Positions 1-39,985 of a stretch of 39,985 nucleotides of DNA are shown here, piece after piece. The notes under the pieces are model-generated. The model saw nothing but the letters and a program-made list of their open reading frames with translations. It ran no database searches and was not told where the DNA came from. The position numbers and the translations under genes are program-made. How positions within the stretch are numbered: position 1 is the stretch's first letter; each line of letters starts with the position of its first letter. Source of the stretch: a bacterium (GTDB lineage: Bacteria; Sysuimicrobiota; Sysuimicrobiia; Sysuimicrobiales; Segetimicrobiaceae); NCBI GenBank assembly GCA_035308905.1, contig DATGFS010000048.1:81437-121421 (forward strand), given 5' to 3'.

Positions 1-62
1 CGACCTACTGCGGGTTGAAGCACGCCATGATGTTCGGCAAGCTCATCGTGACGGCTCCGTAG
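1..62 (+). CDS. C-terminal end of a CuA-type cupredoxin, probably cytochrome c oxidase subunit II (partial)
   Basis: Only the last 19 codons are in the window, in the frame starting at base 3 and ending at TAG 60-62. They read TYCGLKHAMMFGKLIVTAP. The pattern C-G-x2-H-x2-M followed by a hydrophobic beta-strand is the distal half of the CuA copper site (C-x3-C-G-x2-H-x2-M) of cytochrome c oxidase subunit II and related proteins; the first Cys of the motif lies upstream. CuA accepts electrons from cytochrome c on the outer face of the membrane. Nitrous-oxide or nitric-oxide reductases with CuA domains are alternatives. The next gene, 43 bases downstream, also encodes a haem c protein, which fits a respiratory locus. 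The assignment rests on one short motif. Confidence 0.6.
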   Translation, partial: TYCGLKHAMMFGKLIVTAP

Positions 63-105
63 GGAGCTTGTACCAACGCACAACGGACATAGGGGGGAAC
101 GCGCT

Positions 106-1545
106 GTGCCTGGGACGCTGAAAGCGCTCAACACGACGATGATGCGCGCGCTCGTTGGTGCGCGCGCCGCCCTGCTCGTCGCCGTCGCGCTCCTCATCGG
201 GTGCGTGTGGGTTCGACCGGCGGATGCCCTGCCGAGCTTCGCCGCGCAAATGGGGGCGCCGTGCAGCGCCTGCCACGTCGGCGGATTCGGCCCCCAGCTC
301 ACGCCGTTCGGCATCGCGTTCCGGGCGAACGGGTACACCTGGGGCGGCGGCACCGGTCCCTGGGCGCACATTCCGGTCAACCTCGTCGTATCGCCGACCT
401 ACCAAACCCAGGCCGCGGCGCAGCCGGCGGCGCCCACCGGGTACGGCAGCGCCACGAATAACTACTTCAACCTCCTCGGCAGCGGGACGTCCGTGTTTAT
501 CGCGGGCGGGCATTCCTTCGGCGGCCAATTCGGCATCGGCGGATTCGAACAGATCGGGTTCATTCAGACGCCGGGCGGGCCGCTGGTTGCCTCCGAGGCG
601 ACGTCGGATCTCGCCATCACGAAGCCGATCACCCTCAAGGATCACTCGCTGCTGCTGGGCTTCCACTTCACGAACACGGCGTCCGGTGGGGATCCGTACA
701 ACACGCTGTACAACGGCTTCGCCTTCCCGTACATCATTCCGTTCATCGGGCCGTTCCCGAGCGCCAACCCGACGATCGCCGCGCTCGGCACGACCGTCTA
801 CGGCATGAGCCTGTATGGGCTGTATGACAACAATCTCTACGTCGAAGCCGGGCTTTACCAGTCGTGGGGCCCGAATACGCTCACCACGATGAACATTGGG
901 GCGTCGAGCCTCGGCACGATCGCCGGCGGGGCGCCCTACTTCCGCATCGCCCGGCAGCAGTCATGGGGCGGCAACTTCCTCGAAGTCGGCGGTATGTACA
1001 TGAGCATGCCGATGCAGAACGTCCCGGGTGCCAACGCGGTGACCGACCAGAACCAGTACGTCGACTGGGGGTTCGACGCCACCTACCAGCACACGTATGG
1101 GCCCAACGTCCTGGCCATCACGAGCAACATCCTGTTTGAGAGCCAGACGCTGACGGCCTCCCAGGCCGCGGGCCTATCCAGCAACGGGACAAACACTCTC
1201 ACGCAGTTCCGTATCGCCGCCTCGTATTACTGGCACAACACGTACGGGGCAACCCTCGCCTTCACGAGCACGACGGGAAGCACCGATCCGACGCTGTACG
1301 CCCCGGCCGCGCTGACGGGCAGCGCGAACGGCAGCCCGAATTCGCAGGCGATCATCGCGCAAGTCGATTGGACGCCGTTTGGCAGCGACACGACCCACGC
1401 CGGCTACCCGTGGCTCAACGTCCGGATCGGCCTCCAGTACACGGCCTACCTCTCGTTCAACGGCGGCACGGCGAATTACGACGGCTCGGGGCGCAACGCC
1501 GGCGACAACAACACGCTGATGCTGTTCACCTGGTGGGCGTTCTAG
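106..1545 (+). CDS. Exported mono-haem cytochrome c / outer-membrane beta-barrel protein
   Basis: This 479-residue protein starts at GTG 106, chosen because AGGGGGG at 91-97 gives a well-spaced ribosome site; ATG 139 is an alternative. Residues about 14-41 form an export signal ending in PADA-LP; a lipobox-like LIGC (Cys33) lies inside it. One haem c site, CSACH (53-57), sits in a short domain rich in Pro and Gly with the pattern LTPFG-x4-F-x-ANGYTW, seen in many cytochrome-like exported proteins. The remaining 400 residues are rich in Gly, Asn, Thr and aromatics in alternating patterns, and the chain ends in WWAF. A C-terminal aromatic is typical of beta-barrels inserted by BAM. I infer an outer-membrane barrel with an attached haem, perhaps for electron passage or sensing. 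Family membership is by pattern only. Confidence 0.7.
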   Translation: MPGTLKALNTTMMRALVGARAALLVAVALLIGCVWVRPADALPSFAAQMGAPCSACHVGGFGPQLTPFGIAFRANGYTWGGGTGPWAHIPVNLVVSPTYQTQAAAQPAAPTGYGSATNNYFNLLGSGTSVFIAGGHSFGGQFGIGGFEQIGFIQTPGGPLVASEATSDLAITKPITLKDHSLLLGFHFTNTASGGDPYNTLYNGFAFPYIIPFIGPFPSANPTIAALGTTVYGMSLYGLYDNNLYVEAGLYQSWGPNTLTTMNIGASSLGTIAGGAPYFRIARQQSWGGNFLEVGGMYMSMPMQNVPGANAVTDQNQYVDWGFDATYQHTYGPNVLAITSNILFESQTLTASQAAGLSSNGTNTLTQFRIAASYYWHNTYGATLAFTSTTGSTDPTLYAPAALTGSANGSPNSQAIIAQVDWTPFGSDTTHAGYPWLNVRIGLQYTAYLSFNGGTANYDGSGRNAGDNNTLMLFTWWAF

Positions 1546-1564
1546 CAGTCTAGCAGGTTGGGGC

Positions 1565-1598
1565 CGGGAGGAGGCGGCCGCGCGCCGTCTCCTCTCCG
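1565..1598. terminator. Possible bidirectional terminator hairpin
   Basis: The 66-base gap between two convergent genes holds an imperfect GC-rich inverted repeat (GGAG...AGG...GGC pairing with GCCGT...CCT...CTCC, with bulges). There is no U-tract on either strand. It is well placed to end both transcripts, but the pairing is modest. Confidence 0.25.
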
Positions 1599-1611
1599 GG
1601 CGCGGCATTCG

Positions 1612-2274
1612 TTACGGCGACGTCGGATCGCTGTCGATCAGCCGCTCGCGGATCGCGAAGCGGACGAGCTCCGCGCGGTTGTGCAGGCCGAGCTTGTTCA
1701 TGATGTTGGTGCGGTGGCGCTCGACGGTATTGGGGCTCAGGCCGAGCTGTTCGGCGATCGCCTTGCCGGTTAGGCCCTGTGCGATCAGGGTGAGCACTTC
1801 GCGCTCGCGCGCGGTGAGGGCCGGACCGGACCCCTCGCTCCCGCGCTCCCCGGCGCGGCGGTACTCAGTGAGCATGCGCTTCGCCTGCTCGGGCGTGAGG
1901 TACGCCGTTCCGGCCGCCGCGGCCCGCACGGCCTCGAGCAGCTGCGCCGGGTCGGCGCCTTTGAGAACGTAGGCTTCGGCGCCGGCGGCGAGCGCCTCGA
2001 GAAAGAATCGCTGGTCCCCGTGCATGGTCAGCGCCACGACGTGGACCTCCCCGATCTCCGCCTTCATCCGGCGAATGGCCTCCAGGCCGCCCATCCCCGG
2101 CATGTTGAGATCCATGACCGCGACCTCGGGCCGAAGGGTCCGTGCCAGCGCGAGTGCTTCCTCTCCCGTGCCGGCCTCGCCCACCACGGCGATGTCCTGC
2201 TTGCTCTCCAGAAACGATCGGATGCCGGCGCGGACGATCCGGTGGTCGTCCGCGATCAACACCCTAATGGGCAT
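1612..2274 (-). CDS. NarL/FixJ-family two-component response regulator
   Basis: This 220-residue DNA-binding regulator has a complete receiver domain (about 3-118): acidic pair Asp9-Asp10, phosphoacceptor Asp55 in VMDLNMPG, switch Thr83 and Lys105. A LuxR-type helix-turn-helix follows (about 150-212), with the family pattern LTAREREVLTLIAQG and the recognition region NTVERHRTNIMNKLG. Its ATG overlaps the TGA of the upstream histidine kinase (ATGA at 2274), so the two are translationally coupled and almost certainly a cognate pair. All catalytic residues are intact. The regulated genes cannot be read from sequence; the nearest candidates are the respiratory genes at 1-1545, which converge with it. 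Confidence 0.93.
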   Translation of the reverse strand: MPIRVLIADDHRIVRAGIRSFLESKQDIAVVGEAGTGEEALALARTLRPEVAVMDLNMPGMGGLEAIRRMKAEIGEVHVVALTMHGDQRFFLEALAAGAEAYVLKGADPAQLLEAVRAAAAGTAYLTPEQAKRMLTEYRRAGERGSEGSGPALTAREREVLTLIAQGLTGKAIAEQLGLSPNTVERHRTNIMNKLGLHNRAELVRFAIRERLIDSDPTSP

Positions 2275-4094
2275 CAGGCTTCTTCCACCGGGATGGCGGC
2301 GAAGACGCGCGTCCCCGACTGCGGCCGCGACGTCACGGACAGCGTTCCGCCGAGCAGCGCGACGCGCTCCCGCATCCCGGCCAGCCCCCAGCCGCGGCCT
2401 TCGTTCGGCACCGCGAGCGGCTCGACGGCGAAGCCCCGGCCGTCGTCCTCGACGACGATTTCGAGTGCGTCCGCGACGCGGGCCAGCGAGATGGCGACGT
2501 GCCGGGCTTCGGCATGCCGCACCACGTTCGTAATCGCCTCCTGCGCGAGGCGGAATGCCACGAGCTCGAGCCGGCGGGGAAGGCGATCGTGCTCTTCCAG
2601 TCCGGAGACCGTGACGCGCAGGTCGACGCCGGCGGGAGTCAGGTGCGATTCAGCGCACCAGCGGATGGCGGGAATCAGTCCGAGGTCGTCCAGCACCGCC
2701 GGACGAAGGTCCAGCATGAGCCGCCGCACGTCCTCGATCATGCCGGAGGTTTGGGCACGGATCGTCTCGAGCCGGGAACGAACTTCCCCCGCCTCCGGCC
2801 CCAGCGTGTCCTCGGCGGCGCTCAGCTGCAGCACGAGGGCGCTCAGTCCCTGGCCGATCTCGTCGTGCAGCTCCCGCGCGATCCGGCGGCGCTCGTCCTC
2901 CTGCGCGACCACGATGCGCTCGAGCAGCTGGCGCCGGTGGGCGTGCGCGGCGCTGAGCTCCCGCGTGCGGTTGGCCACCCGGTCCTCCAGTTCGCGGTTC
3001 CACGCCGCGATCTCTTCGTGCGATGTGCGCAGTTTCACGCGCATCGCTTCGAAGGCCTGGGCGAGGACCCCGACCTCGTCCCGCCGCTCGACGCCGACGG
3101 CTTCGTCGAGGTTGCCGCCGGCGATATGCTCCGCGGCGGTCCTGAGGCGCGCTAGCGGCCGCAGGACGCCCTTGGTGTCAAAGAAGGCGAGCGTGGACAT
3201 GCCCCCGACGATGACCGCGCCAAGGGCCAGCAGGCCGTTCAGCAGCGCGTGCGGCAGCGAGAGCACGACGTCGCGCGGCTCCTCGAGGTTGACGGCCCAC
3301 CCGGGATAGCCGGGGAGCGGCGTGTAGGCGACGTAGTGCGGGCGCCCCGGAACGTTGTGGAAGGCGATGGCGGTCTGTCCCGGCCGGACCAGCGGCGCGA
3401 GGATCGGCAGATGCTCGCTCGCGTGCCCGACGTCCGCAAGCACGGCCGCCGCGCGAACGGTGCCGCTCGGATCCAGGATCTCGAAGTCGGCGGGCCGTCC
3501 GGCGCGCTCGTCGAAGGCGCCGGTGAGCGCGAGGCGTTCCAAGTCGACCGCGCCGACGAGCACGTCGCCGTCCGCGAGCGGGACGGTGAGCGCCGTCAAA
3601 TGAACGTTCGGCGCGACCGGAATCGAAGGCAGCGCGGCGGCGCCGCCCGACGACGCGTCCGCGACCGCCGCGGCAAGATCCGGGGACATCGCCCCGAACC
3701 ACGCGGCCGGTTGAGCCCAGAGCACCCGGCCGTCCGCGCGCACGATCGCGAGTCCGGCAAATCTGGTCGACCACGCAGAGTTCTCGAGAACCGCGGCCCG
3801 CCGGTCGGGGGCGGTCTCCTGGGAGAGCTCCCAGCCGAGATCTTCGAGTTCGTGCCGGTAGCCTCCGAGCATCGCCGCCAGCCGGCCGGCGAGCGCCGTC
3901 GCGACCTGTACCCGCTGCTGAATGACGGTCGACGTGCTTTCTTGGACCGCGCGGACCGCGATCACGGCAAAGACGGCCAGAATGACGGCGGTGGCCGCCG
4001 CCACGCTGAGGGTGATCCGGGTCTGAAGGCCGAAGGATCGACCCGGCCGCGCCGAAGCCGTTGTGCCGGACGTAGAAACCGTGACACCCCCCAT
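2274..4094 (-). CDS. Membrane sensor histidine kinase (HisKA_3 / NarX-DegS type)
   Basis: This 606-residue kinase has one transmembrane helix at about 27-49, an extracytoplasmic sensor region of about 230 residues (50-280) that looks like a Cache-type fold, a second helix at about 282-304, a HAMP linker (about 308-360), a coiled coil, and then the dimerisation/phosphoacceptor box with His410 in ARELHDEIGQGLSAL. This box is the HisKA_3 class that partners NarL/FixJ regulators. The HATPase_c domain closes the protein (EDDGRGF and GWGLAGMRERV motifs). Its stop overlaps the response regulator start. The ligand is unknown. The ATG at 4094 has no clear ribosome site, so the true start could differ by a few codons. 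Confidence 0.92.
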   Translation of the reverse strand: MGGVTVSTSGTTASARPGRSFGLQTRITLSVAAATAVILAVFAVIAVRAVQESTSTVIQQRVQVATALAGRLAAMLGGYRHELEDLGWELSQETAPDRRAAVLENSAWSTRFAGLAIVRADGRVLWAQPAAWFGAMSPDLAAAVADASSGGAAALPSIPVAPNVHLTALTVPLADGDVLVGAVDLERLALTGAFDERAGRPADFEILDPSGTVRAAAVLADVGHASEHLPILAPLVRPGQTAIAFHNVPGRPHYVAYTPLPGYPGWAVNLEEPRDVVLSLPHALLNGLLALGAVIVGGMSTLAFFDTKGVLRPLARLRTAAEHIAGGNLDEAVGVERRDEVGVLAQAFEAMRVKLRTSHEEIAAWNRELEDRVANRTRELSAAHAHRRQLLERIVVAQEDERRRIARELHDEIGQGLSALVLQLSAAEDTLGPEAGEVRSRLETIRAQTSGMIEDVRRLMLDLRPAVLDDLGLIPAIRWCAESHLTPAGVDLRVTVSGLEEHDRLPRRLELVAFRLAQEAITNVVRHAEARHVAISLARVADALEIVVEDDGRGFAVEPLAVPNEGRGWGLAGMRERVALLGGTLSVTSRPQSGTRVFAAIPVEEA

Positions 4095-4243
4095 AGATGG
4101 ACGGCGTTCCGCCTGTCCCTACAGTATGGCGGTGCGGCTTGGCCGCCGCCATCCGGTATGGGTTCGATTAGGGACGTCGGGCCCCGGCCGGATGGCCGCC
4201 GGCGGCGCTGTCGCGGGCTACCGCGCCGTCCGCCGTTGCGGCA

Positions 4244-5863
4244 TTACGTCGAGTAGTCGGCGTAGCGCGCGGTCTGGGCGCGGGCGGTCGGATCCGTAAT
4301 CACGTTGACGATCGCGGGCCTGCCGCTCGCCGCCGCGCGCTCGAGCGCCGGCCGGATCTGCTCGGGATCTTCGACGTACTCGGCGTGGCAGCCGATCGCG
4401 CCGAACATCAGGTCGTAGCGGGTGAAACCGAGGTTGCGGCCGGTCTTGGGCCGGTCGATGGCGGTCCAGCCCCCGTTGTTCGAGATCACGCAGATGACCG
4501 GCAGGCGGTGCCGGAGGGCCGTGTCCAGTTCCATCGCGTTGAGGCCGAACGAGCCGTCGCCGTGGAGCACCACCACGAGCGCCTCGGGCATCGCGGCCTT
4601 TGCCCCCAGCCCGAACGGCAGGCCGACGCCCATGCAGCCGTACGGGCCGGAGTTGAGGCTGTGCGGCGCGTAGAAGGGGATCGCGCTGCGCGCGTAATTC
4701 AAAATCTCCTGACCGTCGACGCAGAGCACCGCGTCGCGCGGGAGGAAGTCGCGGACCTCTTTGCACAGCCGGAGCGGGTGGATCGGCCGGCCGCCGGCGG
4801 CCATCCGCTCTTCCTGCTCGGCGCGTTTCTCTTCGTCCTCGCCGGCAAGGGACGAAATCCAGGCGGCGCGCCGCTCCGGGTGGAAGCGGCCGCCGCCCGC
4901 CGCCACGAGCTGCGCGAGCACGGCCCGGGCGTCGCCCGCGATCCCGGCGTCCACGCGGCGGTTGCGGCCGATCTCGGCGGGGTCGATGTCGATCTGAATC
5001 AGCTTCGCCTGCGGGTTCATGCGGGGTGGCCGCGCGTAGCCGATGACGTAGTTCTGGCGGGTGCCCACGAGTACGACGAGGTCCGCGTCCCGCCAGGCGG
5101 TGCCCCGCGCGCCGAGGAAGCACAGCGGGTGGTCCTCCGGGATGACGCCGCGGCCCTGGGGGGTGGTGTAGAAGGGAATGCGCGCCTGCTCCACGAGCGC
5201 GCGCAGTTCATCCTCGGCCTCGGCCCAGAGCACGCCGCTGCCGCTGATCACAACGGGCCGCTCGGACGCGGCGATCATCGCGACCGCGCGGTCGACCAGT
5301 GCCGGATCTCCCAGCGGGCGGCGGCGATCGTCCGGCGCCGAGGTCCACCGCACGTGATCGTCCGGGACCTCGCGATAGAGGACGTCTCCCGGCATATCGA
5401 GGTAGACCGGTCCCGGCCGGGCGCCGAACGCGTGGCGGAAGGCCGCATCCACGAACTCGGGGATCCGCCGCGGATCGTAGCACCGCTCCGCCCAGCGGGT
5501 GATCGGCCGGAATACCGCGACCTGATCCGTTTCCTGAAAGGCGCCCATCCCGGACTGCGAGACCGGGGTGGAGCCGCCGATCGCGACGACCGGCGCCGAA
5601 TCCACGAACGCGTTGGCCAGTCCGGTCACGAGGTTGGTCGCGCCGGGACCGCTGCACGCCATGCACACCGCGGGCCGCCGGCGCAGCCGGCTGTAGGCGT
5701 TCGCCATCATCGCGGCCGCCTGCTCGTGCCGGACGTCGATCATCCGGATCTCCCGCTGGCTGCAGGCGTTCTCGCAGTCGATCATGGGACCGCCCATCAG
5801 GAAGAAGATCACGTCGACGCCGTGATCCTTGAGCGCGCGCGCGAGAATCTCGTTGCCCGTCAT
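4244..5863 (-). CDS. ThDP-dependent decarboxylase/lyase (acetolactate synthase / oxalyl-CoA decarboxylase / 2-hydroxyacyl-CoA lyase superfamily)
   Basis: This 539-residue enzyme has the three domains of the POX/ALS-type thiamine diphosphate family. The N-terminal pyrimidine-binding domain has the cofactor-activating Glu47 in DVRHEQAAAMMANAYSR. A central domain follows (about 190-325), and the C-terminal diphosphate-binding domain has the GDGS motif ending in NNGG for Mg-ThDP. ATG 5863 was chosen because it overlaps the stop of the preceding CoA-transferase gene (ATGA) and aligns with the usual family N-terminus; the frame stays open upstream but reads as shadow. The pairing with a CaiB/BaiF CoA-transferase resembles the oxc-frc oxalate module and 2-hydroxyacyl-CoA lyase modules. 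The sequence is not close enough to oxalyl-CoA decarboxylase to fix the substrate. True acetolactate synthase is less likely, since no regulatory subunit or ilvC adjoins. Confidence 0.85.
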   Translation of the reverse strand: MTGNEILARALKDHGVDVIFFLMGGPMIDCENACSQREIRMIDVRHEQAAAMMANAYSRLRRRPAVCMACSGPGATNLVTGLANAFVDSAPVVAIGGSTPVSQSGMGAFQETDQVAVFRPITRWAERCYDPRRIPEFVDAAFRHAFGARPGPVYLDMPGDVLYREVPDDHVRWTSAPDDRRRPLGDPALVDRAVAMIAASERPVVISGSGVLWAEAEDELRALVEQARIPFYTTPQGRGVIPEDHPLCFLGARGTAWRDADLVVLVGTRQNYVIGYARPPRMNPQAKLIQIDIDPAEIGRNRRVDAGIAGDARAVLAQLVAAGGGRFHPERRAAWISSLAGEDEEKRAEQEERMAAGGRPIHPLRLCKEVRDFLPRDAVLCVDGQEILNYARSAIPFYAPHSLNSGPYGCMGVGLPFGLGAKAAMPEALVVVLHGDGSFGLNAMELDTALRHRLPVICVISNNGGWTAIDRPKTGRNLGFTRYDLMFGAIGCHAEYVEDPEQIRPALERAAASGRPAIVNVITDPTARAQTARYADYST

Positions 5864-7080
5864 ATCACGCCCTGCTCGTGGAGCCGGGCCAGCTCGTCGT
5901 CGCTCATCTCCAGCAACTCCGTGTACACCTCGCGGTTGTGCTGACCGAGCAGCGGCGCCGCCTGCACCCGGACGTGCGACTGCTCCATCTTGACCGGCCA
6001 TCCCGGCATCTTGAGTGCGCCCCTCGTCGGATGGTCGACGCTCACAATCGCCTCCCGGCGGTTCAGATGCTCATCCCGCGTCAACTCCAGGGTGTCGAAC
6101 GTCGCCCCGGCGGGGACGCCGGCCTTGCCGAGGCGGTCCATCGCCTCCCGCTTCGTGTACTGGCGTGTCCACGCGGTGATGGCCTCGTCGATCGGGCCGG
6201 CGTTCGCGGCGCGCTGCAGCGGGTTCGCGAATCGCGGGTCACCCTTGAGGTCCTGACGGCCGATCACCTCGAGCAGGCGTTCCCACTGGTGGTTGCCGGC
6301 CCGCGTGGTGTAGATGAACACGTAGTCGTTGGGCCCACCCGGGCTGCACGGGTAGATGCCGCTCGGCGCCGTCATGCCGAGCTGACTCTGATTGCCCCAC
6401 CGCTCCGCCGCGTGGCCGGTCAGCAGCTGCCGGGCGAACGAGATCCGGCAATAATTGATGACGGCCTCCTGCATCGCCACCTCGACGCGCTGCCCGGTCC
6501 CGGTGCGCTGCCGCTGGACCAGCGCGGCGAGGATGCCGATCGCCAGGTGCAGCCCGGCGCCGGTGTCGCCGATCGTCGGCCCCGGCTTCAGCGGCGGCTC
6601 GTGCGGCAGCCCGGTGAGGCTCATCGCGCCGCCGGCCGCCTGCGCGATCATGTCGAACGCGGGATAGTTGCCGAACGGCCCGTCAGGGGCGAACCCCTTC
6701 ACCTGCGCATAGATGAGCCGCGGATTGAGGCGGCGGACCGCGTCGTACCCGAACCCCAGACGCTCGATGATGCCCGGCGCGAAGTTCTCGACGAAGACGT
6801 CCGCCCGCTCGATCAGGCGGCCCAGCAGGCGGCAGCCGTCGGGGGTCTTGAGGTTGAGCGTGATCGAGCGCTTGTTGGCGTTGAGGAGCAGAAAGTAGTA
6901 CGAGTCGAGGCCGGGGACGTCGGTCGACGCGGCGCGACCCTGCTCACCCCGGCCGGGCGGTTCGACCTTGATGACGTCGGCGCCCAGCCAGGCGAGCGTC
7001 TCGGTGCACGAGGTGCCGGCCTCGAACTGCGTGAGGTCGACGACCCGAACGCCGCTCAGCGCCGTTCCCGCCTCGCTCAT
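5860..7080 (-). CDS. CaiB/BaiF (class III) CoA-transferase, formyl-CoA transferase-like
   Basis: This is a 406-residue member of the class III CoA-transferase family, which moves CoA between carboxylic acids through an aspartyl-CoA anhydride. Family marks include VRVVDLTQFEAGTSCTETLAWLG at the N-terminus (CoA pocket), ADVIKVEPP, NANKRSITLNL, ADVFVENFAPG and the catalytic Asp (about residue 172) in PTIGDTGAG. ATG 7080 is chosen because AAGGTG lies six bases upstream; a GTG three codons earlier lacks such a site. The gene is coupled to the ThDP enzyme by a 4-base overlap, so a substrate is probably activated as a CoA thioester here and decarboxylated or cleaved by its partner. Oxalate/formyl-CoA chemistry is one option; the substrate is not readable from sequence. 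Confidence 0.88.
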   Translation of the reverse strand: MSEAGTALSGVRVVDLTQFEAGTSCTETLAWLGADVIKVEPPGRGEQGRAASTDVPGLDSYYFLLLNANKRSITLNLKTPDGCRLLGRLIERADVFVENFAPGIIERLGFGYDAVRRLNPRLIYAQVKGFAPDGPFGNYPAFDMIAQAAGGAMSLTGLPHEPPLKPGPTIGDTGAGLHLAIGILAALVQRQRTGTGQRVEVAMQEAVINYCRISFARQLLTGHAAERWGNQSQLGMTAPSGIYPCSPGGPNDYVFIYTTRAGNHQWERLLEVIGRQDLKGDPRFANPLQRAANAGPIDEAITAWTRQYTKREAMDRLGKAGVPAGATFDTLELTRDEHLNRREAIVSVDHPTRGALKMPGWPVKMEQSHVRVQAAPLLGQHNREVYTELLEMSDDELARLHEQGVI

Positions 7081-7140
7081 TCCCTGCACCTTCCACCGAG
7101 CGGGCCGGGCGTCCTCTCGTGGTCGGAGGCCGGCACGCCG

Positions 7141-8142
7141 CTAGGGCGGCGCGGGCACGTTGATCTGCTTCACCATCATGTCGTTCACGTAGACCAGCGC
7201 CACGAAGGGGACGGTTCCGGAGGCGGACGCGGACACCGCGTCGCCCGGCGCGTGCAGACCCAAATCGATGGTCTGCTGCGTACCGTCCGCGTTGACCACG
7301 ACGAGCCGGACCGGCTGCCGGGCGGGCCCTTGGGGCACGACGATCCGCAAGACCAGCTGCGTCTGCGCCCCCGCGCGCCGTACCGCCGACGTGACGGCCG
7401 CCTGCGCCGGCGGCGCGGCGGTTTGTCCCGGAGGAGCGGGGGCCGCCTCCTGGGGGAACAGGTCGACGCGGGCCCCCGCGAGCGCCTGCCGCGCCTGATC
7501 CAGGAGCGCCGCCCGCTGCGGTTCGGTCAGCGCGGTGTTCTGGGCGAGCCCGCGCTCCGCGGCGGCGAGCGCCGCTTCCGGCGACGGGTATCCGAGGTAC
7601 AGCGTGCCCGCCGGCTTGAACGCGCCTTTCAGGTCGCCGTGGATCCGCACGCCGTCGAACATGCCGGTTCCGCCGGTGCCGCGGATGTGGACGGTGGCGT
7701 CGGCAGGATCATAGCCGCCCATGCCCTGCACCGGCTGGTCGATGACCACCGACACGGTCGCGTCTCCGGCCGGTCCGTGCAGCACCACAGGGCCGGCCTT
7801 GCCCTGGGCGGTAGTCGTCGCGCTCACGAGCACCATCGTCATGTGCGCTTCCATCGTGAGCGACGTCTGACCCTCGAGCGGGATCCCGAGCACCGGGAGG
7901 GTGATGTCGAGATCCTCCCGCTGCGTGGTGCTGCCGCTGCTGACCACGGGCGTCGGGACGATGCGGGTTTCGGCTTTGCCCATGTCCGTGATCACGATGT
8001 GGCCGCTCACCGGTACGGCCAGGGCGGTGGCGTCGGGTGACGCGGTTTGGGCGCCCGCGCATACGGACAAACCGAAGACCGCCGCGAACGCCAGACCGGC
8101 GCCTCCTCGGCGCCGGAGGCTGCGAGCCACGCCGGTAATCAT
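7141..8142 (-). CDS. Secreted protein of unknown function
   Basis: I do not recognise a family. The 333-residue product starts at ATG 8142, seven bases behind GGGAGG. It opens with a classical signal peptide: SLRRR charges, a hydrophobic core at about 15-27, and a likely cut after AGA near residue 30. The mature part is rich in Val, Thr and Ala with beta-strand patterns, and a region with VVIDQPVQGMGGYDPADATV. A Pro/Ala-rich linker (about 230-255) precedes a second beta-rich part ending in a predicted edge strand near VALVYVNDMMV. No catalytic motif or membrane anchor is visible. It lies 60 bases downstream of the CoA-transferase start on the same strand and has its own ribosome site. It could be an exported binding or envelope protein. 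Confidence 0.7.
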   Translation of the reverse strand: MITGVARSLRRRGGAGLAFAAVFGLSVCAGAQTASPDATALAVPVSGHIVITDMGKAETRIVPTPVVSSGSTTQREDLDITLPVLGIPLEGQTSLTMEAHMTMVLVSATTTAQGKAGPVVLHGPAGDATVSVVIDQPVQGMGGYDPADATVHIRGTGGTGMFDGVRIHGDLKGAFKPAGTLYLGYPSPEAALAAAERGLAQNTALTEPQRAALLDQARQALAGARVDLFPQEAAPAPPGQTAAPPAQAAVTSAVRRAGAQTQLVLRIVVPQGPARQPVRLVVVNADGTQQTIDLGLHAPGDAVSASASGTVPFVALVYVNDMMVKQINVPAPP

Positions 8143-8201
8143 ACGATGCCTCCCGCGGATCTTCTGACGGCGCATCTGTGAGGTCGGCCCGTCACGGACA
8201 G

Positions 8202-8314
8202 GTTTTCCCCGGGTTGCGGGCAGACCCATTCGAGCAGATTGTCGAGGCACCACGTACGTCGACGCCGGGCACAAGAAGGGCAACGTCGTCATCACGCTGG
8301 CGCCTCGCGATTGA
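8202..8314 (+). pseudogene. C-terminal remnant of a zinc-type (MDR) alcohol dehydrogenase
   Basis: No intact gene lies in 8143-8419, but two frames together spell the usual C-terminus of NAD(P)-dependent medium-chain alcohol dehydrogenases. Frame one (GAC at 8223) reads DPFEQIVEA; one base is lost near 8250-8254 and the second frame continues YVDAGHKKGNVVITLAPRD up to TGA 8312-8314. In intact relatives the join reads EQ-x2-EAHRYV-x2-G-x-KKGNVV. The rest of the gene is gone: upstream sequence is occupied by the ribosome site and start of the opposite-strand secreted protein gene. This is a fragment left by deletion plus a frameshift. The match is from memory of the family, not a search. Confidence 0.55.
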
Positions 8315-8419
8315 GCGTTTCGTAAATTGCTGCGGCCCTGACACGTAGCCCGCCGTTCCGAGGCTGCGGGGAATCCCGCTGCCTTCCCGCGGCGTTTCGC
8401 GCGTCAGCGAGGCTGTTGT

Positions 8420-9052
8420 ATGGTCGCGAACCCCATCAACCTTATTCTCGTCGTCGACGATCCCGACGCGCGGTCGGAACTGGCCGCGCGCCTGGCCGTG
8501 CATTCCGAGTGCGCCGTGGTCGGGACGCTGTCTTCGACCGACGACCTCGCGGCGGTCGCAGCGGCGGCAGAACCGGATGTCATCGTTTGGGATCTCGGCG
8601 ACGACCCCGAGCGGGCACTCGCGCGCCTGTCCGAGGCGCAGACGCCGGGGCTGCCCATTCTCGCCATCGTCGAGGACGATCGCGACGGAGTCCGTGCGCT
8701 CGCGCTCGGCGCCGCGGGCCTGCTGTCGCGCGCGGCCGATGCGGAGCGGCTCGTCCTCGCCGCCCGGGCCGCCCTGGGAGGACTTCTTGCGCTCGATCCC
8801 TCTGTCGCCGGTATCGCAGGCGTATCACGGGGTTCCCACGCCGGCGCACCGGTCGAGACGCTCACCGGCCGCGAGCGGGAAGTCTTGATGTTGATGGCCG
8901 AGGGGCTGGCCAACAAACTGATCGCGGGGCGCCTCGGCATCTCGGAGCACACGGCGAAGTTCCACGTGCATACGATCCTCGGCAAGCTCGGCACGCAGAG
9001 CCGGACGGAGGCGGTGGTGCGCGCCGCCCGGCTGGGCCTTATCGCGATCTGA
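8420..9052 (+). CDS. LuxR/NarL-type response regulator with a degenerate receiver
   Basis: This 210-residue regulator has a receiver-like domain (about 8-125) and a C-terminal LuxR helix-turn-helix (about 145-205; LTGREREVLMLMAEG, then EHTAKFHVHTILGKLG). The receiver keeps Asp13-Asp14 and a possible phosphoacceptor Asp58 (VIVWDLGDD). The conserved Thr/Ser position reads Val (ILAIVED) and the conserved Lys is Arg (GLLSRAAD). It may therefore respond poorly or not at all to phosphorylation. No histidine kinase is adjacent. GAGG at 8409-8412 supports the ATG. The HtrA-like protease gene follows after about 100 bases on the same strand, so the regulator may act on it. Confidence 0.87.
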   Translation: MVANPINLILVVDDPDARSELAARLAVHSECAVVGTLSSTDDLAAVAAAAEPDVIVWDLGDDPERALARLSEAQTPGLPILAIVEDDRDGVRALALGAAGLLSRAADAERLVLAARAALGGLLALDPSVAGIAGVSRGSHAGAPVETLTGREREVLMLMAEGLANKLIAGRLGISEHTAKFHVHTILGKLGTQSRTEAVVRAARLGLIAI

Positions 9053-9150
9053 AGCCGGACACTACCTGATCGAACGATGGGTGTGAGGCCGGCGGCGGTC
9101 GGCTACGCTCTGAAGCGTACCGACACCAACGCTGAACGAGGGGTGATCAT

Positions 9151-10053
9151 GTGAGCGCTTCACTGACAACGTTTTCCGACGCGCTGGCCGGCGTCGCCGA
9201 GACGGCCGGGCCGGCGGTGGTGCGCGTCTCGGGGGGACGCCGGCCATCCAGCGGCGTCGTTTGGTCCGCGGACGGGGTGATTCTGACCACGGAGCACGCC
9301 GTGCGGCGTGACGACGAGATCGTGGTGACGCTGAGCGACGGCCGCGAACTCGCCGCCACCCTGGTGGGGCGGGATCCCGGTACGGACCTCGCGCTGCTGA
9401 GAGTTCAGGCAGGCGGGTTACCGGTGCCGGGATGGCGGGAGACGGAGGGCCTGAAGGTCGGACAGGTGGTCCTGGCCCTCGGCCGTCCGGGGCGTACGAT
9501 CCGGGCCCGGCTTGGGATACTGAGCGCGGTCGGACAAGAGTGGCGGGTGCCCGGCGGCGGCCGCATCGACCGGTACGTCGAACCGGACATCGAGCCGGCC
9601 TTCGGGTTCTCCGGGGGGCCGCTTCTCGACGCCGAGGGGCGGGCCATCGGACTGAATACCGCGGGGCTCCGCCGCGGGCTCGTGCTCACCATCCCGACGG
9701 CCACGCTCCGCCGCGTTGCCGGCGATCTCCTGGCGCACGGCCGCGTGAGACGAGGATACCTCGGCATTGCCGCGCAAACAGTGCCTGTCCCCGCGGCGCT
9801 GGAGCAGGCGGTCAACCAGCGCGCGGGCCTCTTGGTGCACGCGGTGGAGCAGGGGAGCCCGGCGGAGCGTGCGGGCATGTTGATCGGCGATCTGGTGTTC
9901 TCGATCGGCGGACGGCCGGTATACCGGGCCGACGAGCTGATGGGACTGCTGACGGAGGACCGGATCGGCGCGACGGAGAGCGTCCGGTTCGTGCGCGCCG
10001 GCAAGGTGCAAGAGGTCCAGGTCACGATCGGCGATCGGCCCGCGGCCGCCTGA
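9151..10053 (+). CDS. HtrA/DegP-like S1C serine protease with PDZ domain, apparently not exported
   Basis: The 300-residue product has a trypsin-like domain (about 15-190) with the full triad: His49 in LTTEHAV, Asp79 in DPGTDLALL and Ser154 in FGFSGGPLLD. The residue before the Ser is Phe instead of the common Asn. One PDZ domain follows (about 205-290; LVHAVEQGSPAERAGMLIGD, then FSIGGRPV). GTG 9151 is preceded by GAGGGG at good spacing. Unlike DegP or DegS there is no signal peptide and no transmembrane helix, so a cytoplasmic location is predicted unless the start is wrong. HtrA proteins cleave or hold misfolded proteins. Its neighbour is a LuxR-type regulator, suggesting a small stress module. 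Confidence 0.9.
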   Translation: MSASLTTFSDALAGVAETAGPAVVRVSGGRRPSSGVVWSADGVILTTEHAVRRDDEIVVTLSDGRELAATLVGRDPGTDLALLRVQAGGLPVPGWRETEGLKVGQVVLALGRPGRTIRARLGILSAVGQEWRVPGGGRIDRYVEPDIEPAFGFSGGPLLDAEGRAIGLNTAGLRRGLVLTIPTATLRRVAGDLLAHGRVRRGYLGIAAQTVPVPAALEQAVNQRAGLLVHAVEQGSPAERAGMLIGDLVFSIGGRPVYRADELMGLLTEDRIGATESVRFVRAGKVQEVQVTIGDRPAAA

Positions 10054-10095
10054 GCGGATTCGGCCTGCGGTATAAGTTTCAACGGAGGCGACGCG

Positions 10096-10740
10096 ATGAA
10101 CGTCGGCATCTTGGGCAGCGGCAATGTCGGCCAGGCCCTCGGCCGCGCGTTTCTGACGCTCCAGCATCACGTGATGCTCGGCTCGAGAGACGCCGAGAAC
10201 CCCAAGGGAATCGCGTGGATGAAGCAGTCGGGCGCCCGCGCCTCTCACGGCACCTTCGCGCAGGCCGCGCAGTTCGGCGAGATCGTCGTTCTCGCGACGC
10301 TCGGGACGGCGACCGAGAGCGCGATTCGGCTCGCCGGTCCGCAGCACTTCGCGGGGAAGGTCGTCCTTGACGTGACCAACCCGCTGGATTTCTCGAAGGG
10401 GACGCCACCCGTGCTCGCCGGCGGGGTGGGAGACTCCGCCGGCGAGCGGAACCAGCGGCTCCTGCCGGACGCGCACGTGGTCAAGGTTTTCAACACCGTC
10501 GGAAGCCCCTTGATGTTTCGCCCGCAGCTGCCCGGCGGGCCGCCGAGTATGTTTCTCTGCGGCAACGACGCCGCGGCGAAGAAGAGGGCCGCGGAGATCT
10601 GCAAAGACTTTGGCTGGGACGTGGTCGACGTGGGCTCGATCGGGGCTGCGCATTACCTGGAAGCGATGTGTCTCGTGTGGGTGCTCGCGGGGGCCAGCTC
10701 CAACAACTGGAATCTAGCGTTCAAGCTGCTGCGCAAGTAG
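10096..10740 (+). CDS. NAD(P)-binding oxidoreductase of the coenzyme-F420-dependent NADP reductase family
   Basis: This 214-residue Rossmann protein begins MNVGILGSGNVGQAL with the dinucleotide motif GxGxxG at residues 7-12, then a GSRD tip that suits NADP(H). It carries VVLDVTNPLDF and VKVFNTVG blocks typical of the F420H2:NADP oxidoreductase-like family (Pfam F420_oxidored), which includes many reductases not dependent on F420. GGAGG lies eight bases before ATG 10096. It follows the HtrA gene by 42 bases and may share its transcript. A luciferase-like enzyme at 32687-33799 could also use F420, but neither gene proves that the organism makes it. Confidence 0.8.
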   Translation: MNVGILGSGNVGQALGRAFLTLQHHVMLGSRDAENPKGIAWMKQSGARASHGTFAQAAQFGEIVVLATLGTATESAIRLAGPQHFAGKVVLDVTNPLDFSKGTPPVLAGGVGDSAGERNQRLLPDAHVVKVFNTVGSPLMFRPQLPGGPPSMFLCGNDAAAKKRAAEICKDFGWDVVDVGSIGAAHYLEAMCLVWVLAGASSNNWNLAFKLLRK

Positions 10741-10883
10741 CGACGGTCGCGCCGCCGCAGGCGGGGACCGGCCGGCACGGCCGCCCGTGTTATGATCGAC
10801 AGCCACGTTCTCGCGGCAAGCGGGGGCCTCTCCGCGTGGTCACCCCTGCTGAACGTGCGGGTGAGGTAGCCCGCCCGCCGGTG

Positions 10884-11339
10884 TTAGCCGCCGGGCTTTG
10901 TCACCATCATGAAGACAATAATCACGGCGATGAGGATGAGCAGGATGCCGAGGGTCCTGCCGCGGGCCGCGCTCCCCTTGAACTCGGGCGAATCGGGGCC
11001 GCCGGTCTCGAGCGTCTGTATGCCCCGCCGCAGCGTCGGAGTGTAGCCGGCCGCGGCGATCACAACGAGTATGACATAGAGGATCAGGCTGGTCAGGACC
11101 CAGTGCGTGGCGACCGGGATGTGCCCCATGCCGGTCATCGCGAATCCGGTGATCAGCAGCAGCCCGTACGCCGGATTGGCGATCCGGTTGTCGAGCATTC
11201 GCACGCCGCGCAGGACGAAGGCGAGATGCTGCCGGTCCCGCCCCGCGAGGGTGAACCAGACCCCGTACGTGATGTTGGCGCCCAACGCGGTGATTGTCAG
11301 GAGGACGTGAATCCACTTCACGATCAGGTAGGCACTCAT
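10884..11339 (-). CDS. DUF2269-family integral membrane protein
   Basis: The 151-residue protein has four hydrophobic helices (about 3-27, 52-72, 80-101 and 128-146), with the start YLIVKWIHVLLTITALG and a central PAYGLLLITGF block typical of DUF2269. The function of this family is not established. GGAGGTGA lies just upstream of ATG 11339. It sits 13 bases behind the broken VOC gene on the same strand, suggesting a former two-gene operon. Downstream, 10741-10883 holds only inverted repeats and a 26-codon frame (10792-10872) that I do not support as a gene. Confidence 0.8.
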   Translation of the reverse strand: MSAYLIVKWIHVLLTITALGANITYGVWFTLAGRDRQHLAFVLRGVRMLDNRIANPAYGLLLITGFAMTGMGHIPVATHWVLTSLILYVILVVIAAAGYTPTLRRGIQTLETGGPDSPEFKGSAARGRTLGILLILIAVIIVFMMVTKPGG

Positions 11340-11352
11340 CCGTCACCTCCGC

Positions 11353-11528
11353 TCACGGGTTGTCCCGCGGCGCTCTAATCTCGATCGGGATGGCGTCGGG
11401 CCCCTCGCATATCAAAAACAGGTTCGGTCCGCCCGCCGGTCGGTACAGCGCAGACCGAAGTGCTTTTCGAAGAACTCCCGTGCGGCGTCGACGTCTGCGA
11501 CTTGAAGGTCGATATGGTTCAGTTTCAT
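11353..11528 (-). pseudogene. Internally deleted VOC/glyoxalase-family gene
   Basis: Reading leftwards from ATG 11528 the protein starts MKLNHIDLQVADVDAAREFF and continues to FGLRCT, the first beta-alpha-beta module of a vicinal-oxygen-chelate protein with its metal-ligand His5. The frame then breaks near 11440. In another frame the sequence resumes with NLFLICEGPDAIPIEIRAP and stops at 11353-11355, which looks like the last strand of the same fold with the usual Glu ligand. Intact family members have about 115-130 residues; only about 58 codons remain, so the middle half is missing. Both the ribosome site and the spacing to DUF2269 survive. A sequencing error alone could explain the frameshift but not the short length. 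Confidence 0.6.
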
Positions 11529-11640
11529 GAGGGACACCGTCCTTCCTTCGACGGGAGCGCACGCGTGGGGCAAAGGCCGGGTGCCGCTCCCGTCGAACAC
11601 AGCGAGCGATGAGCATGCCGCCGGTCGGGTCGATTCTCCG

Positions 11641-13521
11641 ATGATCGTACGCGGTACGGTGCGGCCGAGCGCGTATCACGATTCCGCGGCGCTGATGCGC
11701 GTGCAGCAGGCGCTGCGCGGGTTCCCCGGCATCGACGAGGCAGGCGTCGTCATGGCGACGCCCGCGAATCTGGACCTGCTCCGCCAGGCCGGGCTCGATC
11801 CGGAGAACCTCACGGCACCCGGCGGCGGCGCAATCCCGGCGCGAGCGATCGTGTCGAACGATCTCGTGGTGATGGTGCGCGGCCCCGGCCCGGCGGAAGT
11901 CGAGGCGGCGCTCGGCGCGGTGGATGAACTGCTGGCGCGCCGTCCGGATGCCGGCGCATCCGAGGGTTCGTACCGGCCGCATTCGGTGGCGACGGCCGCG
12001 CGGCAGCTCGCGGGCGCGAATCTCGCGCTCGTCTCGGTGCCGGGCCGCTTCGCCGCCGGCGTGGCACGGGAAGCCCTCGGCGCGGGCCTGCACGTCATGC
12101 TGTTCAGCGACAACGTCCCGCTCCAGGATGAGGTCGACCTCAAAGGCGCCGCGGTGGAGGGCGACCGCCTCGTGATGGGACCGGACTGCGGCACGGCGAT
12201 CCTGGGCGGGGCGGCCCTCGGCTTCGCCAATCGGGTGCGGCGCGGCGCGGTCGGCTTGGTGGGAGCGTCCGGGACCGGCATTCAGGAGGTCGCGGCGCTC
12301 ATCCACCGGCTCGGCGGCGGCATCTCCCACGCGCTCGGCACCGGTGGGCGAGATCTTTCGACGGAAGTCGGCGGGACCACCACGCGGCAGTCCCTCGCGA
12401 TGCTCGGGCGCGATCCCGAGACGCGCCTGATCGTGCTCGTGTCGAAGCCGCCGGCCGCGGCGGTCGCGGCGGCACTGCTCGAGCAGGCCGCGTCGCTCGG
12501 CAAACCCGTCATCGTGATCTTCACCGGGGCGGCGGCGACAGCGCCGGCGGTGTCCGGGAGGAGTCTCCGGCCGGTCCGCACCCTCGAGGACGCGGCGCGC
12601 CTGGCCGCGGCGTCAGGCGGCGGCGCCGCCTTGCTTGCGGACGATCGTCCGGCGCTGGACCGCATCGCCGCAAGGGCGCGCGACACAGCGCGGACGCTCG
12701 CGTCCACTCAGCAGTATCTGCGCGGACTCATGAGCGGGGGGACGCTGTGCGCCGAGGCCGTCGTGCTGCTCGAGGGGACGCTCAGGCCGCTGTTTACGAA
12801 TGTAGCGGCCACCCGGGCCCGGCGCCATGAGGGCGCCGGGCCCGGACACGGCCACACGATCCTCGACCTCGGCGACGATCTGTTCACGGTCGGCCGTCTG
12901 CATCCGATGCTCGACATGACGCTGCGCGCGGCGCGCCTCAGGCAGGAGGCCGCGGATCCCGAGGTCGCCGTGGTGCTGCTCGACGTCGTGCTCGGGTTCG
13001 GCGTCCACCCCGATCCCGCGGGCGCGCTCGCGCCGGTGATCGCGGACGCCCGGGCGGCCGCGCGTTCCGCGGGCCGGCACCTCGCCGTTGTCGCGTCGGT
13101 CTGCGGGACCGACGACGATCCGCAGCAGCGAACGCGCCAGGTCGCGCGGCTCGAGTCGGCGGGGGTATTCGTGGAAGAGAGCAACGCGCGCGCCGCGCTC
13201 CTCGCCGGCGCCATCGCCGGCCGCGTATTTGACCCCGGCGCGATCGCCGCGATGCTGACCGGAGCAGGGCGGGCGGACGTAGAGGGAACTCCGCGCGATC
13301 GGACCACCGCGCCCGCCGCGAACGGGCGCCGCCCCGTCCGTTCTCCGGCGTCCGATGCGGCGGGGGCACTCCTCGCGGGCCCGCCCCGCGTCGTCAACGT
13401 CGGGCTCGGCGTGTTCGCCGAGAGCCTTCGGGATCAGGGCGTGCCGGTGATCGATGTCGAGTGGCAGCCGCCGGCAGGCGGGGACGCCGCGCTGCTCGAG
13501 CTGCTGGAGCGGTTGACGTGA
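11641..13521 (+). CDS. fdrA: FdrA-family protein, AllF-like subunit of oxamate carbamoyltransferase
   Basis: The 626-residue product matches the FdrA family (E. coli FdrA is 555 residues). It has an N-terminal acylphosphate-type module (SAYHDSAALMRVQQAL, ATPANLDLL), then succinyl-CoA-synthetase-like Rossmann modules with DNVPLQDEVDLK, MGPDCGTAI, GASGTGIQEVA and GTGGRDLS. E. coli FdrA (AllF) acts with YlbE (AllG) and YlbF (AllH) as an oxamate carbamoyltransferase in anaerobic allantoin breakdown. ATG 11641 is chosen because it aligns with the family start, although its ribosome site is weak. The last codon overlaps the GTG of the DUF1116 gene (GTGA), so the two are coupled. Compared with E. 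coli it has a longer Ala/Pro/Arg-rich segment at about 545-585. Confidence 0.87.
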   Translation: MIVRGTVRPSAYHDSAALMRVQQALRGFPGIDEAGVVMATPANLDLLRQAGLDPENLTAPGGGAIPARAIVSNDLVVMVRGPGPAEVEAALGAVDELLARRPDAGASEGSYRPHSVATAARQLAGANLALVSVPGRFAAGVAREALGAGLHVMLFSDNVPLQDEVDLKGAAVEGDRLVMGPDCGTAILGGAALGFANRVRRGAVGLVGASGTGIQEVAALIHRLGGGISHALGTGGRDLSTEVGGTTTRQSLAMLGRDPETRLIVLVSKPPAAAVAAALLEQAASLGKPVIVIFTGAAATAPAVSGRSLRPVRTLEDAARLAAASGGGAALLADDRPALDRIAARARDTARTLASTQQYLRGLMSGGTLCAEAVVLLEGTLRPLFTNVAATRARRHEGAGPGHGHTILDLGDDLFTVGRLHPMLDMTLRAARLRQEAADPEVAVVLLDVVLGFGVHPDPAGALAPVIADARAAARSAGRHLAVVASVCGTDDDPQQRTRQVARLESAGVFVEESNARAALLAGAIAGRVFDPGAIAAMLTGAGRADVEGTPRDRTTAPAANGRRPVRSPASDAAGALLAGPPRVVNVGLGVFAESLRDQGVPVIDVEWQPPAGGDAALLELLERLT

Positions 13522-14774
13522 GCGGCACGCGGACCGGCGAGATGATCGATCGGGCGAACGCGGAGGCGATCGCGCGCGTCATGGCGGCGACCCCGGTGCT
13601 GGCGGGAGTCGCCCGGGCGGGCGACGTGATCCCGGCGCTGGGGGACGATCTGCTCCTGCACGCCGGGCCCCCCATCGGGTGGGAGCGGATGTCCGGTCCC
13701 GTGCGCGGCGCCGTGATCGGCGCGCTGCTCTACGAGCGGCGGGCGCGCACCGAGGCGGAAGCGGCGGCGCTCGCGGCCTCCGGCCGGATCCGGTTCGAGC
13801 CCTGCCACCACCACGCGGCCGTCGGCCCGATGGCCGGCATCATCTCCCGGTCGATGCCGCTCTGCGTCATCGAGAACCGCGCCGGCGGTACCCGCGCCTA
13901 CACGACGTTTAATGAAGGCTACGGCAAGGTGCTGCGATACGGCGCCTACGATGAGAGCGTGGTCGAGCGGCTGCGCTGGATCGAAGGAACGCTCGGCCCG
14001 GTGATCGGCCGCGCCCTCGAGCTCGCCGGGGGCCTCGACATGAAGGCCCTGATTTCCCAGGCGCTCCAGATGGGCGACGAGGGCCACAATCGGAACAAAG
14101 CCGGATCCGCGCTGCTCAGCCGTCTCCTCGGGCCGTTCATCGTCCGCTCCGGCGTGCCCACCGCGCAGCAGGCCGAGGTGTTCAGTTTCCTGGCCGGCAA
14201 CGACATAGCGATGCTGAATCCCGTGATGGCCGCGTGCAAGGCCACGATGGATGCCGCCCACGGCATCGCGCACAGCACGCTGGTGACCACGATGGCCCGG
14301 AACGGCACCGACTTTGGCATCCGGGTGAGCGGCTTGGGGGACCGGTGGTTCACCGGGCCGTCTGAGGTGCCGCGCGGCCTCTACTTCCCCGGCTTCACGG
14401 CCGAGGACGGGAACCCCGACATGGGAGATTCGGCGATCACTGAGACCGCGGGGATCGGCGCCTTCGCGATGGCCGGTGCGCCCGCGATCGTAACGTTCAT
14501 CGGGGGCACGGTCCACGACGCGGTTGCGTCGACGCTCGAAATGTATGAAATCACTCTGGCCGAACACGAGGCGTTTCGCATTCCGGCGCTCGATTTCCGC
14601 GGCACGCCGGCGGGCATCGACATCCGCAAGGTCATCCGGACGGGCATTCTGCCGCGAATCAACACCGGCATCGCGCACCGGCAGGCTGGGATCGGTCAGG
14701 TCGGCGCCGGGCTCGTCAGACCGCCGCGGATCTGTTTTGAAGAAGCGCTGCGGGCGATGGCGGACGCGATTTGA
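13518..14774 (+). CDS. allG: DUF1116-family protein, AllG (YlbE)-like subunit of oxamate carbamoyltransferase
   Basis: At 418 residues this is almost the same length as E. coli YlbE. Family marks are the N-terminal region NAEAIARVMAATPVL, the block FEPCHHHAAVGPMAGIIS, ENRAGGTRAYTTFNEGYGKVLRYG, GDEGHNRNKAGSALL and DFRGTPAGIDIRKV. GTG 13518 overlaps the FdrA stop by four bases. In E. coli the AllFGH complex converts oxalurate plus phosphate to oxamate and carbamoyl phosphate. Here AllF and AllG are coupled, while the DUF2877 (AllH) homologue lies 5 kb away at 19717-20694 on the other strand. No carbamate kinase gene, the usual companion, is in the window. The gene converges with the beta-propeller gene with only four bases between. 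Confidence 0.87.
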   Translation: MSGTRTGEMIDRANAEAIARVMAATPVLAGVARAGDVIPALGDDLLLHAGPPIGWERMSGPVRGAVIGALLYERRARTEAEAAALAASGRIRFEPCHHHAAVGPMAGIISRSMPLCVIENRAGGTRAYTTFNEGYGKVLRYGAYDESVVERLRWIEGTLGPVIGRALELAGGLDMKALISQALQMGDEGHNRNKAGSALLSRLLGPFIVRSGVPTAQQAEVFSFLAGNDIAMLNPVMAACKATMDAAHGIAHSTLVTTMARNGTDFGIRVSGLGDRWFTGPSEVPRGLYFPGFTAEDGNPDMGDSAITETAGIGAFAMAGAPAIVTFIGGTVHDAVASTLEMYEITLAEHEAFRIPALDFRGTPAGIDIRKVIRTGILPRINTGIAHRQAGIGQVGAGLVRPPRICFEEALRAMADAI

Positions 14775-14778
14775 GCTG

Positions 14779-15792
14779 TCACTCGACGAGTGCCGCGAGG
14801 GCCTCGACGCCGCCCCCGAGCGCGTCCCGCGGCCACGGAATGTCGAGGGCGGTCCACCGCCGGCCGGCATCGGTGCTGTGGTAGACGGCGTGGTTGTTCG
14901 CCGCGTACACCGCTGCGGGGGCATCGGGATGGGTCGCGAATTGGCTGACCGAGGTCCCCTTGGCGTCGGGGAGGCCCTCCATCGCGGTGCGCCACGCCTT
15001 CTCTTCCGACCGCTGGTACACGTACGACTCCGCGTGGGGCGGATCGTACGCGCTCCAGGGGCCGTCCGCGCAGGAGACGATGACGGTGTCCGGATCCTCC
15101 TGATCCACTACGATCCCCACGAGGTACCGGTGCCGCAGGCCCTGCATATGACGCGTCCACTTCCGTCCGGCGTCGAGGCTCTCGAAGTAACCGTCGCCCG
15201 CGGCGGAGTACACGCGGTTGGGCGCGAGCCGGTGGGTGGCGGCGGTGTGCGTGTCGTACGGTCCGCCTGGCACGCGATCGTCCCATGTCCGTCCGCCGTC
15301 CGGCGTGCGGAGGAGCGCTCCGGCCTCGATTGCGACGTAGAGTCGTCCGGTGGCGACCGGATCCGGTTCGATCCAGCGAACGTGATGGGTATCCGGGCGC
15401 GGCGGAAAACTCCACTCGGCCTTTGACGGGAGCGCGAGCAGGCCCGCCGACTCGATCCACGACGCGCCGCCGTCCGCCGAGCGGAATACGCCGCTCGGCT
15501 CCGTTCCCGCGTACACGACGCCGGCGCCGTCGCCGGACTCCGTCGCACTGACGGCGATGGACATGACGGCCGGGTGCGTGACGCCCGCGCCGGCCGGTTC
15601 CCACGATCGCCCGCCGTCGTCGCTCCGCCAGACGCCCCGGCCGAGCGTGCCGCAGTACACGCGCGACGGCGCGAGCGGATCGATCGCGACGCACTCGGCC
15701 GAATGTTCCTGCAGGTGATGTTCGACCGTCCAGTCCAGGGCGTGGCGGGCGATCAGCAGGCCCTGTTCGGTCGCAACGAAGAGAGTGAGCAT
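14779..15792 (-). CDS. Asp-box (BNR/sialidase-like) beta-propeller protein
   Basis: The 337-residue protein is built from repeats each ending in an Asp-box, S/T-x-D-x-G-x-x-W. Five are clear: SDDGGRSW, SADGGASW, TPDGGRTW, SLDAGRKW and STDAGRRW. Such repeats make six- or seven-bladed propellers in sialidases, photosystem assembly factors and sortilin-like proteins. There is no signal peptide, no sialidase Arg triad and no FRIP motif, so an enzymatic glycosidase role is unlikely. A soluble cytoplasmic binding scaffold is more plausible. It sits alone on this strand between the FdrA-DUF1116 pair and the cyclase operon. Confidence 0.85.
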   Translation of the reverse strand: MLTLFVATEQGLLIARHALDWTVEHHLQEHSAECVAIDPLAPSRVYCGTLGRGVWRSDDGGRSWEPAGAGVTHPAVMSIAVSATESGDGAGVVYAGTEPSGVFRSADGGASWIESAGLLALPSKAEWSFPPRPDTHHVRWIEPDPVATGRLYVAIEAGALLRTPDGGRTWDDRVPGGPYDTHTAATHRLAPNRVYSAAGDGYFESLDAGRKWTRHMQGLRHRYLVGIVVDQEDPDTVIVSCADGPWSAYDPPHAESYVYQRSEEKAWRTAMEGLPDAKGTSVSQFATHPDAPAAVYAANNHAVYHSTDAGRRWTALDIPWPRDALGGGVEALAALVE

Positions 15793-15887
15793 CTACGCTG
15801 ATTCTACCCCCACGGCATGATTCTCGCGCCGCCGGGTGGAACTGTGTGTGCGCAGCCCGCACGTCCAACTTCGGGGAGGCGTCGCCC

Positions 15888-16712
15888 ATGGCGTTCAAGG
15901 CGGCGGATCTGAGCCGGGTCCGCGTGCTCGACTTGTCCCAAAACTTTAGCGTGGACTCGCCGCCGTTCGCGTTCTACGAGGGGCCCACGGTGAAGTGGGT
16001 CAAGAAGATGGCGTTCGAGGGCGTCAACGCGCAGTGGATCAGCAGCACCAATCACATCGCGACGCATCTCGATTCGCCCCTCCACTTCAACGATCCGGGG
16101 CCGGACGTGGCCGGGATTCCGCTGGAGTCGCTGCTCGGGCCGGCCTGCGTCGTCGATTTGAGCCAGTTCGGCGTGGGCGACTACGACATCTACGGACCGG
16201 AGCACTTCGAGCGCTGGGAGCGCAAGCACAAGATCAAGATCCAGCGGGGCGACATCCTCGTGATCCACACCGGTTATCACCACTACTATAACGAGGACTG
16301 GTACAAGACGCGCAACCGCGAGCGGCCCAACCTTCCGCGCGCGTTCCTCAAGCATCCCGGCCCGCAACTGGAGTTCTGCGACTGGGTGCTGGATCGGGGC
16401 ATCCGGTGGCTCGCCGTCGACGCGATCTCGACCGACCATCCGTTCAACACGAACGTCCGGCGGGCGCGGCCCGATCTCGTACCGGAGGTCGAGAAGAAGA
16501 TCGGGATGTCGATGGACGAGGCGTTCCCGTGGCCCAAAGCCTACCAGGCCACGCATACGTACCTCTTCCCGAAGGGCGTCTTTCACGTGGAGAACGTGGG
16601 CGGGATGATCGACGAGGTGCTCGACATGCGCGTGTGGTTCGGCGCGTTTCCGTTCCGGTTCAAGGGCGGCGAAGCGGCGTTCTGCCGCTGCTTCGCGTTC
16701 GTGCAGAAGTGA
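15888..16712 (+). CDS. Cyclase-family metal-dependent hydrolase (kynurenine formamidase-like)
   Basis: The 274-residue product belongs to the cyclase/KynB fold. The metal-binding signature H-x3-H-x-D-x3-H is complete: His56, His60, Asp62 and His66 in NHIATHLDSPLHF. A second conserved area reads RGDILVIHTGY, and the domain closes with GIRWLAVDAIS. ATG 15888 is chosen for the GGGAGG ten bases upstream. Members hydrolyse amides such as N-formylkynurenine or isatin, or open cyclic imides and lactams. The extra His/Tyr-rich segment (about 125-145) resembles members found in aromatic and N-heterocycle operons. It is coupled by GTGA to the CoA-transferase, so its acid product is likely activated next. 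The substrate is unknown. Confidence 0.87.
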   Translation: MAFKAADLSRVRVLDLSQNFSVDSPPFAFYEGPTVKWVKKMAFEGVNAQWISSTNHIATHLDSPLHFNDPGPDVAGIPLESLLGPACVVDLSQFGVGDYDIYGPEHFERWERKHKIKIQRGDILVIHTGYHHYYNEDWYKTRNRERPNLPRAFLKHPGPQLEFCDWVLDRGIRWLAVDAISTDHPFNTNVRRARPDLVPEVEKKIGMSMDEAFPWPKAYQATHTYLFPKGVFHVENVGGMIDEVLDMRVWFGAFPFRFKGGEAAFCRCFAFVQK

Positions 16713-17908
16713 CCCCGGCTTCCGCGGGCGGCCCGCTCGCGGGCCTGCTCGTCGCCGACCTCACCCGCGCGCTGGCCGGTCCGTACTGCACGATGATGCT
16801 GGCCGACCTCGGGGCCCGGGTGATCAAGGTCGAGACGCCGGACGGCGGCGACGACACGCGTGGCTGGGGCCCGCCGTTTATCGAGGGCGAGAGTGCCTAC
16901 TTCATGAGCATCAATCGCAACAAAGAGAGCCTCACGCTCAACCTGAAGGACGAGCGGGGGCGGGACCTGCTGTGGCGCCTGCTCGGCGGCGCGGACGTGC
17001 TTGTGGAGAATTTCCGGCCCGGCACCATCGACCGGCTGGGGTTCGGCTACGAGACCGTCCGCGCGCGGCTGCCGCGACTCGTGTACTGTTCGATCTCGGG
17101 CTTCGGCCAGACCGGGCCGTACCGCGAACGCCCGGCGTACGACCTGATCGTGCAGGGGATGGGCGGGCTGATGGCCATCACCGGCGAGCCGGACGGCAGC
17201 CCGATGCGCGTCGGGGTCGCGGTCGGCGATATCTGCGCGGGCATGTTCGCGGCCTACGGCATCCTCGCCGCGCTTCGGGCGCGCGACCGGACGGGGCAGG
17301 GGCAGTGGGTCGACGCGGCGATGCTGGACGGCCAGGTCGCGTGGATGACGTATATGGCCGCGAACTATTTCGCGACGGGGGAGAATCCGCCGCGCGTCGG
17401 TTCGGCGCACACGAACTTGGTCCCGTACCAGCCGTTCCCGACCAAGGACGGGTTCGTCACGGTCACCGTGGGGAGCGAAGGCCTGTGGCAGCGGTTCTGC
17501 CGCGCGCTCGACGTCCCGCTCGCCGACGATCCCCGGTTTGCGACCAACGCCGCCCGGGTCGAGCACCGGCGCGAGCTGCTCGCGGCGCTGGACCCGGTGT
17601 TCCGGGGCCGCACGACCGCCGAGTGGCTGGCGCGGTTGGGCGACGCCGGGGTGCCGGCCGGTCCGATCTCACGGATCAACGAGGTGATGACCGATCCTCA
17701 AGTGCTGCACCGCGAGATGGTGGTCGACGTCGACCATCCGCGGGCCGGCCGCGTGCGCGTGAACGGCGTCCCGCTCAAATTTTCCGGCACGCCCGGCGCC
17801 GTCCGGACGCCGCCGCCGGTGCTGGGCGAGCACACCGAGGCGGTGCTGCGCGAGCTCGGATGCCCGGCGGCGGAGGTCGCGTCGCTGCGCGCGGCCGGGG
17901 TCGTCTAG
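16709..17908 (+). CDS. CaiB/BaiF (class III) CoA-transferase
   Basis: This 399-residue enzyme is a second class III CoA-transferase, clearly diverged from the one at 5860-7080. It has the N-terminal VADLTRALAGPYCTMMLADLG, ARVIKVETP, NRNKESLTLNLK, VENFRPGTIDRLGFGYE and the catalytic Asp174 in GVAVGDICAGMFAAYG. GTG 16709 overlaps the cyclase stop (GTGA), and the TAG stop overlaps the carboxyltransferase GTG (TAGTG). This ordering suggests a chain: ring or amide opening, CoA activation, then carboxylation or decarboxylation of the thioester. The CoA donor is probably succinyl-CoA or acetyl-CoA, as in many family members, but this is inference. Confidence 0.9.
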   Translation: MTPASAGGPLAGLLVADLTRALAGPYCTMMLADLGARVIKVETPDGGDDTRGWGPPFIEGESAYFMSINRNKESLTLNLKDERGRDLLWRLLGGADVLVENFRPGTIDRLGFGYETVRARLPRLVYCSISGFGQTGPYRERPAYDLIVQGMGGLMAITGEPDGSPMRVGVAVGDICAGMFAAYGILAALRARDRTGQGQWVDAAMLDGQVAWMTYMAANYFATGENPPRVGSAHTNLVPYQPFPTKDGFVTVTVGSEGLWQRFCRALDVPLADDPRFATNAARVEHRRELLAALDPVFRGRTTAEWLARLGDAGVPAGPISRINEVMTDPQVLHREMVVDVDHPRAGRVRVNGVPLKFSGTPGAVRTPPPVLGEHTEAVLRELGCPAAEVASLRAAGVV

Positions 17909-19677
17909 TGCTGCGGCGTCCCCGTCCGGTCCCGGCGCCGATCGCGTGCCCGTCGTGCGGGCTCGAACATCCGGCGCAGGCGCTCGAGGAGCGCCTCTAT
18001 GTGTGCGCCGGATGCGGCCGCTGCCTCGCGATGCCGTCGCCGTCCCGGATCCGCATGCTCGCCGATCCCCGGACCTTCCGCGAGCTCGACCGCGGCCTCA
18101 TCTCGGTCGACCCCCTGCAGTTTATCGACCGCAAGCCCTACCGCGCGCGGCTGATCGAGGCCCGCCGCCAGACGGGACTCCGCGAGGCGGTGACGACCGG
18201 GCTGTGCCGGATCGGCGGCCGGCCCGTCGTGCTCGTGGTCTTCGACTTCGAGTTTCTCGGCGGCACCATGGGATCGGTGGTGGGCGAGAAGGTGGCGAAC
18301 GCGTTTCAGCATGCGACGCGCCGCCGGCTGCCGCTCGTCAGCGTCGCCGCGAGCGGCGGCGCGCGGATGCAGGAGGGCATGCTCTCGCTCATGCAGATGG
18401 CGAAGGTCGCCGCCGCCGAGGCCCGGCATGACCGCAACGGTCTTGCCTTCATCTCCATCCTGACCGATCCGACCTTCGGCGGCGTGACCGCCAGTTTTGC
18501 CACCCTGGGCGACGTCATCCTCGCGGAGCCGGGGGCGCAGATCGGGTTTGTCGGACCTCGCGTGATCGAGCAGACCACAGGAGCCTCGCTGCCCCCGGAC
18601 TCACACCGCGCGGAGACGTTGTTCCGGCACGGCCTCGTCGATCTGATCGTGCCGCGGGAACGGCTGCGCGCCACGGTCTCGTACCTCGTCGGCCATCTCG
18701 ACCGTCCCGCGGCGCCGCGCGCCCGCGCCGATCGGGCGCCGGCCGGGGCCCGGGGCGGCGGCCTCGCCGCCTGGGAGGAGGTGCAGCTCGCGCGGCACGT
18801 GGCGCGGCCCACGGCGCTCGACTACATCACGCGCATGACGGCCAACTTCGTCGAGCTGCACGGCGACCGGCAGGGCGGCGACGATCCGGCGGTCGTCGGC
18901 GGCCTCGCGGAGATGGACCGGCAAACGGTCATGGTGATCGGACAGGAGCGGGGCGGCACCCTCGAGGCCCAGGCCGAGCGGCACCGCGGCATGGCGGGCC
19001 CGGGCGGCTACCGCAAAGCCCTCCGTCTGGCGCGGCTCGCCGCCAAGTTTCACCTGCCGGTCGTGACGTTCGTGGACACGCCGGGGGCCGATCCGAGTTA
19101 CGAGGCGGAGCGGGGCGGCATCGCCCTCGCGCTCGCGGAAAACCTGGCCGTGCTGGCGGGGCTGCCGACACCGATTGTTTCGGTGATCATTGGCGAGGGC
19201 GGCAGCGGCGGAGCGCTCGCGATGGCGGTCGCCGACCGGGTGCTGATGCTCGAGCACGCGATCTACTCGGTGATTTCCCCGGAGGGCGCCGCGGCGATTC
19301 TCTACCGCGACGTGGCGCAGGCGCAGAGCCTTTCCACGGCCCTCAAGATCACCGCGCACGACCTCAAGCGCCTCGGGGTGATCGACGAGATCATCCCCGA
19401 GCCCGAGGGCGGCGCCCATCTCGACCACGCCGCCGCGGCCGCGGCGGTGGCGGCGCACGTCACGGCCGCGCTCCGCGCGCTGCGGCGCGTCCCGGTGTCC
19501 AAACTCCCGGACCGGCGATACGAGAAATACCGGCACGTCGGCCGGACCGGTGTCTACTGGCGCGAAGTGGTGAGGGGCGAGATGCAGGAAGCGCTCGACG
19601 CGCTGGCCCGCCGCTTCCCGCGCGGCGAAGGCCCCTGGCGGCGGGTGCGGTCGGAGACGGATACGCCGCCGGATTAG
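17908..19677 (+). CDS. Fused AccD-AccA acetyl-CoA carboxylase-type carboxyltransferase
   Basis: The 589-residue protein joins the beta and alpha carboxyltransferase subunits. The AccD part (about 1-270) starts with a zinc ribbon, Cys14-x2-Cys17-x15-Cys33-x2-Cys36, with exactly the E. coli AccD spacing, then GGTMGSVVGEK and ASGGARMQEGMLSLMQMAK. The AccA part (about 285-589) has DYITRMTANFVELHGDR, GYRKALRLARLA, VTFVDTPGADPSYEAERGG and GEGGSGGALAMAVADRVLMLE. The second segment departs from the housekeeping AccA pattern, where TPGAYPG-x4-ERGQ is usual. Biotin carboxylase and carrier genes are absent here. The start GTG shares one base with the previous stop. The position inside a catabolic operon suggests a specialised acyl-CoA carboxylation or transcarboxylation, though ordinary malonyl-CoA synthesis cannot be excluded. 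Confidence 0.88.
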   Translation: MLRRPRPVPAPIACPSCGLEHPAQALEERLYVCAGCGRCLAMPSPSRIRMLADPRTFRELDRGLISVDPLQFIDRKPYRARLIEARRQTGLREAVTTGLCRIGGRPVVLVVFDFEFLGGTMGSVVGEKVANAFQHATRRRLPLVSVAASGGARMQEGMLSLMQMAKVAAAEARHDRNGLAFISILTDPTFGGVTASFATLGDVILAEPGAQIGFVGPRVIEQTTGASLPPDSHRAETLFRHGLVDLIVPRERLRATVSYLVGHLDRPAAPRARADRAPAGARGGGLAAWEEVQLARHVARPTALDYITRMTANFVELHGDRQGGDDPAVVGGLAEMDRQTVMVIGQERGGTLEAQAERHRGMAGPGGYRKALRLARLAAKFHLPVVTFVDTPGADPSYEAERGGIALALAENLAVLAGLPTPIVSVIIGEGGSGGALAMAVADRVLMLEHAIYSVISPEGAAAILYRDVAQAQSLSTALKITAHDLKRLGVIDEIIPEPEGGAHLDHAAAAAAVAAHVTAALRALRRVPVSKLPDRRYEKYRHVGRTGVYWREVVRGEMQEALDALARRFPRGEGPWRRVRSETDTPPD

Positions 19678-19716
19678 CGCGCCGGCGGACGAGTTGGACC
19701 GGAAGGGTCAGATCGT

Positions 19717-20694
19717 CTAAACGGCCGGGGGGTTCGACGCGGCGACCGGTCCGCCCGCCCGCACGGGCGCCCGCCAGGCCGCGGCCCCGCCCAGCAGCGC
19801 TCCGATCCCGACCACGAACCCGGTGAGCATATCGGCGCCCGACGTCTCGCCGGTCGCGAGCACCGGCGCCGCCGCGGCGGCAATCCCGGCGCCGCCGCCC
19901 GCGGCGAGGGCCGCGAGCAGCGGGTGCCAGCGTTCGCCGACTTGGCCGTCGAACGCGGCGCGGAGATACGCGGCGCTGATCTCGTGGGTCCGCGGGGCCG
20001 CGGTCTCGACCAGCAGCGTCGCGATCTCGTCCAACGCGGTGTCCCCGCGCTGCTGCCGGACGAGCGCGAGCGCCAGCAGCACGCCGGCGATGAAGTCGTC
20101 GCCGGCCGGAGTCAGTCCGGGTCCGAGCCCGGCGAGGGACGACGCCACGACCTTCAGCCGGCGGCGGTCCCGCTGCGCGAGGGACTCGGCGAGGCCGCCG
20201 ATCAGCGCGTGGCTGCGGGGAAAATGGGCGACGCGCTCGAGCGGCCCCGGCAGGTCTTCGTCCTCGAGGTGGGGCAGCAGGCGGGCGAGACTTTCGGCCG
20301 GGGCGCGGCGCGAGACCTCGCGGCACAGCTCCGCGAGACCGCGGTCGAGCGTCTCCGGGTCCGCCGACAGCGCCGCGTACGCCTTGGGATCCCAGATCGC
20401 GGCCCCCTCCAACTCGATGGTGATCAACTCGCCGATGCCGAGGCGCGCACCGTTGGACGCGAGACTCGTGCCGAGCGATAGGCCGTTGAATAGCTGTGCG
20501 GGGTCGGCCGGAATCACGAGGTTGAGCGGACCGTTGCCGAGCGGCTGATGGACGATCGCGTAGACCTCGTCGTCCTCGTCGGTCGCGTACACGCTGTGCG
20601 GATGGACCGCGATGACCTCGCCGATCCATCCTTCTTGGCGGATCGCGCGTGCGACCCGCCAGCTCATCGATAGCGCCTCGATCGTATGGTCCAT
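19717..20694 (-). CDS. allH: DUF2877-family protein, AllH (YlbF)-like
   Basis: The 325-residue protein carries the DUF2877 signature LAGLGPGLTPAGDDFIAGVL (about 187-206), a likely phosphate or carbamoyl-phosphate binding loop. Upstream features are VYAIVHQPLGNGPLNLV and a C-terminal ETSGADMLTGFVVGIG, also typical of the family. In E. coli the homologue YlbF (AllH, about 271 residues) is the third component of oxamate carbamoyltransferase with FdrA and YlbE. Here it starts 51 bases behind the iron-sulfur subunit gene of the molybdenum hydroxylase on the same strand, so it may be the last gene of that operon. The C-terminus is Ala/Gly-rich and slightly longer than usual. Confidence 0.85.
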   Translation of the reverse strand: MDHTIEALSMSWRVARAIRQEGWIGEVIAVHPHSVYATDEDDEVYAIVHQPLGNGPLNLVIPADPAQLFNGLSLGTSLASNGARLGIGELITIELEGAAIWDPKAYAALSADPETLDRGLAELCREVSRRAPAESLARLLPHLEDEDLPGPLERVAHFPRSHALIGGLAESLAQRDRRRLKVVASSLAGLGPGLTPAGDDFIAGVLLALALVRQQRGDTALDEIATLLVETAAPRTHEISAAYLRAAFDGQVGERWHPLLAALAAGGGAGIAAAAAPVLATGETSGADMLTGFVVGIGALLGGAAAWRAPVRAGGPVAASNPPAV

Positions 20695-20745
20695 GGTGAT
20701 CGGCTGCCGTTCCGTCTCCTTCGCGTCACCGCGCGCCCGCCGCGG

Positions 20746-21351
20746 TTACCGCGCCGTTCTGCGCGCGCGGCCCCGCCGTGGGTGTTCGGGAGTTCGCCGA
20801 CGCCCTCGGGCGCCCTTCTTGGCGGCCGCCCGGCGCGTCTCATCCGCCGGTGCCGTAGATGTTAGCACGGCGGCGGCGGCCGCAACAGCCTTGACAATGT
20901 TCTGGTAGCCGGTGCAGCGGCACAGGTTGCCGGCGAGACCCTCGCGGATCTCGCGTTCGGTTGGATGCGGATGATCGCGCAGGAACGCGACCGCGGTCAT
21001 CAGGAAGCCCGGCGTGCAGAATCCGCACTGCAGCCCGTGGTGCTCCCAGAACGCCTGCTGGATCGGATGCAGCCGGTCCCCGTCCGCGAGGCCCTCGACC
21101 GTCCGCAGCTCCGCGCCTTCCGCCTGCACCGCGAAGAGCAGGCACGATCGGACCGCGTCGCCGTTCATCAAGATCGTGCACGCCCCGCACACACCGTGCT
21201 CGCAGCCGAGGTGCGTGCCGGTGAGCCCGCAGTCCTCGCGGATGAAGTCGGCGAGCGTCTTGCGCGGTTCGACGCGCCCGCGATACGCGCGTCCGTTGAC
21301 CGTCAGCGTCACGTCGCGCGGCGTCATGGTGTCGCGCTCCCGCGCCCTCAT
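20746..21351 (-). CDS. Molybdenum hydroxylase small subunit, 2x[2Fe-2S] (CoxS/XdhC-type)
   Basis: The 201-residue subunit carries both iron-sulfur clusters that pass electrons from the Mo centre to FAD. The plant-type cluster uses Cys50, Cys55, Cys58 and Cys70 (GCEHGVCGACTILMNG, then SC). The helical cluster uses QCGFCTPGF and GNLCRCTGYQNIV. ATG 21351 overlaps the stop of the FAD-subunit gene (ATGA); an internal ATG at 21327 is possible. Usual CoxS proteins end at about 160 residues. This one continues about 35 residues into a very basic Arg/Lys-rich tail, which is unusual and may bind nucleic acid, acidic partners or the membrane, or may just be drift. Confidence 0.92.
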   Translation of the reverse strand: MRARERDTMTPRDVTLTVNGRAYRGRVEPRKTLADFIREDCGLTGTHLGCEHGVCGACTILMNGDAVRSCLLFAVQAEGAELRTVEGLADGDRLHPIQQAFWEHHGLQCGFCTPGFLMTAVAFLRDHPHPTEREIREGLAGNLCRCTGYQNIVKAVAAAAAVLTSTAPADETRRAAAKKGARGRRRTPEHPRRGRARRTAR

Positions 21352-22262
21352 GCGGCGCTCCCGCCGCGCGTCTTCGGTGCGCGCCGCACGCCCGGCGGCG
21401 CGTCCGCACGGCCGAGCGCCTCGCGCAGCGCCCGCACCGTCAGGACGCCCGCGACGTGCCGCCGGTAGTCCGCGGAGGCGTGCAGATCGCCGTCCGGCTC
21501 GATCGCGCTCCGCACCGCGTCCGCGGCGTGCTGCCACAGGTCTTCGGACGGGCGGGATCCGGTCAAGAGGCGCTCCGCCGCGTCCGCCCGCACGGGCGCC
21601 GGTCCGACCCCGGTGAGCCCGATGCGGGCCTCGGTGATCACCCCGCCGCGGAGCGCGAGCACCACGCCCACGCCCGCGAGCGCGAAGTCCCCGTGACGGC
21701 GGGCGATTTCCATCCACGACCAGCCGGCGCCGCGGGGAAGCGCCGGGACCCGCACTTCGGTCAGCAACTCGCGCGCGTCGATCGACGTCGTGAGGTAGGT
21801 GACGAACAGGTCTGCCGCGCGGATCGTCCGCGCGCCCTTCGGGCCGCGCACGGTCACTTCCCCGCCGAGGGCCGCGAGCACCGCGGGGATCTCCGCCGCG
21901 GGATCCGCGTGCGCGACGCTGCCGCCGATCGTCCCGCGGTTGCGGATCTGCGGATGGCCCACCCAGCCGAGCGCGTCGCGCAGCAGCGGACACCGCGACG
22001 CGACGAGGGGGGAGCGTTCCGCGGCGCGCTGGCGCACCAGCGCGCCGATTTTCAGGACTCCGCGCGCCTCCCGCAGCCCGTCGAGTCCGCGCACGCGGTT
22101 CACGTCCACGATCACCCGCGGACGCGCGAGGCGCATGTTCATGAGCGGGACGAGACTCTGGCCGCCGGCCAGCACCTTCGCGTCGTCGCCGTGGGCCGCG
22201 AGCAAGCCCACCGCCTCCTCGATCGTGCGGGGCGCATGGTATTCGAAGGCGGCCGGCTTCAC
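21348..22262 (-). CDS. Molybdenum hydroxylase FAD-binding subunit (CoxM-type)
   Basis: The 304-residue protein is the FAD subunit of a xanthine dehydrogenase/CO dehydrogenase-type enzyme. It has the FAD pyrophosphate loop AKVLAGGQSLVPLMNMR and the second FAD motif RNRGTIGGSVAHADPAAE, then a CODH_C-type C-terminal domain. GTG 22262 overlaps the stop of the CoxG-type gene (GTGA), and its own TGA overlaps the small-subunit ATG. It accepts electrons from the [2Fe-2S] clusters and passes them to quinone, NAD or another acceptor. The acceptor cannot be told from sequence. Confidence 0.93.
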   Translation of the reverse strand: MKPAAFEYHAPRTIEEAVGLLAAHGDDAKVLAGGQSLVPLMNMRLARPRVIVDVNRVRGLDGLREARGVLKIGALVRQRAAERSPLVASRCPLLRDALGWVGHPQIRNRGTIGGSVAHADPAAEIPAVLAALGGEVTVRGPKGARTIRAADLFVTYLTTSIDARELLTEVRVPALPRGAGWSWMEIARRHGDFALAGVGVVLALRGGVITEARIGLTGVGPAPVRADAAERLLTGSRPSEDLWQHAADAVRSAIEPDGDLHASADYRRHVAGVLTVRALREALGRADAPPGVRRAPKTRGGSAA

Positions 22263-22747
22263 CGGTCCCCTTGTCCCGACGCGGAGGGATTCGCCGGCGC
22301 GGCGCCCGCGGCGCCGCCGAACTGCTGCTCGAGGCATTTGAAGAACTGTCCGATCAGCATCTTCCCGACGCCGCTCAGCATCCGCTGGCCGACGCCCGCG
22401 ATGAGGCCGCCCACCTGGATGTCGCCGACCCACCGCAGCAGCGTCTCGTTGCCTTGGGGCTCGAGGTCGACCGTGCCTTCGCCCCTCATGAAGCCGGCGC
22501 CGCCCGAGCCCTCCAGCACGATCTTGTAGTGCTTCGGCGCCTGCTTGTCGGTGATCGTGAGCGTGCCGGCGTACGTGCCTTTCACCGCCGCGATCCCGAT
22601 CGAGAGCGTGGCCTTGTACTTGTCGGGCCCGTCCGGCGTGAGCTCCTTCAACCCGGGCGTGCAGCGGCGCAGCGCCTCCGGGTCGTTGATCGTGTTCCAC
22701 ACCGTTTCCACGGGCGCGGGCAGGGTGTTGGTGCCGTCGAGTTTCAT
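22259..22747 (-). CDS. CoxG-type SRPBCC protein (carbon monoxide dehydrogenase subunit G family)
   Basis: The 162-residue protein is of the CoxG family, with a START/SRPBCC fold: MKLDGTNTLPAPVETVWNTI at the start, RCTPGLKELTPDG, and a closing amphipathic helix ending in FKCLEQQFG. In Oligotropha CoxG helps attach the hydroxylase to the membrane. ATG 22747 has GGAGG upstream and overlaps the large-subunit stop. Insertion of coxG between the large and FAD subunit genes gives the order L-G-M-S, different from the classic M-S-L. The last 20 residues are Ala/Pro/Ser-rich and disordered. Confidence 0.9.
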   Translation of the reverse strand: MKLDGTNTLPAPVETVWNTINDPEALRRCTPGLKELTPDGPDKYKATLSIGIAAVKGTYAGTLTITDKQAPKHYKIVLEGSGGAGFMRGEGTVDLEPQGNETLLRWVGDIQVGGLIAGVGQRMLSGVGKMLIGQFFKCLEQQFGGAAGAAPANPSASGQGDR

Positions 22748-25077
22748 CTGGACCTCCGTGCTTCTGTGATCATCTGATAGAGCCGGCTCGGGTTGAGCGG
22801 CATCGCCGTCACGTGCACGCCGAGCGGCGCGAGCGCGTCGTCGAGCGCCTGGGCCAGCACCGCGGGCACCGGGATGACCCCGGCTTCGCCCGCGCCCTTC
22901 ACGCCGAGCGGATTGAGCGGGGACGGCGTTTCGAGGTGGTCGACGTCGATCGGCGGCAGGTCGGCGGCCGTGGGCAGCAGGTAATCCATGAAGGTCGTGC
23001 TGAGCGGCTGCGCCTGCTCGTCGTAAACCAGCTGCTCCCAGAAGGCGCCGCCGAGTCCCTGCGCCACGCCGCCGTGGATCTGGCCCTCGAGCACGGTCGG
23101 GTTGATCACACGGCCGCAGTCGTGCACGACCACATAACGATGGAAGACCAGGGTGCCGGTCTCCGGGTCGGCCTCGACGATGCAGGCGTGGACGCCGTTG
23201 GCGAACGTGCCCTGGGGCGGGGCGAAGTAGCGGATCGCTTCGAGGCCCGGGCCGTCCCACTCCGCCGGCATCGCGAAGCGGAGCGGATTGGCGGCCAGCG
23301 CCACGTCGCCGAGCGGCACCGCGCGCGCCGGCACGCCGCGGACAAAGGCCGCGCCGTTGGCCAGCTCGATCTCGGCGGCCGGCGCTTCGAGGATGCCCGC
23401 CGCGACGAGCTGGGCCTTTTCGCGCACCGCGTTGGCGGCGAGCGCCACCGCGTTGCCGGCCACCGTCGCGGCGCGGCTCGCGAACGTGCCGGTGCCCCAC
23501 CCGAACAACCCCGTATCGCCGGTGTGCACGATCACGTCGCGCGGGTGCACGCCGAGCGCGTCCGCGGCGAGCTGGGCGAACGACGTCGCGTGGCCCTGGC
23601 CCTGCGTGCCGACGCCCGTCGCCACGGCCACGCGGCCGGACGGCTCGACCGTCACGCGCGCGCCCTCGTAGGGGCCGATCCCCGTGCCTTCGACGTAGCA
23701 GCCGATGCCGAGCCCGGCATAGCGGCCTTCCGCGCGCAGCGCCCGCTGCCGCGCCGGCCACCCCGCGTAGTCGATCATCTCGAGCGCGCGCTCGAGGCAC
23801 GCCGGGTAGTTGCCGCTGTCGTAGCGGAGCGGCGCCTGATCTTGATAGATGAGGCCGACGTCGTACGGAAACGCGTCGGGCGGAATCAGGTTGCGCCGGC
23901 GGACGTCGGCGCGGTCGATGCCGAGCTCGCGCGCCACGCGGTCGAGGAGGCGTTCCATCACGAACACGCCGTGCGGCCGGCCGGCCCCGCGATAGGGGCT
24001 CACGCTGGTCTTGTTCGTGAACACGGCCTGAAACTCGCAGTGGTAGGCCGGGAGGCGGTACGGGCCCGGGAGCGTCGTGCCGGCGACGATCGGCACGATG
24101 AGCCCGTACGGGTTGTAGGCGCCGGCGTCGTACAGGAACACCGTTCGCACCGCCAGGATGCGGCCGTCCGCGTCCACCGCGATCTCCGCGTCGTGGATCT
24201 GCTCGCGCTCCTGGTTGGTCGCGACGAAGTGCTCGCGGCGGTCCTCGATCCACTTCACGGGCCGCCCGAGGCGCATCGCGGCGAACGGAACGAGGATCTC
24301 CTCCGGATAGAACATCATGACCTTCGCGCCGAAGCCGCCGCCGACGTCGGGCGCGATGACCCGGACAGACTCCTGCAAGAGTCCGAACATCCGCGCGAGC
24401 CCGTTGCGGATCGGAATCGGCGCCTGCGTGCTGTCCCAGACGTCCAGCCGGCCGGTGCGCGCGTCCCAGGCGGCGACGACTCCGCGCGTCTCGATCGGGG
24501 AGGCGGTGCCGCGATCGAGGATGAGCCGCTCCGCGAACCGGTGCGGGGCGCCGGCGAGCGCCGCCTCCACATCGCCGACGCGCTGCGTGTAGCGGGCGCA
24601 GACGTTCGACTCCATGTCCTCGTGCACGCGCGGCGCCCCGGGGGCGGTCGCCGCGTCGAGCGTCGCGACGGCCGGCAGCGGCTCGTAGTCCACCTCGATC
24701 AGGTCGAGCGCGTCTTCCGCCGCGTAACGGCTCTCCGCCACGACGAACGCGACGGCCTCGCCCGCGTGCCGGACCGTGTGGGGCGCGAGCGCGTACTGAG
24801 TCTTGTGGTGGGTAAGCGCCGGGTGCGGGATCAGCTTCGGCAGCGGGCCGTTCACGGGACCGAGGTCCGCGGCCGTGTACACGGCGAGCACGCCCGGCGC
24901 CTGCCGCGCCCGCCGGACGTCGACGCGGCGGAGGCGGGCGTGCGCGTGCGGACTGCGGAGCACCGCGCCGTGCGCGAGGCCGTGGATCTGCACGTCGTCG
25001 ACGAAGAGGCCGCGTCCGGTCAACAGGCGGGGGTCTTCGTTGCGCGGGATGCGCGCGCCGACGTAGCGCGTGCTCAT
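22744..25077 (-). CDS. Molybdenum hydroxylase large subunit (CoxL/XdhB-type, form II-like active-site loop)
   Basis: The 777-residue catalytic subunit binds molybdopterin cytosine dinucleotide and hydroxylates its substrate with water-derived oxygen. It starts VGARIPRNEDPRLLTGRG, typical of the family, and carries GGGFGAKVMMFYPEE, GVGTQGQGHATSFAQLA and the catalytic base Glu731 in KGAGEAG. The active-site loop reads PYRGAGR (361-367). True (form I) CO dehydrogenases have AYRCSFR with a Cys for the Cu-S-Mo centre; AYRGAGR marks the form II group, whose substrates are mostly unknown. CO oxidation is therefore unlikely, and a purine, N-heterocycle or other aromatic substrate is more plausible. 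It is the first gene of the operon running to 19717. Confidence 0.93.
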   Translation of the reverse strand: MSTRYVGARIPRNEDPRLLTGRGLFVDDVQIHGLAHGAVLRSPHAHARLRRVDVRRARQAPGVLAVYTAADLGPVNGPLPKLIPHPALTHHKTQYALAPHTVRHAGEAVAFVVAESRYAAEDALDLIEVDYEPLPAVATLDAATAPGAPRVHEDMESNVCARYTQRVGDVEAALAGAPHRFAERLILDRGTASPIETRGVVAAWDARTGRLDVWDSTQAPIPIRNGLARMFGLLQESVRVIAPDVGGGFGAKVMMFYPEEILVPFAAMRLGRPVKWIEDRREHFVATNQEREQIHDAEIAVDADGRILAVRTVFLYDAGAYNPYGLIVPIVAGTTLPGPYRLPAYHCEFQAVFTNKTSVSPYRGAGRPHGVFVMERLLDRVARELGIDRADVRRRNLIPPDAFPYDVGLIYQDQAPLRYDSGNYPACLERALEMIDYAGWPARQRALRAEGRYAGLGIGCYVEGTGIGPYEGARVTVEPSGRVAVATGVGTQGQGHATSFAQLAADALGVHPRDVIVHTGDTGLFGWGTGTFASRAATVAGNAVALAANAVREKAQLVAAGILEAPAAEIELANGAAFVRGVPARAVPLGDVALAANPLRFAMPAEWDGPGLEAIRYFAPPQGTFANGVHACIVEADPETGTLVFHRYVVVHDCGRVINPTVLEGQIHGGVAQGLGGAFWEQLVYDEQAQPLSTTFMDYLLPTAADLPPIDVDHLETPSPLNPLGVKGAGEAGVIPVPAVLAQALDDALAPLGVHVTAMPLNPSRLYQMITEARRSR

Positions 25078-25154
25078 ACGGGTCGCAGACTCATAGGGGA
25101 GTCTGCCTTCGATGACTTCGGAGGTGATTCCTATAGTGAAGCGAACTTGGCGGC

Positions 25155-25499
25155 GTGAACGCGAAGACGCCGCGCCGTCTGCACTTCCTGTACCTGCTTC
25201 GCTGCGGGGACCGCACGTATTATATCGGATACACGACCGACCCCGCGCGGCGGCTGGCCGCGCATCGCGCGGGCCGCGGCGCCCGCTACACGCGCGGCCG
25301 CGGGCCGGTGCGCCTCGTGGCGCTGTGGCGCGTGGCGACGCTGGGAGCCGCGCTCCGGCTGGAGCGCCGGTTGAAGCGACTCCCGCGCGCGATCAAGCAC
25401 CGGCTGGCGCAGGGTTTTGTTCCCGACGGCCTGCGGGGCGTGCTGCGGCCCGCCGCTGTGGAGCGCCGCGTGGCCGCGCGGGTCCGGCCGGCGCGATGA
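25155..25499 (+). CDS. GIY-YIG nuclease-superfamily protein (YhbQ/UPF0213-like)
   Basis: The 114-residue protein has the GIY-YIG core: FLYLLRCGDRTYYIGYT with the two Tyr motifs, followed by DPARRLAAHRAGRGARYTR, which holds the conserved Arg and His. The family proteins YhbQ and YurQ are about 80-100 residues; some have weak nuclease activity and their role is unclear. GTG 25155 lies 77 bases from the divergent large-subunit start. The C-terminus is Arg-rich beyond the core. Its stop overlaps the next ATG, so the three small genes from here to 26190 form an operon. Confidence 0.85.
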   Translation: MNAKTPRRLHFLYLLRCGDRTYYIGYTTDPARRLAAHRAGRGARYTRGRGPVRLVALWRVATLGAALRLERRLKRLPRAIKHRLAQGFVPDGLRGVLRPAAVERRVAARVRPAR

Positions 25500-25816
25500 C
25501 GTACTTCGCGGTGTTCCGGCAGCCGGGTCCGGCCTGGGATCCTTCGCGTCCGATGCGCGGGCAGGATCGTTGGGACGCGCACGCCGCGTTCATGGATGGG
25601 TTGGCCAAAGAGGGGTTCATTGTCCTCGGCGGGCCGCTCGGCGACGGCTCGGAATTCCTGATGGTCGTCAACGCGGAGAACGAAGCGGTGATCGAAGCGC
25701 GTTTCGCCGAGGATCCGTGGGTGCCGATGCGCCTCTTGCGCATCGACCGGATCGAGCCCTGGCAGATTCTTCTCGGCCGTCTGCCCGCGCCGGCCGCACA
25801 GGGAGACGAGGGGTGA
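25496..25816 (+). CDS. YciI-like protein
   Basis: The 106-residue protein has the YciI/ferredoxin-like fold pattern: MTYFAVF at strand one, a conserved His-Asp pair around WDAHAAFMDGLAKEG, GGPLGDG and VNAENEAVIEARFAEDPW. YciI proteins are small alpha-beta barrels of uncertain enzymatic role; some are dehydrochlorinase- or isomerase-like. The gene is coupled on both sides (ATGA with the GIY-YIG gene, GTGA with the next). Confidence 0.83.
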   Translation: MTYFAVFRQPGPAWDPSRPMRGQDRWDAHAAFMDGLAKEGFIVLGGPLGDGSEFLMVVNAENEAVIEARFAEDPWVPMRLLRIDRIEPWQILLGRLPAPAAQGDEG

Positions 25817-26190
25817 CGCGCCGGGCCGCGAAGCGGCGGCGCTCCCCGGCCGCGTCTCGACGCGCGGCGGGCACCGGTCTCGCCGAGCTGCTCCCGGCGG
25901 TGTGGCGCCAGATCTTCGTCGACGGGCTCGCGGAGGTGTCGATCGGCCGGCGTCGCCTCCCGGTCGGCTTCACGACGGCGAAGCACCTCCGTACGGTCGA
26001 GGTCCCGTACCGCCGCCACCGCTTGTTCGGAATCGAGCAGAACCCGCGGACGTCGTCCCGTTGGGCGAAGCTGGCGCGGCAGGGAAAGCGGATCATGCAG
26101 TTCAACGCGGGCGGCCGCTACGTCGCGAACGTCTGTGAGGGAAAACTCTACCGCTATCCGGCGTGGCGCGCGATGAAGCTGCCCGCCTAG
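25813..26190 (+). CDS. Conserved-looking small basic protein, unknown function
   Basis: I do not recognise this 125-residue protein. GTG 25813 overlaps the YciI stop (GTGA). The first 20 residues are Arg/Ala-rich and probably disordered. A compact region follows with VWRQIFVDGLAEVSIGRRRLPV, then FGIEQNPRTSSRWAKLARQGKRIMQF, and a C-terminal strand with KLYRYPAW. The high Arg/Lys content and the neighbouring GIY-YIG gene would fit nucleic-acid binding, but no motif proves it. Codon use is like its neighbours and the translational coupling supports a real gene. Confidence 0.7.
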   Translation: MTRRAAKRRRSPAASRRAAGTGLAELLPAVWRQIFVDGLAEVSIGRRRLPVGFTTAKHLRTVEVPYRRHRLFGIEQNPRTSSRWAKLARQGKRIMQFNAGGRYVANVCEGKLYRYPAWRAMKLPA

Positions 26191-26209
26191 CCGGTCTCCG
26201 CCGCCGCGG

Positions 26210-26449
26210 TTACGCGCGCGGGAAGCGGCTCAACGCCGCCCGCAAGGCCGGCGTCGTGACGATGCCGCTCGCGATCTCGCGGCCGTCGACCGCCACGACG
26301 GGAATCCGGTACCGGTAGCGCGCAAACAGGTCGGCATTCTCGGTGATGTCCACGTGCTCGACCCGGTAGGCAAATTCCGCGCGGAGGCGCTCGAGAATCG
26401 CGGTCGCCTTGTCGCAGAGCGTGCAATCCGGTTTGCCATAGACGATCAC
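26210..26449 (-). CDS. Glutaredoxin-family thiol-disulfide protein
   Basis: The short protein (79 residues from GTG 26449) has a thioredoxin-fold start, VIVYGKPDCTLCDKA, with the redox pair C-T-L-C, then HVDITENADLFARYRYRIPVV with the conserved cis-Pro. This matches the glutaredoxin/DUF836 family of about 80 residues. GTG 26449 has GAGG nine bases upstream. The frame remains open to ATG 26542 and ATG 26653, but those extensions are Gly/Pro/Arg-rich and read as non-coding. It converges with the GIY-YIG operon with 19 bases between. Confidence 0.82.
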   Translation of the reverse strand: MIVYGKPDCTLCDKATAILERLRAEFAYRVEHVDITENADLFARYRYRIPVVAVDGREIASGIVTTPALRAALSRFPRA

Positions 26450-26569
26450 CGTGGCGGGGCCTCGACGTGCACCCTCGCGCGGAACGTCGGAGGCGGCGCC
26501 CCCTGACGGGGATCTTCGGCCGGGCGCGCCGTTTGGCTCCATGCCGGATGCTTCCGCACGGCGGCCCCG

Positions 26570-26608
26570 GGAGGCCTGCCCGGCGGGGCCGGTCTGGTGA
26601 GGGCCTCC
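26570..26608. repeat. Inverted repeat forming a strong hairpin
   Basis: GGAGGCC at 26570-26576 pairs perfectly with GGCCTCC at 26602-26608, and the space between has further self-pairing (GCCC with GGGC). It lies in the 259-base gap between the glutaredoxin start and the DUF302 stop, 28 bases before a terminator-like hairpin. Role unknown. Confidence 0.45.
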
Positions 26609-26636
26609 ACCCGTAAACTGTTGACTTTTCTCCGTT

Positions 26637-26668
26637 CGGGCCGGAGCCAGCACCGGCCCGTTTTCGTT
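26637..26668 (+). terminator. Intrinsic terminator-like hairpin
   Basis: CGGGCCGG (26637-26644) and CCGGCCCG (26653-26660) form a perfect 8-bp GC stem with an 8-base loop, followed directly by TTTTCGTT. This is the best Rho-independent terminator I see in the window, reading on the plus strand. No plus-strand gene ends nearby: the closest stop is 447 bases upstream (26190), with an opposite-strand gene between. It may end that operon's long 3' tail or an unannotated small RNA. Confidence 0.55.
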
Positions 26669-26708
26669 CAGACCAACTCCGGGAATACCGCCGACCGGAC
26701 CGATGTCT

Positions 26709-27164
26709 TCACGGTCGTGGCGGGGCCGTAGGGGCGGCGGCCCCCGTCGTGAGGCCGGCGGTTTCCGATCCCAGCTTGTCGATCACCCGGTGCAGGCGCG
26801 CCGCGGCATCCTCGGCGATGGGCCGGAGAGCCTCGTTTCCGACCAAACCGAGGGCCGGAATGGGATCCATGACCGACACGACCGAACGTTCCCCGTCTTC
26901 ATAGACGATGATATTGCACGGTAGAATGAGGCCGATCTCGCGTTCCGCCTGAAGGGCGCGGTGCGCCAGCGGCGGGTTGCAGGCGCCGAGGATCACATAC
27001 CTCCGGAACTCGACGCCGAGCTTTTCTTTGAGCGTTTTCTGCACGTCGATCTGGGTGAGCACGCCGAATCCTTCGTCCTTCAGCAGCGCAACCGTACGCG
27101 TCACGGCCTCGGGGTACGCGAGGCCGACGTTCGTCCCAAATCCGTACCGCGTCTGCACGGCCAT
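26709..27164 (-). CDS. DUF302-family protein
   Basis: The 151-residue protein carries the DUF302 pattern: a first strand, VLTQIDVQKTLKEKLG, then YVILGACNPPLAHRAL, IGLILPCNIIVYE and a D-P pair near the end. DUF302 proteins have an alpha-beta fold; some are linked to redox or sulfur metabolism, but the function is not settled. Cys in ACNPP and LPCN is conserved in the family. ATG 27164 is chosen because GAGGTGA lies five bases upstream; an ATG three codons earlier fits worse. The C-terminal 25 residues are Ala/Thr/Pro-rich and disordered. Confidence 0.87.
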   Translation of the reverse strand: MAVQTRYGFGTNVGLAYPEAVTRTVALLKDEGFGVLTQIDVQKTLKEKLGVEFRRYVILGACNPPLAHRALQAEREIGLILPCNIIVYEDGERSVVSVMDPIPALGLVGNEALRPIAEDAAARLHRVIDKLGSETAGLTTGAAAPTAPPRP

Positions 27165-27205
27165 GCAAGTCACCTCGGGGTATGTCGTCGCGTGACCGCA
27201 TTGTC

Positions 27206-27246
27206 GTCCTGCGGCGCGGGCGGGCGCAATCGGGCCCGCGCAGGAC
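27206..27246. repeat. Long inverted repeat in a divergent intergenic region
   Basis: GTCCTGC (27206-27212) plus GCGGGC (27216-27221) pair with GCCCGC (27234-27239) plus GCAGGAC (27240-27246), giving a 13-bp stem with a 3-base bulge and a 12-base loop. It sits between the divergent DUF302 and MoxR genes, about 100 bases before the MoxR start. It could be an operator or a leader structure; no partner is known. Confidence 0.4.
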
Positions 27247-27301
27247 GGCGGATCGGGTCCGGAGCCGACGGCGGGGGGACGAAGGTCGGCCCCCGCAACG
27301 T

Positions 27302-27312
27302 TATGTTATGAT
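27302..27312 (+). promoter_or_regulatory. Possible -10 region for the MoxR-VWA-XdhC-MocA-MFS operon
   Basis: In an otherwise GC-rich sequence, 27300-27330 is AT-rich and holds TATGTT and TATGAT back to back. Transcription from here would give a leader of about 25 bases, including GGAGGG just before GTG 27344. No clear -35 box is seen. Confidence 0.35.
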
Positions 27313-27343
27313 GAGCCGGTAATTTTTGTGGCGGAGGGCGCGC

Positions 27344-28318
27344 GTGGCACAAGCGGTACGGTACCCGGAGGGTTTCGGGGGCATCCCCCAGATCGTCGAG
27401 ATCCTGGCCCGGCAGGGCTATATCGCCGACCGGGAACTCGCGACGTCGGTGCACCTCAGCGTGGTGCTCCACAAGCCGCTCTTGATCGAGGGCGCGGCCG
27501 GGGTCGGCAAGACCGAGGTCGCCAAGGTCATGGCGCAGGCGATCGGCACGGATCTCATCCGTCTGCAGTGCTATGAGGGGCTCGACGTCCACACCGCGCT
27601 CTACGAGTGGAACTACCAGCGGCAGATGCTGCGGATCAAACTCGAAGAGGCGACCGGCCGTCCGGTTGAGGAAAAAGAGTCGCTGATCTTCAGCGAGCCG
27701 TTTCTGCTGAAGCGGCCGCTGCTGCAGGCGATCACCGCGGAGCACGCGCCGGTGCTGCTGATCGACGAGGTGGACCGCGCGGACGAGGAGTTCGAGGCGT
27801 TCCTTCTCGAGGTGCTCTCCGACTTCCAGGTCAGCATCCCGGAGATCGGTACGATTCGCGCCCGGCAGGTGCCGTTCGTCGTGTTGACCAGCAACCGCAC
27901 CCGCGAGCTCAGCGACGCGCTGCGCCGGCGCTGTCTCTACCTTTGGATGGACTATCCGAACTTCGACAAAGAGCTGCGGATCGTGCACGAGCGCGTCCCG
28001 GACATCGACGAGCGCTTGGCCCGGCAGATCTGCGGCTTCATGCAACTGGTGCGCCAGGCGCCGCTCGACAAGATTCCGGGCGTCGCGGAGACGCTCGACT
28101 GGAGCGCGGCGCTCATGGCACTGCACCGCGACCACCTCGATCCGCAGGCGATCACGGAGACCCTCGGCTGCCTGTGCAAGGATCAAGAGGACCTCGTCCG
28201 CGTGAAGAGCCAGTTTCTGCGTCCGATCCTCGACGCGGTGGAGTCCGTGGAGGCGAGCGGCGATGGATGGACGCCCGAGCGAACCGCCTCGCTCGCAGCC
28301 CAGCTTCCTCAGCGCTGA
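27344..28318 (+). CDS. MoxR-family AAA+ ATPase (CoxD-like)
   Basis: The 324-residue ATPase has Walker A GAAGVGKT (50-57), Walker B VLLIDEVDRAD, sensor 1 in FVVLTSNRTRELSDALRRRC and an arginine-finger region. The subgroup linked to cox clusters (CoxD) acts with a VWA protein as a chaperone that matures the molybdenum centre. GTG 27344 follows GGAGGG by six bases. A VWA gene overlaps its 3' end and XdhC and MocA genes follow, which strongly supports a Mo-hydroxylase maturation role for the enzyme at 25077-20746. Confidence 0.92.
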   Translation: MAQAVRYPEGFGGIPQIVEILARQGYIADRELATSVHLSVVLHKPLLIEGAAGVGKTEVAKVMAQAIGTDLIRLQCYEGLDVHTALYEWNYQRQMLRIKLEEATGRPVEEKESLIFSEPFLLKRPLLQAITAEHAPVLLIDEVDRADEEFEAFLLEVLSDFQVSIPEIGTIRARQVPFVVLTSNRTRELSDALRRRCLYLWMDYPNFDKELRIVHERVPDIDERLARQICGFMQLVRQAPLDKIPGVAETLDWSAALMALHRDHLDPQAITETLGCLCKDQEDLVRVKSQFLRPILDAVESVEASGDGWTPERTASLAAQLPQR

Positions 28319-29594
28319 TCCCGGGCGGCCCGCGCCGCTTCGTTCCCCGGGCGGTGACGAGGGCGCCGAGGGCGCGGTGAAGTGGACGCGTCCGGGGAGC
28401 CTCGCCGCGAACCTGACGCTGTTCGGTCGGCGGCTGCGCGGGCGCGGTCTGCTCGTCGGTCCGGCCGAGACCGGGCTTGCCCTCACCGCGCTCGAGACGA
28501 TTAACCTCGCCGACCGCGATGCGGTGCGCCTCGCGCTCCGCACCGTGCTGTGCTCGCGCGCGGAAGACCTGCCGGCCTTCGACGAAGAGTTCGAGCGGTT
28601 CTGGCAGGCGCCGGCCTTCGGGCCCGTGATGCCGGGACCCGACGAGGACACGGCCGAGACCGACGCCGCGGGAGCCGCGCCGGAGAGCGGGCGCGCCGAG
28701 CTCACCGTCACCGATTGGGCCGAGGAAGGCAGTCCCTCCGAGGACGAGCGCTCCGTGCCGGCCTACAGCCCCGCCGAGCTCCGCGCGTCGAAGGACTTCA
28801 GCGCGTTCTCCGCCGACGATCTTGAAGAGATCACCGAGCTGATCATGCGGATTGCCCGCCGCATCGCGATGCGCCTGTCGCGGCGGATGCGCGCGGCGCG
28901 CCGCGGAGAGCGCGTCGACCTCCGCCGCACGATCCGCCGCAGCCTCCAGTACGGCGGGGACCCCGCGGCGCTGGTGTGGCGCCGGCGGAAGATCCGGAAA
29001 GTCCGCATCGTCCTGCTCTGCGACGTCAGCGGCTCGATGGACGTGTACAGCCGGTTCCTGGTGCAGTTCGTCTACGCGCTGCAGGGGGTGGTGGGGCGCG
29101 TCGAGTCGTTCTTCTTCAGCACGTCGCTTACGCGGGTGACGGACGCTCTGGCCCATCGGGACATCCGCCACGCGCTGGCGGAGGCGTCGCGCCACGTGCC
29201 GGACTGGTCGGGCGGCACCAAGATCGGCGCATCGCTGCGCACCTTCAACGAGCAGTACGGATCGCTGGTGGACGGCCGGACGATCGTCGTGGTCGCCAGC
29301 GACGGGTGGGATACCGGCGACCTCGACGTGCTCGTCGCGGCGATGCGCGTGCTGCGCGCGCGGGCCGGCAAGGTGATCTGGCTGAACCCGCTGCTCGGCA
29401 GCCCGGGGTACGAGCCGGTGACGCAGGGGATGGCCGCCGCGCTCCCGTTCGTGGACGTCTTCGCCTCCGCCCACAACCTCGCCAGCCTGCGGGTGCTCGA
29501 ACGGCATCTGCGGCGGCCGCGCGGGGCGCGCGGCCGCGGGTCGGTGCGGCGCGTCCTGCTGCGCGCGCTGGCGAGCCGGGGAGGGTTGGCATGA
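28263..29594 (+). CDS. VWA-domain protein (CoxE-like)
   Basis: The 443-residue protein (from ATG 28263) has an acidic, variable N-half and a C-terminal von Willebrand A domain (about 245-415). The metal-ion-dependent adhesion site is DVSGSM, with the second and third ligands near GGTKIG and VVASDGWD. CoxE proteins partner MoxR-type ATPases in activating molybdenum hydroxylases. ATG 28263 has GGAGG upstream but overlaps the MoxR gene by 56 bases; GTG 28377 would give a protein (405 residues) closer to usual length, removing a Pro/Ser-rich leader. The stop overlaps the XdhC start (ATGA). Confidence 0.88.
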   Translation: MDGRPSEPPRSQPSFLSADPGRPAPLRSPGGDEGAEGAVKWTRPGSLAANLTLFGRRLRGRGLLVGPAETGLALTALETINLADRDAVRLALRTVLCSRAEDLPAFDEEFERFWQAPAFGPVMPGPDEDTAETDAAGAAPESGRAELTVTDWAEEGSPSEDERSVPAYSPAELRASKDFSAFSADDLEEITELIMRIARRIAMRLSRRMRAARRGERVDLRRTIRRSLQYGGDPAALVWRRRKIRKVRIVLLCDVSGSMDVYSRFLVQFVYALQGVVGRVESFFFSTSLTRVTDALAHRDIRHALAEASRHVPDWSGGTKIGASLRTFNEQYGSLVDGRTIVVVASDGWDTGDLDVLVAAMRVLRARAGKVIWLNPLLGSPGYEPVTQGMAAALPFVDVFASAHNLASLRVLERHLRRPRGARGRGSVRRVLLRALASRGGLA

Positions 29595-30700
29595 AGGAGC
29601 TGCGGGACATCCTCGACGCGCTGGCCGAGGCGCAGGCCCGGGGAGAACGGACCGCGCTCGGCACGGTGATTCGCGTGCGCGGTTCGACGTACCGGCGCGA
29701 GGGCGCGCGCCTCCTGATTCGCGCCGACGGCCGCACGGTCGGGTCGGTCAGCGGGGGCTGCCTGGAGGGCGACATCGCCGAGATCGCGCGCGGGGTGCTC
29801 GACTCGGGGCAGGCGCGGCTCGCGCAGTACGATCTGACGTCCGACGACGACGCGGTGTGGGGCCTCGGGTTGGGCTGCAACGGCGCGATCGACGTGTTCA
29901 TCGAACCCGTCGCGGGCGATCTGCCCGCGCGGCTTCGCCGCGCGATCGACGAGCGGCGGACGCTCGTCCTCGCCACGCTCATCGCCGGGCCGGAGGGGCT
30001 CACCCCGGGGGCGCGCCTCTACCTGCCCGAGGACGGTGCCGCGGAAGGGACGCTCGGCGATCCGGCGCTCGACGCCGCGGCGCGGGCGGCGTCACGCACC
30101 CAGCTCGACGCCCACAAGTCGGCCGTGGTATCGCTCGCGGGGTCGCGCGGCCCGGCCGAAGTCTTCGTGGAGGTGCTGGTCCCGCCGCTGCCGCTCCTGA
30201 TCTGCGGCGCGGGGCACGACACCCTGCCGGTGGCGCACCTCGCGCACGAACTCGGCTGGTGGGTGATGGTGGCCGACAGCCGCCCCGCGTTTGCGACGCG
30301 CGATCGCTTCCCGGGCGCGGACGAGGTCGTGCTCGCGGACGACGCGGACGTGCCTAAGAAAGTCCGGATCGACCGCAACACATTCGTCGTCGTGATGACG
30401 CACAACTTCCTGCACGACCGGACGCTGCTGCGCGCCCTGCTCGGAACGCCGGCCCGGTACATCGGCCTGCTCGGCCCCCGCGCGCGCACCGACCGGCTGC
30501 TCGCGGACCTGGCGCGCGACGGGGTGCCGGTCGACGACGGGCAGCGCGCGCGCCTGTTTGCGCCGGTCGGCGTGGACCTCGGCGCGGAGTCGCCCGAAGA
30601 GATCGCCCTCAGCATCCTCGCGGAGATCCTGGCCCTCCACAACGGGCGCCGCGTCGCGTCCCTGCGGGAACGCGGCGGGCCCATTCACGCGCGCGCGTAA
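29591..30700 (+). CDS. XdhC/CoxI-family molybdenum cofactor insertion protein
   Basis: The 369-residue protein belongs to the XdhC/CoxF family that binds molybdenum cofactor, promotes its sulfuration and inserts it into hydroxylases. The N-terminal XdhC_CoxI domain reads LGTVIRVRGSTYRREGARL and GSVSGGCLEGDI, including the conserved Cys. The C-terminal Rossmann domain has LLICGAGHDTLPVAHLA and IGLLGPRAR. ATG 29591 overlaps the VWA stop. It is followed one base after its stop by the MocA-like gene. Confidence 0.92.
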   Translation: MKELRDILDALAEAQARGERTALGTVIRVRGSTYRREGARLLIRADGRTVGSVSGGCLEGDIAEIARGVLDSGQARLAQYDLTSDDDAVWGLGLGCNGAIDVFIEPVAGDLPARLRRAIDERRTLVLATLIAGPEGLTPGARLYLPEDGAAEGTLGDPALDAAARAASRTQLDAHKSAVVSLAGSRGPAEVFVEVLVPPLPLLICGAGHDTLPVAHLAHELGWWVMVADSRPAFATRDRFPGADEVVLADDADVPKKVRIDRNTFVVVMTHNFLHDRTLLRALLGTPARYIGLLGPRARTDRLLADLARDGVPVDDGQRARLFAPVGVDLGAESPEEIALSILAEILALHNGRRVASLRERGGPIHARA

Positions 30701-30701
30701 C

Positions 30702-31289
30702 GTGATCGCGGCGATCGTGCTCGCCGCGGGACGGGCCACGCGCATGGGCGAGCCCAAGGTCTTGCTGTCCCTAGGGGACCGGACGCTGCTCGCCCACGTC
30801 ATCTCGGCCGCGCGGGGATCGGACTGCGCGGCTGTGCTCGTCGTCGCGGGATCGCACGCCGCCGAGGTGCGGCGCGAAGCGGAGCCTCTGGGTGTCCGCG
30901 TGGTCGTCAATCCGCGGTACGCCGAAGGCATGGCGACGTCGCTCGCGGCCGGGATCGCGGCGCTGCCGCCGGACTGCGAAGCCGTGGTGGTCCTGCTCGG
31001 TGATCAGCCGCGCGTCGGCGCCGAGACGATCGACCGCCTCATCGCCGCCTACCGCGCGACCGGAAAGCCGATGGTCTTGTCCCGGTACGGTGAGGTCGCC
31101 GGCGCCCCGGCGTTGATCGCGCGTCCGTTGTTCGCGGACGTCGCGGGCCTCACGGGGGATGCCGGCGCGAGAGGGCTGGCCGCGGGCCGCCCGGATCAAG
31201 TCGCCGAGGTGCCGCTCGCTCCGGACGAGGCGTGGGACGTCGACACGCCGGAGGATCTCGCCCGGCTCAGGCAGGCTAACAAACCGTGA
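30702..31289 (+). CDS. MobA/MocA-like nucleotidyltransferase (molybdenum cofactor cytidylyltransferase type)
   Basis: The 195-residue GT-A fold protein begins AIVLAAGRATRMGEPKVLL, the nucleotide-binding signature of MobA, MocA and PucB, then VVLLGDQPRV for the metal site and VDTPEDLARL at the end. MocA converts molybdopterin to the cytosine dinucleotide used by CoxL-type hydroxylases. GTG 30702 directly follows the XdhC stop and its own stop overlaps the MFS start (GTGA). Position in a Mo-hydroxylase maturation operon argues for MocA over MobA; C versus G specificity is not proven here. Confidence 0.9.
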   Translation: MIAAIVLAAGRATRMGEPKVLLSLGDRTLLAHVISAARGSDCAAVLVVAGSHAAEVRREAEPLGVRVVVNPRYAEGMATSLAAGIAALPPDCEAVVVLLGDQPRVGAETIDRLIAAYRATGKPMVLSRYGEVAGAPALIARPLFADVAGLTGDAGARGLAAGRPDQVAEVPLAPDEAWDVDTPEDLARLRQANKP

Positions 31290-32620
31290 CACCTCGGCGC
31301 GCGACGCGGGTCCGGGTGTTGGCTCCCGACTCCGCCGCCGGTGCCCCCGCGGCGCCGCGGCTTGGTCTCCGCGCGAACCTGGCGCAGTTCGGCCTTCTCG
31401 TGCTTATCAACGCTTTCGTGGGCGGGATGGTGGGGCTTGAACGCGCGGTCCTGCCGCTTATTGCCGAACGGGACTTTGGTCTCGCATCGCGGAGCGTTAT
31501 CCTCTCGTTTCTGATCAGCTTCGGAATCGTGAAGGCGCTGACCAACCTCGTCGCCGGCCGGTATGCCGGGGTCGTCGGCCGCAAGCGGCTGCTGGTCGCC
31601 GGCTGGCTCGTAGGCCTGCCTGTCCCGTTCATGATCATGTGGGCGCCGTCCTGGGGCTGGGTCACCGCCGCCAACGTGCTCCTGGGAGTCAACCAGGGCC
31701 TCTGCTGGTCGATGACCGTCATCATGAAAATCGACTTGGTCGGCCCGAGGCGTCGCGGGTTCGCGATGGGCCTCAACGAGTCGGCCGGTTACGGCGCGGT
31801 GGCGCTGGCGGCCCTGGCGTCGGGGTATCTCGCCGCCGCCTACGGGCTGCGACCGGTACCTTTCTATCTCGGTGTGGCGTTCGCGGCGCTGGGATTGGCC
31901 CTGTCGGCCGCCTTTGCGCGCGACACCACCGAGCACGCGGGACACGAAGCCCGCGTGCACCACGAGGGCGCGGCCGTCCCGCCGTCGTTTGGCGAGATCT
32001 TCGCCCGAACCAGTTGGCGCGACCGGACCCTGTCCGCCTGCAGTCAGGCGGGACTGGTGAACAATTTGAACGACGGGATGGCCTGGGGTCTCCTCCCGTT
32101 GTTCTTCGCCGCATCCGGCCTCAGCGTTGCGCGCATCGGTGTGCTGGCCGCCATCTATCCGGCTGTGTGGGGGGTTGGGCAGCTCCTGACCGGGGCGCTC
32201 TCGGACATCTGGGGCCGCAAGTGGATGATTGTCTTGGGAATGTGGGCCCAGGCGTTCGGGATTTGGCTCATCGTTGTCGCCCCGCGACTGAGTGCCGGCG
32301 GCGGGCGCTTCGGGCTGTGGGCGGCGGGTGCGGTGCTGCTCGGTGCGGGCACCGCGCTCGTGTATCCGACACTGCTTGCCGCGATCGGTGACGTCGCCCA
32401 TCCCTCCTGGCGGGCGTCCGCGGTCGGTGTCTATCGTCTCTGGCGGGACCTGGGATACGCGATCGGCGCGCTCGTGTGCGGAGTGGTGGCGGATCTCTTC
32501 GGACTGTCCTGGGCGATCGTCACGGTCGGTGGATTGACATTCCTCTCCGGCGTCCTGGTGGCCATTCGGATGGCGGATGCGTCTTCGACGGTGCGGCCGG
32601 CGGTGCCACGCGTGGTTTGA
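31286..32620 (+). CDS. Major facilitator superfamily transporter
   Basis: The 444-residue protein has a 12-helix pattern with MFS motifs: GRYAGVVGRKRLLVAG (loop 2-3), LDLVGPRRRGFAMG-like loop 4-5 residues and GALSDIWGRKWMIVLG (loop 8-9). The hydrophilic central loop is at about 210-240. GTG 31286 overlaps the MocA stop. Its place as last gene of the maturation operon suggests that it imports the hydroxylase substrate or exports a product, but drug efflux types look similar, so the substrate is unknown. Confidence 0.88.
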   Translation: MTPRRATRVRVLAPDSAAGAPAAPRLGLRANLAQFGLLVLINAFVGGMVGLERAVLPLIAERDFGLASRSVILSFLISFGIVKALTNLVAGRYAGVVGRKRLLVAGWLVGLPVPFMIMWAPSWGWVTAANVLLGVNQGLCWSMTVIMKIDLVGPRRRGFAMGLNESAGYGAVALAALASGYLAAAYGLRPVPFYLGVAFAALGLALSAAFARDTTEHAGHEARVHHEGAAVPPSFGEIFARTSWRDRTLSACSQAGLVNNLNDGMAWGLLPLFFAASGLSVARIGVLAAIYPAVWGVGQLLTGALSDIWGRKWMIVLGMWAQAFGIWLIVVAPRLSAGGGRFGLWAAGAVLLGAGTALVYPTLLAAIGDVAHPSWRASAVGVYRLWRDLGYAIGALVCGVVADLFGLSWAIVTVGGLTFLSGVLVAIRMADASSTVRPAVPRVV

Positions 32621-32686
32621 CCGGCAGAGGGAATCCCACCGGCAGTTTGTGAACCATGAGCGCACGAGTTGTCGCGGAGGCCGCCG

Positions 32687-33799
32687 ATGAGTGTCCAGCT
32701 CGGACTGTTTACGATGCCGTTCCATCACCCGAGCCGCGACTACGCCGTGATTCTCGAAGAAGACCGGCAGGCCGTCGTGCTGGCCGACGCCCTCGGGTAC
32801 TCCGAGGCGTTTGTGGGCGAGCACTTCACGTCGTGGAGCGAGCGCATCGCCGACCCGCTGCAGTTCTTCTCGACGGTGATCGAGCGGGCGCCTGCGATTC
32901 GCTTCGGCACCGGCGTGCTGAACCTGCCGCAGGCGCATCCGCTGACCGTCGCGGCGCGGGTCGCGCAGTTCGACCATCTCAGCGGGGGACGCTTCATCAT
33001 GGGCGTCGGGTCCGGCGGATTGGTGAGCGACCTCGAGGCGTTCGCCGTCACCGACGCGGAGGCGCGCGTGCGCATGCTCGCCGAGGCCGTCGACATGATC
33101 CTGGCGATCTGGCGCGAGGATCCCCCGTACGACCTGCGCGGGCACGCCTGGACGATCTCGCTGAAGGACGGGATCTGGCCGGAGTTCAAAGTGGGCTGGA
33201 TGCCGAAGCCGTATCAGCGGCCGCACCCGCCGATCGCGCTGTCCCTCGTGACCCCGAATTCGGCGAGCGCCCGCGTCGCCGGGGAGCGCGGCTGGATTCC
33301 GATCTCCGGCAACTTCTTCAACAAGCGGTATCTGCGCGGACACTGGGAGCGCTACGCGGAGGGGTGCGAGGCGGTGGACCGGCGGCCCGATCCCGCCGTC
33401 TGGCGCGTCGCGCGGTGCGTGCTCGTCACGGACACGGACGCGGAGGCCGACGCGTACCTCGCCGATTCGACGAACGGGCTGTCCTACTATTACACGTTCT
33501 TCCGGCACAGCTTCAGCCTGGGCCGGAAGGCGCTGTTCATGGTCAAGCCGGATCCGGAGATGCCCGACGAGGCGGCGACCGTCGACGCGATCAAGCGCGC
33601 GCAGGTGATCGCGGGCGCCCCGGATCGCGTGCTCGACCAGCTCGTCGCGCTGCGCGATGAGATCGGCCACTTCGGCACGCTGCTCATGACCGGACACGAC
33701 TGGGATCGGCCGGCGCTGTGGCGCCGCTCGATGGAGCTGCTCGCGCGGGACGTCATGCCGCGATTCCGCCGGCACGCCGACGCGACGCGGAAACCTTGA
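32687..33799 (+). CDS. Luciferase-like monooxygenase-family (LLM class) flavin oxidoreductase
   Basis: The 370-residue TIM-barrel protein has the bacterial luciferase-like pattern: LGLFTMPFHHP at the start, ALGYSEAFVGEHF, IRFGTGVLNLPQAHP, ARVAQFDHLSGGRFIMGVGSG. Members use FMN or coenzyme F420. Closer relatives include alkanal monooxygenase-type enzymes; the C-terminal GHFGTLLMTGHDW is common in that group. ATG 32687 lies seven bases behind GGAGG. The substrate cannot be told. It overlaps the start of the following methyltransferase-type gene (TGATG). Confidence 0.9.
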   Translation: MSVQLGLFTMPFHHPSRDYAVILEEDRQAVVLADALGYSEAFVGEHFTSWSERIADPLQFFSTVIERAPAIRFGTGVLNLPQAHPLTVAARVAQFDHLSGGRFIMGVGSGGLVSDLEAFAVTDAEARVRMLAEAVDMILAIWREDPPYDLRGHAWTISLKDGIWPEFKVGWMPKPYQRPHPPIALSLVTPNSASARVAGERGWIPISGNFFNKRYLRGHWERYAEGCEAVDRRPDPAVWRVARCVLVTDTDAEADAYLADSTNGLSYYYTFFRHSFSLGRKALFMVKPDPEMPDEAATVDAIKRAQVIAGAPDRVLDQLVALRDEIGHFGTLLMTGHDWDRPALWRRSMELLARDVMPRFRRHADATRKP

Positions 33800-34278
33800 T
33801 GCCGCGGGGACATGGGGACGCGAAGGATACGGCCGCGGTGATCGCGCCGCCGCCGCTGATCTACCTGGCGGGGCTGGTCGTCGGGCTCATCGTCGGCGCG
33901 GCCGTCCCGACCCCGTTTCTCGCGCGCGGCGCCGCCTCCGTGGTCGGCGCGGTGCTCATCGCGGCCGCCCTGTGGCTGGCCCTGTGGGGCGTGCGCACCA
34001 TGCGGCGCGCCGGCACGTCCGTCCGGCCGGACGTCCCCACGACGGCGCTCGTTACGACCGGGCCGTTCGACTTCAGCCGCAACCCGTTGTACGTATCGCT
34101 CGCGCTTTTGTACGCCGGAATCGCGATCACCGCCCGATCGCTGTGGGCGCTGCTGCTGTTGATTGTGGTGCTGGCCGTGGTGGACCGGGGGGTCATCGGT
34201 CGGGAAGAGCGGTACCTTGAGCGAAAGTTTGGTGTCGACTACCGGGAGTACAAAACACGAGTCCGGCGCTGGCTGTGA
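33799..34278 (+). CDS. Isoprenylcysteine carboxyl methyltransferase / PEMT-like membrane protein
   Basis: The 159-residue protein has four predicted membrane segments (about 18-36, 42-62, 95-112 and 114-133). The family signature is in the C-terminal half: LVTTGPFDFSRNPLYVSLAL, then EERYLERKFGVDYREYKTRVRRW. In related bacterial proteins this region binds S-adenosylmethionine. Methylation target is unknown. The ATG at 33799 shares a base with the luciferase-like gene stop, so they are coupled. The 88 bases after its stop hold no gene or clear terminator. Confidence 0.87.
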   Translation: MPRGHGDAKDTAAVIAPPPLIYLAGLVVGLIVGAAVPTPFLARGAASVVGAVLIAAALWLALWGVRTMRRAGTSVRPDVPTTALVTTGPFDFSRNPLYVSLALLYAGIAITARSLWALLLLIVVLAVVDRGVIGREERYLERKFGVDYREYKTRVRRWL

Positions 34279-34366
34279 GCGGTTTGGCGTTTTGCGAAAC
34301 GTCGGGGCCGGAGCCTTACCCGAACGAATCAGCGTTTCTTCAGAACGTGGGTACCAGCCCCGCCCG

Positions 34367-34717
34367 TTACCACTCGTCGTCGCTGCCGGGCTCCCAATCG
34401 TCGTCGTCTTCGACGATCTGGCTGCGCGGATCTTCGTCTTCCCCGAGCCAGTCCATCTCCTCGTCGTCTTCGTGCTGGGCGGCAGGAAGCGGCTCGCGCA
34501 CGGCCTCCGCTTCGACGGTTTGGGCGGCGCGGGCGGCCGCCGGCGCCGGTCCGCGCTTCGCGGGGGTGCGGGCTTCCGGGGTGCGGGTCGCCGCCTTGGT
34601 GGCGCGGGCGCTGGAGGTCTTCCGGCCGGTCCGAGTCGTCGTCCGGGCCTGACCGCGGGCCGGACTCGTTCTGGCCCTGGCCGCCGTCTTCCGCCCACGT
34701 GTCGCCTTGCGGGTCAT
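34367..34717 (-). CDS. Small charge-segregated protein, unknown function
   Basis: I do not recognise a family. The 116 residues split in two. Residues 1-60 are Lys/Arg/Ala/Thr-rich (TRKATRGRKTAARARTS and similar), like a histone H1 tail. Residues 80-116 are very acidic with Trp (EDDEEMDWLGEDEDP, then EDDDDWEPGSDDEW). No ordered domain is evident. GGAGGTGA immediately precedes ATG 34717, an almost perfect anti-16S match, and a TATAAT box lies 35 bases upstream, so it is probably well expressed. A DNA-binding or charge-neutralising nucleoid protein is one guess. Confidence 0.65.
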   Translation of the reverse strand: MTRKATRGRKTAARARTSPARGQARTTTRTGRKTSSARATKAATRTPEARTPAKRGPAPAAARAAQTVEAEAVREPLPAAQHEDDEEMDWLGEDEDPRSQIVEDDDDWEPGSDDEW

Positions 34718-34721
34718 TCCT

Positions 34722-34757
34722 TCACCTCCAAGTCGGGAATCACGCCTACCTATTATA
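34722..34757 (-). promoter_or_regulatory. -10 box and strong ribosome-binding site of the small charged protein
   Basis: Reading leftwards, TATAAT is at 34757-34752 and GGAGGTGA at about 34730-34722, just before ATG 34717. Both are consensus. A TTGACT exists only seven bases before the -10, too close to serve as a normal -35, so this may be an extended or activator-dependent promoter. Confidence 0.5.
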
Positions 34758-34773
34758 CTGCCGGAGTCAATTG

Positions 34774-36654
34774 TTACCGCCGCGCCGCGACGGAGTCAAG
34801 CAGGGCGACGATTCGTGCGGTGATGCGATCGAGTGTCTTCTCGAACGCGGGCTCGGAGAGGGCGGCGGCGGCGGGGATGGTCATCCACGGCTCGCCCGCC
34901 CCCGCTCCCGGCTTGGGCGGGCCGATCTGAACGATCGGGTGCCCCGCGGCTCCGAAGCCCTCGATGAGCACCACGTCGGGCGCGTCGTGCGCGGCCCCGG
35001 CGGGCCCGCGGATCAGTGATGCCAGCGGCATCTCCCCGGAGATGCGGATCGTAGTTTCCGACGGCCCGGCCAGGACGACCCGCAACGCGCCCGCCTCGAT
35101 CATCCGCGCGCTGTCGCTCTTTGGCCGGTCGATCTGGAATCCGTGCGCGGCGTGCTTGATCGCGCCGACGCGGAGCCCGCGCGCCGTGAGCCGCCTGATG
35201 AGCCCGACGGTCGCGGCGGTCTTCCCGCTGCCGGATGCCCCCACGAGGCCGATGACGAGCGGGCCGGGCGTTGCCGCGGCGATCCGGAAGTATTCGCGGT
35301 CTTCAGGCCGGTTAAGACGCATCACCGCCACGCGGGAGCCCGGCGCGAGGGACGGCGTTCCGCCCGGCAGCAGCACGAGGGCATTCGCCGCCGTAAGCAG
35401 CGTCAGGCGGCCGAGCGAGGCGTCGGTGAGCAGATGGACGGTGCGCTCGTCGGCCGCGTCGAGCCGTCCCCACAGGGCGCGCAGCCGGTCCGTCGGCCGC
35501 GCCCATCCGTCCGCGAGCGCCATCATCTCCACGGGCCGCACGACGAAGCGCGCGCCCGCCAGGCGGCGGAGCACCGGCCGCACGAGAAGATGGAAGGCGG
35601 CCAGACAGGCCACCGGCGTTCCCGAGAGCCCGATCGCCCACGTGCGCCCAGCCCGCGCCGCGAAGAACGGCCCGCCCGGTTTCAGGTCGACGCGCCCGGC
35701 GTACCGCCGCGCGCCGAGATCCAGCCACGTGCGATGCACCAGGTCGTAGCGGCCGACCGAGACGCCGCCGGTCGACAGCACGACATCGTAGCGATCCTGC
35801 ATGGCCGAGAACGCGCGCGCCGTCTCCCGCGGACGATCGGGGATGATGCCGCGGTACTCGACCTCGCATCCGGCCGCGGCGAGCTCGCCCGCGATCGTCA
35901 CGGCGTTGCTGTTGACGATGCAGCCGGGCGGCGGCGGCGGCCCCCCGGCCGCCAGCTCGACGAGCTCGCTGCCCGTGGCGACGAGCGCGACGCGCGGCCG
36001 GCGGTAGACCGAGACCGCGGCCACGCCGCACGCCGCGAGCGCGCCGCAGGCCGCGGGCGGAATCGGTTCGGCCGGCGCCGCCAGGATGTCCCCCGGCTGA
36101 ATTTCCTCGCCGGGCTCGGCGACGTGGCGTTTCCCCGGCGCGGCGCGGTCGAGATGGAGCGCCGTTCCATCCGCGCGCACCGCTTCGAGCGGCAGCACGC
36201 GGTCGCCCCTGCGGGGCACGGGGGCGCCCGTGGTGATCGACCAGGCCTCGCCGCGCGCCGGTCCCGGCCCGGGTGGCTCGCCCATGACGGACGTTCCCGT
36301 GATCCGGAGCGTGACGGACCGGCCTTCCGCGGCCCGGGCGATGTCCGCGTCGTGGCAGACGTAGCCATCCATCGCGGCGCGCCGGATGCGGGGCACGGCC
36401 GCGGGCGCGCGAACGCGTCCCGTCGCGATTCGACCCGCCGCCTCCCACACCGGGACGGTCTCGGCCGGAAGGGGTTGGACCGCGGCCAGGAGCCGTTCCA
36501 AGACCTCTTGAAGGTCGGCGCCGGGAGCGCCGCGCGTCACCACGGCCGGTCTTTTCCACGCCGCGCTGCGCAGGCCTCCCCGCACGACGGCGCCGGCCCC
36601 GCGCGGCGGGGAAGGAGGCCCGGCTGAATCGTGGAATAGGGCCCCCAACTTCAC
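34774..36654 (-). CDS. MoeA-MobB fusion: molybdenum insertase with GTP-binding MobB domain
   Basis: The 626-residue protein fuses two molybdenum cofactor proteins. The MoeA part (about 45-445) inserts molybdate into adenylylated molybdopterin: AMDGYVC, ITTGAPVPRRGDRVLPLE, VALVATGSELV, NSNAVTIAGELAAAGCEVEY, VVLSTGGVSVGRYDLV and LSGTPVACLAAFHLLVRP are all typical. The MobB part (465-626) has a P-loop GASGSGKT (472-479), AIKHAAHGFQID and DVVLIEGFG. MobB binds GTP and supports guanine-dinucleotide cofactor synthesis, needed by formate dehydrogenase. The start is GTG 36654 with GAGGG upstream. It is divergent from the formate dehydrogenase gene, 119 bases away. Confidence 0.9.
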   Translation of the reverse strand: MKLGALFHDSAGPPSPPRGAGAVVRGGLRSAAWKRPAVVTRGAPGADLQEVLERLLAAVQPLPAETVPVWEAAGRIATGRVRAPAAVPRIRRAAMDGYVCHDADIARAAEGRSVTLRITGTSVMGEPPGPGPARGEAWSITTGAPVPRRGDRVLPLEAVRADGTALHLDRAAPGKRHVAEPGEEIQPGDILAAPAEPIPPAACGALAACGVAAVSVYRRPRVALVATGSELVELAAGGPPPPPGCIVNSNAVTIAGELAAAGCEVEYRGIIPDRPRETARAFSAMQDRYDVVLSTGGVSVGRYDLVHRTWLDLGARRYAGRVDLKPGGPFFAARAGRTWAIGLSGTPVACLAAFHLLVRPVLRRLAGARFVVRPVEMMALADGWARPTDRLRALWGRLDAADERTVHLLTDASLGRLTLLTAANALVLLPGGTPSLAPGSRVAVMRLNRPEDREYFRIAAATPGPLVIGLVGASGSGKTAATVGLIRRLTARGLRVGAIKHAAHGFQIDRPKSDSARMIEAGALRVVLAGPSETTIRISGEMPLASLIRGPAGAAHDAPDVVLIEGFGAAGHPIVQIGPPKPGAGAGEPWMTIPAAAALSEPAFEKTLDRITARIVALLDSVAARR

Positions 36655-36773
36655 AGTCCCTCACGGACACCCGGGGAGGACCGGTACGAAAACCCGATTA
36701 CATCCCCGTTTCGCCATCCCGCCACATCACGGCGGCGTTCCATGAAATTGACCCCACGGAGGAGGCGTACGCG

Positions 36774-39700
36774 ATGACCACCGCGGTTACCCGTCGTGGT
36801 TTGCTCAAGTTGGCCGGTGCCGGCGCGGGCACGGCGGCGTTCTCGGCGCTCGGCTTCGATCTCGCCGAGGCCACCGAGGTCAAGCAGCAGCTTCACATCG
36901 CGGGCGCGACGGAGTCGCACTCCCTCTGTCCCTACTGCGCGGTCGGTTGCTCGCTGATCGCGTACACGCGCAAGCGCGCCGACGGCAGCACGGAGATCCT
37001 CCAGATCGAAGGCGATCCGGACAGCCCCGTCAACGAGGGCCGACTCTGCCCGAAGGGAGCGAGCGCGATGTCGATCGCGACCTCGAGCCGGCGGGTGGAC
37101 CAGCCGCTCTACCGCGCCGCGGGCGAGACCGCCTGGAAGCCGGTCTCGTGGGATTTCATGCTCGACCGCGTGGCGCGCCTGATGAAGGACGCCCGCGACC
37201 GGACGTTCGTGACCCAGGACGCCAAGGGCAATACCGTCAATCGCTGCGAGGGGATCGGATTCGCCGGCGGCGCCGCGTTCAGCAGCGAGGAGGGCTATCT
37301 CGCGACCAAGATCATGCGCGGGCTGGGGGTGGTCCACTTAGAGCAGCAGGCCCGTGTTTGACACGGGCCCACGGTGGTCAGTCTGGCCGCCACGTTCGGA
37401 AGAGGAGCAATGACAAATCATTGGAGGGACATCAAGAACGCTGACCTGATCCTGATCAACGGCGCGAACCCCGCGGAGGCCCACCCCGTGGGCTTCCAGT
37501 GGTTCGTGCGCGCCAAGTTGGATCCCAAGCGCGGCCCGGGAAAGGGCGGCGGGGCGAAGATCGTCCATGTGGATCCGCGGTTCACGCGGACCTCCGCGCT
37601 CGCGGACACTTACCTCCGGATCCGCACCGGCACGGACGTCGCCTACTTCGGCGGGCTGATCAACCACGTGCTCCAGAACAACCTCCACCACGCCGAGTAC
37701 GTGCAGCACTACACGAACGCGTCGTGGCTCGTCAAGGACGGCTATGGATTCAAGGACGGCCTCTTCTCCGGGTACGATCCGGCCAAGCGGACCTACAACG
37801 TCGCGACGTGGGGCTACGACGCGGACGCGCAGGGCATCGCGAAGCGGGACATGACCCTGCAGCACCCCCGTTCGGTCTTCCAGCTGCTGAAGGCCCACTA
37901 CGCGCGGTACACGCCCGAGATGGTGTCGTCGATCACCGGGATCCCCAAAGACGACTTCCTGAAGGTGGCGGCGCTGGTCGGGGAGATGGGCAAGCCCGAC
38001 AAGGTCATGACGATCGTCTACGCCGTCGGCCTGACGCACCACACGACCGGCGTGCAGCTGATCCGTTCCGGCGCACTCTTACAATTGCTCCTCGGCAACA
38101 TGGGCCGCCCGGGCGGCGGCATGAACGCGGAGCGCGGCCACGCGAACATTCAGGGCAACACCGACCACGCGATCTCGTGGGAGATCCTGCCGGGGTATCT
38201 CGCGATCCCCGCGCCCGGCGAGAAGAACCTCGCCGACTACGTCAAGGAGAAGGCGCCGAAGAAGTCCGACCCCAACTCGTGGAACTTCTTCGGGACGAAC
38301 TACAAGAAGTTCATGGTCAGCCTGCTCAAGGCATGGTACGGCGACGCCGCGACCAAGGACAACGAATTCGCGTTCGACTACATCCCGAAGCCGGCCGGGA
38401 ACTCATCCTGGATCTCGTTCTACGACGACGCGCTGCGCGGCAAGATGGACGGGATCATCCTCAACGGGATGACCGCGACGAGCATCGGCCCGGATTCGAA
38501 TCAGGTACTCCAGGCGCTGGCCAACCTCAAGTGGCTGGTCGTGATGGACCCGCTGCCGACGACGAGCTCGGAGTTCTGGCACGGGCCGGGCATGAACCCC
38601 GCCGACGTCAAGACCGAAGTCTTCATGATGCCGGCGACCCACTGGATCGAGAAGGACGGGTCGTTCGTAAACAGCGGCCGCTGGTCGCAGTGGAAGGACC
38701 AGGTGATCCCGCCGCAGGGCCAGGCCCGCCACGACCACTGGATCATGGCCGACCTGTTCAACCGCGTGAAGGCGCTCTATCAGAAAGAAGGCGGCAAGTT
38801 CCCGGATCCGATCATGCATCTGACCATGAACTACAAGGATCCGCTGAAGCCGGAGCTCGACGAGATCGCGCAGGAGGTCAACGGCAAGGATCTCGCGACC
38901 GGCAAGCGGCTCGCCACGTTCGCCGCGCTCAAGGACGACGGCACCACGATCGCCGGTGACTGGATCTACACCGGCAGCTATCCCGAGAGCGGCAACCTCA
39001 TGAAGCGGCGCGACGGCGTGCAGGACCCGAAGAAGAACGACCCGACCGGCATGGGCTTCTACGCCAACTGGGCATGGAGCTGGCCCCTCAACCGCCGGGT
39101 GCTTTACAACCGCGCCTCCGCCGATCTCGACGGCAACCCGTGGGATCCCGAGCGCGCCGGCATCAAGTGGAACGGGCAGCGGTGGGTCGGCGACGTGCCG
39201 GACTACCCGCCGGCGATGAACCCCAAGGACCCCAAGGCGTGGCTGCCGTTCATCATGACGGGCGAGGGCACCGGCCGGCTGTTCAGCAACACTCCCCTCG
39301 ACGGACCGTTCCCGGAGCACTACGAGCCGATCGAATCGCCGGTGGAGAACCCGCTGCACCCGCAGAACTCCGCGAACCCGGTGGCGTTCCTGTACGACCA
39401 GGCCGCGGGGCGGCCGAACCGGTTCGGGACGGTGGCCGATTACCCATACGTCGCCACGACGTACCGGCTGACCGAGCACGAACACTACGTCACGCAGCAC
39501 GTCGAGCACCTCGTCCAGTTGCAGCCGGAAGCGTTTGTCGAGATTCCCGACGGCCTGGCCGCGGAGAAGGGCATCAAGAACGGGGACATGGTGCGCGTGT
39601 CTTCGAAGCGCGGCAAGGTCGAGGCGCGCGCCATGGTCACGAAGCGCCTCGGCCCGCTCACCGTGGCCGGCAAGCAGGTGTGGCAGATCGGGATTCCGAT

Positions 39701-39851
39701 TCACTGGGGCTTCGTCGGCATTTCGGCGGACCAGCATCCGGACAAGTCGCAGCACTGGCTCGCCAACACGCTCACGCCCTTCGTCGGCGATGCCACCGCT
39801 CGGACGCCGGAGTTCAAGGCGTTCCTGGTCAACCTGGAGCGCATGGGATGA
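36774..39851 (+). CDS. Selenocysteine-containing formate dehydrogenase alpha subunit (FdnG/FdoG-type)
   Basis: One 1025-residue gene is interrupted by TGA 37359-37361, which I read as selenocysteine at residue 196. The flanks LEQQARV-U-HGPTVVSLAATFGRGAMTNHW match the FdnG active site, where Sec is also residue 196 in E. coli, and His197 follows. A SECIS-like hairpin lies 12 bases downstream. Residues 1-33 form a Tat signal with twin Arg7-Arg8 (TRRGLLKLAG), so the enzyme acts outside the cytoplasmic membrane. The [4Fe-4S] ligands are Cys52, Cys55, Cys59 and Cys92. Molybdopterin dinucleotide domains fill the rest (NADLILINGANPAEAHPVG, WLVVMDPLPTTSSEFW). GGAGGAGG precedes ATG 36774. It oxidises formate to CO2. 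No beta subunit gene follows in the window; an fdhE-like gene overlaps its stop. Confidence 0.95.
37373..37391 (+). promoter_or_regulatory. SECIS-like hairpin for selenocysteine insertion
   Basis: GGTGGTC (37373-37379) pairs with GGCCGCC (37385-37391), seven pairs with two G-U wobbles, closing the loop AGTCT. Counting the U of UGA as 1, bases U17, G23 and U24 that contact SelB in the E. coli fdhF element are all in the same places here. This is direct comparison from memory of the fdhF sequence. Confidence 0.8.
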
Positions 39852-39985
39852 GGGCACCGGCCGTGCTCGCCACGCCCTGGGCCGCCCGGCGCGACCGGGC
39901 GGACGTCCTGCGCGAGCGCTACCCGTTCGCGCGAGAGCCGCTCGCGCTGTACCGGGCGCTCGTGGACGTGCAGGAGCCTGTCTGG
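39848..39985 (+). CDS. Probable formate dehydrogenase accessory protein FdhE (N-terminal part only)
   Basis: ATG 39848 overlaps the formate dehydrogenase stop (ATGA), and the frame stays open to the window edge (46 codons). The visible part includes RADVLRERYPFAREPLALYR followed by ALVDVQE, a helical pattern like the start of FdhE (in E. coli, RAERL-x2-L-x6-L-x2-YLRF-x-ALI-x-AQE). FdhE binds the alpha subunit and helps its maturation, possibly via its C-terminal zinc-ribbon region, which is outside the window. The position directly behind the alpha subunit supports this. The assignment rests on a short helical stretch. Confidence 0.6.
   Translation, partial: MRAPAVLATPWAARRDRADVLRERYPFAREPLALYRALVDVQEPVW

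Follow-up and report, generated by a model that had tools for sequence, protein, structure and literature searches.

INTRODUCTION

In the SECIS element of Escherichia coli, U17 forms a single-base bulge. The Rfam model for elements of this kind, SECIS_3 (RF01989), has a lower stem in which CACGGCC pairs with GGCCGUG at nucleotides 40 to 46. The consensus for bacterial elements (bSECIS) comprises an apical loop of 3 to 9 nt, an upper stem of 4 to 16 bp, a G within the first two positions of the loop, and a distance of 16 to 37 nt from the UGA (PMC13188914). Formate dehydrogenases containing selenocysteine (Sec) rank among the most widespread selenoproteins of bacteria (PMC9312934), and a further Sec-containing FdnG is therefore an ordinary case.

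Here, we describe such a gene in an uncultured lineage, in which the form of the RNA signal departs from that of E. coli. The window (the whole stretch of DNA analyzed, 39,985 nucleotides) lies on contig C48 of a 4.0-Mb genome that is 97% complete, in 81 contigs, with an estimated contamination of 3.3%. SECIS positions are numbered with the U of UGA as 1, which places nucleotides 15 to 33 at 37373 to 37391. The features discussed are the following, in window coordinates.

34774 to 36654, minus strand: MoeA-MobB fusion for molybdenum cofactor synthesis, divergent and upstream of fdnG
36774 to 39851, plus strand: fdnG, encoding the 1025-residue alpha subunit of formate dehydrogenase-N, with Sec196
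36774 to 36872, plus strand: N-terminal stretch with the twin-arginine motif TRRGLLKL, a probable Tat export signal
37359 to 37361, plus strand: in-frame TGA, the Sec196 codon
37373 to 37391, plus strand: apical hairpin of the SECIS, with 7 bp, U17 opposite G31, and loop G23-U24-C25 at 37381 to 37383
37375, plus strand: U17, second base of a Val codon, opposite G31 (37389) and not bulged
37398 to 37406, plus strand: codons +13 to +15 (GGA AGA GGA), where an E. coli-type lower stem, unformed here, would have its 3' strand
39848 to 39985, plus strand: start of an fdhE-like gene that overlaps the fdnG stop (ATGA) and continues past the window end

RESULTS

The fdnG gene and its neighbors. With TGA read as U, positions 36774 to 39851 form a single frame ending in a terminal TGA; the standard code splits the gene into two open reading frames (36774 to 37361 and 37374 to 39851) that share the same frame. 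The product matches TIGR01553 (FdnG) at 1325.4 bits (cut-off, 814.2) over profile positions 2 to 1008 of 1009, and PF04879 (Fe4S4), PF00384 (molybdopterin), and PF01568 (dinucleotide-binding) all score above their cut-offs. A sequence-only reading of this stretch had proposed one formate dehydrogenase instead of two broken halves, and the single frame and the family match bear it out. It had also called for an alignment with FdnG proteins: E. coli FdnG (PDB 1kqf chain A) aligns at 1037.9 bits over residues 5 to 1023, and its Sec, given as X in the chain sequence, falls on residue 196. The TRRGLLKL stretch lines up with the beginning of E. coli FdnG and is probably a Tat export signal. Judged by its sequence, the gene encodes a respiratory formate dehydrogenase of the ordinary type, with an internal UGA that is read as selenocysteine.

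Upstream, the MoeA-MobB fusion scores above both family cut-offs (molyb_syn, 92.2 bits; mobB, 78.9 bits). Downstream on the contig lie the fdhE-like gene, an Fe-S beta subunit, and an NrfD-like membrane subunit. The fdhE-like gene (positions 4285 to 5223 of locus L018) matches FdhE at 47.7 bits, under the curated cut-off of 187.65, and also matches FdhE_C and FdhE_central. At most related loci, DNA similarity extends into the genes 3' of fdnG.

Conservation of the UGA codon. The bases around the UGA are GCC CGT GTT TGA CAC GGG CCC. A scan of genome contigs yielded 80 loci from many phyla, from which 83 genes were extracted, the window's own gene and copies in related genomes among them. TGA occupies the Sec196 codon in 83/83 of these and also in both same-genus genomes compared (L121 and L122), which agrees with the earlier placement of the UGA at catalytic residue 196. 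No Cys form was found at this position among the 83 genes, in a scan that reaches mainly close relatives. In one same-genus genome (G002; L121, 2059 to 2133), Cys replaces the Val preceding Sec (QARCUHGP), an unusual pair of Cys-Sec neighbors at an active site.

Selenocysteine machinery. Profile and RNA searches of the genome contigs recovered selA, selB, tRNA-Sec, and selD, each above its own family cut-off. Contig C33 holds selA (547 bits), selB (312 bits, or 333 with the neighboring stretch), and tRNA-Sec (68.7 bits, anticodon TCA); selD is on contig C3 (79138 to 80058, minus strand; locus L108). The sequence-only reading had reasoned that the organism must carry selA, selB, selC, and selD, and had named the absence of selB or selC from the genome as the observation that would speak against it; all four genes are present. 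They lie on contigs other than that of fdnG (C48), in an assembly with the contamination estimate given above. Because the SelB proteins of three same-family genomes are 63 to 70% identical to that on C33, we consider that C33 belongs to the lineage.

The selD gene itself has an in-frame TGA, in the motif CAG-U-ASKL, and nearly all relatives share it; a hairpin with loop GUU and an uninterrupted stem follows. A weak T-box leader match lies near selD (L108, 3553 to 3794, plus strand; 40.2 bits against a gathering score of 93). A second formate dehydrogenase-like gene (L113; contig C26, 34232 to 34810, minus strand) has an in-frame TGA in CNRT-U-HAPSV and a hairpin of its own, with GGUCU as the loop; the N-terminal part of the frame is short, as it is in several related genomes. 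In both selD and the second formate dehydrogenase, an in-frame TGA precedes a hairpin whose loop contains GU.

The apical hairpin. Seven pairs (15-33, 16-32, 18-30, 19-29, 20-28, 21-27, and 22-26) enclose the loop G23-U24-C25. Across 74 distinct sequences, 97.9% of the cells of the hairpin are paired, with both-side changes at four pairs, and the 10 named pairs together reach 97.7%. None of 500 shuffles matched the whole-structure pairing or the both-side-change value, and sliding the partners by one to three columns lowers pairing to between 23 and 58%. The hairpin meets the bSECIS consensus on all four points, with the 3-nt loop GUC, a stem of 7 to 8 bp, G first in the loop, and 19 nt between UGA and loop. 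Its folding energy with short flanks is not beyond that of shuffles (z = -0.60 and +0.21), and we therefore relied on comparative evidence.

Codon usage provides evidence that is independent of folding. Ser203 (codon +7) is AGT in 81/83 genes, although AGT makes up 3.3% of Ser codons elsewhere in them; this use of a rare synonymous codon indicates that the loop bases G23-U24 are fixed. Leu codon +8 is TTG in 72/83 genes compared with 4.9% elsewhere, the window itself having CTG. The strongest synonymous biases among 716 scored codon positions are those at +7, +8, and -1. U17, G23, U24, and U26 are invariant. The hairpin was thus correctly positioned by the sequence-only reading, and of the SelB contacts that it named, G23 and U24 hold up. 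For U17, conservation says little: the base is the second of a conserved Val codon and is fixed by the protein, so it was dropped as independent evidence of a SelB contact.

The U17 register and the lower stem. An opposed register, with U17 facing base 31, fits 67 of the 74 sequences, including the window; the bulged register fits 7. The second formate dehydrogenase, on C26, has A31 opposite the U, and its relatives have A31 or G31, as read from the sequences. At the gathering threshold, the Rfam search of the window returned no match; SECIS_3 scored 47.2 bits (E = 2.7e-10) against a gathering score of 63. That score was reached by 6/6 bulged loci tested versus 2/12 opposed loci. A search of the literature for work that compares SECIS elements with and without the bulge returned no paper matching all search terms.

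Where the SECIS_3 model has the 3' strand of its lower stem, the window reads GGAAGAG. Taken alone, the window forms three of seven lower-stem pairs, where codon usage predicts 4.77 (P = 0.007); GGC and CGC, the most frequent codons in these GC-rich genes, would pair there. In the window's family group, the mean lower-stem energy is -4.8 kcal/mol compared with -9.9 expected, and both Actinobacteria and the proteobacterial group are as expected. Because the sequences in this comparison are related and the groups were assigned by the analyst on the basis of record titles, the pattern is suggestive, but not proof, that codons +13 to +15 avoid lower-stem formation in the window's lineage. The purine-rich stretch GGAAGAGGAGCAATG (37398 to 37412) was considered, for its look, as an internal ribosome-binding site and start; avoidance of the lower stem covers both the codon pattern and the differences among lineages.

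DISCUSSION

We conclude, with near certainty, that fdnG encodes a Sec-containing formate dehydrogenase alpha subunit and that UGA196 is decoded by SelA, SelD, and SelB together with the hairpin. SelA would convert Ser-tRNA-Sec to Sec-tRNA-Sec using selenophosphate from SelD. By analogy with E. coli, SelB would bind the charged tRNA and the hairpin just 3' of the UGA, with G23-U24 in the loop as its main contact, and deliver Sec at UGA196. From E. coli FdnG, we predict that the product is exported and serves as the catalytic subunit of a respiratory formate dehydrogenase bound to the membrane. Sec196 would ligate the Mo or W of the bis-MGD cofactor and take part in formate oxidation next to His197, with electron transfer as in the E. 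coli enzyme.

Two other accounts of the TGA would leave no place for Sec. The codon could be a true stop, arising by nonsense mutation or sequencing error, with fdnG a two-part pseudogene, and standard translation does stop there. However, TGA stands at the same codon in all 83 homologues from many phyla, including separate same-genus assemblies, and the frame 3' of it is open and conserved. With the codon conserved and the sel machinery present, we regard the pseudogene account as already refuted and its likelihood as negligible. An altered genetic code, in which UGA specifies Trp or some other residue, would open the frame equally well, yet FdnG is known to carry Sec at this site (1kqf), the hairpin follows the UGA, and the genome encodes selA, selB, selD, and a tRNA-Sec whose anticodon is TCA. 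TGA also serves as the terminal codon of other genes and of fdnG itself. We give a changed code almost no credence.

A different question concerns a perfect 9-bp palindrome around the UGA (GGCCCGUGU UUG ACACGGGCC, 37349 to 37369), whose 3-nt loop UUG overlaps the codon. It could be a second control element, competing with decoding or helping it: it appears in the predicted fold of 37340 to 37410 (z = -2.95), and all nine pairs occur in just 0.8% of synonymous samples. Nevertheless, all nine pairs are found in 3/74 sequences (the window, L120, and L122) and are lost in the same-genus L121, and covariation is no greater than in shuffles. Such a role is very improbable, and we rejected it for lack of conservation and covariation.

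Sec-containing FdnG in this uncultured lineage is confidently supported. The sole unusual point is the compact form of the RNA signal, which is common to many uncultured bacteria and often missed by the standard RNA model; the SECIS_3 cut-off missed 10/12 of the tested relatives of this form. Standard gene calling, in turn, splits UGA-containing genes such as fdnG. We offer as a tentative possibility, on the doubtful side, that, in each of the three UGA genes examined, SelB of this lineage recognizes a compact SECIS that lacks a bulge and consists of a GU loop on an uninterrupted stem, and that synonymous codons of fdnG are selected against an E. coli-type lower stem. The compact element is a small structural lead, and since homologous genes have U17 either bulged or opposed, the importance of the bulge for SelB is testable.

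A separate observation comes from the same-family genome G008, in which a 14.7-kb contig (C34; locus L135) carries an fdnG of the bulged-U17 form and a second sel set (selB, tRNA-Sec, and a selD without TGA), in addition to the lineage's own sel set. Both SECIS forms thus occur in G008. The set on C34 is possibly foreign or mis-binned. Two SelB systems matched to the two SECIS forms were considered as an explanation and set aside, as one set may be foreign and the cases are too few.

Comparison with known systems. The gene shares with E. coli FdnG (1kqf) the twin-arginine start, Sec at the corresponding position with His-Gly-Pro-Thr-Val after it, and an in-frame UGA with a hairpin on its 3' side. 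The operon differs in its membrane subunit (L018, 6051 to 6905), which is NrfD-like, whereas E. coli FdnI is a cytochrome b. FdnG genes from Chloroflexi, Eremiobacterota, Actinobacteria, and ANGP1 assemblies (L028 to L101) have about 67 to 82% protein identity, TGA in all, the same compact hairpin, and the same kinds of genes next to them in most loci that extend far enough downstream. In Actinobacteria, the lower-stem codons are mostly GGC CGN, whereas the window's lineage has GGA AGA or GGA CGN. Relative to Rfam SECIS_3, the window shares the location, the apical stem, and the GU loop but has neither the bulged U nor the long lower stem of the model; with U17 facing G31, it also differs from the E. 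coli-type element.
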